From: Actinomadura sp. KC345
Lineage (GTDB): Bacteria > Actinomycetota > Actinomycetes > Streptosporangiales > Streptosporangiaceae
Assembly (NCBI RefSeq): GCF_004348515.1
Contig: NZ_SMKH01000001.1
Coordinates: 1-64,000, forward strand
Reading direction: 5' to 3'
Length of the DNA: 64,000 bases
Below are positions 1-64,000 of the stretch, one piece after another. The notes beneath the pieces are model-generated. The model did not search any database and was not told where the DNA came from. It saw nothing but the letters and a program-made list of their open reading frames with translations. How positions within the stretch are numbered: the stretch's first letter is position 1; every line of letters starts with the position of its first letter. The position numbers were made by a program, and so were the translations under genes.

Positions 1-176
1 TTGAAGTGGTGACTGAACATGATCGCCTCCACCTCGATGCCGTTCATCGCGATGATGCGGCACTTGGTGTAGGGATCGGAGGTGTCGGGATCGACGGGCG
101 CGACGTCCAGCTGGCCCCAATTGCGCAACTGGTCGTCCAGCGGGATACCGCGGTGTTCGAGCGGGTTGAACGCCAC
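1..176 (-). CDS. partial conserved hypothetical protein (N-terminal end only)
   Basis: The reverse strand reads openly from about 185 to the window edge, so only the first ~58 residues are visible. I chose the GTG at 176 because an AGGAAGG Shine-Dalgarno lies 9 bases upstream; an in-frame GTG at 185 would touch that site. The protein starts VAFNPLEHRGIPLDDQLRNW and continues with PVDPDTSDPYTKCRIIAMNG. Its composition is that of a real protein, and the charged, proline-punctuated start looks like a conserved actinobacterial family, but I cannot name its function. It is transcribed divergently from the hemerythrin gene. Confidence 0.6.
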   Translation of the reverse strand, partial: MAFNPLEHRGIPLDDQLRNWGQLDVAPVDPDTSDPYTKCRIIAMNGIEVEAIMFSHHF

Positions 177-426
177 CAGGCTCACCCTTCCTGTCCGGTC
201 TGGCACGGCTTCTGGCTCACGCCCGTACCCGGCTTATCGCGGTTCCCACAGGCTTTTCACATGGCGGACAAGTTTTTGCCATGTCTTCGACTCGCGTCGC
301 AGGTCCGCAGGCACGCGCCATCATCGCGGGCGTTGACGAGGCGCCCCTCGCTTACCGATTCCAGAACCGGGTACCCACACGTCCATCGCCGTCCGGGCGG
401 CACTTTCACCGAGGGAGGGATCGCTG

Positions 427-999
427 ATGCAGACCACACCCGCCAACGCCGAGACCACCGAGGACGTCGTCGACCTGCTGCGTGCCCAGCACGGCCGGAT
501 CAGGGACCTGTTCGACCAGGTCATGAACTCTGAAGGCACCGAACGCAGGAAGGCCTTCCAAGATCTCGTGAAACTGCTGGCCATCCACGAGACGGCCGAA
601 GAGGAGATCGTCCATCCGATGGCCCGGCGGTTCCCCGGCGGCGACGGCATCGTCGACGACCGGCTGGCCGAAGAGCGCGAGGCCAAGGAACTGCTGTCCG
701 AACTGGACGGCATGGACACCGACGACCCCGCGTTCCTGAAGTCGCTCGACAAGCTCCGCATCGACGTCCTGACCCACGCCCGCGCCGAGGAACGCTACGA
801 GTTCGACCGCCTCAAGGACGAGTTCAGCCCGGCCCAGCTCAAGGGCTTCGCCGCTGCCGTCCGCGCCGCCGAGGCCACCGCGCCCACCCGTCCGCGTCCC
901 GGCGTCGAATCCGCGAGCAAGAACATGCTGGCCGGCCCGATGGTGGCGGTGGTCGACCGAGTGCGCGACATGATCCGCAACGCCCGCGACAACAGCTGA
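427..999 (+). CDS. hemerythrin HHE domain protein
   Basis: A 190-residue protein with the hemerythrin cation-binding (HHE) pattern. Visible ligand candidates are H20 in the first helix (LRAQHGRIRDLF), HE within IHETAEEEIVHP near residue 55, and HARAEERYEFD near residue 118. These line the helices that hold a di-iron centre. Known relatives bind O2, NO or act in oxidative and nitrosative stress; which applies here is not shown by sequence. The start is supported by GGAGGG seven bases before ATG. The last ~50 residues are a basic, proline-containing tail beyond the four-helix bundle. No signal peptide, so cytoplasmic. It stands alone, with mobile-element debris directly downstream. Confidence 0.88.
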   Translation: MQTTPANAETTEDVVDLLRAQHGRIRDLFDQVMNSEGTERRKAFQDLVKLLAIHETAEEEIVHPMARRFPGGDGIVDDRLAEEREAKELLSELDGMDTDDPAFLKSLDKLRIDVLTHARAEERYEFDRLKDEFSPAQLKGFAAAVRAAEATAPTRPRPGVESASKNMLAGPMVAVVDRVRDMIRNARDNS

Positions 1000-1130
1000 C
1001 CCGCCGAGAAGGCCATTGCCCTGCCGCGCCGCCACCGCCCGGGACATCGGCGGAGGCCCGGTAGCGAGGGTGTCAAACCCGCTCGCCTGGGTGAACAGAA
1101 ATTCAAATGCTTCGTAGCTGACGGAGGCCG

Positions 1131-1600
1131 GTCGAGGCGTTCATTACCCAGACCCCCCAGCGCGGCGCCGAGGCCGCTTTCGGTGATGTCACGGTCTGGA
1201 TCGGCAGGCGTCCAGGCAAGGCGGTGCACCGGCTTTCATGTCCGGTGGGCAGGAGGCGTCCTTCAAGGGCCGCGTCCACGCGTTCGAGGTGTTGGTGGGG
1301 TGCCATTCGGCAGGATCCGGTACGACAACTCCCAAGGCGGCGGTCGCGCAGATCCTAGGGCTCACCCGGGCCGGGATGAGGGCCGATCGGTGGGCGGCGT
1401 TCCGGTCGCACTACGGGATCGGGATTTAGTGCCGCCCGGAATCGAGGGCGCGCACGAAAAGGGCGGGGTGAAAGGGAGATCTGGTGGTTTCGCCGCAGCC
1501 ACTTCGTTCCGGTGCTAGAGATCGACTCGCTGGCCGAGCTGAAACAGAATGCCGGGCGCGACCGCGCTGGCACAGGCCCGCACCTGCTTGGGCAACCGGT
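1131..1600 (+). pseudogene. IS21-family IstA transposase remnant
   Basis: No intact reading frame is present, but consecutive pieces in shifting frames spell an IS21 IstA integrase core. They are VEAFITQTPQRGAEAAFGDV (from 1131), then MSGGQEASFKGRVHAFEVL, then VPFGRIRYDN, KAAVAQILGLTRAG and ADRWAAFRSHYGI, then CRPGIEGAHEKGG, then WFRRSHFVPVLEIDSLAEL. The order matches the DDE domain of the family. At least four frameshifts separate the pieces. The N-terminal helix-turn-helix and the C-terminus are missing, as is the istB ATPase gene. This is a dead fragment. Confidence 0.8.
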
Positions 1601-1789
1601 CGTCGCAGCTCCGGCCGGCCTGTCCAGGTAACGGCTCTGTCGCGGTTTCGGTGGTAGCGGAGGGTGTCAGCCCGTCACGCTGAGAGGTGATCAAGGGACC
1701 CTGTCTGGCCTGGTCACCGACGATGTGACGGACGAGAGCGAGCTGATTCGGGTGAGGCCCGCGGCCGGAAAATCGCGAACGCCGACGGA

Positions 1790-1925
1790 TCCGGGCTTGG
1801 CGCCCTGGCGGCTGGTCCGCTATGCGGACGACTTCGTCATCATGGTCCACACACCGACGAACTTCGGGGACAGGTGAGCGAGGTCTTGGCGCCGATGGGC
1901 CTGATCTCCTGTCACCAGCAAAGAC
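1790..1925 (+). pseudogene. group II intron reverse transcriptase fragment (YADD motif)
   Basis: A short reading frame gives WRLVRYADDFVIMVH, ending in a stop at about 1875. YADD, encoded at 1821-1832, is the catalytic motif of group II intron-encoded reverse transcriptases, and RLVRYADDFV is the usual surrounding sequence. After the stop, other frames continue with SEVLAPMGL and SPAKTRI, which is the next conserved block. Only ~45 residues survive. No maturase domain or intron RNA domain V hairpin was recognised next to it. Confidence 0.7.
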
Positions 1926-2450
1926 CCGGATTGACCGAGGACCCCGCGCTCCCGGTCCCGCAACTCCTGCGCGAGATCCGCGAACGCGGCTACACCGGCA
2001 CCCAGAGCCTTCTCTACCGCTACATCACCCAGGGCCGTGTCGAGGACGACCGTCCCGGCCTGTCACCCCGCCGCCTCGCCCGGCTCCTGCTCGCCCGACC
2101 CGGTAATCTCAAGCCCGACCGGCACGAAATCCTCGCGAAGACCACTGACGCCTGCCCGGAGATGAGCGTTTCGCCGCACTGGTCCACGCCTTCGCCCACT
2201 CTCGGTCCCCGCCGCCAACAACAGGAACCGGCTGCAAGAGTGGAGCAGCGCCGCCGAGAAGGTGAACCTGCGCACGTACACTCGTTCACCCGCGGCCTAC
2301 GACTCGACCCAGACGCCGTGTCGCTCTCCAGCGATTACCGCAACGGCGGAACCGAGGGCGTCAGCACCAAGACCAAGCTGATCAAGAGACAGATCCGGCC
2401 GAGCAGGCTTCCACCTCCTGCATCACCGCATTCTCCTCGCATAAGTCTTA
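1926..2450 (+). pseudogene. ISL3-family transposase remnant (C-terminal part)
   Basis: The frame running through this stretch contains LLREIRERGYTGTQSLLYRY, then LSPRRLARLLLARP, then HSFTRGLRLDPDAVSLSS and NGGTEGVSTKTKLIKRQ. These are the middle and C-terminal blocks of ISL3 (IS204/IS1165-type) DDE transposases. A neighbouring frame adds RAGFHLLHHRILLA, the usual end, so there is a frameshift near 2395. Another frame carries ERFAALVHAFAH near 2165, so at least one more shift exists. The N-terminal zinc finger and DNA-binding part are absent. It joins the reverse transcriptase fragment with no recognisable gap. Confidence 0.78.
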
Positions 2451-2690
2451 TCCGCCGATTCCATCGAAAGAGTTCCAGAGCAGAAAAGCATACAGTTCTT
2501 GACGTATTGCGGTGCTCCTTAGGTCTTTCGTTTCCACCGACTTTACAGCCGTGACGTTTTGGGGCGATGACCGGGGTAGGGGGCGCTGGGGCAGCATGCA
2601 GGGCTCGCACAGGCGTCTGCGACGACTGTCTCCGCTGATGGTGCAGGTGGAACCTAGGTCGAACAACGCTCCGGGGCAGGAGTGACAGCC

Positions 2691-3074
2691 ATGGATTTGT
2701 CGGCGTACGAGCGAGCGGTGCTGCGGCGACTTTGCTCTGACCTCCATCGGCAGGACCCTCGGTTAGCATCCATGCTCACCGGGTCCCCTCCGCCAGGGGA
2801 AAAGGGGGCGGAGGTCTCGTGGCGGCCACCGCGGGTGGCGGTGCTCGTGGCGGCGGTGATGCTAGCGGCGGTGAGCTTCATGGTGGCGGCCGTGACGTCG
2901 CTGATGCAGCCGCCCTGCCGGCCCGGGACGACCGGCGCGCAGGTCACCGCCGGCACCGCAGCACCGTCCGAGGAGCGGCTTTCGGGCTCGTCAGCGCACA
3001 ACAGGGGGCAGCCTGTCAAGGCTCCGCACGCCACACACCAAACCTTCCGACCGACATCGCCGAGCAGGTGCTGA
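2691..3074 (+). CDS. DUF3040-like small membrane protein
   Basis: A 127-residue protein beginning MDLSAYERAVLRRLCSDL with DPRLASML near residue 25. That is the DUF3040 pattern: a short acidic/basic N-terminal helix followed by a membrane segment. The hydrophobic segment VAVLVAAVMLAAVSFMVAAV spans about residues 46-65. The tail is low complexity and Ser/Pro/Thr-rich. The ATG at 2691 is preferred over the GTG at 2682 because CAGGAG lies 8 bases upstream. The gene lies 51 bases before ctaD in the same direction, so the two may be co-transcribed. The function of the family is unknown. Confidence 0.6.
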   Translation: MDLSAYERAVLRRLCSDLHRQDPRLASMLTGSPPPGEKGAEVSWRPPRVAVLVAAVMLAAVSFMVAAVTSLMQPPCRPGTTGAQVTAGTAAPSEERLSGSSAHNRGQPVKAPHATHQTFRPTSPSRC

Positions 3075-3125
3075 AGCGGGACATTATTCGCACTCAGCTC
3101 ATCGTATAGCCCTAGGAGTGTTCCG

Positions 3126-4799
3126 GTGACAGATTCGCAGCGGTCGGCCACTGAGCCGCCGACCTCACTGACCGCGCCGGCACGGGCGGTCAAAGGCAAG
3201 GTGGCGGTCGAATGGCTGACCACCACCGACCACAAAAAGATTGGTTACATGTACCTGATCGCCTCGTTCGGATTCTTCTCCCTGGCCGGATTGTTGGCGA
3301 TGCTCATTCGTTCAGAACTGGCCGAACCTGGACTGCAGGTGATGAGCAACTACGACTATAATCAGATGTTTACCATGCACGGCACAATAATGATGTTCTT
3401 TTTTGCTACTCCGCTGTTCGCCGGGTTCGCCAACGTCATCATGCCGTTGCAGATCGGTGCACCGGACGTGGCCTTCCCCCGACTGAACGCGCTGAGCTTC
3501 TGGTTGTTCTTCTTCGGTGCTTTGGTTACTATTTCCGGTTTTCTGACCAGCGAGGGAGCCGCCAGTTTCGGGTGGACCGGCTACCCACCGCTGTCCGATG
3601 AGACGCGCTCCCCTGAGGTGGGCGGCGACCTGTGGACGGCGGGCCTGATCATGTCAGGTTTCGGCACGATCCTCGGTGCGGTCAACTTCATTACCACCAT
3701 CATCGGCATGCGTGCCCCCGGTATGACCATGTTCCGGATGCCGATCTTCACCTGGAACGTGCTGTTCACCTCGATCCTGGTGCTCATGGCCTTTCCGGTA
3801 CTCGCCGCCGCGCTTGCGGCACTGTGGGCTGATCGCAACCTCGACGCGCACATCTACGACCCAGCCAACGGTGGCGCACTGCTGTGGCAGCACCTGTTCT
3901 GGTTCTTCGGCCACCCCGAGGTCTACATCGTGGCACTGCCGTTCTTCGGCATCGTCACTGAGGTAATCCCCGTCTTCAGCCGCAAACCCCTGTTCGGCTA
4001 CATCGGCATGATCTTCGCCAGCATTACGATCACCGGGCTGTCGATGACGGTCTGGGCCCACCACATGTTCGCCACGGGGCGGGTGCTGTTGCCGTTCTTC
4101 TCCTTTATGTCCTTCCTGATCGCCGTGCCTACTGGCATCAAGTTCTTCAACTGGGTCGGCACCATGTGGCGCGGGCAGATCGTCCTTGAGGCCCCGATGT
4201 TGTGGGCGATCGGGTTCATGGTGACGTTCCTGTTCGGCGGCCTGACCGGCGTGATCTTGGCCTCACCGCCCTTGGACTTCCATGTTCACGACTCATACTT
4301 TGTCGTCGCGCATTTTCATTACGTATTGTTCGGCACCGTGGTGTTCGCGATGTTCGCCGGGTTCTCGTTCTGGTGGCCCAAGATGACCGGCAAAATGCTC
4401 GACGAACGACTGTCAAAGATTCACTTTTGGATGCTATTCATCGGCTTCCACGCCACTTTCCTTGTGCAACACATGCTCGGCGCCAACGGTATGCCTCGCC
4501 GCTACGCCGACTATCCGGACGAGTTTTCCACACTCAATCTGGTGTCCTCGGCTGGCGCTGCGCTGCTGGGACTGTCAACCTTCCCGTTCTTGTGGAACGT
4601 CTGGCGCACCGCTCGCAAAGGCCAGGACGTGCACGTCGACGACCCCTGGGGTTACGGCAACTCCTTGGAATGGGCCACCTCCTGTCCGCCACCACGCCAC
4701 AACTTCGCGTCCATTCCACTTATTCGTTCAGAACGGCCCGCCTTCGACCTGCACCATCCCCACATCGACACCGTTCACGGTCAGAACACGTTCCGATGA
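3126..4799 (+). CDS. ctaD: cytochrome c oxidase subunit I (aa3-type)
   Basis: 557 residues with 12 predicted membrane helices; the catalytic subunit that reduces O2 to water and pumps protons. Seen directly are [12 protein letters not shown] (heme a ligand), [10 protein letters not shown] (CuB His and the His-Tyr cross-link), WAHHMFATG (CuB histidines) and [16 protein letters not shown] (heme a3 and heme a ligands). N-terminal [15 protein letters not shown] is the classical start of the family. GTG start with AGGAG 7 bases upstream. Subunits II, III and IV, the Rieske and cytochrome bc genes are not nearby, so this is a solitary copy, probably additional to a main operon elsewhere. Its A/T-ending codons are more frequent than in most genes of the window. 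Mobile-element relics flank it on both sides, which suggests transfer or a rearranged locus. Confidence 0.95.
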
Positions 4800-4870
4800 G
4801 GATCACAGAAGGGGCGACTCGCGCACCTGAAGACGGGGCATGAACAATCACAGCGGCGAGAAGTGACACC

Positions 4871-5005
4871 ATGACCGAAAGTCTGAAAACCATGCTCAAG
4901 TACAACATCATCGACCCACTGCAGCGGATAGTAAGAACCGTCGCGGGCTGCTCGTCGGTTGGGCTTCTCTGGGGGGTTTCACGTTGCGTGACGGTGTGGC
5001 CGTAG
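4871..5005 (+). CDS. possible 44-residue small ORF downstream of ctaD
   Basis: ATG at 4871 has GAGAAG 7 bases upstream and opens MTESLKTMLKYNIIDPLQRI, then a short hydrophobic stretch VAGCSSVGLLWGV, then stops at TAG 5003. The amphipathic start plus hydrophobic segment could be a small membrane subunit co-transcribed with ctaD. It could equally be chance, or the 5' end of a truncated gene. I do not recognise it. The sequence between ctaD and this ORF shows nothing else. Confidence 0.3.
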   Translation: MTESLKTMLKYNIIDPLQRIVRTVAGCSSVGLLWGVSRCVTVWP

Positions 5006-5189
5006 GCGCCCTCATACGTCGGCACGCCCGCTTGCAACACAAGTTTCGTGTACCGGCCGAAAGCAGGAGGCCGAAACGCATGATGAGGTGTGGGGTGGAC
5101 GCGGGTTTGCGAGTAAACGGGAAAGTGACTTCTACATCCCGGTGTCGAACTAACCTCGATCTTCCATGAGGTGGGTTGGGTCGGTCTAG

Positions 5190-5430
5190 GGTCAGTGGCG
5201 GGTCGGCCGGAGCCGGAGTCGGCGGCCAGCGCCACGAGGCCAGAGTTGGTTGGCGGCGAAGCCGTGCAGGGGCAGGTTGCGCAGGCCGGTGTCCTTGGCG
5301 CAGCGTATGCGGTCCTCGGCCCGGGCCTGGCGACGGTGACGCAACTCCAGATGGGCGAGCTACCCGCGCCGGGTGTTGGTGACGAAACACGTGAAGCGGC
5401 GCCCGTCGATGTCGGGAGCACTCCAGCCCA
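5190..5430 (-). pseudogene. IS1380-family transposase remnant
   Basis: The reverse strand reads DIDGRRFTCFVTNTRRG, then an in-frame TAG, then LAHLELRHRRQARAEDRIRC, then AKDTGLRNLPLHGFAANQLW. A frameshift follows, then LVALAA. This is the conserved DDE-domain stretch of IS1380 transposases, in which the stop position is normally Gln; the change looks like CAG to TAG. Only ~85 residues of about 450 remain. Upstream on the same strand (to ~5600) the frames are open but not recognisable. Confidence 0.72.
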
Positions 5431-5755
5431 TTGCGGCCGCCCGGCCAGTGCCCGCGCTGTGATGCACGGCGCGCCGACCGCGCCGCACGCGGGCTGGTCG
5501 ATCACGCTCACGAGCCGTTGCCGTTCGGGCGTCGGCTGCCCTACGGGCAGTGCCCGCGGTGTGATCAGTTGCACGAGGGGCGCGCCACCACGCCGCGCCA
5601 GTCACCGGAGCGCCCGGGATACTCGACCGCAGCGGCAGCACGAGGAGATACGCGCGCATTTCGCGCCCGGCGGCCCGCATGGCCGCGCACTATGCGGCCC
5701 GGTATGAAGCGCCCCGGGTTTGCTGGAGGCTCGATTGCCTGGAGAGGATCGAGTC

Positions 5756-5960
5756 ATGGCACGTCTGTCCCCTTATCCCCCTGAGTTGCGTCACCGTGCG
5801 GTGCGGATGGTCACGAGGTCCGTGCGGACTACGACAACGAGACCGCGGCCTTGCGGGCGGTGGCGGTGAAGCTGGGCATTCGCTCGCCCGAGACCTTGCG
5901 CAACTGGGGACGCGAGCGCGCGGAGCAGGCCAGGTGCGCGCCGCGCAGATCGGGGACCGG
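5756..5960 (+). pseudogene. IS3-family OrfA remnant
   Basis: ATG at 5756 opens MARLSPYPPELRHRAVRMV. A one- or two-base shift near 5810 then leads into EVRADYDNETAALRAVAVK and LGIRSPETLRNWGRERA. This is the helix-turn-helix OrfA of IS3 elements (the YPPELRxRAVRMV start and the ETxRxW block). The leucine zipper end and all of OrfB are missing. The sequence at 5705-5728 resembles the terminal inverted repeat that usually precedes such OrfA genes, but I see no matching right end. Confidence 0.72.
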
Positions 5961-6331
5961 CGAGCGGCGCTGCAGGCGGCGGTGAAGGCGCGGCCGCCGC
6001 GCCGCCATCGGCCTGACCCGGCCGCATTTGTAAGCAGGCGCTGTCCTGCAGGCGCCGGGCCGAGGAGTTGCGGGCTGTGGCGGCCTGGTCGGCTGCGCAC
6101 CGGCATGAGCAGGCCCCCTGACCCACGAACGTTGCGCGCCGTGGTGCACCGCAACGGCGCGGCGGTGGCATCACACGCAGGCGGCCTGGCATCGCCGCCA
6201 TGCCGAGGCCATCAAAGCGAGCGAGGTGAGCAGCCGCCTCCCGGAGGGCGGTCGATTTGACCCTTCTCTTGTCGATCATCTGCCCCTGGTTGAGCTTTGT
6301 GTTTCACGGGGCGATATGGGGAAAGGGCGGC
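5961..6331. other. gene-free stretch, degraded coding sequence
   Basis: About 370 bases between the IS3 remnant and nfeD with no intact gene. Short open pieces on the plus strand (AEELRAVAAWSA near 6060 and WHRRHAEAIKASEV near 6185) look like broken protein-coding sequence but belong to no family I can name. No promoter or repeat stands out. Confidence 0.4.
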
Positions 6332-6796
6332 ATGAGGGGGTTTGCGTTGGCGCAATACGCGTGGTTGATTTGGCTGGCGGTCGCCGCCGTGCTCGGCGTC
6401 CTGGAATTGCTCACCGTGACGATCGACCTGGGGTTGATCGCGCTGGCCGCGCTGGCGGGGGCCGGTGCCGCGGGGCTGGGACTTGGGCCGCTCTGGCAGT
6501 TCGGCGTATTCGCGCTGGTCGCCGCGGCCGGGCTGGGGCTCGTGCGGCCGTACGCCAAGAGGCTGGTCAACCGGGCGCCCGCGCTGCGCAGCGGGACCGC
6601 GGCTCTGATCGGCCAGGAGGCGGTAGCCCTCTCGCCCATCGACCGTGACAGCGGGCTGGTACGCCTGGGCGGCGAGGAATGGACGGCCCGCCCGTACGTC
6701 CCCGACCTGACCATCGCCGAGGGAACACGCGTCGAGGTACTGGCGATCGAAGGTGCGACCGCGCTCGTCCATCCGCAGGGAGGCAGTTTGACATGA
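6332..6796 (+). CDS. NfeD-like membrane protein
   Basis: 154 residues. Two hydrophobic hairpins cover roughly residues 10-70 (WLIWLAVAAVLGVLELLTV, then a Gly/Ala-rich pair). A soluble beta-barrel (OB-fold) tail follows: TAALIGQEAVAL, GLVRLGGEEWTARPY and GTRVEVLAIEGATALVHP are the classical NfeD C-terminal pattern. I chose ATG 6332 because GAAAGG precedes it and the residues upstream are not conserved-looking. The stop overlaps the next start by 4 bases (ATGA), so it is coupled to the SPFH gene. NfeD proteins partner with stomatin/SPFH proteins in membrane microdomains; that role is inferred here from family and context. Confidence 0.85.
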   Translation: MRGFALAQYAWLIWLAVAAVLGVLELLTVTIDLGLIALAALAGAGAAGLGLGPLWQFGVFALVAAAGLGLVRPYAKRLVNRAPALRSGTAALIGQEAVALSPIDRDSGLVRLGGEEWTARPYVPDLTIAEGTRVEVLAIEGATALVHPQGGSLT

Positions 6797-7743
6797 CCGG
6801 GTTCATCGTGGGCGCCGTGGCCGCGGTGCTGATCGTATTGCTGATCGTGCGCGCCGTGCGGATCGTGCCGCAGTCGCACGCGTCCAACGTGGAACGGCTG
6901 GGCCGTTTCCAGCGCACCCTGGGCGCGGGCATCCACGTGGTGATCCCCTTCGTGGACAAGGTGCGGCCGCGCATCGACCTGCGCGAGCAGGTCGTGTCGT
7001 TCGACCCACAGTCGGTGATCACCGAGGACAACCTCGTGGTCTATATCGACACCGTCATCTACTTCCAGGTCACCGACCCGCAGGCGGCGCAGTACGAGAT
7101 CGCCAGCTATATCAAGGCGATCGAGCAGCTCACGACCACCACGCTGCGCAACGTCATCGGCGGGATGGCCCTGGAGATGACGCTGACTTCCCGTGACACC
7201 ATCAACGCGGGGCTGCGCGGCGTGCTCGACGAGGCCACCGGTAAGTGGGGGATCCGCGTCAACCGGGTCGAGGTCAAGGCCATCGACCCGCCACCGACCA
7301 TCCGGGAGGCGATGGAGAAGCAGATGCGCGCCGAACGTGACAAGCGGGCCGCGATTCTCACCGCCGAAGGTGCCCGCCAATCGGCCATCCTCACCGCCGA
7401 GGGCGAGAAGCAGAGCTCCATCCTGCGAGCCGAGGGCGACCGGGAGTCTCGTATTCTCACCGCGGCGGGGCAGGCGGGCGCGATCGAGACCGTCTTCGCC
7501 GCCGTCCACGCCGGCAATCCGAGCCCGGCCATCCTCGCCTACCAGTATCTGCAGACCCTCCCGCAGCTCGCCCGCGAGGGGAACACGTTCCTTGTGATCC
7601 CGAGTGAGCTCACCTCCGCCATGGAGACCGTCCGTAAAGCCTTCGACCAGCCCGACTCCGGCCGGCCCACGACGCCCGGGACGCCCACGAAACCGGGCAC
7701 TCCCTCGACCGACGCGGGCAAGGGTCCGGGGCCCGCCGACTGA
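6793..7743 (+). CDS. SPFH/Band 7 (stomatin-like) protein
   Basis: 316 residues. An N-terminal membrane anchor (about residues 3-22, IVGAVAAVLIVLLIVRAV) is followed by the Band 7 domain: VPQSHASNVERLGRFQRTL, GIHVVIPFVDKV, IDLREQVVSF and TTLRNVIGGMALE. A coiled-coil then carries the repeated AEG motif (ILTAEGARQS, ILTAEGEKQS, ILRAEGDRES; bases ~7350-7470), which is typical of prokaryotic stomatins that oligomerise into rings. The last ~35 residues are a Pro/Thr/Gly-rich tail. It overlaps nfeD by 4 bases. Likely role: membrane microdomain scaffold or quality control with the NfeD partner. Confidence 0.9.
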   Translation: MTGFIVGAVAAVLIVLLIVRAVRIVPQSHASNVERLGRFQRTLGAGIHVVIPFVDKVRPRIDLREQVVSFDPQSVITEDNLVVYIDTVIYFQVTDPQAAQYEIASYIKAIEQLTTTTLRNVIGGMALEMTLTSRDTINAGLRGVLDEATGKWGIRVNRVEVKAIDPPPTIREAMEKQMRAERDKRAAILTAEGARQSAILTAEGEKQSSILRAEGDRESRILTAAGQAGAIETVFAAVHAGNPSPAILAYQYLQTLPQLAREGNTFLVIPSELTSAMETVRKAFDQPDSGRPTTPGTPTKPGTPSTDAGKGPGPAD

Positions 7744-7960
7744 CCGGATCGGTCAGTCGCCGGGTGGTGAGGTCGTCGAGGTCGGTCACCACCTGCTCGA
7801 CGGTTTCGCGTTCCGTCGCGTAGTAGCGGGCCGTCCAACGCGCCACCAACTCCGGATAGACCCAGCCCGCCACATCGGCCGCGCCCTGCCGGGAGTATTC
7901 GGCCTCTTCGTGGAGCCGCCAATACCCATCCGATGTCTCCGACGCCCTGCTGGACCCTGA
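7744..7960 (-). pseudogene. remnant of an unidentified gene
   Basis: The reverse strand from ~7945 down to ~7744 reads SETSDGYWRLHEEAEYSRQG, AADVAGWVYPELVARWTARY and ATERETVEQVVTDLDDLTTR without a usable start codon. It looks like the C-terminal ~65 residues of a real soluble protein. Farther out (8100-8200, same strand) a frame gives DAWIFADGSYFRGPDAS, which could be more of a broken gene. No family recognised. The remaining bases to 8330 show nothing else. Confidence 0.4.
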
Positions 7961-8330
7961 TCGAGCCGACTCTCAGCGCCTGGCGCCAGGCTCGGCTCGA
8001 CCGCCGGGCCGTGAACCTCCCCACCGCGCGTGGCGTCCACCGAGTGCGCCGATCTCACCGCGGGTTCCTTCCTGCACACGCCGACACCGACCGGACCAGG
8101 ACATCGACGGCGGTCATGACGCGTCGGGACCCCGGAAATAGGAACCGTCAGCAAAGATCCAGGCATCGCTCCCGCCCGGCTGAATGACCAAGCCACGCAC
8201 CGCCGACCCCGGACGCTGCGATCATGCCGTCCACACTCAGCGGCAACAGCGGCCGAGGGCCAGCGTGACCCTATTGCGAGACGCAAGAAGCTTCTTGCCG
8301 CGACGCCGTCGAACCGCCAGGCTGGCGAAC

Positions 8331-9512
8331 ATGAGGATTCGTCACTTAACCACGCTCGCGGGAGCGGTCGTCCTGACGTGCCTGCTGGTTCAGGTTCACG
8401 TACTGCCGGTCATGGCGGCAGCGGACACGGACACGTCGCCTGTCACGGCTGTGGGTCGGCTGTCGGGGGTGAACTTCGATCCGAACAAGGGCACCCTTGA
8501 TGGCTCGCCGGTCGATCACCTGCCCGACCACATCCGGCTGCTCGACATCCAGCTGCCGGACGACGGCGCACCGCAGCGGGCCGACTGGTCTCCCGACGGG
8601 AAGCGCCTGGTTTTCCTCGATGCTCCGTTCGGTGACCTTTGGGAGTACGACCTGGCGACCGGTGCGAGCCGCAATCTGACTGAGACGTCTGTGCTTCACA
8701 AGGGGGTGCTACGGGCGCACCACCTGATTAACGGCGACGTCGCCCTGTGCGCGGTGACTGAGCGCAGCGCCGACGGTCCCGAGGGCGACCGCTTCCGCGG
8801 TGAACTGTGGGTGCTCCAGCGGCCCTTGGGCACACGTGCCCCGGTCCGTCTCGGCGAGAGCTGCTGGGAAGGCATCGCGGTATCCAAGCAACCGGGTTCC
8901 ACCCGCATCGCGTGGAACCAGTCGACCATCGACTTCACTAAACCGAACGTGATAATCGAAGCCCTGGTGGGCAAGTCGAAGATCCTGACGGGTCGAATCG
9001 TCTACCGCAACGGCCGGCCGCGGATCGCCGATCGGCGGATCGCTCTCGACAAGCGCGATGTCTCCCTGGACACGCCCGCCGTCGAGGCGCAGGACTTCCG
9101 ATCCCTGCCCGATGGGGACGCCGACTCCGACGACGAACTGATCTTCAGCGCCTACTTCCATAAGGGCGGACAGGCCATGGGTGTCAACCTCGACACCGGC
9201 GCCGTCGCTGATCACACGTCGTGGTCGCTGTTCTACGAGGAAGCGGAAGGCATCGACCCGTCCGGCCGTTACCTGATGGTCGAGCGAGACCTCGCGATCA
9301 CCTTGTTCCCCGGCCTGGTCGACATCTGGCGCCTTCCGTTGGATGGCTCCGGAACGTTCGAGCGGATGACCACGTTCAACCACTACAAGGGCTTCGGGGC
9401 CAACAACCCGGTCGTGTCTCCCGACGGCACGCAAATGGCCTTCGGACTGAAAGTGGAGGGCGGTGCCGAGGGCGAGGGCAACGGCATCCTTCTGATGGAT
9501 CTCAGCAGATGA
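8331..9512 (+). CDS. secreted beta-propeller-like (PD40/TolB-like) protein
   Basis: 393 residues. A signal peptide is visible: MRIRHLTTLAG, then a hydrophobic core (VVLTCLLVQVHVLPVM) and an Ala-rich cleavage region near residue 26. The mature part carries propeller-blade signatures: RADWSPDGKRLVFLDAP near residue 82, IDPSGRYLMVER near residue 307 and VVSPDGTQMAFGL near residue 363. These resemble PD40/WD40-like repeats of TolB and related secreted proteins. No enzymatic domain follows the propeller, so a binding or structural role is the simplest reading. An upstream in-frame start at 8184 would add an unlikely Arg-rich extension. The gene stands alone between degraded regions. Confidence 0.75.
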   Translation: MRIRHLTTLAGAVVLTCLLVQVHVLPVMAAADTDTSPVTAVGRLSGVNFDPNKGTLDGSPVDHLPDHIRLLDIQLPDDGAPQRADWSPDGKRLVFLDAPFGDLWEYDLATGASRNLTETSVLHKGVLRAHHLINGDVALCAVTERSADGPEGDRFRGELWVLQRPLGTRAPVRLGESCWEGIAVSKQPGSTRIAWNQSTIDFTKPNVIIEALVGKSKILTGRIVYRNGRPRIADRRIALDKRDVSLDTPAVEAQDFRSLPDGDADSDDELIFSAYFHKGGQAMGVNLDTGAVADHTSWSLFYEEAEGIDPSGRYLMVERDLAITLFPGLVDIWRLPLDGSGTFERMTTFNHYKGFGANNPVVSPDGTQMAFGLKVEGGAEGEGNGILLMDLSR

Positions 9513-9754
9513 GGCGGTGTTGGCGCTGGCGGAGGGTGGCCGTCCGGCGAGAAATGGCAAGCGTCGATGCCCGACTGCGGGGGAGGCCAAGTGACGGGAC
9601 GGCCGGGTGTCAGTCGGTTGGGTGTGGCTTGTTGCACGGGCGGGTTCGGACTTCTCTTCCGGCCCCCGCGTCCGGACGCGCGGACACTGAACCTTTTCAG
9701 TCGGGTGATGGCTCCTCCTGAAGGGGCGCAGCCGGGGCCTGGTGTGATGCTGGA

Positions 9755-10025
9755 ATGCCGTGCGCCATGATGGGCTGGTGGAGCGTGAGCCTTACCGGAG
9801 TGAGCTCCTGACCAGCCACAGGCCGGTCCACACGGCTGTGGCCAAAGGTGACGGCGCCGGCCACCACGAGGGCGCTGTTGATTCCCTCCTCGAAGGAGGC
9901 GCTACCGGGCTACCGGGTGCGGACGACGGCTCTGAGCACCGCCACGCCGAGGACCGCGCCGGTCTGCCGGGAAGTAATGCCGACACCCGACGCCAGGCCG
10001 CCCTCCTACAGGCTGACCGCCTGGA
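9755..10025 (-). pseudogene. C-terminal remnant of a DHA2-type MFS transporter
   Basis: The reverse strand reads GLASGVGITSRQTGAVLGVA, then two stops, then in another frame SFEEGINSALVVAGAVTFGH and RPVAGQELTPVRLTLHQP. ASGxxxTxRQxGxxLGVA followed by a hydrophobic last helix is the well-known end of 14-TM drug exporters. Only the last two helices remain. The fragment follows the integrase remnant with no spacer. Confidence 0.6.
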
Positions 10026-10062
10026 TGGCGGCGCATGTTTGCCGTCGTGAGCCTCCCTGGGG

Positions 10063-10385
10063 AGACCGGGTCACCGTTGAGGTTGGTGAACACATACCCG
10101 CTGTCGCGGTACCGTCCCCCGTAGGCCGCGACCTCCGCACGCTGCCGATCCCGGTGCATCCGCAGCGCCGCGGTCGTGGTGCGGTCCAGCGCGATGACGC
10201 GGGCGCTGTGCGCGGTCTTGGGCCGGGCACACCTCCAGGCGGCCGTTCCGCCGCCGCAGCTGCCGGCAGATGGTCGCGGTGCCGTGCTCCAGGTCCACAT
10301 CCACCCAGCGCAGCCCGGCCGCCTCACCGCGCCGCAGCGCGATCACATGGTCGGCGGCGTAGAGACGGTGGCCGCGGATGGCGTG
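10063..10385 (-). pseudogene. tyrosine recombinase (phage-type integrase) remnant
   Basis: The reverse strand reads GHRLYAADHVIALRRGEAAG, LRWVDVDLEHGTATI, then after a frameshift near 10228 PKTAHSARVIALDRTTTAA and YRDSGYVFTNLNGDPVSP. This is the first half of the catalytic domain, with the Arg-containing LRRGEAAGLRW block and the beta-sheet with its Lys. The later HxLRH and tyrosine boxes are gone. The usual RGLRRGE appears shortened. No att site could be paired with it. Confidence 0.78.
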
Positions 10386-10394
10386 CGGGACTGA

Positions 10395-10700
10395 ACTCCT
10401 GGCAGGACGGCACCCCGCTCGACTTTCGCGGCGAGTTCACCAAGCACACCCTGATGCCCCCGACGTTCGTCCCCGGACCGAACCCCTACGGCCTCCCGCC
10501 GGTCCTGCTCGGCGCGCTGGGACCGGTGATGACCCGAGGTCGCCGACGGGCTCCTGGTGATGCCGTTCCACAGCCACCGGCATTTCCGCGAGCGCACTCT
10601 CCCGGCCGTGGCCGAGGGGCTGGAACTGGCGGGTCGCGAGCGGATCGAGGTGTACCCGCAGGCGATCGTCGCGATGTGCTGCCGGATCCAGGCGCGAGCT
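10395..10700 (+). pseudogene. LLM-class F420-dependent oxidoreductase fragment
   Basis: The plus strand reads SWQDGTPLDFRGEFTKHTLM, PPTFVPGPNPYGLPPVLLGA, then after a frameshift near 10545 ADGLLVMPFHSHRHFRERT and LPAVAEGLELAGR. This is the middle to C-terminal section of a luciferase-like monooxygenase (TIM barrel) of the F420 group. Both ends are missing. It begins within ~20 bases of the start of the integrase fragment on the other strand, so the junction is a rearrangement point. Confidence 0.65.
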
Positions 10701-10801
10701 CATCGGGTGCGGCGTGGCGGGGTGCAGGCTGGTGACCGCGTAGACGGTCGGGCCAGCTCGACCGCGGGGTGGCGGAACTCGGGCGGGTGTAGTGACGGCA
10801 T
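10700..10801 (-). pseudogene. IS3-family OrfA N-terminal fragment
   Basis: A reverse-strand ATG at 10801 opens MPSLHPPEFRHPAVELAR, then loses homology and stops at 10700. PPEFRxxAVELAR is the start of OrfA helix-turn-helix proteins. It is a different element from the remnant at 5756, whose start reads YPPELRHRAVRMV. Confidence 0.6.
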
Positions 10802-10839
10802 GGCGAACATCCTTCCTGATGATCGCCGGTGACCTCGGG

Positions 10840-11466
10840 TCAGCAGTCCGTGCTCCGGGGGAACCTCATGCCCGTGTTGATCGCGGGAGCCAGCCAGCGG
10901 TCGAGGAGGGCGCGGAGCCGGGCTTCGTCCTGCGGCAGCTGACTCGGGTGCTGCAACAGCGATGTCAGGAGTCGCATGATGATCTCGGCGAGACCGTAGA
11001 GGTCGTCTTCGCCGATGCCGGCGGCCGCCCAGTCGACGGGGAAGCGCCGCAGCATCTTGGCGCCGTAGGCGATGGTGTCCGCGGTGGTGGCGCCGCGGCC
11101 GAAGGCGCTTGAGTCCCCGAGTTGCAGCAGCAGGCTCAGCCGTGGCTCGGTCGGGATGGTCCGCACGCAGAAGACCATGCCCTCGACCACGGCCTCGGCC
11201 GGATCGCCGATCCCTTGGAGGTGGGCGATCAGCTGATCGACGAACGACTCCGCGCCCTGGGCCGCGACCTCACCGATGATGTCGCTGATCCGGTCGAAGT
11301 GCCGGTAGACGGTCTGGCGGGTGACACCGAGCTCGTTCGCGACGTCGGAGAGGGTCGTCTTGATGACGCCGTGCCTGTCGACGCAGCGGGCGGTCGCGTC
11401 GATGATGCGCTGCCGGGCCTCGACATCTGATGCGGGAGGCCGGCCTCCCCAGCCGTGGCGCGCCAT
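10840..11466 (-). CDS. TetR/AcrR family transcriptional regulator
   Basis: 208 residues. The N-terminal helix-turn-helix is clear: QRIIDATARCVDRHGVIKTT followed by LSDVANELGVTRQTVYRHF, at about residues 17-56. The rest is an all-helical ligand-binding/dimer domain of unknown ligand. I chose ATG 11466; an upstream extension would run into the previous gene. It is the last gene of a three-gene minus-strand operon, 4 bases after the membrane protein gene. A long inverted repeat at 14157-14183, just upstream of the first gene, is a likely binding site, so the operon would be autoregulated. Confidence 0.9.
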   Translation of the reverse strand: MARHGWGGRPPASDVEARQRIIDATARCVDRHGVIKTTLSDVANELGVTRQTVYRHFDRISDIIGEVAAQGAESFVDQLIAHLQGIGDPAEAVVEGMVFCVRTIPTEPRLSLLLQLGDSSAFGRGATTADTIAYGAKMLRRFPVDWAAAGIGEDDLYGLAEIIMRLLTSLLQHPSQLPQDEARLRALLDRWLAPAINTGMRFPRSTDC

Positions 11467-11470
11467 GACC

Positions 11471-12601
11471 CTAGGATCGCACAGGCGCCGCGACCGATCG
11501 TGCCCTGGTCGCACGGAGAGCGACCAGAATGAATCCGGTTGCGGCGACGGTGCACAACGCGGCGTACCACAGGCTGCCGGTCGGCGTGCCCTGCTCGGTG
11601 ACGCCGTTGGTCGCCGCGAAGTACGCCGGCAGTGCGATCAGCCACAGGACGACGTGGACGCCCAGGTACAGCGCCGGATAGGTCCGCGCGAACAGCGGCG
11701 ACGCCACCGGGGTCACCGTGTCGGCGCGCACCGCGCGCCAGGCGTCCACCAGCAGGAAGAGGCCGACGATCCAGACCGCGGCGAGTTCGGCGCCGAGGAT
11801 GGCCCGCTGGATCCCGAGCCGGTCCTCACCGCGGAAGGCCCCGCTGGGCGCGCTCACGATGATCATCGCCAGCGGGGTCAGGGCGCCGGCGACGACGGTA
11901 CGCCGGCCGATCCGCCGTCCGGTGAGCGTGCCGCGGCCGTCCTTCTCCCCGACCAGGCGGAAGACGAGGTAGGTCAGGGCGCCGAAGGAGACGGAGGCGA
12001 ACAGGAGCATGCTGTTCATCGGCACCGAGGCGAGCGCCGGCTGGTTGATCGTCTCGTTGTCGGTGTTCCAGGCCCACCACTTCAGCTGGGGCCCCAGGTG
12101 GTCGAAGATCTCGTAGAAGACCTGGCAGGCGAACGCGACCGCCATCGAGCCGAGCAGCGGGCCGCGCCGCGCGAAGACGCCCAGGGTCCGGACCAGCTCG
12201 TAGGCGAGCTGCGACAGTGCGGGGTAGAAGGCCACGATGTAGAGCGGCAGCCGGTCGTACATGAATTGCACGGTGAACACGTTGTGGGAGAAGATGAACC
12301 CGACGTGCTCCTCCAGGCCGAACCAGCCGGGGAAGTAGAGCGGCGGCTCGATCACGGCCAGGTACACGACCGAGGCGAACCACAGCGAGATGTTGACCGG
12401 ATCGCCGTCGCGCCGCCACCGCCGCCACGCGTGGACGAGCGCGAACACGGCCCCGCCGATGACGAGCAGCTCAAGAACCGGCATGGTGCCGTTCTCGAGG
12501 CCGAGCGGGTTGCGGAAGTCGATCACGGGATCGGCGTCGTGGCAGGAGAAGCCGAGTCTCTCGGCGACACGCGCGGCCGCCGCGTCACAGGTGTGGTCCA
12601 T
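11471..12601 (-). CDS. polytopic membrane protein, function unknown
   Basis: 376 residues with about nine hydrophobic segments: VLELLVIGGAVFALVHAW near residue 42, VVYLAVIEPPLYF, YIVAFYPALSQLAY, MLLFASVSFGALTYLVF, AAVWIVGLFLLVDAW, YLGVHVVLWLIALPAYF and a last one near the C-terminus. The first ~35 residues are soluble with two Cys (C5, C20). No transporter or enzyme signature is recognised. It sits 15 bases after the FAD enzyme gene and 4 bases before the TetR gene, so it probably works with the flavoenzyme, for example on a lipid or terpenoid substrate at the membrane. That link is inference from the operon only. Confidence 0.8.
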   Translation of the reverse strand: MDHTCDAAAARVAERLGFSCHDADPVIDFRNPLGLENGTMPVLELLVIGGAVFALVHAWRRWRRDGDPVNISLWFASVVYLAVIEPPLYFPGWFGLEEHVGFIFSHNVFTVQFMYDRLPLYIVAFYPALSQLAYELVRTLGVFARRGPLLGSMAVAFACQVFYEIFDHLGPQLKWWAWNTDNETINQPALASVPMNSMLLFASVSFGALTYLVFRLVGEKDGRGTLTGRRIGRRTVVAGALTPLAMIIVSAPSGAFRGEDRLGIQRAILGAELAAVWIVGLFLLVDAWRAVRADTVTPVASPLFARTYPALYLGVHVVLWLIALPAYFAATNGVTEQGTPTGSLWYAALCTVAATGFILVALRATRARSVAAPVRS

Positions 12602-12616
12602 TCCTCGCCTCCGGGG

Positions 12617-14140
12617 TCAGGTACCGACGCGGTCGTCACCGCGGCGGGCTCCACTGGACGACGCACGCCCCGGTCCGCGGTAGCCGGTGAAGTCGGTGCC
12701 CGGCGGGTCGCGCCGGGCGTCGAACCCGCCGGGCACCACCGTGCGGCCGATCCGCTGGCGCGCCTTGTAGCGCGCGAGGCCGAACCAGAACCTCGGGTCG
12801 GTGAGCATCTCCTTGAGCGACTTGTCGAGGTTGAACACCTGGGCGAAGGTCTCCTCGACGTAGGCGTCCTCGCGGCTGGTGGCGTTGATGGCGTTGAAGA
12901 TCGGCCAGCTGAGGCGCGCGGCCAGCCTGCGCCGCCAGGGGGCGGCGACCTCGGTCCCGGTCGCGAAGCCGTAGGCCTGGTCACGCGCCATCGCGAGCAT
13001 CCAGGGCACGTCGAGGGATTTCTTCTGCCGGTCGAGGAACTCGCGGAAGAAGGCCAGATCCACCGCGTCGCGGCCGCGCAGCATCTCACCGAGGATGAGC
13101 GCGGAGCGGGCTGCCGAACTCATCCCCTGGGCGTAGAACGGGTTGAACGCGCAGATCGAGTCACCGACGCAGACCAGCCCGATCGGGGGCACGTCGACCA
13201 GGTCGAAGCGGCGCCACTTGTTGCCGGTCGCACGAGTCAGATGCACGTCGGAGGTCGGTGTGCACGCACGCGCCGCCTGGCCGAAGGCCGTGGCCCTCAC
13301 ACGGGTCAGCGCGGCCTCGAATGCGTCGGTCTTGCGCGGCATCCGGATGCCCCACGACCCCATGCACACGATGGCGCGGTCGCCCTCGATCGGGAAGAAG
13401 TTGCTGAGGAATTCGTGCTCCTCGGGGTGGTCGCCGGTGTCCTGCGTCGGAGTGATGACCAGGTGCTTCCACCACCACGATCCGGGACGCCGGCCGGCGG
13501 GAGGCAGGTCGTACCACCGCGAGATGTAGGTGACTTTGGCGTCGAGGGTCTTTTCCGGCGGCACGGACCAGCCGGCCGCGCCGAGCCAGTCGATGACCGA
13601 GGACCCGCGCCCCAGCGCGTCGACGACCAGGTCGGCGGCCATGTAGCCCTCTTCGCCGTCGGCGGCGCGGTATTCGACTCCCTCGACGCGCCCGTGCGAG
13701 GTGCCGCCCCCGGTGGACCGCAGGCCGGTGACGGTCACGCCCTCCCGGATCTCGATGGCCGGCAGTTCACGAACCTTGTCACGCAGGACCCGTTCGATGA
13801 GCACCCGGGAGCTGTAGACCATCGTCATCGATCCGGACTTGCGCGGGGCCCAGCCGTCGTTCTCGCAGTAGGCCGCGTCCATCGACGGCATCAGATGCAT
13901 CCCGCCGCCGGCGATCAGCGCCTCCTCGAACCCGGGGAAGATCTCGCCGATCGCACGGCGGCCGGAATTGAGGAGGAAATGCGGATGCTTGCTCTGCGGC
14001 ACCCCCCGGCGGTGCTCCGCGCCCGGCGGAAGCTCGTCCCGCTCCAGGACGACCACCTCGTCGAAGTGCTCCGCAAGCACTCCGGCCGAGCACAGTCCCG
14101 CCACGCTGCCGCCGAGTACCACGGCCGTCCTGCTCCGCAT
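12617..14140 (-). CDS. FAD-dependent monooxygenase/oxidoreductase (halogenase- or geranylgeranyl-reductase-like)
   Basis: 507 residues. The FAD-binding Rossmann motif is at the very start (AVVLGGSVAGLCSAGVLAEH, residues 6-25), followed by an acidic residue ending strand 2 (VVVLERD). The motif GRGSSVIDWL near residue 178 and the second FAD motif GLVCVGDSICAFNPFYAQGM near residue 320 are those of aromatic-hydroxylase, GGR and halogenase-type flavoenzymes. The halogenase WxWxIP motif is not seen, so halogenation is not supported. The start fits the family, as the GG motif is at residue 9. First gene of the operon with the membrane protein and TetR; a candidate operator lies 17 bases upstream. 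Substrate unknown. Confidence 0.82.
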   Translation of the reverse strand: MRSRTAVVLGGSVAGLCSAGVLAEHFDEVVVLERDELPPGAEHRRGVPQSKHPHFLLNSGRRAIGEIFPGFEEALIAGGGMHLMPSMDAAYCENDGWAPRKSGSMTMVYSSRVLIERVLRDKVRELPAIEIREGVTVTGLRSTGGGTSHGRVEGVEYRAADGEEGYMAADLVVDALGRGSSVIDWLGAAGWSVPPEKTLDAKVTYISRWYDLPPAGRRPGSWWWKHLVITPTQDTGDHPEEHEFLSNFFPIEGDRAIVCMGSWGIRMPRKTDAFEAALTRVRATAFGQAARACTPTSDVHLTRATGNKWRRFDLVDVPPIGLVCVGDSICAFNPFYAQGMSSAARSALILGEMLRGRDAVDLAFFREFLDRQKKSLDVPWMLAMARDQAYGFATGTEVAAPWRRRLAARLSWPIFNAINATSREDAYVEETFAQVFNLDKSLKEMLTDPRFWFGLARYKARQRIGRTVVPGGFDARRDPPGTDFTGYRGPGRASSSGARRGDDRVGT

Positions 14141-14156
14141 CCGGACCTACTTTCAT

Positions 14157-14183
14157 TCATACATATGACGGATGAATGTATGA
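14157..14183. promoter_or_regulatory. candidate TetR operator (inverted repeat)
   Basis: TCATACAT at 14157-14164 and its exact reverse complement ATGTATGA at 14176-14183 are separated by 11 bases. The A/T-rich site stands out in GC-rich surroundings and lies just upstream of the flavoenzyme start at 14140. The TetR gene at the end of the same operon is the obvious candidate to bind it. Confidence 0.6.
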
Positions 14184-14382
14184 TTCGAAGGGTGGCGAGT
14201 CAACCCTGGACCGCCTCCAGAACGCCTCGCAGACTCCGTGAGTCCCGTTAGCCTCGGGCTTTCACGGGACGGCAGGTTGAGAGTGACCGTTCAGCACTCC
14301 AGCCGCACTTATTGATCGATGAGTCGTCGTTGCCGCTGGTAGTGGCACCTTCGGGCGCGGGCTTGGTGGCGGCGTCGCCGGC

Positions 14383-14796
14383 GTGACCAGTGCAGATGGA
14401 GTTCTGGCCGGTGCCGGGGCCAAGACCTGGGGCGGAAGCCCGTGGGCGTGGAGCGACACCGTCTCCAGCTGGACCTGGCCCGGCTTCGAAGCCTCGCCCA
14501 TTACCGTCGAGGTCTACAGCGACGCCGACGAGGTGGAGTTGCTCGTCAATGGACGCTCGCTCGGACGGCGACCGGCGGGGGCCGGGCAGCGTTTCCGCGC
14601 CGGGTTCGAAACGGTCTACGCACCGGGCGAACTGGTGGCGATCGCCTACCGGGACGGCGCCGAAACCGGCCGCCACCTCCTGCGCACCGCCGAGGGGCCG
14701 CTGCGGCTGCGCGTCGAGGCCGACCGTCCGGCCATCACGACCACCGGCGGCGATCTGGCGTTCGTCACGTTCACGCTCTCGGTCGCCGTCGAATGA
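14383..14796 (+). pseudogene. C-terminal fragment of a GH2 beta-galactosidase-like protein
   Basis: The frame gives TWGGSPWAWSDTVSSWTW, then VEVYSDADEVELLVNGRSLG, then TVYAPGELVAIAYRDG and DLAFVTFTLSVAVE. This is the immunoglobulin-like DUF4982-type end of GH2 glycosidases: the SWTWPG, SDADEVELLxNG and YxPGELxAxAYxxG blocks. The whole catalytic TIM barrel is missing, and the GTG at 14383 has no family support as a start. It is a 3' relic ending in a normal-looking stop. The bases from 14184 to 14382 hold no recognisable gene. Confidence 0.65.
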
Positions 14797-14836
14797 CGAA
14801 CGGGGCGTCCCGGTAGTGCCGGTATGGTGATCGATT

Positions 14837-15244
14837 ATGGGGAGCGAGATCGAGCGGGTGGTCCGAGACTTGTACGAGGCCCGCGCGCGGTGGGATCTAG
14901 ACGCCGTGGGTTCCTTGCTGGCCGAGGACGTCGGTTGGCATGAGCCCGGCGAGGAGGACTATTCGGGTCACCATCGCGGCCGTGACACGGTGCTGGCGCT
15001 CCTCGCCCGTCTCCGCGAGGTGACCGACGGGACGTTCACGCTGGAGCCCACCGACCTTCTGGTGACCGCCGAGCACGTGGTGGCCAAGATCCGCTGGTCC
15101 GCGCGCCGCGGTGATGCCCACGTGACGGGCAACGAGATCGCTGTCTACCGCATTCGTCACGGACAGGTGGCGGAGGCGTGGTTCTATCTCGATGGCCATG
15201 ACCCGGAGATGCTCACTCAGGTCTTCTCGTACGAGAACTCCTGA
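14837..15244 (+). CDS. SnoaL-like/NTF2-fold protein
   Basis: 135 residues with the NTF2-fold layout: an N-terminal helix (ERVVRDLYEARARWDLDAVG), a WHEPG strand near residue 34, RGRDTVLALLARLREVTDG, and a C-terminal sheet ending GQVAEAWFYLDGHDPEML. Such proteins may be cyclases, isomerases or small-ligand binders, and there is no way to choose from sequence. The ATG is preceded by TATGGT at 14823-14828 and no clear Shine-Dalgarno, so the mRNA could have almost no leader. It has no operon partners. Confidence 0.75.
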   Translation: MGSEIERVVRDLYEARARWDLDAVGSLLAEDVGWHEPGEEDYSGHHRGRDTVLALLARLREVTDGTFTLEPTDLLVTAEHVVAKIRWSARRGDAHVTGNEIAVYRIRHGQVAEAWFYLDGHDPEMLTQVFSYENS

Positions 15245-15551
15245 CAGAGCACCCCGCGGCTTGCTGAGGGCTCGCCCGGTGGCGGATCGGAAGGAAGGGG
15301 GAGCCTGCCTCGCGCGATCTTGTCGGGGTCGGCGCCTGCCCGCCGAGCCCGCCACCGATCACAGCGATGGCCAGCAACCGCATTCCCCTTCGAAGATGGC
15401 GCATCCAGCTGCGGCTGTTCTTCCTGAACCGACGCGCGCTCGTGGCGGACGCCGTCGAAGAGCCCCCGTCGGGTCGTCGATGTGGCGGGCCGCATCACCC
15501 GGTGGAGCTCTGCGTTACCCAGGAATCCCAAGGTGGACGGAAGGCGGTGGT
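15245..15551. other. intergenic stretch without recognisable gene
   Basis: About 300 bases between the SnoaL-like gene and the convergent response-regulator gene. Frames are open on several strands because of high GC, but no family motif, promoter or convincing hairpin was found. Confidence 0.4.
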
Positions 15552-16202
15552 TCAGAGTGTCGGCCCGCCGCGCAGGTACCTCAGTACGGCGAGCACGCGG
15601 CGGTGGTCGGCCGCGCTCGGGTCCAGGGAGAGCTTCGTGAAGATCGCGCCGATGTGCTTGGAGACGGTGGCGTCGGTGAGCGAGAGCTTCCGGCCGATCG
15701 CGGTGTTGGAACGCCCCTGCGCGATCAGCTCCAGCACCTCGCGTTCGCGCGCCGACAACCGACCGAGCGGATCGCGGCGCCGCGCCACCAGCCTGCGGAC
15801 CACTTCCGGGTCGACGAGGGTGCCCCCGGCGGCCACCTTCTCCAGCGCGGCGACGAACTCCCGGCCGTTCGACACCCGGTCCTTGAGCAGATAGCCGGTG
15901 CCGGCGTCTCCGGCTTCGAGCAGTTCGGCGACGTACACCGTCTCCACGTACTGGCTCAGCACCACGATGGGCAGCCGGTCCAGTCGGGCGCGCAGGCCGA
16001 CCGCGGCCCGCAGCCCTTCGTCGGAGAACCGGGGCGGCATCCGCACGTCGGTGACGAGCAGGTCGGGCGCATAGCCGTGCACGGCTGCGGTCATGGCGTC
16101 CACATTGTCGACGGCCGCCACCACCTCGTGCCCGAGTTGGCCGATGAGCCCCACGAGGCTCTCTCGGATCAGTCCCGAGTCCTCCGCCAGGACGATCCGC
16201 AT
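15552..16202 (-). CDS. NarL/LuxR-family response regulator
   Basis: 216 residues. The receiver domain (1-120) has RIVLAEDSGLIRESL at the start, the phosphoacceptor Asp in LLVTDVRMPP (D51) and the conserved Lys in TGYLLKDRV. The C-terminal LuxR helix-turn-helix follows: LSAREREVLELIAQGRSNTA, then LSLTDATVSKHIGAIFTKL. It begins inside the 3' end of the histidine kinase gene (34-base overlap), so the two are co-translated. The kinase is its cognate partner. No target genes can be named, though the divergent membrane protein at 17786 is a candidate. Confidence 0.95.
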   Translation of the reverse strand: MRIVLAEDSGLIRESLVGLIGQLGHEVVAAVDNVDAMTAAVHGYAPDLLVTDVRMPPRFSDEGLRAAVGLRARLDRLPIVVLSQYVETVYVAELLEAGDAGTGYLLKDRVSNGREFVAALEKVAAGGTLVDPEVVRRLVARRRDPLGRLSAREREVLELIAQGRSNTAIGRKLSLTDATVSKHIGAIFTKLSLDPSAADHRRVLAVLRYLRGGPTL

Positions 16203-17632
16203 CGCGCTCCCTCGTCTGTTGTGCCGTCGTCTTCTGTTGCGGATGCCGTTCTGTCGTTCGGGTGTTCCGCCGCCGGCCGCTGTGCCGCCACGCAGGGGAT
16301 CTCCGTACGCAGCACCGTCGGCCCGCCCCTCGGGCTCGCCAACAGAAGCCGTCCGCCCACTCCGGCGACTCGTTCCGCCAGGCCGCGCAGCCCGCTGCCG
16401 CGCTCCGGCGCGGCACCGCCGGTGCCGGCGTCCTCGATCTCCAGCACCAGGTCGCCCCCGGCCACCCAGCCTCGTACCTGGGCCCGATCGCAGCCGCTGT
16501 GCTTGGCGACGTTCGCCAGCGCCTCGCTGATCACGAAGTACCCGGTGCTCTCCGTGCGGTCCGGCAGCCGGCCCGCGATCCGCAGGTCGACGTCCACGGC
16601 GAAGGTGTGGCGGCTCGCCAACTCTTCCACGGCCACCGTGAGGCCGCGTTCCGTCAGCACGTGCGGGTGGATGCCGTGCACCAGCTCACGCAGTTCGGCG
16701 AGGGTCTGGGCGGCCTCGTGCTGAGCCTTGTCCAGGTACGCGCCGAGCGGGCGTCCGGCGCCGTCGGGGGACATTTCCTCCAGCCGCATACGGGCCATGT
16801 CGAGCGTCATGGTCAGCCCGATCAGGCGTTGCTGTGTGCCGTCGTGCAGGTTGCGTTCGATTCGTCGGCGCTCGGCGTCGAACGCGTCCACCAGCCTGCC
16901 GCTCGCCTGCACCGGCTCCATGTCACCGGCACCGGGTGACGGCGCGGGTGCCAGGAGCCGGTGTACGAGCATCAGCCGTACGGCGGCCGATGCGGTCAGC
17001 ACGTAGCCGCTCGTCACCAGTACGAGGGCGGCGAAGCCGGTGACGGTCAGCGCGGAGGCGGAGGAGCCGATCACGACGTTCAGGACGGTCACGGCGCCGC
17101 CGTCCGCGAACAGCGCGTACCAGAGCGGAGCGGGGAGCAGCGTGGCAGCCGCGATGAGCGCGGCGACGGCCAGGAAGTCCAGCAGCCACAGGACGGTGGC
17201 CGACAACAGCGCGTACCGCAGCTCGCGCCAGGTCACCGGCTCCCGCCAGCGCACCCGCAGCCAGGTGCGCAGCCCCACATCGCCCAGAACGCGGTGCGGA
17301 GATCGGACCGCCTGGACGCCGAGCAGTCGCACCCGGTGCCGTTCGGCCATCCCGACGGCGACGCCGGACACGCTCAGCCCGGCCAGCAGCACCAGCCCGA
17401 GCAGCACCGGGCTGAGCAGGACGCCGAGCGGCACGGTGACCGTCACCGCCAGCAACGTGCACGCGCCCGAGACGACGCCGGAGGCGGCGTAGAACGCACA
17501 GCGCCAGGGAACCGAGGAGCGGAGGAAGCGGTGCGGACGCTCGGCCATGGCGCGGCGCAGCGCGGCCGCCGCGACCGCCGCGGTGCGGGCCGTGGCCGTG
17601 CCGTGCCCGCCGTCGGCTCGGACGTCGTCCAT
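16169..17632 (-). CDS. sensor histidine kinase (NarL-type, HisKA_3)
   Basis: 487 residues. The N-terminal half carries several membrane helices, including a long hydrophobic pair near residues 60-105 and others up to residue ~270, in the arrangement of the actinobacterial sensor domain (APLWYALFADGG is a typical motif). The dimerisation/phosphoacceptor helix is ERRRIERNLHDGTQQRLIGL, with H in RNLHDG. The ATPase domain ends with SGLRGLAERVAGVGGRL. The start was set at ATG 17632 because upstream residues are unlike the family. No good Shine-Dalgarno. It overlaps the response regulator gene by 34 bases. Confidence 0.93.
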   Translation of the reverse strand: MDDVRADGGHGTATARTAAVAAAALRRAMAERPHRFLRSSVPWRCAFYAASGVVSGACTLLAVTVTVPLGVLLSPVLLGLVLLAGLSVSGVAVGMAERHRVRLLGVQAVRSPHRVLGDVGLRTWLRVRWREPVTWRELRYALLSATVLWLLDFLAVAALIAAATLLPAPLWYALFADGGAVTVLNVVIGSSASALTVTGFAALVLVTSGYVLTASAAVRLMLVHRLLAPAPSPGAGDMEPVQASGRLVDAFDAERRRIERNLHDGTQQRLIGLTMTLDMARMRLEEMSPDGAGRPLGAYLDKAQHEAAQTLAELRELVHGIHPHVLTERGLTVAVEELASRHTFAVDVDLRIAGRLPDRTESTGYFVISEALANVAKHSGCDRAQVRGWVAGGDLVLEIEDAGTGGAAPERGSGLRGLAERVAGVGGRLLLASPRGGPTVLRTEIPCVAAQRPAAEHPNDRTASATEDDGTTDEGARCGSSWRRTRD

Positions 17633-17785
17633 GATCCGTTCAGTGTAGAAGCGGGGCGCCGCCAGGGGCAGTAGAGCTACCTCTACCCCGGTCCTCCAGA
17701 CAGCTCTGATTCGCCGTAATCGCGCCGCGTGGTCTGCTCGGAACAGCCGACGGCAGCCAGGCGCGTCCGTTCCGAGGAGGACACG

Positions 17786-18400
17786 GTGACCGACCACTCA
17801 CCCCCCGACAAGCGCGGGCTGACCTGGCGTATGCGCCCGCGCACCCGGAAGACATGGCTGTTCTGCCACGTGGTGATCTCCGTGGGATGGCTCGGCGGCG
17901 CGTACACGATGCTCATGATGGCGATCGCGGCGCGCACATCCGCCGGGGAGCCTATGCGGCCCGCCGCCTACGCGCTGATGCACCTCAGCGACACGGTGAT
18001 CATGATCCCGTGTGCCCTGGGCACCCTGATCACCGGCCTGGTCACCGGTCTGTACGGCAAATGGCGGGTTCTGCACCACTGGTGGGTCCTGGACAAGCTG
18101 GTGCTCACGGTCGGCGCGACCGTCTTCGCCTACCTCTACATCGCGCAGACCGTCAAAGAGGCGCTGGCGCGTACGGAGGCGGACTCCGCCGCGGACATCG
18201 GCTTCCTGGAGGACGGTGTGATCGCCGGATCGGCCGGCATGCTGATGCTGCTGATGACGACCACACTGCTGTCGACGTTCAAGCCGTGGGGGCGCACCCG
18301 CTGGGGCCGCCGGGCGCAGGAGGCCCGGCGACCGGGCGCCGCTCCACGTCCGCAGGACCGAGCGCGGTGGCGCGCGGTTCGCGGTTCGAACCGCGTATGA
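17786..18400 (+). CDS. small polytopic membrane protein (DUF2269-like)
   Basis: 204 residues with four membrane helices: TWLFCHVVISVGWLGGAYTM, then a helix near VIMIPCALGTLITGLVTGLY, LVLTVGATVFAYLYIAQ, and AGSAGMLMLLMTTTLLSTF. His in LFCHVVISVGWLGG and HHWWVLDK are suggestive of heme- or metal-linked membrane families, but this is not proven. GTG 17786 is supported by AGGAGG five bases upstream. It is divergent from the kinase gene with ~150 bases between them, so it may be a target of that two-component system. The C-terminus is a basic Arg-rich tail. Confidence 0.75.
   Translation: MTDHSPPDKRGLTWRMRPRTRKTWLFCHVVISVGWLGGAYTMLMMAIAARTSAGEPMRPAAYALMHLSDTVIMIPCALGTLITGLVTGLYGKWRVLHHWWVLDKLVLTVGATVFAYLYIAQTVKEALARTEADSAADIGFLEDGVIAGSAGMLMLLMTTTLLSTFKPWGRTRWGRRAQEARRPGAAPRPQDRARWRAVRGSNRV
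18380..18395. repeat. 16-bp perfect palindrome
   Basis: CGCGGTTCGAACCGCG is fully self-complementary and lies at the end of the membrane protein gene, overlapping its last codons. It could be a terminator stem without a U-tract or a protein-binding site. The centre resembles a tRNA T-loop, but no tRNA surrounds it. Confidence 0.4.
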
Positions 18401-18754
18401 AGCACCCGGGCCGCTCCGAAGTCATCGGGAGCAGCCCCACGTACCCGCGACTCCCGGTACATGCGGTTGCAGCAGGTCACGAATTCTCGCTGGCCGCACT
18501 CTCAGATATCGCCCCCAGAGCACGACACATTTTCTCAAGAGGGCCAGGGCGGCCTCGATCTGCCACAACTCCTTGGCCATTGAGGTCTTGTGGCCTGCGT
18601 CGCGATCACGCCCTAAAACCTCATCGCCATTCGTTGATACTTTCGTCTGGTCTCATTACCTACTTATGTTGCTGTCGCGATCGGAACGCGAAGGGGCAGT
18701 CTTGAGCCGTCAAATGCTGTTCCCGATGGTGTTCCCATCGAGAGAAGAGGCCCC
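18401..18754. other. intergenic region upstream of the glycosidase
   Basis: About 350 bases with locally lower GC. The reverse strand has an open piece AKELWQIEAALALLRKCVVL (around 18530-18590) that may be a gene relic of unknown family. The last 100 bases (ACTTATGTTGCTG region) probably hold the promoter of the gene at 18755, but no clear -35/-10 pair can be assigned. Confidence 0.35.
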
Positions 18755-20245
18755 ATGAACTCCGTTTCATCCGTGGTTGCCGGTCGTCCCGCCCGGATCG
18801 CGGCCCTGGCGGCACTGGTCGCCTTCTGCTTCACCGGCGTCACGCCGACCGCCCGGGCGGGTTCCGCTGAGGCGGGCGCGGGAGTCGGTTCCGCGGGCGG
18901 ACCACTGACCGTTTCTCGCACGAACCCGCGGTACTTTTCGGTCAACAGGGGCGGGCGGGAGAGGCCCGTCTATCTCGCCGGGACGAACCTGTGGAACAAC
19001 GTGCAGGACGGGGCGGGCTTCCAGACCTGCGCGCGGCCCGGTCCAGCTTTCGACTGGACGGCGTACCTGGACTTTCTGCAATCTCGCCGACTGAACTTCA
19101 TCCGCGCCTGGCGATGGGAGCATTTCAAGTTCAAGCTCCCCCCTGACCTGGACACCAACGGCCCTTATTGCGTGGCCCCTCAGCCATGGCCTCGTACGGG
19201 TGGCGGCAAAGCCTACGACGGCGGAGCGAAGTTCGACCTCGCCCGGTTCGATCAGACCTACTTCGACCGCCTCAGGGCGCGCGTCATCGAAGCACGTGAG
19301 CGGGGCATGTATGTCTCCGTCATGCTCTTCGAGGGTTTCTGCGCGCATGTGTGCGACAGCGACACGATGATGGCGGGCCACCCCTTCGACGGCCAGAACA
19401 ACGTCAACGGGATCGACATCGATTCCATCGCGGACTACCAGTCCGGTTCCGTTTCTCCAGCGGTTCGGGCGTTGCAGCGGGCCTACATCCGCAAGGTGAT
19501 CGACACCGTGGGCGACCTCGACAACGTCCTGTACGAGGTGGCCAACGAGTCTTGGCGCGGCTCGGTCTCCTGGCAGTACAACGTGATCAGGTACGTGAAG
19601 CGGCACGAAGCCGCCGAACGCCACCCCGAACACCCGGTCGGAATGTCCGCCATCTGGCCCGAAGGAAACGATGACTGGCTGTTCGCGTCACCGGCGGACT
19701 GGATCATGCCAGGCTTTCCCGCGGCAGGTCACTACCGCCACGACCCACCGGCCGCGACCGGAGCCAAGGTGGTCATCTCCGACACCGATCACTACGCACC
19801 GTGTGACGTCGATGCCGTATGGGCCTGGAAATCGTTCACCCGCGGCCTGAACTCAAGCCAGCTCGATTGCGGAATCGGCGACCCGGCACGACCCGACCCC
19901 GCCTTCGACTTCCTAGAGCCGGCGAGGTACGCCCAGGGCGACACCGTGCGCCAGGCGGCCAGGATGAACCTCCTCGCCATGAGGCCCCGGGGCGACCTCT
20001 CCTCCACCGGCTACGCACTCGCCACTCCCGGCCGGGAGTACCTGGCCCTGCAACCAGAGAAGTCGGCCGAGATCACGGTAGCCCTCACTCCAGGCACCTA
20101 CCGCGTGCGGTGGTTCGATATCAGCGATCGCCAATGGCGGTCGGCATCTGAGATCACAGTCCGCGTCCCCACCGCGATGCCCATCACCTCGCCCTTCGCG
20201 ACGCCCGGCCCAACGGTGCTCCATCTCAAGCGCGAATTTCGGTAG
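18755..20245 (+). CDS. secreted clan-A glycoside hydrolase (DUF4038-like)
   Basis: 496 residues. The signal peptide has a basic start, a hydrophobic core IAALAALVAFCFTGVTP and an ARAG cleavage region near residue 35. The mature protein has a TIM-barrel glycosidase layout: RPVYLAGTNLWNN (strand 1), LNFIRAWRWEHF, ERGMYVSVMLFEGF and NVLYEVANESWRGS, where the NE pair (E around residue 268) is the expected acid/base. A second acidic strand is KVVISDTDHY. The last ~80 residues (STGYALATPGREYLALQPEK onward, TYRVRWFDISDRQW) match the collagen-binding-like beta-domain that ends DUF4038 proteins. Likely an extracellular plant or microbial polysaccharide hydrolase. Several Cys suggest disulfides. Confidence 0.78.
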   Translation: MNSVSSVVAGRPARIAALAALVAFCFTGVTPTARAGSAEAGAGVGSAGGPLTVSRTNPRYFSVNRGGRERPVYLAGTNLWNNVQDGAGFQTCARPGPAFDWTAYLDFLQSRRLNFIRAWRWEHFKFKLPPDLDTNGPYCVAPQPWPRTGGGKAYDGGAKFDLARFDQTYFDRLRARVIEARERGMYVSVMLFEGFCAHVCDSDTMMAGHPFDGQNNVNGIDIDSIADYQSGSVSPAVRALQRAYIRKVIDTVGDLDNVLYEVANESWRGSVSWQYNVIRYVKRHEAAERHPEHPVGMSAIWPEGNDDWLFASPADWIMPGFPAAGHYRHDPPAATGAKVVISDTDHYAPCDVDAVWAWKSFTRGLNSSQLDCGIGDPARPDPAFDFLEPARYAQGDTVRQAARMNLLAMRPRGDLSSTGYALATPGREYLALQPEKSAEITVALTPGTYRVRWFDISDRQWRSASEITVRVPTAMPITSPFATPGPTVLHLKREFR

Positions 20246-20442
20246 CGCCGAAGCGCGAGACAATCGCGGCCGCCCGGCAGGACGGGCCCGACTCCCCGTC
20301 CGCCAAACGGAGAGCCACACCGCCAACTTGGGCCGTCTCGTGGTGCGACGCCGTCGAGGAGGTCGGAGACCAGTCCGTTGGTGAAGCGGTCTGTGACGGG
20401 TTCGTCGGGGATGTAGGGTCCGGATCGTTGTCAGGGGGAAGC

Positions 20443-23400
20443 GTGCGCGTAATGCTGCTTGGGCCGGTCCAGGCACTCGCCGACGATGGATCCGTCCTTG
20501 AGATCAACGGCGGAAGGCTGCGTGCGACACTGGCGCGTCTCGCCTTGGCCGCGGGTGAGGCCGTGCATGGGGACTCGCTCATCGACGGCCTCTGGGGCGA
20601 GGATGCGCCGGTCGACTCCCACGGCTCGTTGTACGCACTGGTGTACCGGCTGCGGCGGGCACTGCGCGACCCCGAGGCCGTGGAGTCGGTGACGATGGGT
20701 TATCGGCTGGCGGTACGCGCGGAGGATGTGGACGCGCACCGGTTCGAGGCGCTGGCGGCGCGCGGACGACGGGAACTGGCCGCGGGCGCCTCGCAGGCGG
20801 CGGCCGCGTCCCTGGAGGAGGCGCTGGGGCTCTGGCGAGGAGGCGCGCTCGCCGATGTGCCCGACGCGCCCTTCGCCGATACGGCCCGCGTGCGCCTGGA
20901 GGAGCTGCGCGTCGCGGCCGTCGAGGACCGCTTCGAGGCGGAGCTGAGGCTCGGTCGTCCCCAGGAGATCCTGGCCGACCTGGAGGCGGTCGCAGCCGAT
21001 CATCCGTTGCGCGAGCGGCTCGCCGCGCTGCGGATGAGGGCCCTGCACGCGGTCGGACGCCGACCGGACGCCCTGGCGGTGTTCGAGCAGGTCCGCCGGA
21101 CGCTCGCCGACGAACTCGGCGTCGACCCGTCCCAGGAGCTGCGGCACGCGCATCTGGCGGTACTGCGTGGCGAGCCGGCCCCGCGACGTGTGCCGGAGCC
21201 GGCGCCCGGACGTCTGCCCGCTCCGCTTACCGGCTTCGTCGGCCGCAACGAGGAGCTGGAGCTGCTGTCGGGACTGCTGGACGGTGCCGCCCGGCTGATC
21301 ACCGTGGCCGGTCCCGGGGGCGTGGGCAAGACCCGCCTGGCTCTCGAAGCGGCCGTTCGGCACTGGCCGCACGGGCGCGATCGGGTGTGGCTCGTCCGGC
21401 TCGCCGATGTGGACGGGCGGGACGGGGTGGCCGAGGCGGTCCTGGGCGCGCTCGGCTCCCCGGCCACGCGTCCCGCGTTCACCGCACGAGCGGCGCGGCC
21501 GGAGGACCAGGTGGCCGAGCTGCTCGGCGACGGCAGGGCCCTCCTGATCCTGGACAACTGCGAACACGTCATCGGCACCGTCGCGGAATTCGCGGCTCGG
21601 CTGCTGCAGGGCCGACCGAACCTGACCATTCTGGCCACCAGCCGCGAACCGCTCGACGTCATGGGAGAGTCCCTCTGCCGTCTCGGACCCCTGGACCCCC
21701 CTGCCGCGCACGCCGACGCCGACACCGCCGCCGAGTCGGCCGCGGTCCGGCTGTTCCTCGACCGTGGCAGGGCCGCCTCCCCGGGGTTCGAGCTCGACCG
21801 CGCCACGACCCCCGCCGTGGTGGACATCGCCCGCCGCCTCGACGGCCTCCCGCTCGCCCTCGAACTGGCCGCCGCCCGGCTCCGTTCGATGACCGCCGGG
21901 CAGATCGCCGAACGGCTGGGCGACCGGTTCCGGCTGCTCGGCTCCGGCGATCGGACCGCCCGGAAGCGGACGCTGCACGCCGTCATCGGCTGGAGTTGGG
22001 ACCTACTGACCGAACGGGAACGGATCCTGGCACGGAGGATGGCGGTGTTCCGCGCGGAGACCGGCATCGCCGCCATCGAAGGGGTCTGCGGCGACGGGAC
22101 GCTGCCGGACGATGAGATCATTTACCTCCTCGGCGCCCTGGTGGACAAATCCATGGTCGAGAAGGCCGGCACCCGCTACCGGATGCTCGAGACCATCCGC
22201 GCCTACGCGGCCGAGCAGCTGACGGCGGCCGGTGAGCGGGAGACGACGCGGGACCGGTTCGTCGGCTACTTCGCCGGACTTGCCGATGAGCACGGGCAAC
22301 GGCTGCGGTCCGCCGAGCAGACCGGCTCGCTGCGGCTGTTCGAGGCGGAGTACGGCAACCTCACCGCCGCGCTCACCGCCGCGGACGACGCCGGGCGGAC
22401 GGATGCCGCGGCACGGCTCCTCGGCCCGCTGTACTGGTACGGCACCGTCCTGCGCCATGACCCACGGGCGGACATCTTCGTGGCCAGGGTGCTGAGGTCG
22501 GAGGACGAACTCCCCGAGCCCGACCGGGCGGCCTTCACCGCGCTCCATGTGCTCGCGGGCGGCGGCGAAGCCGCTGCCGACGGCGCGCGGATCCGCGCCG
22601 TGATCGACGACTGTGCGCGCAGTGGTGCCCTGGAGCGTCATCCGATGCTGCTGCTCGTGACGTTGCCTGCGGCCCACATCCTCGGAAGCGAGGGGGCCGC
22701 CACGGCCGAGCGCGTGACGGCCCGGGCCCGGGCCGGCGGCGACCCCTGGTCATGCGCCTGCACCTACCTCATGGAGGCGTTCCACCACGCCGACACCGGG
22801 GACTGGGAGGGCGGCGCCACCGCGCGTGCCGCAGCGCTGCGCGGTTTCCAGAAGGCGGGGGATCGGCTGATGACGGCCCTGGCGTCGACCGCGATAGCCC
22901 AGCTCCACTCGATCCGCGGCGAACACCCCGAGGCGATCGCCGCCTATGAGCGGAGCATCGCACTGGCCGCCAAACTCGGCGCGCAGGACGAGATCGGCTA
23001 TCGGGTCGGCCTCGCCACCGAGAGGATGCGCATGGGGGACCTCGCCGGCGCCCGCCATGACCTCGGCCTGGCAGGACGGCGGGCCCACGACCGTGGCCTG
23101 CGGCTTCTGGAGGTCGAGGTCCACGCCGGCCTGGCCGAGCTCCACCGCCGCCGCGGCGAGGCCGGGCAGGCCGATCGGGAGCTCGATCGAGGGGAGGCGC
23201 TGGCCGCCGGGTCACTTCCCGATGAGGCGATCGGGGACTGGTTCGCCCCGGCCAGGATGGCGAACCGGCTGACGGCGGACGACCCGGCGCGGGCACGGGA
23301 GCTCCTGCCGAGGGTGGTCCGCGCGGCCATCGCGTCCCGCCACGTCCCACCCGTCGCCGAGCTGACGGCCAGGATGCGCCGGCTGGAGGGCGACCTCACG

Positions 23401-23586
23401 GGGGCGGCCATCGCGCTCGGCATGAGCCAGGCCGTACGCGGCGCCTTCGACCATGGCGACGCCGAGCTTCGCGAGATCGCCGCCGATCTGGCCGGCCGGC
23501 TCGGCCGCGACGCGTACGAGGAGGCGTTTCACCAGGGCGCCCGGATGCCACGGCACGATGCCGTCGACCGCCTGACGAGCGGCTGA
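20443..23586 (+). CDS. AfsR/SARP-family transcriptional regulator with NB-ARC ATPase and TPR-like C-terminus
   Basis: 1,047 residues. Domains in order: an OmpR-type winged helix (VRVMLLGPVQALADD, then GEAVHGDSLIDGLWGEDAP and the YRLRRALRD recognition region, 1-90); a bacterial transcriptional activator domain (~95-245, ending LGVDPSQELRHAHLAVLRGE); and an NB-ARC-like ATPase with Walker A GPGGVGKTR at about residue 290 and Walker B LLILDNCEH near 370, plus LATSREPL and GLPLALELAAARL. Helical repeats fill 600-1047. GTG 20443 follows AGGGGGA closely; ATG 20452 is the alternative. Members activate secondary metabolism or stress genes. The convergent neighbour is an exporter; no biosynthetic cluster is visible. 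Confidence 0.93.
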   Translation: MRVMLLGPVQALADDGSVLEINGGRLRATLARLALAAGEAVHGDSLIDGLWGEDAPVDSHGSLYALVYRLRRALRDPEAVESVTMGYRLAVRAEDVDAHRFEALAARGRRELAAGASQAAAASLEEALGLWRGGALADVPDAPFADTARVRLEELRVAAVEDRFEAELRLGRPQEILADLEAVAADHPLRERLAALRMRALHAVGRRPDALAVFEQVRRTLADELGVDPSQELRHAHLAVLRGEPAPRRVPEPAPGRLPAPLTGFVGRNEELELLSGLLDGAARLITVAGPGGVGKTRLALEAAVRHWPHGRDRVWLVRLADVDGRDGVAEAVLGALGSPATRPAFTARAARPEDQVAELLGDGRALLILDNCEHVIGTVAEFAARLLQGRPNLTILATSREPLDVMGESLCRLGPLDPPAAHADADTAAESAAVRLFLDRGRAASPGFELDRATTPAVVDIARRLDGLPLALELAAARLRSMTAGQIAERLGDRFRLLGSGDRTARKRTLHAVIGWSWDLLTERERILARRMAVFRAETGIAAIEGVCGDGTLPDDEIIYLLGALVDKSMVEKAGTRYRMLETIRAYAAEQLTAAGERETTRDRFVGYFAGLADEHGQRLRSAEQTGSLRLFEAEYGNLTAALTAADDAGRTDAAARLLGPLYWYGTVLRHDPRADIFVARVLRSEDELPEPDRAAFTALHVLAGGGEAAADGARIRAVIDDCARSGALERHPMLLLVTLPAAHILGSEGAATAERVTARARAGGDPWSCACTYLMEAFHHADTGDWEGGATARAAALRGFQKAGDRLMTALASTAIAQLHSIRGEHPEAIAAYERSIALAAKLGAQDEIGYRVGLATERMRMGDLAGARHDLGLAGRRAHDRGLRLLEVEVHAGLAELHRRRGEAGQADRELDRGEALAAGSLPDEAIGDWFAPARMANRLTADDPARARELLPRVVRAAIASRHVPPVAELTARMRRLEGDLTGAAIALGMSQAVRGAFDHGDAELREIAADLAGRLGRDAYEEAFHQGARMPRHDAVDRLTSG

Positions 23587-23594
23587 CCGCCCTC

Positions 23595-23611
23595 GGCGGC
23601 CCAGCGCCGCC
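23595..23611. terminator. short hairpin between convergent genes
   Basis: GGCGGC (23595-23600) pairs with GCCGCC (23606-23611) over a 5-base loop, in the gap between the AfsR-like gene and the convergent exporter gene. The stem is short and lacks a U-tract, so termination here is plausible but weakly supported. Confidence 0.35.
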
Positions 23612-23616
23612 GCCTT

Positions 23617-25161
23617 TCAACCGGCCCTGGGCCTGGCCGATGACAACGGCGCCGCGGAGGGCCGGCCCTTCTGGTCGCGGGGCTCGCCATCCCCGCCTCC
23701 CGGGCGGGAGGCGCCGCGCAGGATCACCAGGGCGGAGATCGCCCCGGCGATCGTGAGCAGGCAGGCGATCACGAACACCGTGGACATGGACGCCGTGAAC
23801 GCCGCCCTCGCCTGCGCCGCGAGCTCGGCAGACCCGGTCCGGCCGGCCTGGTCGAGCGCCGCGGTCAGCGACGACCTCGGGGCTCCTCTCACGTCGCCGG
23901 GAAGGTTCGCGGTGTAGGCAGTGCTCAGCACGCTGCCCAGGGCAGCGACTCCCAGTGCCATCCCGCCTTGCTTGAGCGTGTCCAGCACTCCCGACCCCAC
24001 ACCTGCGTGCTTCGGCGGGATGGCGCTCAGCAGAACGGCGTACATCGCCGGTTGGGCGAGGCTGGTTCCCAGCCCCATCAGCCCCAGCCCCAGAGCCACG
24101 AGCAGGTATCCGTCATCCGCGCGGATCATCCCGAGCACCGCGAACGCGACCGCGAGCGTCAGCAGACCGGTCACGATCAACGGCTTGTTGCCGATGTGCC
24201 CGACCAGCCTGATGCCCAGCAGGTTGCCGACCGCGATCGTCAAGGCGAGCGGCGCCAGCGCGAACGCGGCGGTGACAGCGCCGTATCCCAGCACACCCTG
24301 GAGGAACTGTGTCAACGCCAGTTGCACCGCACCGTTGGTGAAGACCACCAGGACCATGGCCAGGGCCGCACCGGAGAAGTCGCGATCCTTGAACACCGTC
24401 AAGGGCAGCAACGGATACACCCGGTGGGTCTCCCACCACGCGAAGACCGCGAGGACGACGCCCGCGGCGACCAGGGCGGCGACCACCGTCACCGACCAGC
24501 CCTCGTGCGGCAGCGAGATCAGCGCCCAGATCAGCGTCGTCATCCCGGCGATCGACAGCACCACGCCCGGCACGTCCATGGGACGGGCGGGGCCGCGCGA
24601 TTCCGGTGCGACGAGCGCCACTACGAGGATGCCGACCAGCGCGAGCGGAACGTTGATGAAGAACGCCGCGCCCCACCAGAAGTACTCCAGCAGCAGACCG
24701 CCCAGCATCGGCCCGGCCACGAGACCGAGCATGTTGACGGCCTGCCAGATCGCCATCGCCTTCCGGCGCTCGTCCGCGCCGAAGATACTGATCATTATCG
24801 ACAGGGTGCTGGGCATCGCGAGGGCCGCGCCCGCCCCCATGACCGCGCGGCACACGACGAGTTGCCAGGGTTCCGCCGCGAATGTCGCCAGCAGCGAGCC
24901 GAAACCCAACGACCCCAGCCCCAGCAGGAGGAACCGCTTTCGCCCGAGGCGGTCGGACAGGCTCCCGGCGGTCAGGACCAGGCCCGCGTACACGAGGATG
25001 TAGGCGTCCAGGATCCATTGGACCGCCGCCGGGCTCGCGCCGACGTCCCGCATGAGGGCGGGGATCGCCAGCGTCAAGATCATGTTGTCGATGCCGATCA
25101 CCAGCATGCCCAGGCAGAGGGCGCCCAGGATCAGCCACCGGCGTGGATGGACGTCGGGCAC
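23617..25161 (-). CDS. DHA2-family MFS drug exporter (14 TM)
   Basis: 514 residues. It has the motif A region GSLSDRLGRKRFLLLGLGSL near residue 66, motif C-type GPMLGGLLLEYFWWGAAFFI near residue 155, motif D1 ILTLAIPALMRDVGASPAA near residue 28, and QWILDAYILVYAGLVL. The C-terminal blocks GVGSGVLDTLKQGGMALGVA and 14 hydrophobic segments complete the DHA2 picture. Such exporters use the proton gradient to expel drugs or secondary metabolites. The start at 25161 fits the family (PRRWLILGALCLGMLV). Divergent from the serine hydrolase; convergent with the AfsR-like regulator, which might control it. Confidence 0.92.
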   Translation of the reverse strand: MPDVHPRRWLILGALCLGMLVIGIDNMILTLAIPALMRDVGASPAAVQWILDAYILVYAGLVLTAGSLSDRLGRKRFLLLGLGSLGFGSLLATFAAEPWQLVVCRAVMGAGAALAMPSTLSIMISIFGADERRKAMAIWQAVNMLGLVAGPMLGGLLLEYFWWGAAFFINVPLALVGILVVALVAPESRGPARPMDVPGVVLSIAGMTTLIWALISLPHEGWSVTVVAALVAAGVVLAVFAWWETHRVYPLLPLTVFKDRDFSGAALAMVLVVFTNGAVQLALTQFLQGVLGYGAVTAAFALAPLALTIAVGNLLGIRLVGHIGNKPLIVTGLLTLAVAFAVLGMIRADDGYLLVALGLGLMGLGTSLAQPAMYAVLLSAIPPKHAGVGSGVLDTLKQGGMALGVAALGSVLSTAYTANLPGDVRGAPRSSLTAALDQAGRTGSAELAAQARAAFTASMSTVFVIACLLTIAGAISALVILRGASRPGGGDGEPRDQKGRPSAAPLSSARPRAG

Positions 25162-25359
25162 GGGAATCTCCGTCGCGGTCGCGGTAGGTGACGGTGCCCG
25201 ATGGTGCCCGCGCCACCTGATCTCCCCCTGACACGACCGGGCCCGCCCCGATCAGGGCGGCGTCAGTTCGCCGACAGGTCCGATCGAGATCGTGTGGACG
25301 GACGGAACGACGAGCACCGGGCCGGCCGATCCGGCGGTCCCGCGCCTGGAAGGACACAC

Positions 25360-26523
25360 ATGACCCACTCCGCAGACCCCGAGCACGCAAAGGTGCAGGA
25401 GGTGCTGAACCGAGCGGTGGCCGAGGAAGGCGTCCCCGGCATCGTGGCCGAGGTGCACGACGAGAGCGGCACTTGGTTCGGTTCCGCCGGGTTCGCCGAC
25501 CTCCGGACGGGGCGTCGCCGCACACCCGAGGACCGGTTCCACACCGGTAGCAGCGGCAAGGCGTTCACCGCCGCAACCATGCTGCAACTGGAGGCCGAGG
25601 GAAAGCTGAGCATCGAGGACACCCTGGACCAGTGGCTTCCCGGCCTCACCGAGGGCACGGCGTACGACGGCGGTGCCATCACCGTCCGGCACCTGCTCAA
25701 CGCCACCAGTGGACTGCACACCGTCAACATCCATCCAGAACTGATCTCCCGCTACCACACCCGTTCCGGGCTCACCGAGCACATCCTCGACCCGTGGCAG
25801 ATCGAGGAACTACTGGCGATGGCGGTCGCCCGGCCACCCGAGGCGGCTCCCGGAGAGAAGTTCATTTACAACAACGGCGGTTTCCACCTCGCGGGCGCCA
25901 TCATCGAAAGGGCCACGGGAAACAGCTACGCCGACGAGGTCGAGCGGACCGTCCTGCGGCCCCTCGGACTCACCGACACCTACGTGCGGCCCCCGGAGGA
26001 GATCAGGATCCAGGGGCTCCACCCCAAGGCGTACACCAAGTGGTTCTTCGACGCCGATCCGGCCGAGGTCACGGCCGAGAACGCGACCTCGCTGCCGATG
26101 GAGGACCCCGCGCTCGCCCCCTTCGACGCCACCGATTTCAACACATCCCACTACTGGGCGGCCGGCAACATCATCTCGACCACCGGCGACGTCATTCGCG
26201 GCTACCGCGCACTCGCCTCCGGAAGCCTGCTTCCCTCCCCACAGCACCAGAAGATGTGGACCACGCGCTCCAACAAGGGAAGTGCGTGGATCACTCACTG
26301 GGACCTGCGGTACGGGCTGGGCGTCTTCGAACAGAAGCTCGCGAGCGGGCTGCTTCTGCGCGGTGTCGGCGGCGGCCATCACGGCTCCTTCACCTACGTG
26401 ATGGGCACTCCTTGCGGGGACCACACGATTTCCATCCACACCAACAACGACTGGAAGCATTTCGATCTCTTCGGCGAGATCCTCGAAGCGGAGTTCGGCT
26501 CGCCCCCCGCACCCGGACATTGA
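25360..26523 (+). CDS. serine hydrolase, class C beta-lactamase/PBP4* family
   Basis: 387 residues. The catalytic tetrad motif S64-S-G-K67 (FHTGSSGKAFTAA) is followed by Y170-N-N (KFIYNNGGFHLAG), and GGGHHGSFTYVM replaces the KTG box with HHG. The combination is normal for beta-lactamase-related esterases and D-peptidases rather than true lactamases. No signal peptide, so cytoplasmic, which argues for an esterase or amidase. ATG 25360 is supported by GGAAGG six bases upstream. A long upstream extension in the same frame is not conserved-looking. Confidence 0.9.
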   Translation: MTHSADPEHAKVQEVLNRAVAEEGVPGIVAEVHDESGTWFGSAGFADLRTGRRRTPEDRFHTGSSGKAFTAATMLQLEAEGKLSIEDTLDQWLPGLTEGTAYDGGAITVRHLLNATSGLHTVNIHPELISRYHTRSGLTEHILDPWQIEELLAMAVARPPEAAPGEKFIYNNGGFHLAGAIIERATGNSYADEVERTVLRPLGLTDTYVRPPEEIRIQGLHPKAYTKWFFDADPAEVTAENATSLPMEDPALAPFDATDFNTSHYWAAGNIISTTGDVIRGYRALASGSLLPSPQHQKMWTTRSNKGSAWITHWDLRYGLGVFEQKLASGLLLRGVGGGHHGSFTYVMGTPCGDHTISIHTNNDWKHFDLFGEILEAEFGSPPAPGH

Positions 26524-26690
26524 CAGCGGAAGAGACCGGCTACGGCCGCTGCACACTGCGGCGGAGCCTCGTTCCCCTCTCTGTCGGACTGCTGTGACAC
26601 AAGGGACGAGCGAGCCCTTCTGATACCAAGCAGGCGAGACAGGACGAATAGCGCACCGGTCGCGGAGTTGCCGGTGCGGGAGTCGTGCCG

Positions 26691-27010
26691 TCAGGAGCGG
26701 GGGGCCCACACGATGTCGTCTGTGCCTGCGGTTCGGTTGACGTGGCGGGCCAGTACGAACAGCAGGTCGGATAGCCGGTTGAGGTAGGCGGCAAGGTGCG
26801 GGGCGGCCTGGTCCTGGCGGCGCAGGGTGGTGACGCGGCGTTCGGCGCGGCGGCAGAGGGTGCGGGCCAAGTGCAGGTGGGCTGCGGCCAGTACGCCCCG
26901 GGGGGGGATGAAGTTGCGCAGGTCGGGAAGGTCGGCTTCGAGTCGGTCGATCGCGGTTTCCAGGCCGGTGACGTCGGCGGCGATGAGGCGCGGCGGTTGT
27001 GCGCCCGGGC
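26691..27010 (-). pseudogene. 5'-truncated cob(I)alamin adenosyltransferase (PduO/MMAB type)
   Basis: Reverse-strand reading gives VTGLETAIDRLEADLPDLRN, LHLARTLCRRAERRVTTL, YLNRLSDLLFVLARHVN and a short tail. These are the three C-terminal helices of the PduO-type ATP:corrinoid adenosyltransferase, including the RxxxRRxER block. The family is ~190 residues; the N-terminal third with the ATP-binding TRTGDxGxT motif is missing. Homology starts abruptly near 27005. The open frame continues to an ATG at 27050, but those residues are unrelated. The enzyme cannot work without the missing part. The bases from 26524 to 26690 show no gene. Confidence 0.7.
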
Positions 27011-27036
27011 CGCTGCGGTCGCTCCGGATCGGCCTC

Positions 27037-27156
27037 GTGATCGTGTTCACCGACAGCGCCGGTGATCTGCTGGTCGAGATCGATCCGGACCGTCTGCTGG
27101 AGTATCACCCGGACAACCGACCGTACGAGTCGGACACGAGCGGCGGCGGCATGTGA
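27037..27156 (+). pseudogene. possible C-terminal relic of an unknown protein
   Basis: A 39-codon open stretch reads VIVFTDSAGDLLVEIDPDRL, then LEYHPDNRPYESD, and stops at 27154. It has protein-like composition but no Shine-Dalgarno. It abuts the point where adenosyltransferase homology on the other strand ends, so both look like the two sides of a deletion scar. Unidentified. Confidence 0.25.
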
Positions 27157-27315
27157 GCAACGGGCCCGGCGTCTCGATCGCTCTGGTCCGCGCCGGGCTC
27201 CCGGACCGGGACGCGAACGTCGTGCGCTCGCACCCATTTACCCCACGGCGCGGCCGATGAGTTCGCGGCTCCCGGCCGGTCAACCTCGTACACCCACAAC
27301 CGTAAGGAGACCGCC

Positions 27316-27921
27316 ATGTCGGAGCTTCTCGTCGACTTCATCACCTCCCTCGACGGCTACGCGTCGGGAGAGGGATGGCCCGGGTTCTGGGGCCTTGAGG
27401 GCCCGGAGTACCTCGCATGGCTCGGCGAGCAGCCCGAGTCGACCCACCTGATGGGAGCGAACACCTACCGCCTGATGTCGGGCTTCGCCGCCGGCGAGGT
27501 CCCGAGTGGCCAGGACGAGTTCAGGCCCGAAGAAGAGGCGTCCGTCGACGAGCTCACGCAAGCGTCCAAGGTGGTGTTCTCCTCCTCACTCGAAGAGCCG
27601 CTGACGTGGGCCAACTCCACGCTCGTCCGCGACGACGCCGTCGAGGCCGTCCGGGCCATGAAGTCGAGTGGCTCGGGGCTCCTCAGCACGATCGGCAGCC
27701 TGAGCCTGTGCCGGTCCCTGCTACGGGCCGGACTCGTCGACCGCTTCCGGGTCGTGATGTTCCCGGTGATCACCGGGGCCACGGGCGCGGAACGCATCTA
27801 CGACGGCTATCCGGACGTCGCCCTGGAGATGATCGAGCACCGCACCTTCGACGGCCGCATCCAGCTGGTCGAGTACAAGCCCAGCGTGCTCGAGCACCCG
27901 CCGCTCGGCGCCCCTGCGTGA
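27316..27921 (+). CDS. dihydrofolate-reductase-fold protein (RibD C-terminal family)
   Basis: 201 residues. It opens LLVDFITSLDGYASGEG, the substrate/cofactor strand of the RibD_C/YyaP group, then THLMGANTYRLMSGFA, KVVFSSSLEEPLTW, LLSTIGSLSLCRSLLRAGLV (NADPH glycine loop) and DRFRVVMFPVITG. These proteins share the DHFR fold, but most have no proven substrate. AAGGAG six bases before ATG supports the start. It has no operon partner; the upstream neighbour is the adenosyltransferase relic. Confidence 0.88.
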   Translation: MSELLVDFITSLDGYASGEGWPGFWGLEGPEYLAWLGEQPESTHLMGANTYRLMSGFAAGEVPSGQDEFRPEEEASVDELTQASKVVFSSSLEEPLTWANSTLVRDDAVEAVRAMKSSGSGLLSTIGSLSLCRSLLRAGLVDRFRVVMFPVITGATGAERIYDGYPDVALEMIEHRTFDGRIQLVEYKPSVLEHPPLGAPA

Positions 27922-28006
27922 GGACGAAGCGACCAGCGTGAAGGAGCTGGACCGGTTCCTTTCACAGTGGAGTCGAGCCGCGCCGGGTTGTAGGCGTCCC
28001 CTTCGT

Positions 28007-28026
28007 TGAACAGATATACATGTTCA
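28007..28026. promoter_or_regulatory. perfect inverted repeat upstream of the kinase operon
   Basis: TGAACA (28007-28012) and TGTTCA (28021-28026) are separated by 8 A/T-rich bases (GATATACA). The site ends 12 bases before the kinase start, so a bound protein would block transcription or translation initiation. The central TATAC could double as a -10 element. No regulator gene is adjacent. Confidence 0.55.
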
Positions 28027-28038
28027 TTTGAGGTGGAG

Positions 28039-30126
28039 ATGGACGTGCGGTCACTGCAGCCGGGGGACCCTGCGTGGATCGGCCCGTACCGGATTCTCGC
28101 CCGGCTCGGCGCGGGCGGGATGGGGATCGTCTATCTCGCCCGGTCGCCGGGCGCCCGGCTGGCCGCGCTCAAGCTCGTCCGGCGGGAGTTCGCCGACAGC
28201 GCGGACTTCCGGGAGCGGTTTCGCCGCGAGGTCACCGCCGCGAGGAAGGTGAGCGGGCTTTACACGGCCCCGGTGCTGGACTCCGACGCCGACGCGCCAC
28301 AGCCCTGGTTCGCCGCCGGCTACGTCCCCGCGCCCACGCTGAGCGAGGCCCTCGCAAGCGTCGGAACGCTGCCGGAGTCCGCCGTCCGGGCGCTGGGCGC
28401 GGGACTGGCAGAGGCGCTGCAGGCGATCCACGGAGCCGGCCTGGTGCACCGCGATCTCAAGCCCGGCAACATCCTGCTGGCCGAGGACGGCCCCAAGATC
28501 ATCGACTTCGGGATCGCCAAGGTCGCCGACGCCACGCAGCTCACCGGCACCGGCGCCATGATCGGCACGCTGGCCTACATGGCTCCCGAGCAGATCGCCG
28601 GAAGCAAGGACGCCGGGCCCCCGGCGGACGTGTTCTCGCTGGCGGGTGTGCTGGTCTACGCGGCCACGGGCGCCAAGCCGTTCGGCGAGCGGGACTCGGC
28701 CGCGGTCCTCTATGAGGTCATGTACGAAGAACCCTGCCTCGACGGCGTGCCCGCGTCACTGCGTGGACTGCTGGCCGCCTGCTTGGCCAAGGACCCGGCC
28801 GGACGCCCCACGCTGGAGTCCGTGCTCGCCGCGACGACCCCGGCCGATCCCCGGGCGTTGGGCTCACCCGCGCTGCGCCAGGAGGTGGCGGCCAGGGAGG
28901 CCGAGGCGAACAGGGTGGCGTCGGAGCCGGTCACGGCGCCCCCACCGCCGCTGCGGGTCGATGACGCGGAGGCGGGCAAGACCGGACGACGCCGGATCCT
29001 GGGACTGGCCGCCGCGGTCGCCGTGGTCGGCATCGGCGCGGGGACGACCGGCTGGACGTTGACCCGCGGGGGCTCCAAGCCCGCCAAGCCCGCACCCCGA
29101 GGAACCCCCCTCGCCGCGGCGCCCCCGCTCGCGTGGACGTTCACCCCGCCGCGGCCCATCAGCGGGGCGTCGGTGGTGCTGGTGGCGGACGGTGTCGTGT
29201 TGTGGGGCGGCGAACAGGAGATGTACGGAGTGGACGCCGACTCGGGGCGGCAGCTCTGGACGGAGGACAAGGCCAATACCCTGTACTCGGGCACTGTCGC
29301 CCACGGATCGACGTTCGTCGTCCTCGGCGGTGTGGTCGGCGACATCGAGGACCAGACGATCACCATGGTCCACGCCCCGACCGGCAGGACCACGAACGTG
29401 CCCAAGCCCCGCGGCGTCTCCCCCAGGTCCGTCCTCGGCGTGGTCGACGACACGATGCTCGTGCGTTCGATGAAGAACCTCTGCGCGCTGGACCTGACCA
29501 GCGGCGAGATCCAGTGGGAGGTCCCGGTCGAGGGCCTGGTCGCTTCCGGAGCCGCCGACCAGACCGGCTTCTACGTCAGCACGGACCCCTCCCTCGCCGC
29601 CCTCGACCCCGTCACCGGCCGCAAGCGCTGGGTCCACACCTGGCCCGAGGGCGGCACCCGGAAAAGGGCGAGCCTTGACATCGCGGTCGCCGGCGGTCGG
29701 GTGTTCGGCAACTTCGGCGACACCGTCCAGGCGATCGACGCCGCCGCCGGGACGCCCGTCTGGTCGCGGGACACCGACAGGCAATTCGACACCGTCATTC
29801 CCGCAGGCGCCAACGTGATCTTCAAAAAAGAGGTTCTCCAGGCCTACGACCAGGCGACCGGCGCCCCCCGGTGGACGCTGGCCGGTCCAGAACCGTTCGC
29901 CGACGACCGGGGACACATCGCGGCGACCGGCGACCTCGTCGCGGCCGCCTTCAACGACCCGACAGGCCCGTCCCAGGGCGTTCTCGTCGCCGGGACCGAT
30001 GGCCGGGCACTGTGGGCGCACCGGGGGCCGGCGGACACGCAGCGCGGCTGGGAAGTCGCGGTGTCCGGGTCGTCGGTCTTCGCGACCGACCACAAGCGGC
30101 TCTACCGCTTCCAGGCGGGGCGATGA
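28039..30126 (+). CDS. membrane Ser/Thr protein kinase with PQQ-like propeller sensor
   Basis: 695 residues. The kinase domain (~15-270) has GAGGMGIVYLAR (P-loop), the ALKLV lysine, HRDLKPGN catalytic loop, IDFGIAK and MAPEQ. After a Pro/Ala linker, a single membrane helix ILGLAAAVAVVGIGAGTT lies near residue 335. The outer part (~375-695) is a PQQ-like beta-propeller with repeats such as MYGVDADSGRQLWTED, LCALDLTSGEIQWEV, AALDPVTGRKRWVHTW and VQAIDAAAGTPVWSRD. Architecture: cytoplasmic kinase, extracellular ligand sensor. ATG 28039 follows GAGG at good spacing. The stop overlaps the next kinase's start by 4 bases. Confidence 0.95.
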   Translation: MDVRSLQPGDPAWIGPYRILARLGAGGMGIVYLARSPGARLAALKLVRREFADSADFRERFRREVTAARKVSGLYTAPVLDSDADAPQPWFAAGYVPAPTLSEALASVGTLPESAVRALGAGLAEALQAIHGAGLVHRDLKPGNILLAEDGPKIIDFGIAKVADATQLTGTGAMIGTLAYMAPEQIAGSKDAGPPADVFSLAGVLVYAATGAKPFGERDSAAVLYEVMYEEPCLDGVPASLRGLLAACLAKDPAGRPTLESVLAATTPADPRALGSPALRQEVAAREAEANRVASEPVTAPPPPLRVDDAEAGKTGRRRILGLAAAVAVVGIGAGTTGWTLTRGGSKPAKPAPRGTPLAAAPPLAWTFTPPRPISGASVVLVADGVVLWGGEQEMYGVDADSGRQLWTEDKANTLYSGTVAHGSTFVVLGGVVGDIEDQTITMVHAPTGRTTNVPKPRGVSPRSVLGVVDDTMLVRSMKNLCALDLTSGEIQWEVPVEGLVASGAADQTGFYVSTDPSLAALDPVTGRKRWVHTWPEGGTRKRASLDIAVAGGRVFGNFGDTVQAIDAAAGTPVWSRDTDRQFDTVIPAGANVIFKKEVLQAYDQATGAPRWTLAGPEPFADDRGHIAATGDLVAAAFNDPTGPSQGVLVAGTDGRALWAHRGPADTQRGWEVAVSGSSVFATDHKRLYRFQAGR

Positions 30127-32267
30127 CGGCGGCGGGGCTGGAGCCCGGCGATCCCGATCGCATCGGGCGGTACCGTCTGCTGCGGCGCCTGGGCGAGGGC
30201 GGCATGGGCGTGGTCTACCTGGGCGCGTCCCCGGCGGGACGGGCGGTGGCCATCAAGGTCCTGCGGCCCGAGCTCGCCGGAGACCTTGCTTTCCGCGCCA
30301 GGTTCCGGGGCGAGGTCGAGACCGCCCAGAAGGTCAGCGGCGCGTTCACCAGCCCGGTCGTCGAGGCCGAACCCGACGGCACCGTCCCGTGGCTGGCGAT
30401 CGCGTACGTCAACGGCCTCAGCCTGAAGGAGACGATCGAGCGGTACGGACCCATGCCCGAGGCGCCGCTGCGCACCCTCGGCACCGGACTGGGCGAGGCC
30501 CTGATCTCCATCCACGAGGCGGGCCTGCTGCACCGCGACCTCAAACCGGCCAACATCCTGCTCGCCAAGGAAGGCCCCAAGGTCATCGACTTCGGCATCA
30601 GCAAGGCCGCCGACACCGCCACACTCACCGAAGAGGGCCAGTTCATCGGCTCCCCCGGCTACATGTCCCCCGAGCAGATCCACGGAACGCGACTCACCCC
30701 GGCCGCCGACGTGTTCGCCTACGGCGCCGTACTGGCCTTCGCCGCCACCGGGCGCCCGCCGTTCGGCAAGGACGCGGTCCCTACGATCATCCATCGGACC
30801 CTGCACGAGGAACCCGACCTGCGCGGCGTCCCGGCTTCCCTGGCGCAGCTGGTGAGCGCCTGCCTCAGCCGGGATCCCGACCGGCGTCCGCCCGCGAAGC
30901 TGCTCCCGGCGCTGCTGGCCGCCCGGCCGGTCACGCCCGGCTGGCTCCCGGATGACATGGGCGACGAGTTGCGGCGGCGGGAGGACACCCTCGTCCTGGA
31001 TCTGCGAACGGTCGCCGGCGTCCGCACCCGGCGACGGCTGCTGGCCGGCGGGGCCGCCATCGCCGGACTCGCCGCCATCGGCGGCGGAACCGCCGCGGCA
31101 CTGGCCGCGACCCAGGGCGCGAAGGGGCACCGGATCGCTCCGCCGAAGCTGCTGTGGCGAATTTCGATCCAAGACGAGGACGACATCACTCTCGTGGTCC
31201 GCTCTCGATCGATCATCTCGGTCGCCCGCAAGGTCTTCGAGGACGATTTCCGCGGCTACTCGCTGGCCACCGGACGGCAGATCTGGTCTCAAACCGGCGA
31301 GATGGCCGCCGGGCCGACGCTCATCTATACGACGGCCGACTCCGAAGGCACGGTCGTCGCCATGGACGAGTCCCAGGCGGTCAAGTGGACCTACGACGCA
31401 CCGGAGAAATACCAGTACCCCGAACTCATGATCTCGGCCAACGAACTGCTGGCCCTCAGCGGGGATCAAACGATCACCGGCCTGGATCCCGCCACCGGCC
31501 GCCGGCTCTGGATCCGCCGGTGGCCGCAAGCGTCGTACACCGTCGTCAACGGCATCCAGGGCCGCACCCTCCTTGGCGAGGCCGCCCAGGAGAAGAAGGG
31601 CGAGAGCCGGCACGTCGCGCTCGACATCACGACGGGCGCGGACCGGTGGACCAGCCCGCGCGAGACGATGCTCATGGTGCCGGGAAGCGGTGACCTGGTC
31701 TTCAGCAGTCCCTCTCCCACCACTCTCGACGCGCTGTCGGTCGACACCGGCCGGAAGGTCTGGAGCGCCGACCTCCCCAACGCCGCAAGGGACCCTGACG
31801 GCAAGGGCGCGCTCTTGCTCAACGTGAGCGTGGCCAATGGACTGGTCTACCTGAACGGGCCCACCATCTACGCCCTGGACGCGGCCACCGGCCGGCAGCG
31901 ATGGACCTACACGCCGACCTCGCCCGGCGGCCGGGCAGGAGGCTTCCTGGTCGACGGGAGCTACGCCTACGTCCTGGACAGCCCACGACTGGTCGCCCTC
32001 GATGCCCGCACCGGCAGGCGTCTCTGGTCCGCCAACACCCCCGCGCCCGACACCGCCCCACTGATCGTCGCCGGCGGGCTGATCTGCCTCGGCGTGGCAG
32101 GCACCAAGGGCTCGGGGCTCTACGCCTGGGACGCCGGAACAGGGCAAATCATCTGGAATTACCCCGTAACAACCCCTGTCTCCACCAAGCAATGGGAACT
32201 CAGCACCCACGGCCCCATCCTCGCCGCCGCGCACGGCAACGCGCTGCTCGCCTTCCACCTCGGCTGA
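30123..32267 (+). CDS. second membrane Ser/Thr protein kinase with PQQ-like propeller sensor
   Basis: 714 residues with the same design as the preceding gene. The kinase domain has GEGGMGVVYLG, AIKVL, HRDLKPAN, VIDFGISKAAD and MSPEQ. A membrane helix lies near residue 310 (LLAGGAAIAGLAAIGGGT). Propeller repeats include GYSLATGRQIWSQTG, ITGLDPATGRRLWIRRW, IYALDAATGRQRWTY and LVALDARTGRRLWSAN. It starts on the ATGA overlap of the first kinase. The two kinase domains are clear paralogues, but they differ in the linker and in propeller sequence, so they may sense different ligands. No substrate such as an FHA protein or phosphatase is adjacent; the PP2C at 54925 is far away. Confidence 0.95.
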   Translation: MTAAGLEPGDPDRIGRYRLLRRLGEGGMGVVYLGASPAGRAVAIKVLRPELAGDLAFRARFRGEVETAQKVSGAFTSPVVEAEPDGTVPWLAIAYVNGLSLKETIERYGPMPEAPLRTLGTGLGEALISIHEAGLLHRDLKPANILLAKEGPKVIDFGISKAADTATLTEEGQFIGSPGYMSPEQIHGTRLTPAADVFAYGAVLAFAATGRPPFGKDAVPTIIHRTLHEEPDLRGVPASLAQLVSACLSRDPDRRPPAKLLPALLAARPVTPGWLPDDMGDELRRREDTLVLDLRTVAGVRTRRRLLAGGAAIAGLAAIGGGTAAALAATQGAKGHRIAPPKLLWRISIQDEDDITLVVRSRSIISVARKVFEDDFRGYSLATGRQIWSQTGEMAAGPTLIYTTADSEGTVVAMDESQAVKWTYDAPEKYQYPELMISANELLALSGDQTITGLDPATGRRLWIRRWPQASYTVVNGIQGRTLLGEAAQEKKGESRHVALDITTGADRWTSPRETMLMVPGSGDLVFSSPSPTTLDALSVDTGRKVWSADLPNAARDPDGKGALLLNVSVANGLVYLNGPTIYALDAATGRQRWTYTPTSPGGRAGGFLVDGSYAYVLDSPRLVALDARTGRRLWSANTPAPDTAPLIVAGGLICLGVAGTKGSGLYAWDAGTGQIIWNYPVTTPVSTKQWELSTHGPILAAAHGNALLAFHLG

Positions 32268-32320
32268 GCTCAACACCTTTCGGCGTGGCCGGCTTCGGCT
32301 CCGGTCGATGTGCGGCAGTG

Positions 32321-33124
32321 TCAGACGGTCGAATGGTCGGGGCGTGCGAGAGGCCACGTGATGCTCAGCCCACCGTCGACGACGAGGTTGTGTCCGGTCA
32401 CGTGGGCGGCGAGGCCGCTGGACAGGAACAGCACGGCGGCGGCGATATGGGCCGGGGACGCCAGTCGCCCCAGCGGGGTTCGTGCCGAGTTGTCACGTAT
32501 CGCCTCCGTGAACCGCGGGTCGGCCACCATGCGCGGCGTCAGGGTCGCCCCCGGCGACACCGCGTTGACACGGATGCTCTCCGGGCCGAGCTCGACCGCG
32601 GCGGTGCGGACCATCGACAGCAGCGCCGCCTTGGACATGCCGTAGAGGCCGTGTCCGGGTGCGCTGGCCAGGGCCGATACCGACGCGATGAAGGTGAGCG
32701 ATCCACCGCCGCCGGCGCGCAGGTACGGTACCGCGGTCCGCAGTACGCGAACGGCCTGCCCGGCGACGATCCCGTCCTGCCAGGCCCAGTCGTCGTCGCC
32801 GGTCCCCGCCAGCGGCGTCCAGCGGACGAGCCCGACGACGTCGGTGACGCCGTCGATGCGGCCGGTCCGGCGGGCGGTGTCCGACAGGACCCGATCGAAC
32901 CGGCCGGGCTCCGTGACGTCGCAGGTCGCCGCCGTTCCACCGGTCGCCTCGGCGACCGCGGACGCCTGTGCCGGATCGACGTCGACGCAGACGACGTGTG
33001 CTCCGGCTGCGGCCAGCGCGCACGCGGTCTCGCGGCCGATTCCGGGCCCGACGCCGACGACGACATGTGTCCGGCCGTCAAGACGGAGAAGTCCGGCGTA
33101 GTCGAGGTCCTGGCGGCCGGTCAC
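32321..33124 (-). CDS. SDR-family oxidoreductase
   Basis: 267 residues. The cofactor motif is degenerate but recognisable (THVVVGVGPGIGRETACALA, G-x3-GIG), followed by VVCVDVD, the CDVTEPG acidic loop, the catalytic Ser in FIASVSALAS, YGMSKAA (YxxxK), and IRVNAVSPGATLTPRM. The C-terminus has the usual GHNLVVDGG. GTG 33124 overlaps the stop of the upstream SDR fragment. It is the last and only intact gene of a decayed minus-strand cluster with two KstD-like flavoproteins, so a steroid- or terpenoid-like alcohol substrate is a reasonable guess but unproven. Confidence 0.87.
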   Translation of the reverse strand: MTGRQDLDYAGLLRLDGRTHVVVGVGPGIGRETACALAAAGAHVVCVDVDPAQASAVAEATGGTAATCDVTEPGRFDRVLSDTARRTGRIDGVTDVVGLVRWTPLAGTGDDDWAWQDGIVAGQAVRVLRTAVPYLRAGGGGSLTFIASVSALASAPGHGLYGMSKAALLSMVRTAAVELGPESIRVNAVSPGATLTPRMVADPRFTEAIRDNSARTPLGRLASPAHIAAAVLFLSSGLAAHVTGHNLVVDGGLSITWPLARPDHSTV

Positions 33125-33650
33125 GAGCCGTCGCCCCTGCCCGCCGCGCCGGTGGTGTCGGCGAACCGCCCGGTCTGGACACCGGCCATGTAGCCGCCGT
33201 CGACCCACAGCACCTGGCCGTTGAGGTAGCTCGCGTCCGGACTGCCGACGAACGCGAGAACCGAGGCCTGCTCCGACGGCTCGGCGACCCTTCCCAGCGG
33301 CATCGGGATCCCGTCGAGGAACGCGTCGCCGCGCGCACGTCGCGAATCGGCGAGGATCGGGGTCTCGGTGAGACCGGGGCAGACGCAGTTCATCCTGATG
33401 CCGCGCTCCGCCAGCTCGACCGACCGGTGCAGCGTGTACCAGATGATCGCGTCCTTCGAGACCGCGTACCCCGTGCCGAGCTCGGCGGCGTGCTCGTCGC
33501 ACCAGCGCCGCGCATCGTCGCGGCCGGCGGTGGCCAGCAGCCCGGCGACGAGATCGCGGCGCCTTCGGTGGTGCGAGCCGGCGATCGAGCCGGTGTTCGC
33601 GACGGCGGCGCCGGCCGGCATCCGCGGCAGAAGCGCCTCGGTGCGCCGTG
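33121..33650 (-). pseudogene. 5'-truncated SDR (3-alpha-hydroxysteroid-dehydrogenase-like)
   Basis: Reverse-strand sequence gives TEALLPRMPAGAAVANTGSI, then ELGTGYAVSKDAIIWYTLH (YxxxK), ERGIRMNCVCPGLTETPIL and SYLNGQVLWVDGGYMAG. This is the second two-thirds of an SDR. The N-terminal Rossmann half with TGxxxGIG is absent. The insertion between the catalytic Ser strand and YxxxK is longer than in the standard family, as in the 3-alpha-HSD/carbonyl reductase group. It begins directly at the broken end of the flavoprotein relic near 33650. The lost N-terminus makes it non-functional unless read as part of a fusion. Confidence 0.75.
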
Positions 33651-34992
33651 GTGTCGCCCCAGTGACCGTCGTAGGCGCTCTCGCCCCGGTGGAAGTCCGG
33701 GTCGTACAGCTCGGCGACGTCACAGTTCCAGATGCCGATGGTGTCCACGAGGGCCGACGCGTCGATCCCGGCGGAGGCCGCGAGTTCGGCGATGGTGGCG
33801 GACCGGTGGAACCATCCCGGGACCGCCTCGCCGGCGGTGACGCCGAGGAAGCCGTACCGGCCAGGTGCTCGTGGTCGAACACGATCCATGCCGGGAGGTT
33901 CGGGTACTCGAACCGCGCCGGGTCGAACTGGTGGAACGCGCCGCCCATGCTGTTGTAGTCGCCGGCCTCGTTGGTGAACCGGCGGCCGTACCGGTTGACC
34001 ATGATGCTGCGCGGCCGGGTGCGTTCCAGCCGCACACTGCGGCTGCGCTGGTGGCCGCCGAGCGTGTCACCGGCGATCTGGACGATCGGCACCCACCATG
34101 CCTGGGGCATGTTGCCCAGCGCGGCACCGGCCTTCATCGACATCCGCAGTCCGTCGCCCATGTTGTTCGGCGGCGATGTCGGCCCGTTCATCGGGCCGCG
34201 CAGGAAGGTCCGGACCAGCTCCGCGTCCCACTCGAACCCGCCGGTCGCGATCACGACGCCGCGCCGGGCGCGCACCGTCCGCCTGCCTTCGGGAGCCGCC
34301 ACCACGACACCGGTGACCGCGCCGTCGTCGACGGTCAGCTCGACGGCGCGTGCGGACGTCCGCGGCTCGACTCCGAGGTCGAGCAGGCCGCGCAGCAGCG
34401 CCCCGACCAGGGCCTGGCCCGTCACCCGCATGTCGCCCCCGCCGGACCCGTCCGCGCCGCCGCGCCCGCCCCAGAGCCGATCCCGGGTCTCGGCGTCGAA
34501 CCCGACGTTGCTGTAGTCGTCGGGGAACGTTGTCACCCGGTCGGCCCAGTCGCCGAGGGCGGCGAAGTCGAACGGGGCCGGGTTCAGCGACCGGCCGCCC
34601 TCCCGTTTGCCGCCCTCGTGCTCCGGCTTGTAGTCGGGAAACCCGTCGGCGACCGAGAGGCGCAGCGACGTGTGCGCTTCGAGGAACTCGACCGCCGGGG
34701 CGGCCGAGCGGACGAACACCTCGGCCAGGTGCTCGTCGATCTGGCCGTTCGCCAGGGCCCGCAGGTGGGCCGTCGCGTCCTCGACCGGCAGCGGTACCGG
34801 TGCGTCCGGACGTTCGTGGGCGGGCACCCACACGACGCCGCCGGACACCGCGGTCGTCCCGCCGATCTTCGGCGCCTTCTCCAGCACGGCCACCGACGCT
34901 CCCTGCGCGGCGGCGGTCACCGCCGCGGACAGCCCGGCGGCTCCGGTGCCCAGGACGACGACGTCGTAGATCTCGCTGACGGGGTCGGTCAT
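33650..34992 (-). pseudogene. KstD-like FAD-binding protein, frameshifted and 3'-truncated
   Basis: It starts with ATG at 34992 (MTDPVSEIYDVVVLGTGAAG; the GTGAAG FAD loop is intact) and continues through GGTTAVSGGVVWVPAH, GVVIATGGFEWD and NRYGRRFTNEAGDYNSMGG. This is the pattern of 3-ketosteroid delta-1-dehydrogenase/fumarate-reductase flavoproteins. Near 33860 one base appears lost after VFDHEHLA; RYGFLGVTAGEAVPGWFHRS continues in another frame. The usual last ~100 residues, with the second FAD motif, are replaced at ~33650 by SDR sequence. The upstream truncated paralogue overlaps its start by ATGA. Confidence 0.78.
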
Positions 34993-36050
34993 GCGGATTC
35001 TTCCTCTCGCGCAGGTGTGCCGCCGCCCGGGCGCCGGAGTCGCCCGGCGATGTGCTCGGCCGCCACATATCCGAAGGTCATCGCCGGGCCGATGGTGGCG
35101 CCGGCTCCGGCGTAGGTCCGCCCCATCACGGCCGCGGACACGTTGCCGACGGCGTAGAGGCCGCCGATGGCGCTGCCGTCCTCGCGCAGGACGCGGGCGT
35201 GCTCGTCGGTGCGCAGTCCGCCGTTCGTGCCGAGGTCGCCGAGCACGATCCGGAACGCGAGGAGCGGCGGGCCGCCCAGCGGCGCGAGGTTCGGGTTGGG
35301 CAGCGTCGGGTCGCCGTAGTGGTGGTCGTAGGCGCTGTCGCCGCGGCCGAATTCGTCGTCGTGCCCCTGCGCCGCGAGCTTGTTGTACCGGCGCGCGGTC
35401 TCGGCCAGGGCGTCGGCCGGGACGCCGATCCGCGCGGCGAGCTCCGGCCAATTGCCGGCCTGCTTGACCGCGCCGCTGTCCAGCCACGCCTTCGGTACCG
35501 AGTGGCCGGTCGGAGCCGGGGCGAACGGGATGCGGGGCAGCGGCAGGTGGCCGGCGATCACGTACCGCCGCCAGGACCGGATGTCGGTGATCAGCCAGCA
35601 GGGGATGTGCTCGACGCCGCTCTCCCGGCCGGCGATCATCGCATGCCCGAAGTCGGTGTACGGGCTCGCCTCGTTGATGAAGCGCCGGCCGGCGCCGTTG
35701 ACGATGAACTGGGCGGGCATCATCCGCTCGTTGAGCAGCATCTGCTTGCGCCCGTCCGGCCAGGCGAGGGTGGGGAACCACCATGCCTCGTCCATGTGCT
35801 CGACGGCCGCCCCGGCGTCCCGGCCCGCGCGCAGGCCGTCGCCGGTGTTGTCCGCAGCGCCAAAACTCCAGTCGGCGTCCAGGTAGGGGTGGTGCTCCTC
35901 GCGGAGCGGGGCGTCGTGGTCGAACCCGCCCGACGCGAGAACGACTCCGCCTCGGGCCATGACGCGGACCGTGCGGCCGTCGTGTTCGACCATCGCGCCG
36001 ACCACGCGGGCGTCGGTGCCGCCGGTGGTGATGAGCGACCGCACCGGGGA
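34989..36050 (-). pseudogene. 5'-truncated KstD-like FAD-binding protein
   Basis: The frame carries the C-terminal two-thirds of a KstD/fumarate-reductase-type flavoprotein: RGGVVLASGGFDHD, GRRFINEASPYTDFGHAM, PLGGPPLLAFRIVLGDLGTN, and the second FAD block GNVSAAVMGRTYAGAGATIG. The N-terminal GxGxxG domain is missing; homology begins near 36045 and the open frame upstream of that is unrelated. A start at 36107 would give a protein without FAD-binding strand 1, so I call it dead. It ends in an ATGA overlap with the next flavoprotein gene, showing the original operon order. Bases 36051-36220 hold only a short unrecognised stretch (EDPVYCTWDI). Confidence 0.72.
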
Positions 36051-36220
36051 TGATGTCCCAGGTGCAATAGACGGGGTCTTCACCGGCGTCGGCGGACGGG
36101 CGATCACGACGTGATCGCGGGCGGGCTGCTCTGCCTGGTCGCGGCCGACTCGCTCATCCCCGTCGACCGGGCGAAGGGCGATCCCCCGGCCGCACGGCGG
36201 CGATCAGGGACCGGCCGGCC

Positions 36221-37453
36221 TCACGCGGGTGGCAGGTCTTCCGAAGCACGGGGCAGCCGGTCGAAATGCGGCGCCAGGAGGTGGGCGGAGGTCCGGCGGG
36301 TCGCCAGGACGATCGCGCCGAAGACCTCGGCGCGGTCGCCGAGGTGACTGCCGCTGATGGTGATGCCCTGGGTGAGGGCCGCGGGCAGGCCGTGGATCAG
36401 CTCGTCGCGGATCCCGTCGAGCAGGGGGCGGCCGACGGCCGCGACCTCGCCGCCGACGATGACCCTCCGCGGTTCGAGCATCGCGCAGATTCCCGCCAGC
36501 GCGCGTCCGATCATGCGACCGGCGTCGGTGATCACTCGCCGCGCGCCCGGATCGTCGGCCGCGAGCAGGGCGATCAGGTCGGTGATGGTGGTGCCGGGGC
36601 CGCGGGTGTGCGCGAACGCGGCCGTGAGCGCTTGCGCCCCGACGGCGGTCTCCAGGCAGCCGCGGTTTCCGCAGCGGCACACGTAACCGCGGTCGACCAC
36701 GGCGATGTGGCCGAGTTCGCCCGCCATTCCCGTGGCGCCCTGGTAGAGGCGGCCGTCCATGATCAGCCCTGCGCCGACCCCGTCCGCCAGCATGATGTAG
36801 ATCAGGTCGTCGACTCCGCGTCCCGCGCCGTAGGTCCACTCGGCGAGGGCGCCCAGGTTGGCGTCGTTCCCGACATGGACGGGCAGCCCGATGCGCTTGC
36901 TCAGACGCGCGGCGACGTCGGCATCGGTCCAGCCCGACAGCATGGACGGCAGGCTCAGCGCGTGCGACCGCGACCGGACGGGCGCCGACACCGCGACCCC
37001 CATGCCGAAGACGCGCCCCGTGTCCCGTCCCGCCGTCGTGACCAGGTCGAGGGCGGTGTCGGCGATGAAGTCGAGGGCCTCGTCCGGCTGATGGTCCACG
37101 TCGACCTGGTGGTACCGCTCGCCCAGCATGCCGCCGGAGAGATCGGCCAGCAGCACGCGGATGTCGGTGTGACGCAGATGGACACCGAGCAGCGCGCCGC
37201 CCTCGGGGTTGAGCGTGAGCGGGGTCGCGGGCCGGCCGCCGCGGGCCGCCGACGGAAGTGCCACCTCGGCCGCCTCGATCAGGATGCCCTCACCCAGCAG
37301 ATCGGCGGCCAGGCCGGAGACGGTCGTCCGCGACAGGCCCGTCGCCCGGGCGATGCCGACCCTGCTGATCCGGCCGTGCTGCCGGACGGTGTCCAGAACC
37401 AGCAGCCGGTTGCGAGACCGCAACGAAGTGAGGGACCCCGGAGCCTCGTCCAT
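36221..37453 (-). CDS. ROK-family transcriptional repressor (XylR-like)
   Basis: 410 residues. An N-terminal MarR-like winged helix (NRLLVLDTVRQHGRISRVGI, then ATGLSRTTVSGLAADLL) precedes the ROK domain. In that domain, VHVGNDANLGALAEW, GVGAGLIMDGRLYQGATGMA and ELGHIAVVDRG are followed by the zinc site C-x-C-GNRG-C (YVCRCGNRGCLE). No ATP-phosphate motif with kinase function is evident in the winged-helix type, so it is a regulator. It is divergent from the xylose-type binding protein, the classical arrangement of xylR and xylF in actinomycetes, and probably represses that gene and itself until sugar binds. Confidence 0.93.
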   Translation of the reverse strand: MDEAPGSLTSLRSRNRLLVLDTVRQHGRISRVGIARATGLSRTTVSGLAADLLGEGILIEAAEVALPSAARGGRPATPLTLNPEGGALLGVHLRHTDIRVLLADLSGGMLGERYHQVDVDHQPDEALDFIADTALDLVTTAGRDTGRVFGMGVAVSAPVRSRSHALSLPSMLSGWTDADVAARLSKRIGLPVHVGNDANLGALAEWTYGAGRGVDDLIYIMLADGVGAGLIMDGRLYQGATGMAGELGHIAVVDRGYVCRCGNRGCLETAVGAQALTAAFAHTRGPGTTITDLIALLAADDPGARRVITDAGRMIGRALAGICAMLEPRRVIVGGEVAAVGRPLLDGIRDELIHGLPAALTQGITISGSHLGDRAEVFGAIVLATRRTSAHLLAPHFDRLPRASEDLPPA

Positions 37454-37519
37454 GCCGACAGTCTAGGCAATTTGTTCGGCCTCCGTATTAATAGCGGCCT
37501 TATGTGGCCGTATTTGTCC

Positions 37520-37548
37520 TTGACGCTGATTAACCGGGGTTCTTACAG
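37520..37548 (+). promoter_or_regulatory. sigma70-like promoter of the sugar-binding protein gene
   Basis: TTGACG (37520-37525) and TTACAG (37543-37548) are separated by exactly 17 bases, 60 bases before the start codon. The surrounding 150-base divergent region has low GC and short repeats (GGCC-N6-GGCC near 37500) that could serve the ROK repressor. Confidence 0.5.
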
Positions 37549-37608
37549 TTCAGCGAACGTCGACGGCTCGCGGCCAGATGGGGCTGGCCTCCACCCCTTG
37601 GAGCTGAC

Positions 37609-38736
37609 ATGTCAAGCAACGCACCGGCGCTGATCCTCCGGGCCGTCGCCCGCCGCAAGAGAGTCGCCGGCCTGACCGCCGCGTTGACGGCGGCGGCCCT
37701 CACCATGACGGCGTGCGGAGACGGATCCGATGGTTCGAGCGACTCCTCGTCGGGCGCGGCGGCCAAGGGCATGGTCGGTGTGATCCTGCCCGACACCGCC
37801 TCCTCCACCCGGTGGGAGAGCTTCGACCGGCCCTACCTGGAACAGGCGTTCAAAGCGGCGGGCGTCCAGTACGACATCCAGAACGCCGAGGGCTCGACCC
37901 AGCGGTTCCAGACCATCGCCGACCAGATGCTCACCAGCGGGGCCGGCGTCCTGCTCATGACCGGCCTCGACTCCAGCTCCGCGGCGGCGGTGCAGCGCAA
38001 GGCCCAGGCGCAGGGCGTCAAGACGATCGACTACGACCGGCTGACGCTGGGCGGAGTGTCGGACTACTACGTCTCCTTCGACAACGTCCGCGTCGGCGAG
38101 GAACTGGGCAAAGGCCTGCAGAAGTGCCTGGGGGACAAGGCGGCCAACATCGTCTACCTCAACGGTTCACCGACCGACAACAACGCCACGCTGTTCTCCC
38201 AGGGCGCGCACAAGATCCTTGACCCGGTCTCCACGTACAAGAAGGTCGCCGAGCAGGCGGTCCCGGACTGGAGCCCGGAGAAGGCGGCGACCATCTTCGA
38301 GCAGATGTGGACCGAGCAGCAGGGTCGGATCGACGGCGTCCTGGCCGCCAACGACAACCTCGGCAACGCCGCGGCCGCGGTGGTCAAGAAGAACCAGCGG
38401 GGCGGAGAGGTCGCCATCACCGGCCAGGACGCGACCCCGCAAGGGCTGCAGAACATCCTGGACGGCACGCAGTGCATGACCGTCTACAAGCCCGTCAAGC
38501 AGGAGGCCGACGCCGCCGCCAAGCTCGCCATCGCCCTGATGAAGGGGCAGAAGGGCCAAACGAGCGCCACCGTGAACGACCCCCAGGGCAAGCGGGACGT
38601 GCCCTCCGTACTGCTGACCCCGATCGGAATCTTCAAGGACAACGTCAAGCAGGTCGTCGCCGACGGCTTCGTCAAGGCAGCCGAACTGTGCAAGGGCGCC
38701 TACGCGGCCAAATGCAAGGAAGCCGGCATCCAGTGA
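37609..38736 (+). CDS. xylF: sugar ABC transporter substrate-binding lipoprotein (XylF-like)
   Basis: 375 residues. The signal peptide ends in a lipobox (LTMTAC, Cys near residue 36), followed by a Ser/Gly-rich linker. The mature part is a type I periplasmic-binding fold: VGVILPDTASSTRWESFDRP, LMTGLDSSSAAAVQ, VKTIDYDRLT, IVYLNGSPTDNNATLF and GVLAANDNLGNAAAAV, as in D-xylose-binding proteins. GGAG 5 bases before ATG supports the start. Usually xylG (ATPase) and xylH (permease) follow; here neither is present before the pirin gene, so the binding protein is orphaned in this locus. It is likely controlled by the divergent ROK repressor. Confidence 0.9.
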   Translation: MSSNAPALILRAVARRKRVAGLTAALTAAALTMTACGDGSDGSSDSSSGAAAKGMVGVILPDTASSTRWESFDRPYLEQAFKAAGVQYDIQNAEGSTQRFQTIADQMLTSGAGVLLMTGLDSSSAAAVQRKAQAQGVKTIDYDRLTLGGVSDYYVSFDNVRVGEELGKGLQKCLGDKAANIVYLNGSPTDNNATLFSQGAHKILDPVSTYKKVAEQAVPDWSPEKAATIFEQMWTEQQGRIDGVLAANDNLGNAAAAVVKKNQRGGEVAITGQDATPQGLQNILDGTQCMTVYKPVKQEADAAAKLAIALMKGQKGQTSATVNDPQGKRDVPSVLLTPIGIFKDNVKQVVADGFVKAAELCKGAYAAKCKEAGIQ

Positions 38737-39141
38737 CCGGCGACCGCCGCCCACCCGAGGCCAGATCTCACGCGTGGTGGGAGGTCACGGTGCTCAGCCC
38801 CGCAGTTCGTCCTCGGTGCGAACGGGGCCGCCGCCCTCGGGGATCCAGCGGCCCGAGTCGCGGCACTTGACCGCTTCGTGGAAGCCGTGGGGCGGCGGCG
38901 AACTCCTGGAACCAGCGTCCTTCGGACGAGTGCCGGGTGATGGGACCATGCCCGGCGACCGACGACCGCGATGGCGGTCAGGGCGTGACGATGGGGCAGT
39001 CGGGCTCTGGAGCGTCCAGCACGGCGAGCAGCCGCCGTAGCGTGCCGGAGGTGACCTTGAAAGTTGACGCGTCATCTACTATGGGTTGATCGTTCATGCC
39101 GGTCGAGGGCCGTGTGCCGACGAGGAAGGCAGGGGATCGTG
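38737..39141. other. intergenic region with possible 39-codon minus-strand ORF
   Basis: About 400 bases without a firm gene where transporter genes would be expected. On the reverse strand, ATG 39097 opens MNDQPIVDDASTFKVTSG, then TLRRLLAVLD and stops at 38978; it has no family and may be chance. The last 85 bases contain a perfect 10-bp palindrome TGACGCGTCA (39065-39074) and TACTAT (39077-39082), a candidate -10 for the pirin gene. Confidence 0.35.
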
Positions 39142-40194
39142 ATGACCAACCCGGAGGCGCGCCCGGCTCCCCATCTGTGCACCGAGGGCGGCCTGCCCGG
39201 GTTGAGGGCGGAACGCGAGGGCGGGGCCCCCGTCGAGATCGTCGGCGCCCGTGCCGTGCCGCTGGGCGGACCGCGCGCGATGAACGTGCGCCGCACACTG
39301 CCGCAACGGCAGCGTTCGTTGATCGGAGCGTGGTGCTTCGTCGACCATTACGGGCCGGACGACGTGGCGGCCACCGGCGGGATGGACATGGCGCCGCATC
39401 CGCACACCGGGCTGCAGACGGTCAGCTGGTTGTTCGAAGGGGCCATCGCCCACATCGACTCCGGCGGCAACAGCGCGGACGTCCTCCCCGGGGAGATGAA
39501 TCTGATGACGGCCGGGGCCGGCATCTGCCACTCCGAGACCTCGGACCCGGCCACCGGCCGGCTCCACGGGGTCCAGCTCTGGCTCGCCCTGCCGGAGGAG
39601 GTCCGCCACAGCCTGGGGCGCGGGTTCGAGCGTTTCGTGCCAGAGCCCGTCGAATTCGCCGGAGGGTCCGCGCTGGTCTTCCTCGGTTCGCTTCTGGGTT
39701 CGCGGTCACCCGTGACCACGTACACGCCGCTGGTGGGGGCCGAACTCCGGTTGTCCCCCGGTGCTGAGATCGATCTCGAGGTCGATCCCGGGTTCGAACA
39801 CGGTCTCCTGGTGGACACGGGAGAGTCCGTCACGCTCGAAGGCGTCCACGTGCCCAAGGACGCCATGGGCTACACCGGGGTGGGGTCGGAGACGCTGCGC
39901 ATCGCCAACGGTGGCGGCGAACCGGCCAGGCTCGTGCTCCTGGGAGGCGCCCCCTTCGGCGAGGAGGTCGTCATGTGGTGGAACTTCCTGGGCCGATCGA
40001 CGGAGGAGATCAGGCAGTACCGGGAGGAGTGGGAGAACCACGGCGAGCGGTTCGGGCGCGTCGACGGTTACGTGGGACACGGCGGCCCGGGAAGGAACCG
40101 CGACGGGATGGCGAGAATACCGGCCCCGGAACTGCCGCAGGTCCGGATGCGGCCGAGGAAGAACCCCCCGCCCCACGCGCGGTTCGACGGCTGA
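39142..40194 (+). CDS. pirin-family bicupin protein
   Basis: 350 residues, somewhat longer than the usual ~290. The N-terminal cupin carries the metal ligands: H86 and H88 in MAPHPHTGLQTVSWLF, and H130/E132 in GAGICHSE. That is the complete 3-His/1-Glu set of iron-binding pirins, several of which have quercetin dioxygenase activity. The second cupin includes GLLVDTGESVTLEGVHVP and ARLVLLGGAPFGEEVVMWWN, another family signature. ATG 39142 follows AGGGG by 6 bases. The MarR gene downstream and the shared heptamer between the two promoters suggest stress- or phenolic-responsive control. Confidence 0.93.
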   Translation: MTNPEARPAPHLCTEGGLPGLRAEREGGAPVEIVGARAVPLGGPRAMNVRRTLPQRQRSLIGAWCFVDHYGPDDVAATGGMDMAPHPHTGLQTVSWLFEGAIAHIDSGGNSADVLPGEMNLMTAGAGICHSETSDPATGRLHGVQLWLALPEEVRHSLGRGFERFVPEPVEFAGGSALVFLGSLLGSRSPVTTYTPLVGAELRLSPGAEIDLEVDPGFEHGLLVDTGESVTLEGVHVPKDAMGYTGVGSETLRIANGGGEPARLVLLGGAPFGEEVVMWWNFLGRSTEEIRQYREEWENHGERFGRVDGYVGHGGPGRNRDGMARIPAPELPQVRMRPRKNPPPHARFDG

Positions 40195-40255
40195 CCGGGG
40201 ACCGGCCGTCCGCCTTCACGGTGGAGGAGTTCGCGGGCTCCGCACAGTAGGTGAG

Positions 40256-40276
40256 GTGTCAACTATTCGTTACACT
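40256..40276 (+). promoter_or_regulatory. MarR promoter with overlapping inverted repeat; predicted leaderless transcript
   Basis: GTGTCAAC (40256-40263) and GTTACAC (40269-40275) form a near-perfect inverted repeat around TATTC. The -10-like TACACT (40271-40276) ends exactly 7 bases before the A of the MarR start codon, so the transcript should begin at the ATG with no leader. The heptamer GTCAACT (40258-40264) is the reverse complement of AGTTGAC at 39062-39068 in front of pirin. Confidence 0.55.
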
Positions 40277-40282
40277 GCGCCC

Positions 40283-40756
40283 ATGAACGCGACACCGCGC
40301 TGGCTCGATCCGGAGGAGAAGGCCGCCTGGGACAGCTTCATCCGCATGCAGGAAACGCTCATCGGACGGCTGTCCCGCCTCGTCCAGGCCGACTCCAAAA
40401 TGTCCGCCTCCGACTACCTCGTGCTCGCCAAGCTCACCGAAACGGACGGCGGGCGGATGCGCATTCTGAAACTGGCCAGACTCCTGGAGTGGGAGAAGAG
40501 CCGGATGTCCCACCAGACCACGCGGATGACGAAGCGCGGGCTCGTGGCCAGGGAGGAGTGCCCCGAGGACGCGCGCGGAGCATTCATCGTCGCCACTCCG
40601 GCCGGGTACCGGGCGATCGAAGAGGCCGCCCCCCTACACGTCGAGCACGTCCGCCGCCTGTTCATCGACGCCCTGACCCCAGACCAACTCAGCACATTCG
40701 CCCGGCTCTCCCAGCGTGTCTCCGACCACATGGAGGAGCAGCCGGAGTCGTTGTAG
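40283..40756 (+). CDS. MarR-family transcriptional regulator
   Basis: 157 residues. The winged helix is seen in KMSASDYLVLAKLTETDGGR, MRILKLARLLEWEKSRMSHQ, TTRMTKRGLVAREECPEDAR and GAFIVATPAGYRAIEEAAP. There is no Shine-Dalgarno upstream, consistent with a leaderless mRNA. It is co-directional with pirin, ~90 bases apart. The inverted repeat over its own -10 element points to autorepression. The ligand is unknown. Confidence 0.92.
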   Translation: MNATPRWLDPEEKAAWDSFIRMQETLIGRLSRLVQADSKMSASDYLVLAKLTETDGGRMRILKLARLLEWEKSRMSHQTTRMTKRGLVAREECPEDARGAFIVATPAGYRAIEEAAPLHVEHVRRLFIDALTPDQLSTFARLSQRVSDHMEEQPESL

Positions 40757-40954
40757 CCACCGGCGGTTCTCCGCCTTCCACCGGCCGCACCGACGGGGCG
40801 AAACGGCACGAACCTTCCACGGCGACGACAACCGCGAGAATGGGGCGCGCGTAAGCTCAAAAGTGCTTACAGTGGCCGTTTCTGGTCAGTTCTAGCGAGC
40901 CTTTTCACTGATGCCGTGAGGGACGAGAACGGTCACTGACGCGACAATGCAGAT

Positions 40955-41239
40955 ATGGGTACTCGTCTGTGTGTTCTTTTAGGGGCCGGTGTCGCGCTGG
41001 CCGCGTTGCTAGGGCTGGCCGTGTACTGGAGCCAGGTCGGATTCCGGCTAGCGGACGCCTTGGGATGGGCCGGCGCCGCGGTGGGTACCGCCGGTCTGCT
41101 GCTGGCCGTTTACGGAATGGCCGGCAGTGGCCAGGGCGGCTCGGCGGAGAGGCCCGCGAACGTGCGGATGAAGGCCCGGACGTCCGGCAAGGGCCGGACA
41201 TACCAGGCCGGCGGCGACCAGAAGATCAATGACCGATGA
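40955..41239 (+). CDS. small two-TM protein with C-terminal YQAGGDQ motif
   Basis: 94 residues. Two membrane helices (about 4-24 and 34-56) are joined by a short loop with Arg/Asp. The C-terminal tail, ~35 residues, is predicted on the cytoplasmic side and carries MKARTSGKGRTYQAGGDQ (from about residue 71). Part of this motif recurs at the N-terminus of the next protein. No Shine-Dalgarno is visible, and GACAAT sits at leaderless -10 spacing. The stop overlaps the next start by 4 bases. I do not recognise a described family. It looks like an adaptor or partner for the two VWA-like proteins that follow. Confidence 0.7.
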   Translation: MGTRLCVLLGAGVALAALLGLAVYWSQVGFRLADALGWAGAAVGTAGLLLAVYGMAGSGQGGSAERPANVRMKARTSGKGRTYQAGGDQKINDR

Positions 41240-42440
41240 GCGGTTCACGAACGCCGGAACCCGGTGTCGGAATTCCGTCGGTGCAGCTGAAGGCGAAGTC
41301 CTCCGGTAATAGCCGGCTCTATCAATCGTTCGGCGACATGCGCGTGTTCAACGTCGTCCCTCCCGGTGCCCGCACCCCGGTGCTCGTCGTGCTCGTGCTG
41401 GTCTTGCTGGTCGGTGGCGGATGGGTGCTGGTGACGTGGGTGCGGCCGTTGTTCGCGCCGGCGTACAAGACGCAGTTCCTCATCGACGGGACCATGACCT
41501 CGGGTGGACCGGAGGCGGTCACCGCGTCCCTTCGCAAGGCGGTCGGCAACGCCGCCGCCGACGACGCGCTGGCATTGCGGACCTTCGGGGGCGAGTGCGG
41601 TTTCGGCGACAACACCGAGCAGCTGGTGGGGTTCGGCACCGGCAACCGCGAAGAGGTCGCCCGGGCCACCGGTGAGGTGAGCTGGGGCGGGAAGCCGACG
41701 CTGGTGCGCGGGGTCGTCGAAGCGGTGGACGACTTCTCCAAGCGGCTGGCCTGGGGCGCCGACCAGCACGGGACGCGCGTCAACCGCCTCATCGTGGTCA
41801 CGCGGCACGGGACCGACGCGTGCGAGGACGACCCCGCGGTCGTCCAGCGTGAGATCCACGACCGTCTCGAGTCGGCCGGCCTGAAAGTGGAGTTCAAGGT
41901 GATCGGCTACCAGGTTCCCGAGGGCGAGCGTGAACGGCTCAGGCAGATCTCGGCGGGCATCCGCGGTGACGCTCCGATCTTCGCGTCCGACCCGTCCCGG
42001 CTGGCCGCCGCCATGGAGTGGTTCACCAACACCCAGCCCGTCCTGCGGGAGGCGAGGAAGGTCACCGACGTGCTGAACCTCGCGGTGGGCCGTGTGGAGG
42101 ACGCCCGGACCGCCATTGACGAGGGCGGTTCGACTCCGCCGGCGACCAGCTCGACCGGGCCGAATCGGCGGACGTCGGCGCGACGCTGGAGTCGCTGGAG
42201 AACCGGGCGAGAACGCCGCAGGCGCGGGACGTCCACCTCAAGGCGCGGCGGCTGTCCTCGCAGCAGCGGCGCGTCGTCCAGTCCGGGCGGGGTCTGCTGG
42301 AGGCCACCCAGGACGGCGGATCCCGCGACGCCGAGTTCACCGCCTACCGCGCGGCGGTCGTGACCTACAACCAGCAGGCTGAAGGGTTGAAGAAGGCTCT
42401 GGACGCGCTGCGGGCCACCGGACCGGGGGGACGGTCATGA
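41236..42440 (+). CDS. membrane-anchored VWA-like protein (one frameshift)
   Basis: About 401 residues if one missing base near 42127-42132 is restored. Without it the frame runs into Arg/Ser-rich nonsense and stops at 42363. In the other frame, DSAGDQLDRAESADVGATLE continues as a helical, coiled-coil-like tail and stops at 42438, overlapping the next ATG by 4 bases as the first pair do. N-terminal residues ~17-37 carry LKAKSSGNSRLYQSFGDM, resembling the tail of the previous protein. A membrane helix lies at ~47-68. A VWA-like domain follows (KTQFLIDGTMTSGGPEAV, LALRTFGGECGFGDN, IVVTRHGTDACEDDP). The first metal position is degenerate (DGTMT). Confidence 0.65.
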
Positions 42441-43849
42441 CGTCCTCGCGCCGGCGCCGGCTGCTGTGGGGGCTGGCCGTGACCGGGGTTCTGGCGGTCG
42501 CGGCGGGCGTGGCCGTCTACGTCGTCAAGTCGATCCCGCAGTACCGGACGACTTTCCTGGTCGATGCATCCGTCACCGAGCAGGCCGACTTCCAGGCGGT
42601 CCGCCGTTCGGTCGTCTCGGCCGCGCAGAACGCGGGCGAGCGTGACGCCATGGCCCTGCGCCGGTTCGGCGGCGAGTGCGGGAACGCGGACAACACCCGG
42701 TCTCTGGTGGGCAGCGGAATCGGCAACGGCGAGGAGATCGGCGCGGCGGCCCGGGCGCTCACGGCACGGGGCAAGGCCACGCTGGGCAGCGGAGTGCTGG
42801 CGGCGATCGACGACTTCGCCGGCCGGCACCCGTTCCGCGGCAGGGAGGGCAACCGCATCATCGTGGTCACCGGGCACGGCACCGACGCCTGCGACGGCGA
42901 CCCCGCCGAGCTGGGCCGCCGCATCAGGAGCCGGGCCGGGGAGGTCGGTGTGGAGATCGACATGCGGTTCGTCGGCTACAAGGTCCCCGCCGCGGGCCGC
43001 TCGGTTCTCGGTCGGCTCGCCACGACGGCCGGGCAGCCCGCACCGGACTTCCCCCAGGACGGCACCGAACTCGCCGCGACACTGAAGAGGTACACCGTCC
43101 CCACCTCCACCGACCCCAAGCAGATCACCCTCCCGGCCAAGCCCGTCACCACGCGGCCATGCACGTTGGAGCACAGGCAGCGCGGGTGGAAGAAGACCTC
43201 GCGGCCATCGAGGTTCGAGCTCCCCGAACAGGTGAGGCTCCCGGCCGGAGCGGCCGTGTACGAGGTCCCGCACCACCCGTCCGGTTCGGGTGCCTCCCGC
43301 TTCGTCGCGGAAGCCGGAAAGGCGACCTGCTCCAGCGGACCACCCGGCGAGCCGAGCGAAGGGCACTACATCGGCGCCAGAGTCCAGAAGCTCTACCCGG
43401 AAGGGCCCGAATTCAACGACCCCGCCCAGATGAGCTGGGTCGGCCTCACCGTTGAGGACCCCGACGCCTCCTGCTATCTGTTCCCGAAGAACCCTGCCCC
43501 CCAGCCCGGTTACGTCGCGGCGAACTGCGAGACGGTCGCGGCCGCGATGTGGCTCGCCGACCGCGAGGAGGTGACCACCGGGAACCCGCGGTACAAGGCC
43601 GCCCTGTCGCGGGAACCGGGCATCGGGAACTGGCAGCGCGTGCCCGGGTCGATCGAGGTCGCCCTCGCCGTGGACCGGCCCGGCCCCGAGAACCCGGCGA
43701 TCCTGTGCGTCCAGCCGAAGAGTAGGGCCTCCCTGTGCACCGCGGCCCTGACCTTCCACTTCGTCGAAACGATGAAGGAGGGACTACCGAAGGACAGGCT
43801 GGAGGCCGGCGTGCAGCAGATCGAACGCTTCATGTCGAAGAGCTCCTGA
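42437..43849 (+). CDS. membrane-anchored VWA-like protein with Cys-rich C-terminal domain
   Basis: 470 residues. One N-terminal membrane helix (~9-31) precedes a VWA-like domain (~38-220). In it, TTFLVDASVTEQADF contains an intact DxSxT metal motif, LRRFGGECGNADNTRSLVG matches the preceding paralogue, and IIVVTGHGTDACDGDP supplies the later Asp. The remaining ~240 residues form a separate domain with about six cysteines (PCTLEH, ATCSSG, ASCYLF, ANCETV, ILCVQP, SLCTAA), consistent with disulfides outside the cell. No known enzyme motif. Translationally coupled to the preceding gene. A strong hairpin follows the stop. Confidence 0.75.
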   Translation: MTSSRRRRLLWGLAVTGVLAVAAGVAVYVVKSIPQYRTTFLVDASVTEQADFQAVRRSVVSAAQNAGERDAMALRRFGGECGNADNTRSLVGSGIGNGEEIGAAARALTARGKATLGSGVLAAIDDFAGRHPFRGREGNRIIVVTGHGTDACDGDPAELGRRIRSRAGEVGVEIDMRFVGYKVPAAGRSVLGRLATTAGQPAPDFPQDGTELAATLKRYTVPTSTDPKQITLPAKPVTTRPCTLEHRQRGWKKTSRPSRFELPEQVRLPAGAAVYEVPHHPSGSGASRFVAEAGKATCSSGPPGEPSEGHYIGARVQKLYPEGPEFNDPAQMSWVGLTVEDPDASCYLFPKNPAPQPGYVAANCETVAAAMWLADREEVTTGNPRYKAALSREPGIGNWQRVPGSIEVALAVDRPGPENPAILCVQPKSRASLCTAALTFHFVETMKEGLPKDRLEAGVQQIERFMSKSS

Positions 43850-43880
43850 CATCCGGCCACCCGGCGCGCGGTGGCGGGCC

Positions 43881-43914
43881 CCGGCCCCCCGGCTGATCGA
43901 GGTCGGGGGGCCGG
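43881..43914. terminator. bidirectional hairpin terminator
   Basis: CCGGCCCCCCG (43881-43891) pairs perfectly with CGGGGGGCCGG (43904-43914), an 11-bp stem with a 12-base loop, placed between the convergent VWA-like gene and the oxidoreductase gene. This is a GC-rich terminator without a U-tract, as is common in actinomycetes. Confidence 0.8.
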
Positions 43915-43934
43915 TCGGCGGGACGACCGCCTGG

Positions 43935-45323
43935 TCAGAGTCCGAGTTCCTCCAGCAGGCGCAGCCACACCTCGTTCATCGAGGGGAAGACCGGTACGGC
44001 GTGCCAGAGGCGTTGCAGCGGGACTTCGCCGACGATGGCGACCGTGGCGGCGTGCACCATCTCGGCGACGTCCTGGCCGACGAGCGTCGCACCGACCAGC
44101 ACGTCGCGTTCGCCGTCCACGACGATCCGTACCCGGCCCGTGTAGCCGTCCGCCTGGAGCGCCGAACCCGCGACGGCGAGGTCGATCTCCACCTCCCGGT
44201 GCTCCGGCCGCCGCGCACCGGTGACCCCGACGGCGGCCACCTCCGGGTCGGTGAACACCACCTGCGGCACGGCATGGTGGTCGGCGGTGGCCGCATACGC
44301 GGTCCACGGCCGCGGCCGGACATCGGCGCCCGACGCGCGGGCGGCGATCACGTCGCCGACCACGCGGGCGGCGTACTTGCCCTGATGGGTCAGCGGTGCG
44401 CGCCCCGTGACGTCGCCGGCCGCGTAGAGCCAGCCGCCGGGGACGGCCCGCACCAGCCCGGAATCGTCCACGTCGAGCCGATCGCCGGAGACCAGCCCGA
44501 GCGTCTCCATGCCGAGTTCGTCGGTGGCCGGCCTGCGCCCGGTGGCCACCAGCAGCTCGTCGGCGGCCACGCGCCGCCCGTCCGCCAGCCCGACCCGCAC
44601 CTCGCCGTCCACGCGCGACACGTCCGCGGCGTCCGCTCCCAGATGGAGGGTCACCCCGTCGGCCCGCAGTCCGTCGGCGACCGCGTCCCCGGCGAACTCG
44701 GGAAAGGCGGGCAGCGGGCGGTCACCGCGAATGATCAGCTCGACGCGGGCGCCGAGCCGGGCCCACGCCTGGGCCATCTCCACCCCGACCACCCCGCCGC
44801 CGAGCACGGCCAGCCGGCCGGGAACCGTGCTCGCCGCCGTCGCTTCTCGCGACGTCCAGGGGCGCGCGTCCGCCAGGCCCGGCAGTTCGGGCAGCCTGGC
44901 CACGCTGCCGGTGCACACCACGACGGCGTGCTCGGCCCGCAGCACCCGATCGCCTACCGTGACCTCGCCTTCTCCGGTGATCCTGCCGTGCCCCCGCACA
45001 GGGTGGATCCCGGTCTCCCGGACCCACCGTTCCTGCCCGCCGTCGTCCCAGTGCTCGGCGAACGCGTCACGCCGCTGGAACACCGGGCCGGGATCCAGGC
45101 GATCACCGACCGGCACCCCGGGTACCCTCCGGGCCGCGGCGAGCGCGTTCCCCGGTCGCAGCAGGGCCTTGCTCGGCATACACGCCCAGTACGAGCACTC
45201 GCCGCCGTACCGCTCGTGCTCCACCAGCGCCACGCTCAGACCGCCGCGAACCGCACGCGCGGCCGCGTTCTCCCCCACCGGGCCACCACCGATGACCACA
45301 ACATCAAACGTCTCCTGAGTCAC
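43935..45323 (-). CDS. FAD pyridine nucleotide-disulfide oxidoreductase (class I)
   Basis: 462 residues. The FAD motif DVVVIGGGPVGENAAARA is at residues 7-24; the redox-active pair is C43-SYWA-C48 in GGECSYWACMPSKALLR. The NAD(P) motif LAVLGGGVVGVEMAQAWARL lies near residue 175, and the second FAD block GWLYAAGDVTGRAPLTHQGK near residue 300. The C-terminal dimer domain has WHAVPVFPSMNEVW in place of the usual HAHPTLSE, keeping the catalytic His with Glu. It belongs with dihydrolipoamide dehydrogenase, mercuric reductase and transhydrogenase; the MerA-type N-terminal HMA domain and C-terminal Cys pair are absent. Start: GTG 45323 without clear Shine-Dalgarno. Confidence 0.9.
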   Translation of the reverse strand: MTQETFDVVVIGGGPVGENAAARAVRGGLSVALVEHERYGGECSYWACMPSKALLRPGNALAAARRVPGVPVGDRLDPGPVFQRRDAFAEHWDDGGQERWVRETGIHPVRGHGRITGEGEVTVGDRVLRAEHAVVVCTGSVARLPELPGLADARPWTSREATAASTVPGRLAVLGGGVVGVEMAQAWARLGARVELIIRGDRPLPAFPEFAGDAVADGLRADGVTLHLGADAADVSRVDGEVRVGLADGRRVAADELLVATGRRPATDELGMETLGLVSGDRLDVDDSGLVRAVPGGWLYAAGDVTGRAPLTHQGKYAARVVGDVIAARASGADVRPRPWTAYAATADHHAVPQVVFTDPEVAAVGVTGARRPEHREVEIDLAVAGSALQADGYTGRVRIVVDGERDVLVGATLVGQDVAEMVHAATVAIVGEVPLQRLWHAVPVFPSMNEVWLRLLEELGL

Positions 45324-45350
45324 ACAGTGAGCGCACACCACGGAACCGCG

Positions 45351-45399
45351 TAACGCAACTCCACGCACCCGGACCCGCCTGCGCGCCGGAGTTGCGTCA
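45351..45399. promoter_or_regulatory. long inverted repeat in a divergent promoter
   Basis: TAACGCAACTCC (45351-45362) and GGAGTTGCGTCA (45388-45399) are complementary at 11 of 12 positions with a 25-base spacer. They lie between the divergent oxidoreductase (start 45323) and glucosidase (start 45441), so one factor could control both. Confidence 0.5.
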
Positions 45400-45440
45400 C
45401 CTCGATTGCGCGTCAAAAGGATCTCCAGACAGTCGCTCCT

Positions 45441-47129
45441 ATGGAGCCGCCATCGAGATCTCATTCACCGACGGGCCTGGAGACACGTCGCTCCGCGGAG
45501 TCCGCGGGCGCCACGCGCTGGTGGCGTGACGCGGTCATCTACCAGGTCTACGTGCGCAGCTTCGCCGATGCCGATGGGGACGGCATCGGCGACCTGGCGG
45601 GGGTCCGCAGCCGGCTCCCCTATCTGGCCGCACTCGGCGCGGACGCCGTGTGGCTCACGCCGTTCTACGCATCGCCGATGGTCGATGGCGGCTACGACGT
45701 CACGGACTACCGCTCGGTGGATCCGGCGTTCGGCACGCTCGCCGACGCCGCCGGCCTGATCGGGGACGCGCACGGCCTGGGGCTGCGGGTCATCGTCGAC
45801 ATCGTGCCCAACCACACCTCCGACCAGCATGTCTGGTTCCAGGAGGCGCTGGCGGCCGGCGTCTCCGGACAGGCGCGGGAGCGCTACGTCTTCCGGCCGG
45901 GGCGGGGAGCCGACGGCGAACTGCCGCCCAACGACTGGGAGTCGGTCTTCGGTGGTCCCGCCTGGACCCGGCTGCCCGACGGGCAGTGGTACCTGCACCT
46001 GTTCGCTCCTCAGCAGCCCGACCTGAACTGGGAGCATCCGGATGTGCGCGCCGAGTTCGACGATGTCCTGCGATTCTGGCTGGACCTGGGGGCCGACGGA
46101 TTCCGCGTCGACGTGGCGCACGGCATGGTCAAGGCGGCCGGGCTCCCCGACGTCGGTGACGCGCCGCAGTCGCGGCTGCTGGGACGGGGCAAGGTCCCGT
46201 ACTTCGACCAGGACGGCGTGCACGACATCCATCGAGGCTGGCGGCGGCTGCTCGACTCCTACCCGGGCGAGCGGATCGGGGTCGCGGAGGCGTGGGCGCC
46301 CTCGCTCGAACGGCTGGCCAACTACGTGCGGCCGGACGAGTTGCACCAGGTTTTCAACTTCGACTACATGAGAACCGGCTGGGACGCCGGCGCGCTGCGC
46401 TCGGTGATCGAGAACTCCCTGGCATCGACCGGCTCCGTCGGCGCACCCACCACCTGGGTGCTGTCCAACCACGACGTCCAGCGGCACGTCACCCGCTATG
46501 GCGACGGCGAACGCGGGTGGCGGAGGGCCCGAGCGGCGGCGCTGCTCACGCTGGCGTTGCCCGGCTCGGCGTACCTCTATCAGGGAGAGGAGCTCGGCCT
46601 GCCCGAGGTGCTCGACATCCCGGCCGAACTGCTGCGCGACCCGCAGCTCGAAAGCATCAAGGGCGGCCGGGACGGTTGCCGGGTCCCGCTGCCGTGGTCC
46701 GGCAACGAGCCGCCTTTCGGGTTCGGGCCGGGCGGTGGCTGGCTGCCGTCGCCGCCCGAGTGGAAGTCACTCACCGTCGAGGTGCAGCAGGACGACGACT
46801 TCTCGATGCTGAACCTCTACCGCCAGGCCCTCCGGATCCGGCGCGAGCATCCGGCGTTGGGCGACGGTGAGCTGCGCTGGCTGGACCAGCCGCCCGGTTG
46901 CCTGGTCTTCGAGCGCAGCGGCCATGTCTTCGAGCGCAGCGGCCATCGCGACGGCCCCCGATTGCTGTGCGCGGTGAACACCGGTGACCAGAGCGTCCGG
47001 ATCCCGGCCCGCGGCCCGCTCCTGCTGAGCAGCCGGCCGATCCGTACGGAGAACCACAACGCGGTCCTTCCGCCCGACACGGCCGCCTGGTGGGACGTCA
47101 CGCACGACCCGCCGGACCTGTCACGGTGA
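45441..47129 (+). CDS. GH13 alpha-glucosidase/trehalose-type amylase family enzyme
   Basis: 562 residues. GH13 regions in order: WWRDAVIYQVYVRSFADADG, DGIGDLAGVRSRLPYLAALG, VWLTPFYASPMVDGGYDVTD, IVDIVPNHTSDQH (region I), DGFRVDVAHGM (nucleophile Asp), IGVAEAW (acid/base Glu) and WVLSNHDVQRH (third Asp). QGEELGLPEV and DGCRVPLPW place it with oligo-1,6- or alpha-glucosidases. Cytoplasmic, no signal peptide. Near residue 490 the sequence VFERSGH is repeated twice by a 21-bp tandem duplication. Weak Shine-Dalgarno. Its start faces the oxidoreductase across the inverted repeat. Confidence 0.93.
   Translation: MEPPSRSHSPTGLETRRSAESAGATRWWRDAVIYQVYVRSFADADGDGIGDLAGVRSRLPYLAALGADAVWLTPFYASPMVDGGYDVTDYRSVDPAFGTLADAAGLIGDAHGLGLRVIVDIVPNHTSDQHVWFQEALAAGVSGQARERYVFRPGRGADGELPPNDWESVFGGPAWTRLPDGQWYLHLFAPQQPDLNWEHPDVRAEFDDVLRFWLDLGADGFRVDVAHGMVKAAGLPDVGDAPQSRLLGRGKVPYFDQDGVHDIHRGWRRLLDSYPGERIGVAEAWAPSLERLANYVRPDELHQVFNFDYMRTGWDAGALRSVIENSLASTGSVGAPTTWVLSNHDVQRHVTRYGDGERGWRRARAAALLTLALPGSAYLYQGEELGLPEVLDIPAELLRDPQLESIKGGRDGCRVPLPWSGNEPPFGFGPGGGWLPSPPEWKSLTVEVQQDDDFSMLNLYRQALRIRREHPALGDGELRWLDQPPGCLVFERSGHVFERSGHRDGPRLLCAVNTGDQSVRIPARGPLLLSSRPIRTENHNAVLPPDTAAWWDVTHDPPDLSR
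46905..46946 (+). repeat. 21-bp perfect tandem duplication inside the GH13 gene
   Basis: The 21 bases from 46905 to 46925 (encoding VFERSGH) are repeated exactly at 46926-46946, keeping the frame. It lies in the C-terminal beta-domain, away from the active site, and looks like recent slippage. Confidence 0.9.
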
Positions 47130-47272
47130 TCGTCGCGGGCGGTCGCGTCCGAACCGGCACACCGGCGGCGCCGCGCAGCCCGGCCGTACCACGAGACAGA
47201 TGATGGCAAGCTTGACCGACGATACGATCATCCGCCCCGGCGAGGCAGGCCGGCGGCGCGAGGAGGACCCCG

Positions 47273-47677
47273 ATGGACGGCAGGCACATGCAGATCGGCG
47301 AGGTCGCCGACCGGACGGGCCTGAGCCTGCGCACCATCCGCCACTACGAGGAGGTCGGCCTCGCCCTGCCCACGGCGCGCTCCCAAGGCGGTTTCCGCCT
47401 CTACACCGACGACGACGTGACCCGGCTCCTGGTCATCAAGCGCATGAAGCCGCTGGACTTCACCCTCGAAGAGATGCGCGACCTGCTGGACATCCTGGAT
47501 CGGCTCCAGTCCCCCGGCACCGGCGACGCCGCCCGCGCCGGCCTCGCCGAACGCCTGGCCGTCCACCGCTCCCTGGTCGAGGAACGCTGCGCGAAGATCC
47601 GTGCCCGCCTGGCGGACGCCGAACGGTTCTCCGCCGAACTCTCCGCGGAACTGCGCGAACACCGCCCAGCGGGCTGA
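47273..47677 (+). CDS. MerR-family transcriptional regulator
   Basis: 134 residues. The helix-turn-helix and wing are MQIGEVADRTGLSLRTIRHY, EEVGLALPTARSQGGFRLYT and DDDVTRLLVIKRMKPLDFTL, followed by a long dimerisation helix. No metal-binding cysteines in the C-terminus, so it senses something other than Hg, Cu or Zn by the classical site. GGAGGA 5 bases before ATG fixes the start. It follows the glucosidase in the same direction with ~140 bases between. Confidence 0.92.
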   Translation: MDGRHMQIGEVADRTGLSLRTIRHYEEVGLALPTARSQGGFRLYTDDDVTRLLVIKRMKPLDFTLEEMRDLLDILDRLQSPGTGDAARAGLAERLAVHRSLVEERCAKIRARLADAERFSAELSAELREHRPAG

Positions 47678-47789
47678 GGTGGTCGCCGGGGGCCGTTTCC
47701 GGCGTGGAGGGCTTCGGTCTTGCCGGCCCGCGAGGTGGGTGGGGCCGGCGGCGGTCATCCGGGGTCTTGCGTCGTGTCAAGATCGCTGG

Positions 47790-48329
47790 ATGACCGTGGA
47801 ACGTGCTGAGATGCTGATCCGGCAACTCGAGATCCCCTGGGCGCTGTTCGAACACCATCTCCCGGGCCTCGACGACGCGCTTTGCCTCTGGGAGCCCGAG
47901 CCGTACTGCTGGACGGTCCGGCCGGACGGGCAGGGGCGCTGGATCGCCGACTTTCAAGTGCCCGAGCCCGATCCCGTGCCCGCGGTCACGATCGGGTGGG
48001 TGACCTGGCACATCGGCTACTGGTGGACCACCACGCTCGGCCACTGCTTCAAGGGCGGCGCACCCGAGCGCGAGCAGATCACCTGGCCGGGCGGTGCCGA
48101 GGCGGCGGTCGGCTGGCTGCGCGGGCTGCATGAGGAGTGGCGGACCGGCTTGGCGCAGCTCACCGACGCCGACCTCGACTCCGCCGACCGGACCTCCGGG
48201 CTGCCGTGGGCGGCGGAGCTGACGATGGGCGACGTGGCGGCCTGGGTCAACATCGAGCTGACCAAGAACGTCGCCGAGATCGGCCTCCTCCGCCACCTGC
48301 ACGGCGCCCGCCGTACCACCGCCTCCTGA
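47790..48329 (+). CDS. DinB-family protein
   Basis: 179 residues of the DinB/YfiT-like four-helix fold: an N-terminal helix (AEMLIRQLEIPWALFEHHLP), LCLWEPEPYCWTVRPDG, the metal-type helix TIGWVTWHIGYWWTTTLGHC (His in TWHIGYW), and WVNIELTKNVAEIGLLRHLH with the last His pair. Members bind metal and often act as thiol-dependent transferases or have no proven role. No Shine-Dalgarno; the start is set by the family's length. It stands downstream of MerR, possibly its target. Confidence 0.85.
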   Translation: MTVERAEMLIRQLEIPWALFEHHLPGLDDALCLWEPEPYCWTVRPDGQGRWIADFQVPEPDPVPAVTIGWVTWHIGYWWTTTLGHCFKGGAPEREQITWPGGAEAAVGWLRGLHEEWRTGLAQLTDADLDSADRTSGLPWAAELTMGDVAAWVNIELTKNVAEIGLLRHLHGARRTTAS

Positions 48330-48371
48330 GAGGGGCGGGCCGATCCCGCCGGTCTCGCCGCAGGAGGCGAA

Positions 48372-48725
48372 GGAGGTTGCCGTGGCGGCCCGGTGGCGGT
48401 GGCCGGCGGGTCCTCCAGCACGGGCGAGTGCCCGAGACCGGGCAGCATCTCGACCTTCGCGCCCGGAACGGCGCGGTAGTCGTAGGCGGAGGAGGATCGC
48501 CATCTGCGGTCGTCCTCGCCGAAGATCACCAGTAGTGGCCTGCCCAGGTCCGCCAACCGATCCGGCAGCGTCCCGGTCGAGCCATTCCGGGACGTACCGC
48601 GCGTCGCGGGGGAACTGTTCGGGAACGAACCGGCGACTGACCGCGTGCGCGAGCCGGAACCGCAGGCTATCGAACGCATGGTCAGTCCGCGCGGCGATGA
48701 TGTCGATGGCGCGGCCGTATGCCGT
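48372..48725 (-). pseudogene. alpha/beta-hydrolase C-terminal remnant
   Basis: The reverse strand gives FRLAHAVSRRFVPEQFPRDA, RYVPEWLDRD, then in another frame DRLADLGRPLLVIFGEDDRR and PGAKVEMLPGLGHSPVLEDP. LVIFGEDD (catalytic Asp) and GLGHSPVLEDP (catalytic His) are the end of an alpha/beta-hydrolase. The nucleophile half is missing and a frameshift lies near 48575. Its 5' end meets the stop region of the YibE/F gene. Confidence 0.65.
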
Positions 48726-50005
48726 CAGATGCTCTCGGCCTGCACGCCCGCGGCGTCCGGCGACGGGCGGGCCTCGGTCGGGGACGACGCGTCCCGGGCG
48801 CCGGGGCCCTGGTGGACGGCGGCCAGGGCGGCGAGGGCCGTGGTGAGCGGGACGGCCGCGATGAGGCCGAGGGTGCCCGCGACGCTGCGGACGATCTCCT
48901 GGGCCACGGCGGGGTTGGTGAGCACCTCACCGGCGGACCGGCCGCCGATGCTGAACAGCAGCAGGAGCGGAAGCGACGCCCCGGCGTAGGCGAGGACGAT
49001 CGTGTTGATCACCGACGCGATGTGCGAGCGCCCGACACGGGCGGCGGCGCGGTACACCTGCATGAAGGAGTACGAGGGGTTGGCCCGCGCGAGTTCCTGG
49101 ACGGTCATGGACTGCGTCACGGTGACGTCGTCGAGCACCCCCAGCGAGCCGATGATGATGCTGGCCAGCAGCAGCCCCTGCGTGTTGATGCCGTAGTCCA
49201 TGTCCAGGAACAGCGAGTTGTCGTCGATGATGCCGGTGAGCCGGGTCAGGTCGATCGCCACCGCGGCCAGGACACCGGTCAGCGTGAGGCAGCCGAGCGT
49301 CCCCATCACGGCGACCGACGTCGCCACGCTGATCCCGTGGGTGAGATAGAGGACCGCCAGCATGATCGCCGACGCGCAGACGATCGCCACCGGCATCGGC
49401 GGGCTTCCCTCGATGATCGCCGGGATCAGGAACAGCACGAGCAGGGCGAAGGTGACGGCCAGCCCGACCAGCGCCGTCAGGCCGCGCCAGCGTCCGAAGG
49501 CGACCACCGCGAGCACGAACGCGGCCGCGACCACCCACAGCGCGGTGGACCGGTCGTGGTCGGACAGCTGGTACGCGGGGCCCTCGCCGACACCGGGAAG
49601 GCTGACGAGCACCACCTCGTCCCCCGCCTCGAAGACCCGGTCGCCGGGGCCGCTGGGCAGTTCCGTCCTGACCGCGCGCCCGTCCTGCGGCCCTGACGTC
49701 AACTGGACGACGGCCTCGCCGCACCTCCTGGGGTCGGTCGGTGCCCGGCCGGCCGCCTGGCCCTCCGGTGCCGCCTCTGGAACGACCTGCTTGGGGCAGG
49801 GCTTGAGGTTGATCCGGAGCACCGTCCCGGTCTCCCTGGCCTGCTGCGCGGACGCCCCCTGCGAGGCATCGGAGCCGCTCGGCCACATCCACGCCAGCGC
49901 GGCGATCGTGACGACCGCGAGCAGCACGATCACGACGAGCATCACCCGGACGGTGCGTTGCGAGGCGGACCCGCCGCCGGACTCGTGCGAGTGGAAGGCG
50001 CCCAT
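48725..50005 (-). CDS. YibE/F-family membrane protein
   Basis: 426 residues. After an N-terminal membrane helix (VRVMLVVIVLLAVVTIAALA) comes an extracellular ~110-residue domain with two Cys. A block of about seven hydrophobic helices follows: FVLAVVAFGRWRGLTALVGL, FALLVLFLIPAIIEG, IMLAVLYLTHGIS, TSVAVMGTLGCLTLTGVLAA, the signature LLLASIIIGSLGVLDDVTVT, and QSMTVQELARANP. GVLDDVTVTQ is the conserved YibE/F motif. Function of the family is unknown; a transport role is assumed. It is on the same strand as the MFS gene upstream (88-base gap). Confidence 0.9.
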   Translation of the reverse strand: MGAFHSHESGGGSASQRTVRVMLVVIVLLAVVTIAALAWMWPSGSDASQGASAQQARETGTVLRINLKPCPKQVVPEAAPEGQAAGRAPTDPRRCGEAVVQLTSGPQDGRAVRTELPSGPGDRVFEAGDEVVLVSLPGVGEGPAYQLSDHDRSTALWVVAAAFVLAVVAFGRWRGLTALVGLAVTFALLVLFLIPAIIEGSPPMPVAIVCASAIMLAVLYLTHGISVATSVAVMGTLGCLTLTGVLAAVAIDLTRLTGIIDDNSLFLDMDYGINTQGLLLASIIIGSLGVLDDVTVTQSMTVQELARANPSYSFMQVYRAAARVGRSHIASVINTIVLAYAGASLPLLLLFSIGGRSAGEVLTNPAVAQEIVRSVAGTLGLIAAVPLTTALAALAAVHQGPGARDASSPTEARPSPDAAGVQAESI

Positions 50006-50093
50006 GGCAGATTCGATCCTCTTTGCGGAAGTTCCGGCAGAGCGCCGGGCGTTTGCGGAGCTTCCGGGAAGATTACCGCCGAGGAAACGTCGT

Positions 50094-51338
50094 CTACTCC
50101 GGCCGCGTGCCGGAGAAGCGGCGGGTGCCGGGGACGAGTGCCGCGGCGGCGGGGGCCAGGAGGCAGACGGCGGCGCACGCGCCGAGGACGGGTTCGGGGC
50201 CGAAGGCGTCCATGGCGGGGGCGATGAGGGCGAGCCCGAGCGGGGCGAGCCCGTACGACAGGAGGAAGTCGAGGGACGAGACGCGGGCCAGCTTTCCCGG
50301 CTCGATCTCCCGCTGCGTGGCGGTGAACCAGGGCACGTTGAACAACTCGATGCCGATGCCGGTGACGACGTAGGCGGCGATGACCACCCACGGGTGCACG
50401 GGTAGCAGCAGGCTGAGCGGCGCGAGGGCGTAGAGGGCGAGGCCGGCCAACGCGTTCCAGCCCTGGGCCCGGGGGCGCCAGCGCGCGATGAGCAGGGCGC
50501 CGATCAGCGCGCCGGCGATGTAGGCGGTCGCGGCACCGGCCAGCACCGCTTCGCTGCCGTACCGGTCGCGGCTGACCAGCGGCAGCGCCACGGCGGTGGC
50601 CGAGTAGCCGGTGGCGATGACCGCCGTCAGCGCGGCCAGGCCGGCCAGGAACCACGTATGCCGCCGCGCCTCGGCGACGCCCTCGGCGAACTCGGCGGGG
50701 AAACCGGGCCGGGACCGCCCGGCCGCGGCCTGTGCCGGACCGCCCGGCGGGGGCGCCAGCGCGGCCACCACCCAGAGCAGGGCGATGCCGAGCAGCAGGC
50801 CGCGGGCGTCCAGGACCACCGCGAGCAGGGCCGCCATGGCGGGGGCGACGAGCGTGGTCACCCGCACGGCCAGGGTCATGGCGGCGTTGGCCCGTTGCCG
50901 CCGCGCGGCCTCCACCACCTCGGCGGTGAGCGCCTGGAACGCCGGACGGCAGGCGCCCTGACCGGCCCCCGCGAGCGCGGCGGCCACGGCCATGAGCGGC
51001 ACCGAGCGCCCCAGCCCCAGTGCGATCAGCGGTGTCGCGACGGCGGCGGACGCCCCCGCCCACCGCACCATCTCGCGGCGCGACCGGCGGTCGGCGAGCA
51101 CGCCGCCGACCGGCACCGCCGCCAGGAACCCGACCGTGCGGGCGGCGAGCACGAGACCCAGCGCGGACGGGGACAGGGAACGCTCCAGCACCGCGAGCCC
51201 GAGGACGAACGGCAACGCCCAGGTCGCGAGGCCGGACGCCGTGTTCCCGGACCAGAGGCGCAGGAACGCCACGTCCCGCAGCACGGAGCGGTCGGGCGCG
51301 TCCCCGCCGGGGGCCTGCGGGGGCGGTGCTGTCGTCAC
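50094..51338 (-). CDS. MFS exporter (EntS-like, MFS_3 type)
   Basis: 414 residues, 12 hydrophobic segments. RDVAFLRLWSGNTASGLATW opens as in enterobactin-exporter-like MFS proteins. VGGVLADRRSRREMVRWAGA is motif A, and GIGIELFNVPWFTATQREIE is the conserved second-half loop typical of this group. GTG 51338 is supported by CAGGAG 9 bases upstream. It is divergent from a FecCD-type metal-complex importer, with two Zur-box-like sites between them. That suggests export of a metallophore, or zinc-responsive efflux, as the partner of the importer. No metallophore synthesis genes are in view. Confidence 0.88.
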   Translation of the reverse strand: MTTAPPPQAPGGDAPDRSVLRDVAFLRLWSGNTASGLATWALPFVLGLAVLERSLSPSALGLVLAARTVGFLAAVPVGGVLADRRSRREMVRWAGASAAVATPLIALGLGRSVPLMAVAAALAGAGQGACRPAFQALTAEVVEAARRQRANAAMTLAVRVTTLVAPAMAALLAVVLDARGLLLGIALLWVVAALAPPPGGPAQAAAGRSRPGFPAEFAEGVAEARRHTWFLAGLAALTAVIATGYSATAVALPLVSRDRYGSEAVLAGAATAYIAGALIGALLIARWRPRAQGWNALAGLALYALAPLSLLLPVHPWVVIAAYVVTGIGIELFNVPWFTATQREIEPGKLARVSSLDFLLSYGLAPLGLALIAPAMDAFGPEPVLGACAAVCLLAPAAAALVPGTRRFSGTRPE

Positions 51339-51394
51339 GGGTGCTGTCTCCTGCCGCACGGCCCGCGCTCCGCCCCGAGGGCGAAGGAGCGTCT

Positions 51395-51409
51395 GACAAT
51401 GATTACCGT
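51395..51409. promoter_or_regulatory. possible Zur-family site (weak)
   Basis: TGACAATGATTACCG has the 7-1-7 layout of Fur/Zur boxes with a good left half and a mismatched right half. It lies 57 bases upstream of the MFS exporter start on the minus strand, in the shared divergent region. Confidence 0.45.
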
Positions 51410-51471
51410 TATAGCTATCACAGGGTCGCACCTCTTGCCCCCGGACGATCGGGGCATGGTACGTTCTGCGC

Positions 51472-51486
51472 TGAAAATCGTTTTCA
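51472..51486. promoter_or_regulatory. Zur box
   Basis: TGAAAATCGTTTTCA is a 7-1-7 inverted repeat with a single mismatch between its arms, and it closely resembles the actinobacterial Zur consensus. It is followed by TTATCG, and lies 17 bases before the permease start at 51503. A zur-type gene lies at the end of the same cluster (54374-54823). Confidence 0.75.
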
Positions 51487-51502
51487 TTATCGAATGGGTG
51501 CC

Positions 51503-52597
51503 ATGTCCTCGACCGCTCTCTCCCCGGCCGCGACGCGTACCGGGATGCGCGAACGGATCGCGTCACGCCCGGGGCTGGCGGCGCTGTGCGGCGTCCTGGC
51601 GCTGATCCTGGCGGCGTCGATCGTGGTCGCCATCGGGCTCGGCGCGGCGGTGGTCGGTCCCGCGGACACGGCGCGTTACCTGTGGGCGGCCCTCACCGGC
51701 GGAACGGTCGAGGCCGGGGAGGCGTCGACGTACCAGATCGTCTGGCAGATCCGGACGCCGCGGGTCCTGCTGGCGGCGCTCGTGGGCGCGGGGCTGAGCG
51801 CGGTGGGCGTCGCGATCCAGGCGATCGTCCGCAACGCGCTCGCCGACCCGTTCGTGCTCGGCGTCTCCTCCGGAGCGTCCGTGGGCGCGGTCGGCGTCAG
51901 CGTCACCGGCGGCCTCGCCGGGCTCGGCGTGTACGCGATGTCCGCCGGTGCGTTCGCCGGCGCCCTGGCCGCCTCAGTGCTGGTCTACCTCGCCGCGTTC
52001 GGCCGCGGCACGCTCTCACCGCTGCGGCTCGTGCTCACGGGCGTGGCGATGTCCCTCGGGTTCCAGGCGCTGATGAGCGTGATCGTCTACTTCGCGCCGG
52101 ACGGCGAGGCGAGCAGCATGATCCTGTACTGGACGATGGGCGGCTTCGGCGCCGCGTCCTGGGGCGCGCTGCCCGTGGTGGCCGCGGTCGTCCTGCCGGG
52201 CGTGCTCGCGCTGTACCGGTACGGGCGGGTGCTGGACGCGCTGGCGCTCGGCGACGAGACCGCCGCCAGCCTCGGGATCGACCCCGACCGGCACCGCCGG
52301 ATCCTGCTGGTGCTCGTCTCGCTGACCACCGGGGCGATGGTCGCGGTGAGCGGCGCCATCGGCTTCGTCGGGCTGGTCATGCCGCACCTGGTCCGGATGG
52401 TCGTCGGCGCCGTCCATGCCCGCGTGCTCGCGGTGGCCCCGCTGCTGGGGGCGATCTTCATGGTGTGGGTCGATCTGGCGGCCCGGACGCTGGCGGCCCC
52501 GCGCGAACTGCCGCTGGGCGCCATCACGGCGCTGGTCGGGGTACCGGTGTTCATCGGGCTGATGCGCCGCCGGGCCTACGCGTTCGGAGGGCGCTGA
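51503..52597 (+). CDS. FecCD-type ABC transporter permease, Zur-controlled
   Basis: 364 residues with about nine to ten helices. Family signatures are IRTPRVLLAALVGAGLSAVG, RNALADPFVLGVSSGASVGA, LSPLRLVLTGVAMSLGFQA, and GAIGFVGLVMPHLVRMVVG near the ATPase-coupling loop. Such permeases import iron-siderophores, cobalamin or other metal chelates. ATG 51503 is chosen (MSSTALSPAA); an ATG at 51494 is an alternative. First gene of a permease-ATPase-binding protein operon. The Zur box directly upstream argues for a zinc chelate or zincophore as substrate. Confidence 0.93.
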   Translation: MSSTALSPAATRTGMRERIASRPGLAALCGVLALILAASIVVAIGLGAAVVGPADTARYLWAALTGGTVEAGEASTYQIVWQIRTPRVLLAALVGAGLSAVGVAIQAIVRNALADPFVLGVSSGASVGAVGVSVTGGLAGLGVYAMSAGAFAGALAASVLVYLAAFGRGTLSPLRLVLTGVAMSLGFQALMSVIVYFAPDGEASSMILYWTMGGFGAASWGALPVVAAVVLPGVLALYRYGRVLDALALGDETAASLGIDPDRHRRILLVLVSLTTGAMVAVSGAIGFVGLVMPHLVRMVVGAVHARVLAVAPLLGAIFMVWVDLAARTLAAPRELPLGAITALVGVPVFIGLMRRRAYAFGGR

Positions 52598-52599
52598 CG

Positions 52600-53382
52600 A
52601 TGGACCTCGCACTGGTCGGGCTGACGGTCGCGGCCGGCGGCCGCAGCCTGGTGGACGCCCTGTCGCTGGAAGTGCCGAGCGGGCGGATCGTCGGGCTCGT
52701 CGGGCCGAACGGAAGCGGCAAGTCGACCGCGCTCCGATGCGTCTACCGCGCCCTGCGCCCCAGTTCCGGCACCGTCTTCCTGGGCCGCGACGAACTCTCG
52801 GACCTGCCACTGCGGCGGAGCGCGCGGCTCGTCGCGGCGATGACCCAGGACGGCGCGGTCGATCTGGACTACACCGTCGAGGAGGTCGTGGCCCTGGGCC
52901 GGACACCGCATGGACGGGGCAACGCCCCCCTCACCCGCCGGGAGCGGGAGCTGTGCGAGACGGCGATGGAGCGGCTCGACATCTCCCATCTGGCCCGGCG
53001 CGGCATCCTCAGCCTGTCCGGCGGCGAACGGCAGCGCGTCCTGCTGGCACGGACGCTGGTCCAGGAACCGCGGGTCCTGGTGCTGGACGAGCCGACCAAC
53101 CATCTCGACGTCCGCCACCAGGTCGAGATGCTGTCGCTGCTGAGGGAACTCGGGCTCACCGTGCTGATCGTCCTGCACGACCTCAACCTCGCCGCCGCGG
53201 TGTGCGACCGGATCGGCGTCCTGTCCGGGGGACGGCTCGTCAAGGCCGGGACGCCCTGGGACGTTCTCACCCCCGACATCGTCGGCGGCGTCTTCGGCGT
53301 CGAGGTCACCGTCGTCCCGCACCCGCTGTCGGGCTCCCCGCAACTGTTGTACTCCCTTCCTCCCGAAAGGTCCACGTCATGA
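52600..53382 (+). CDS. ABC transporter ATP-binding protein (FepC/BtuD-type)
   Basis: 260 residues. Walker A GLVGPNGSGKSTALRCVYRA, the Q-loop MTQDGAVDLDYTVEEVV, signature LSLSGGERQRVLLART, Walker B VLVLDEPTNHLDVRHQ and the switch His in IVLHDLNLAAAVCDRIG are all intact. It energises the permease encoded just upstream (2-base gap after its stop). The stop overlaps the start of the binding protein gene by 4 bases. Confidence 0.95.
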   Translation: MDLALVGLTVAAGGRSLVDALSLEVPSGRIVGLVGPNGSGKSTALRCVYRALRPSSGTVFLGRDELSDLPLRRSARLVAAMTQDGAVDLDYTVEEVVALGRTPHGRGNAPLTRRERELCETAMERLDISHLARRGILSLSGGERQRVLLARTLVQEPRVLVLDEPTNHLDVRHQVEMLSLLRELGLTVLIVLHDLNLAAAVCDRIGVLSGGRLVKAGTPWDVLTPDIVGGVFGVEVTVVPHPLSGSPQLLYSLPPERSTS

Positions 53383-54353
53383 AACGAGCCCTCGCGGCCG
53401 CCGCCGGCGCCATGGTCGTCCTCAGCGCCTGCGGCGCGGAAGTCGAAGCGGACCCGGCCTCCGCGAAGCGGAAGGTGAAGAGGTGCGGGGAGACGGTCGA
53501 GTACTCCGTGCCGCAGCGGGCCGTCGCCTACGAGGGCGGCAGCGCCGACAAGCTGTTCAGCCTCGGGCTCACCGAGCACGTCCACGGCTACGTGATGCCG
53601 CCCGCCAATCCCCCGGTCAGCGAGTCCCCGTGGGCGGCCGAGTACGCCAAGGTCGAGATGCTGGGCGACGACCTGCTCAACAAGGAGATCGTCGTCCAGG
53701 CCAAGTCGGACTTCGTCGTGGCCGGCTGGAACTCCGGATTCAGCCCGCAGCGCGGCATCACGCCGGAGATCCTCGACCGGCTGGGCATCCAGAGCTTCAT
53801 GCACGCCGAGAGCTGCTTCAACTACCCGGGACACCCCGAACGGCTCGCGCCCTTCGACGCGCTGTACACCGACCTCCAGCGGCTCGGACAGATCTTCGGG
53901 GTCGAGGACCGGGCGGCCAAGCTCGTCGCCGACCTGAAGGGGCGGGCCGAGGCGGTCCAGCGGGCCGCCCCGAAGGACGACCCGGTACCGGTGTTCCTCT
54001 ACGACTCCGGCACCGACCAGCCGCTCACCGCCGGCAGCCAGGTGCCCCCCAACGACATCATCAAGACCGCCGGGGGCCGCAACATCTTCGACGATCTCCA
54101 GGAGCGCTGGACGCAGGTCGGCTGGGAGGCGGTCGCCGAGGCCCGGCCCGAGGTCATCATGGTCCTCGACTACGGCGACCAGCCCGCCGCCGAGAAGATC
54201 GACTTCCTCAAGGAGTCGCCGCACACCCGCGGCCTGCCCGCGGTCGAGAAGGACAACATCTTCATCCTCGACTACAACGAGGGCATCAGCGGCCCGCGCA
54301 ACATCGACGGGCTGGAGAAGTTCGGCGAGTACCTGCGGACGCTCGACCGCTGA
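53379..54353 (+). CDS. ABC transporter substrate-binding lipoprotein (FepB/BtuF fold)
   Basis: 324 residues. The signal peptide ends in a lipobox (VLSACG, Cys near residue 18). It has the type III binding-protein fold with a long central helix: RAVAYEGGSADKLFSLGLTE, DFVVAGWNSGFSPQRGITPE, LQRLGQIFGVEDRAAKLVAD, VPVFLYDSGTDQPLTAGSQV and PEVIMVLDYGDQPAAEK. It is clearly homologous to the cobalamin-type protein at 56442 (both have an IFGV helix, VxxYDSG and DYG blocks). Substrate unknown; Zur control suggests a zinc complex. Convergent with zur, 20 bases between stops. Confidence 0.92.
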   Translation: MKRALAAAAGAMVVLSACGAEVEADPASAKRKVKRCGETVEYSVPQRAVAYEGGSADKLFSLGLTEHVHGYVMPPANPPVSESPWAAEYAKVEMLGDDLLNKEIVVQAKSDFVVAGWNSGFSPQRGITPEILDRLGIQSFMHAESCFNYPGHPERLAPFDALYTDLQRLGQIFGVEDRAAKLVADLKGRAEAVQRAAPKDDPVPVFLYDSGTDQPLTAGSQVPPNDIIKTAGGRNIFDDLQERWTQVGWEAVAEARPEVIMVLDYGDQPAAEKIDFLKESPHTRGLPAVEKDNIFILDYNEGISGPRNIDGLEKFGEYLRTLDR

Positions 54354-54373
54354 CGCGGGGCGAGACCGGGGGG

Positions 54374-54823
54374 TCAGCCGTTCCGGCGTGCGCAGTCCGG
54401 GCAGAGTCCGAAGATCTCCACGGTGTGGTCGATCTCGGTGAACCCGTGCTCGGCGGCGACCTGCTCGGCCCACCGCTCGATCGCGGCCGCCTCGACCTCC
54501 ACGCTGCGCCCGCAGGAGCGGCAGGTCAGGTGGTGGTGATGGGCGCCGGTGTCGCAGCGCCGGTACAGGACTTCGCCGCGCTCGTCGCGAAGGGCGTCGA
54601 CCCCGCCGTCCTGGTGGAGCGCCTGCAGATGCCGGTACACCGTGGCCAGCCCGACCCGCTCGCCGCGGCGTCTCAGCTCGGCGTGGATCTCCTGGGCGCT
54701 GCGGAACTCCGGCAGTTCGGCCAGCGCCTGGCTGACCGCCTCCGCCTGACGCGTCGCCCGTACCCGTGTTCCCCGCCCGGGGACGGTCCGCTGCGGCGGA
54801 CGAGGGGATTCGGACATGGTCAT
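54374..54823 (-). CDS. zur: Fur-family regulator, Zur type
   Basis: 149 residues. The winged helix is RQAEAVSQALAELPEFRSAQ, EIHAELRRRGERVGLATVYR, HLQALHQDGGVDALRDERGE. The regulatory zinc sites are AHHHHLTCRSCGRSVEVE, and the structural CxxC pair is CRSC with CPDC at the C-terminus. The sequence after the His cluster (VEVEAAAIERWAEQVAAEHG, FTEIDHTVEIFGLCPDC) is that of actinobacterial Zur rather than FurA or Nur. ATG 54823 has GGAG 9 bases upstream; 54817 is the alternative. It probably binds the sites between 51338 and 51503. Confidence 0.88.
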   Translation of the reverse strand: MTMSESPRPPQRTVPGRGTRVRATRQAEAVSQALAELPEFRSAQEIHAELRRRGERVGLATVYRHLQALHQDGGVDALRDERGEVLYRRCDTGAHHHHLTCRSCGRSVEVEAAAIERWAEQVAAEHGFTEIDHTVEIFGLCPDCARRNG

Positions 54824-54924
54824 GGGGCGGCGCTCCGGCAGGTCGAGGGGCGTTGCATCGGCACTTCGCACGGTACCAACCGGCGTCGCCGATCCGCTCT
54901 CGCGAGGCGCCCGCTCCGCGGCGG

Positions 54925-56040
54925 TCAGCCGCTTCTGCGCAGGACCAGGAGCGCCGTGTCGTCGGCCAGCCTGCCCTGGGTGTGCTGCTGCAGATCGCGG
55001 TAGATGGCCGGTGCGATGTCGGCCGCGCGGAGGTCGCCCCGGTCGGCCATGCGCTCGCGTAGCGGATAGAACGCCCCGGACGGATTTCGCGCCTCGGTGA
55101 CGCCGTCCGTGAACAGCAGCAGCGTGGAACCGCGGGGGAAGTCGAACCGCTCGGCGGCCCGCGGTTCGGGATCCAGGGAACCCAGCCCGAGCGGGAGGGA
55201 GGTCTTGCCAAGGGGGACCCGCCCGGAACGGCCGTCCTGCAGCAGGTAGGGCGGCACGTGTCCGCAGTTGATGGCCTCGGCCTGCGTCTCGGGACCGACT
55301 TCCAGGACGAGTGCGGTGACGAAACGTTCCATCTCGTCCCGCTGGGCGGCGAACGAGTTGCGCCGGAGCACCGAGTTCTCCAGCGCCTCCACGACGGCCG
55401 TGAGGGTGAGCTCCGTCAGGGCCGCCTCACGGAAGGAATTGAGCACGGCGAAGGCCGTGCTGATGGAGGGCAGGCCCTTGCCCTGGACGTCGGCGATGAG
55501 CACGCGGCTTCCGTACGGGGTGGCCATCACCTCGTAGATGTCGCCTCCTACCCGGCTGTCCTCCTCGACGGGCTCGTACAGGCCGTGGACGACCAGCTCG
55601 TCGGTGACGAGCGGGAACGGGTTGAGGATCTGGCGCTGCAGGGCGGCCGCCGCCGAACGCAGCCGGAGGATCTCTTCCTCCTGGCGGACGCGCTGAACGA
55701 CCTGGCCCACGGCCAGGCCGTTCAGCACGACGGCGAATACGATCACGCTCGCCGCGGTCGCTGCGTCCAGGGGGCTGAGGAGCAGGGCGCCGAAGATGAG
55801 CAGGGTCGAACACACCGATGTGACGACGGTCTGCCGGACCGTCCCGCGTCCGGCGATCAGGGTGGGAAGGAAGACCAGGAAGGGCGCCAGCCCGATCTCC
55901 CGGTCGAGGACGATGCCGGTCACCGCGAGGGCCGCCGCGATGCCCAGCAGCCACAGGATCACGACTCGCCACGTGAGAGGAGCGGCGCGCCCGCCTGGCC
56001 CCGGGCGGGCGCTGGAACCGTCCGGATCGTTCGCTGTCAC
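54925..56040 (-). CDS. PP2C-family (SpoIIE-type) serine phosphatase with membrane domain
   Basis: 371 residues. Four hydrophobic segments occupy ~20-115 (WRVVILWLLGIAAALAVTGI, APFLVFLPTLIAG, TVVTSVCSTLLIFGALLL, VIVFAVVLNGLAVGQVV). A linker coiled-coil EEEILRLRSAAAALQRQILN leads into the SpoIIE phosphatase: SRVGGDIYEVMATPYG (metal Asp), LIADVQGKGLPSISTAFAVL, INCGHVPPYLL, and STLLLFTDGVTEARN plus DDTALLVL for the last metal Asp residues. Members dephosphorylate anti-anti-sigma factors; no such partner is adjacent. GTG 56040 follows AGGGG. Confidence 0.92.
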   Translation of the reverse strand: MTANDPDGSSARPGPGGRAAPLTWRVVILWLLGIAAALAVTGIVLDREIGLAPFLVFLPTLIAGRGTVRQTVVTSVCSTLLIFGALLLSPLDAATAASVIVFAVVLNGLAVGQVVQRVRQEEEILRLRSAAAALQRQILNPFPLVTDELVVHGLYEPVEEDSRVGGDIYEVMATPYGSRVLIADVQGKGLPSISTAFAVLNSFREAALTELTLTAVVEALENSVLRRNSFAAQRDEMERFVTALVLEVGPETQAEAINCGHVPPYLLQDGRSGRVPLGKTSLPLGLGSLDPEPRAAERFDFPRGSTLLLFTDGVTEARNPSGAFYPLRERMADRGDLRAADIAPAIYRDLQQHTQGRLADDTALLVLRRSG

Positions 56041-56240
56041 ACCATTTCCCCTGCTCCCTGCGGCCCGGGACGGCCCGGCGCCGCCGAGTCCGGGCCGCCC
56101 TCCGGCCTGGCCGAGGGCGACTCGTCCGTGAGCGGCCGACAGGGGGCAGTCTAGTGACCGCATGATCACTAACCGTGACGACGGGGGCGTGGGCTCCGGT
56201 CTCTCCCCGGAGAGATGCCGGATGTGTCACGATGTGCGGT

Positions 56241-56400
56241 GTAGGCGACGGCGGAACGAGGAAGCCGGTGTGAATCCGGCGCGGTACCGCCACTGTGATC
56301 GGCGAGCGGATCCCGAACCCATGCCACTGCCCGCGAACGCGGGTGGGAAGGCCGGGACGAGCGTTGACCCGAGAGCCAGGAGACTCACGCGGTCGCCTCC
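56241..56400 (+). promoter_or_regulatory. cobalamin (AdoCbl) riboswitch
   Basis: Hallmark elements in order: P1 5' strand AGGCGAC (56243-56249), GAAGCCGGTGTGAATCCGGC (56261-56280), the CCGCCACTGTGA core (56287-56298), GAGAGCCAGGAGACTCAC (56371-56388, B12-box), and P1 3' strand GTCGCCT (56392-56398), which pairs perfectly with the first. It lies upstream of the btuFCD-like operon and would shut it off when cobalamin is plentiful. Confidence 0.95.
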
Positions 56401-56408
56401 TCGATGGA

Positions 56409-56427
56409 CTGGGGCGGATCTCCCCAG
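56409..56427 (+). promoter_or_regulatory. expression-platform hairpin next to the ribosome-binding site
   Basis: CTGGGG (56409-56414) pairs with CCCCAG (56422-56427) over a 7-base loop. The helix ends right against AGAGGAGGG, the Shine-Dalgarno of the gene at 56442. It could be the part of the riboswitch that changes access to the ribosome. Confidence 0.55.
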
Positions 56428-56441
56428 AGAGGAGGGCTCGT

Positions 56442-57479
56442 ATGCCCATTGGCTCGTCGGGCCCGGCACCGTGCCGGGCGGCGTTGGCCTCACCGGTGGC
56501 GGCGGTGCCCGTGGTGGCGGTGCTGGTGGCGGTGGTGCTGCTGGTGTCCGGATGCGGTGGCGTTTCGGAGCGCGCCGCCGGAGGCGGGACCGGTCCGGTG
56601 CCTTCCGGGTTCCCCGTGACGGTGTCCAACTGCGGGGTGACGACGACCTACCAGCGGCCGCCGCGGCGCGCGGTGTCGCTGAACCAGCACGCGACCGAGG
56701 TGATGCTGGCGCTCGGCCTGGAGAAGTCGATGGCCGGCACCGGCTACCTCGACGACGAGGTGCTGCCGGAGTTCCAGGCCGCCTACGACGGCGTCGAGGT
56801 CATCTCCAAGGAGTACCCGTCCTACGAGAGGCTGCTGGCGGCTGAGCCGGACCTGGTCTACGGCGGCTGGCGGAGCGCCTTCGAGGAGAAGGAGGGCCGC
56901 GGCCGGGCGGCGCTGAAGAAGGCGGGGATCGACTCTCACCTCAACATCGAGGAGTGCCCGGAGGGGCCGGTGACGATGGCCACGGTCGAGGAGGAGATCC
57001 GCACCGTCGCCAAGATCTTCGGGGTGCCCGGCCGGGCGGAGAGGCGGATCGCCTCGATGCGCGCCGTCCTGGACGGGGTCGAGCGCGGGCTGGCCGGTGT
57101 CGCGCCGCTCAAGGTCGCCGTCTACGACAGCGGCGACAAGACCGTCTTCACCGCCGGCGGCGCCGGAATCGGCGACGAGATGATCCGGCTGGCGGGCGGC
57201 GGCAACCTGTTCGCCGACGTGGACAAGCCCTACGGGGACGTCTCGTTCGAGCAGTTCGCCGAGCGCGCTCCCGACGTCGTCCTGATCTACGACTACGGTG
57301 AGCGGTCGGCCGAGGACAAGAAGGCGTTCCTGCTGGGGCATCCGGCGCTCAAGGACGTCCCGGCCATCGAGAACGAGCGGTTCGCGGTGCTGCCGCTGTC
57401 GTCCACGGTGACCGGCGTGAGGGTGGCGGACGCGGTCGAGTCGCTGGCCCGGCAACTGCATCCGGACCGCTTCGCGTGA
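56442..57479 (+). CDS. btuF: cobalamin-type ABC transporter substrate-binding lipoprotein
   Basis: 345 residues. The lipobox is VLLVSGC near residue 36, after a long N-terminal region. The binding fold includes CGVTTTYQRPPRRAVSLNQH, ATEVMLALGLEKSMAGTGYL, EPDLVYGGWRSAFEE, VAKIFGVPGRAERRIASM, KVAVYDSGDKTVFTAGGAG and DVVLIYDYGERSAEDKKAF. The cobalamin riboswitch upstream is the reason for the corrinoid assignment; family alone would allow a siderophore. AGGAGGG 5 bases before ATG sets the start. Its stop overlaps the permease GTG start by 4 bases (GTGA). Confidence 0.9.
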   Translation: MPIGSSGPAPCRAALASPVAAVPVVAVLVAVVLLVSGCGGVSERAAGGGTGPVPSGFPVTVSNCGVTTTYQRPPRRAVSLNQHATEVMLALGLEKSMAGTGYLDDEVLPEFQAAYDGVEVISKEYPSYERLLAAEPDLVYGGWRSAFEEKEGRGRAALKKAGIDSHLNIEECPEGPVTMATVEEEIRTVAKIFGVPGRAERRIASMRAVLDGVERGLAGVAPLKVAVYDSGDKTVFTAGGAGIGDEMIRLAGGGNLFADVDKPYGDVSFEQFAERAPDVVLIYDYGERSAEDKKAFLLGHPALKDVPAIENERFAVLPLSSTVTGVRVADAVESLARQLHPDRFA

Positions 57480-58563
57480 CCGGCCTGGCCGAGCCTCGCG
57501 TCTCCGGCGACCGGGGGGCGGTCACCGGCCGCGCGTATCGCCGCCGGCCCGGGATCCCCTACGCGCTCGTGCTGGCGCTGCTGGCGGGACTGGTGCTGGC
57601 GGCGGCGACGGCCGGGATCGCGGCCGGGTCGGTGAGCCTGCCGCCCGGTCAGGTCTGGGGCATCCTGCTGCACACCGTGCATCCGGCGCTGGCCGTCCCG
57701 GACTGGAGCCCGGTGCGCGAGACGATCGTGCTGGACGTCCGCCTCCCCCGGGTGCTGCTGTGCGGCGTGGTGGGAGCGGGGCTGTCGGTATGCGGGATGG
57801 CCTTGCAGGCACTGGTGCGCAACCCCCTGGCCGATCCGATGCTGCTGGGGGTGTCGTCGGGCGCGACCGTCGGCGCGGTGCTGGTGGTCGTCTTCCACGT
57901 GTCCTGGTTCGGCATGTTCTCGCTGCCGCTCGCCGCCTTCGGCGGCGCACTGCTCGCGCTGGTCCTGGTCTACTCCCTGGCCCGCTCCGGCGGGCGGATG
58001 ACCACGGTCCGGCTGGTGCTGGCCGGCGTCGCCACCGCCGAGGTGCTCTCGGCGGTGGCCGGCTACCTGGTCCTCACCTCCGACGACCCGCGCAGCGCCG
58101 AGGCCGCGATGCGCTGGATGCTCGGCGGCCTGGGCGGCACCACCTGGACCGTGCTGTGGATCCCGGCGGCCGCGGTGCTCGCCGGGACCGCGGTCCTGCT
58201 GGGCCTGTCGCGCCCGCTCAACCTGCTGCTGGCCGGGGAGGAGGCCGCCGCGTCGCTCGGGCTGGACGTGCACCGGTTCCGCGCCGCGCTGTTCGTCCTG
58301 GTCGCCCTGATGATCGGAACGGTCGTGGCGGTCAGCGGCTCGATCGGCTTCGTCGGGCTGATCATGCCGCACATGGTCCGGCTGCTGGCCGGCTCCGACC
58401 ACCGCCGCGCACTGCCCGCGGTCGCGCTGCTGGGCGCGGCCTTCCTCATCGCCGCCGACCTGGCCGCACGCACGCTGATCAGCCCCGAGGAGATCCCGGT
58501 CGGCATCCTCACGGCCCTGGTCGGCGGCCCGTTCTTCCTGTACCTCATGAAGCGCAAAGCGGC

Positions 58564-58567
<4 letters not shown>
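57476..58567 (+). CDS. btuC: cobalamin-type ABC transporter permease
   Basis: 363 residues, ten predicted helices. Signatures: VRLPRVLLCGVVGAGLSVCG, RNPLADPMLLGVSSGATVGA, TTVRLVLAGVATAEVLSAVA, GSIGFVGLIMPHMVRLLAGS and LAARTLISPEEIPVGILTAL (ATPase-contact region and last helices). GTG start overlaps the binding protein stop; the own stop overlaps the ATPase ATG. Closest in the window to the Zur-controlled permease at 51503, which carries corresponding blocks. Confidence 0.93.
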
Positions 58568-59391
<824 letters not shown>

Positions 59392-59425
59392 CCGGGCGAT
59401 CGGGGTGGCCGCCCGTCCCGCCGGC

Positions 59426-64000
<4,575 letters not shown>

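What the first reader, a model, noticed from the sequence alone, without database searches (positions are those of the whole stretch)
40955..43849. Three-gene membrane VWA cassette with a shared cytoplasmic motif
Three genes joined by ATGA overlaps encode a 94-residue two-TM protein and two single-TM proteins with paralogous VWA-like domains. The tail of the first (SGKGRTYQAGGDQ) and the N-terminus of the second (SSGNSRLYQSFGD) share a motif of about 20 residues. With the helices predicted, both copies would face the cytoplasm while both VWA domains face outside. The third protein has an intact DxSxT metal motif and a Cys-rich outer domain; the second has a degenerate metal site. I know of no described system with this layout.
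Basis: partly seen in the sequence, partly recalled or inferred. Interest (0 to 1): 0.75.

Follow-up and report, generated by a model that had tools for sequence, protein, structure and literature searches.

The report
Membrane VWA receptor with amyloid-type motif
This soil bacterium carries a small operon that looks like a cell-surface sensor wired to a membrane effector by a short self-recognising tail, the prion-like wiring used by immune receptors of fungi and filamentous bacteria, but attached to a membrane receptor instead of a cytoplasmic one.

Summary
The trio recurs in Actinomadura livida, A. formosensis and a Streptomyces. Of 21 VWA1 loci, all have a VWA2-like neighbour, and 15 have an adjacent small protein whose C-terminal motif is of the same class as the N-terminal motif of VWA1. 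Three motif classes occur and both partners carry the same one. One class matches a published bacterial amyloid signalling sequence (BASS3, RHIM-like) shown to form amyloid. The window's class (YQAGxD) occurs elsewhere at the C-terminus of the same two-TM protein and the N-terminus of the adjacent NB-ARC/TPR NLR. So the motif is best read as BASS-type receptor/effector wiring, with the NLR replaced by a membrane receptor carrying extracytoplasmic VWA domains (VWA fold: Z 21 to a solved VWA). Proposed mechanism: ectodomain sensing clusters VWA1 tails, which nucleate a beta-arch polymer that templates the effector tail; the effector then damages the membrane. Amyloid formation by the window motif and the death outcome are inferred. 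New variant of a known kind; the founding BASS paper could not be read, so priority is uncertain.

The parts
40955..41239 (+). Gene 1: 94-aa two-TM protein with C-terminal cytoplasmic motif; proposed effector (family also paired with or fused to NB-ARC NLRs)
41159..41227 (+). Motif copy 1, NVRMKARTSGKGRTYQAGGDQKI (residues 69-91 of gene 1)
41236..42440 (+). VWA1: N-terminal motif, TM, VWA domain, helical C-terminal domain; the reading frame is broken at about 42120-42132 (ORF as read: 41236-42363)
41278..41346 (+). Motif copy 2, SVQLKAKSSGNSRLYQSFGDMRV (residues 15-37 of VWA1)
41380..41436 (+). TM helix of VWA1 (residues 49-67)
41458..42051 (+). VWA-fold domain of VWA1, proposed extracytoplasmic
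   Evidence: model of the intact A. livida relative
42437..43849 (+). VWA2: TM, VWA domain, variable C-terminal outer domain
42470..42526 (+). TM helix of VWA2 (residues 12-30)
42536..43099 (+). VWA-fold domain of VWA2
43193..43840 (+). C-terminal domain of VWA2 (residues 253-468), related to the C-terminal part of receptor-like Ser/Thr kinases

Best explanation
A membrane-receptor version of the bacterial amyloid signalosome. Shown by sequence: VWA1 has an N-terminal motif, a TM helix and a VWA-fold domain; VWA2 is its paralogous neighbour with a variable C-terminal domain; gene 1 (in relatives, one of several other small proteins) carries a class-matched motif at its C-terminus. Inferred: the VWA1/VWA2 pair senses a signal at the envelope; this clusters or frees the VWA1 tails in the cytoplasm; the tails form a beta-arch (RHIM/BASS-like) seed; the seed templates the tail of the effector; the polymerised two-TM effector permeabilises the inner membrane, giving arrest or cell death. 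VWA1 stands where an NLR stands in Bell/NLR pairs. The layout resembles Drosophila PGRP-LC, a surface receptor with a cytoplasmic RHIM-like motif.
For: Trio conserved in L046, L047, L076. Class-matched effector beside VWA1 in 15 of 21 loci, three motif classes, five kinds of effector. Cognate pairs score above non-cognate, 0 of 20,000 permutations as high; the VWA1 tree needs at least 4 class changes and the G class arises at least twice, both times with a G-class partner. R-class tails on VWA1 (L077, L084, L050, L048) and on effectors match the experimentally amyloid BASS3 peptide of Frankia; Pfam RHIM is the best, sub-threshold, hit of one effector. Gene 1 relatives pair with or are fused to NB-ARC/TPR NLRs bearing the same YQAGRDQ motif at their N-terminus. 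2TM-motif-TM-VWA fusions in L048, L049, L050, L119 fix motif and VWA on opposite membrane faces. VWA fold Z 21.2.
Against: No experiment on the Y-class motif; it does not align to the BASS3 peptide. Six of 21 loci show no matched effector next door (the L049 TIR protein is 1.7 kb away and its receptor tail fits weakly); L121's pair is weak (166 of 5000 shuffles as high); L088 has lost the motif. In some loci the two-TM module is fused to the receptor, so it may be an anchor or adaptor and not the killer. The predicted beta hairpin in the VWA1 tail has low confidence. The window copy of VWA1 is frame-broken.
Confidence: 0.66

Rival explanations
1. The motif is an ordinary docking element (small beta-hairpin pairing) that holds the two-TM protein and VWA1 in one standing membrane complex, without polymerisation or cell death; for example an envelope-stress or cell-wall sensor.
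For: Class matching only shows that the tails recognise each other. VWA2's C-terminal domain is shared with receptor-like Ser/Thr kinases, i.e. ordinary sensors.
Against: The R class matches an experimentally amyloid peptide, and the same motif classes sit on NLR/effector pairs.
Confidence: 0.22
2. The two-TM protein is a membrane adaptor that recruits or anchors the receptor, and the true effector is encoded elsewhere (Bell-like, TIR or NLR-linked proteins with the same motif).
For: 2TM is fused to VWA1 in four loci, three of them with a separate motif-bearing helical protein next to the pair; 2TM is fused to an NB-ARC protein in L127.
Against: In L125 and L126 the two-TM protein is the only small partner of the NLR, and in the window trio no other candidate lies nearby.
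Confidence: 0.3
3. The window copy is a decaying pseudogene cassette: VWA1 is truncated after its VWA domain and the system is off in this strain.
For: Frame break at about 42120-42132 against intact relatives.
Against: Gene 1, the rest of VWA1 and VWA2 are intact and well conserved; the draft has 600 contigs, so an assembly error is possible.
Confidence: 0.4
4. The motif similarity is chance or a fresh DNA duplication.
For: A short motif found by eye in one locus.
Against: 0 of 5000 shuffles; class matching across loci; 0 of 20,000 permutations; no DNA repeat.
Confidence: 0.01

Closest known systems
Bell/NLR pairs with bacterial amyloid signalling sequences, BASS 1-10 (Dyrka et al. 2020 J Mol Biol 432:6005, not held; described in PMC7889193 and PMC8086366)
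   Same: Adjacent or overlapping genes; motif at the effector's C-terminus and the receptor's N-terminus; several motif classes; filamentous actinobacteria; relatives of this system carry BASS3-like motifs.
   Different: The receptor is a membrane protein with an extracytoplasmic VWA pair, no NTPase; the effector in the window is a two-TM protein. BASS numbers of the Y and G classes unknown.
Drosophila PGRP-LC / Imd (RHIM-like amyloid motifs; mentioned in PMC7885112)
   Same: Works like it: surface receptor with outer sensor domain and inner amyloid-type motif.
   Different: No homology known; different sensor domain and output.
MoxR-vWA ternary conflict systems (PMC7159879, PMC8195603)
   Same: VWA domain, multicellular actinobacteria, variable C-terminal domains.
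   Different: No MoxR ATPase; VWA is outside the membrane; coupling by short motif instead of effector-associated domains.
Actinobacterial VWA protein 4fx5 and integrin-type A domains
   Same: VWA fold.
   Different: Metal site only partly kept; no inner motif reported in what I read.

Membership tests
BASS-type amyloid signalosome | Matching motif at C-terminus of a small effector and N-terminus of the adjacent receptor | tested here: met
   Window pair 0 of 5000 shuffles; 15 of 21 loci class-matched
BASS-type amyloid signalosome | Receptor is an NLR (NB-ARC/NACHT) protein | tested here: not met
   Receptor is TM + VWA fold, no NTPase; NLRs with the same motif exist elsewhere
BASS-type amyloid signalosome | Motif belongs to a described BASS family | tested here: inconclusive
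   R class in relatives matches the BASS3 peptide; the window's Y class does not match that peptide, and the BASS1-10 profiles were not available
BASS-type amyloid signalosome | Motif forms amyloid | not testable with these tools
   Published for BASS3 only
BASS-type amyloid signalosome | Effector has a Bell domain | not tested
   No Bell profile at hand; gene 1 is a two-TM protein, relatives have small helical proteins
VWA domain | VWA (Rossmann-like) fold | tested here: met
   VWA1 model Z 21.2, 2.2 A over 174 residues to 4fx5; VWA2 by Foldseek; Pfam only sub-threshold
VWA domain | Complete metal site (MIDAS) | tested here: inconclusive
   VWA2 keeps D43, S45, T115; VWA1 keeps D86 and T157 only
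MoxR-vWA ternary system | MoxR AAA ATPase gene beside the vWA gene | tested here: not met
   Gene neighbours in the window and relatives read by translation; none seen

The most novel reading that the evidence does not exclude
Filamentous actinobacteria use transmembrane receptors with paired extracytoplasmic VWA domains to trigger cytoplasmic prion-like (BASS-type) signalling to interchangeable membrane-active effectors: a bacterial counterpart of PGRP-LC-type surface immune receptors, with motifs and effectors shared with NLR systems.
Probability: 0.55. Interest if true: 0.85.

Novelty: new variant of a known kind. Interest (0 to 1): 0.7.

Why it matters
Bacterial amyloid signalling has been described with cytoplasmic NLR receptors whose triggers are unknown. 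A surface receptor tied to the same motifs would show that the prion-like relay is a general wire between sensors and effectors, would make the upstream signal reachable from outside the cell, and would give a bacterial parallel to animal surface receptors with RHIM-like tails. Three motif classes that match between both partners make signalling specificity directly testable.

Tried and rejected
Pfam and NCBIfam on the window proteins gave nothing useful; PADLOC nothing above noise. A literature search for the motif letters found no paper. Dyrka et al. 2020 is not held, so the Y and G classes could not be matched to BASS numbers. Rejected: chance similarity, recent DNA duplication, MoxR-vWA system (no MoxR gene seen). 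The neighbour survey of the two-TM family was read only for plus-strand genes in the sampled loci and is illustrative, not a count. The C-terminal domain of VWA2 was modelled with low confidence, so its fold stays open. A search of ORFs around L075, L085, L077 and L084 found no matched effector.

Full report
What is there. The three ORFs are at the stated places. Gene 1 and VWA1 overlap by ATGA at 41236-41239. The second gene is not intact in this assembly: its ORF ends at 42363 with a tail unlike its relatives, while another frame, from 42120 on, continues the VWA1 family (E 4e-29; again) to a stop at 42438-42440. Intact copies exist in relatives. Whether the break is real or an assembly error cannot be told here; the genome is a draft of 600 contigs.

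The shared motif is real. Residues 69-91 of gene 1 and 15-37 of VWA1 align without gaps, score 61 against 22.3 +/- 4.5 for 5000 shuffles, none as high. The DNA under the two copies is 58% identical, with 12 of 23 third positions equal, so this is similarity kept at the protein level and not a fresh duplication.

Recurrence. VWA1 was found in 8 of 65 genomes of the genus, in 12 of 347 of the order (one of them a weak match), in 3 of 395 of an even sample of the class (one weak), and by name in Actinomadura, Streptomyces and Lentzea. It is rare and patchy. Reading 21 loci shows a VWA2-like gene beside VWA1 in all of them, directly downstream in all but Streptomyces sp. I6 (L077), where VWA2-like genes lie upstream on the other strand; in L076 the downstream gene was only partly read. 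The window trio has the same order in A. livida (L046), A. formosensis (L047) and Streptomyces sp. MUM 2J (L076), with the same 4-base overlap of gene 1 and VWA1.

Three motif classes. On VWA1 N-tails and on neighbouring small proteins the motif occurs as Y (SGxxRVYQAGxD), R (GVxVGDxxxQxNxF) or G (ERSVxIGGDNxGxxxTGD). Fifteen loci have a neighbour of the same class as VWA1: four with the two-TM protein (Y), two with a helical protein 'EGWQDARRA' (Y), four with a helical protein like 'MDPVTIIVAAL' (R), four with another two-TM protein (G), and one with a further helical protein (G). Names such as BellA/B/C in my scripts are working labels; homology to the published Bell domain was not tested. 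The 13 pairs scored give a block-diagonal matrix; none of 20,000 permutations reached the cognate sum, also with near-copies dropped. On the VWA1 tree the labels need at least four changes, and G arises at least twice, each time with a G-class partner. Relatedness inflates the permutation result, so the independent evidence is these few switches plus the use of unrelated effectors within one class.

Link to known biology. The R class aligns to VDLRDAKGVQVGDGNVQINRF of Frankia, a BASS3 peptide with experimental amyloid features (PMC8086366): four receptor tails score 35-57 and three effector tails 50-63, against means of 16-20 for shuffles; other R-class tails score less (two effector tails 31-32) or do not stand out. 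The window's Y class does not match that peptide. It is tied to the same kind by position: in L125 and L126 a protein of the gene 1 family with C-terminal YQAGRDQ lies directly before an NB-ARC/TPR protein with N-terminal QAGRDQ, and in L127 two-TM, motif and NB-ARC are one protein. L165 shows a two-TM/P-loop pair with the G class. A review describes this layout for BASS: effector C-terminus, NLR N-terminus, sometimes TIR effectors (PMC7889193). So VWA1 takes the NLR's place. The gene 1 family itself is common: 102 of 347 genomes of the order have a profile match at E 1e-5, some of them to the motif alone.

Topology and structure. In L048, L049, L050 and L119 the two-TM part, motif, TM and VWA form one ORF. 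Motif and VWA are then separated by one TM and lie on opposite faces; with the positive-inside rule (general knowledge) the motif is inside. The VWA1 model (A. livida) has mean pLDDT 79 and a VWA fold, Z 21.2, 2.2 A over 174 residues to 4fx5; VWA2's VWA part matches solved A domains. Each VWA keeps two or more invariant Cys, in keeping with an outer location. The C-terminal part of VWA2 differs between loci; in the window it is related to the C-terminal part of Ser/Thr kinases, which suggests a sensing role.

Mechanism. Shown: partner genes, class-matched motifs, receptor fold. Inferred: clustering of VWA1 tails on ectodomain binding, templated beta-arch polymerisation of the effector tail, membrane damage. 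The main rival is a non-amyloid docking motif in a standing sensor complex; next, that the two-TM protein is an adaptor. Neither can be excluded by sequence.

Novelty. The motif kind is known. No text I could search describes a VWA membrane receptor with it, but the founding paper was not held, so priority is uncertain. I rate it a new variant of a known kind.

Noticed in passing
window 42120-42132: Frame break inside VWA1 relative to intact relatives; real or assembly error unknown.
   Followed up: partly
L056 8470-9774 and L055 8837-10876: The C-terminal domain of VWA2 recurs as the C-terminal part of Ser/Thr kinases, one of them in the window's own genome (G000:C432).
   Followed up: partly
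L125 4440-10064: Two tandem copies of a two-TM protein plus NB-ARC/TPR NLR pair, all with the YQAGRDQ-like motif.
   Followed up: partly
L127 6164-7792: One protein joins two-TM, motif and NB-ARC, parallel to the two-TM-motif-TM-VWA fusions.
   Followed up: yes
L049 9399-10514: TIR protein with a BASS3-like C-terminal motif next to a VWA2-type gene and 1.7 kb from a VWA1 gene.
   Followed up: partly
L088 3105-4253 and L084 7929-9062: Two Lentzea VWA1 relatives: one keeps a BASS3-like tail, the other has lost it.
   Followed up: no
L128 6919-7383, L129 5871-6338: Small proteins that carry two motif classes in series (GGDNSGxxSTGD, then YQAGRDQ) with no NLR next to them; perhaps links between classes.
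   Followed up: no
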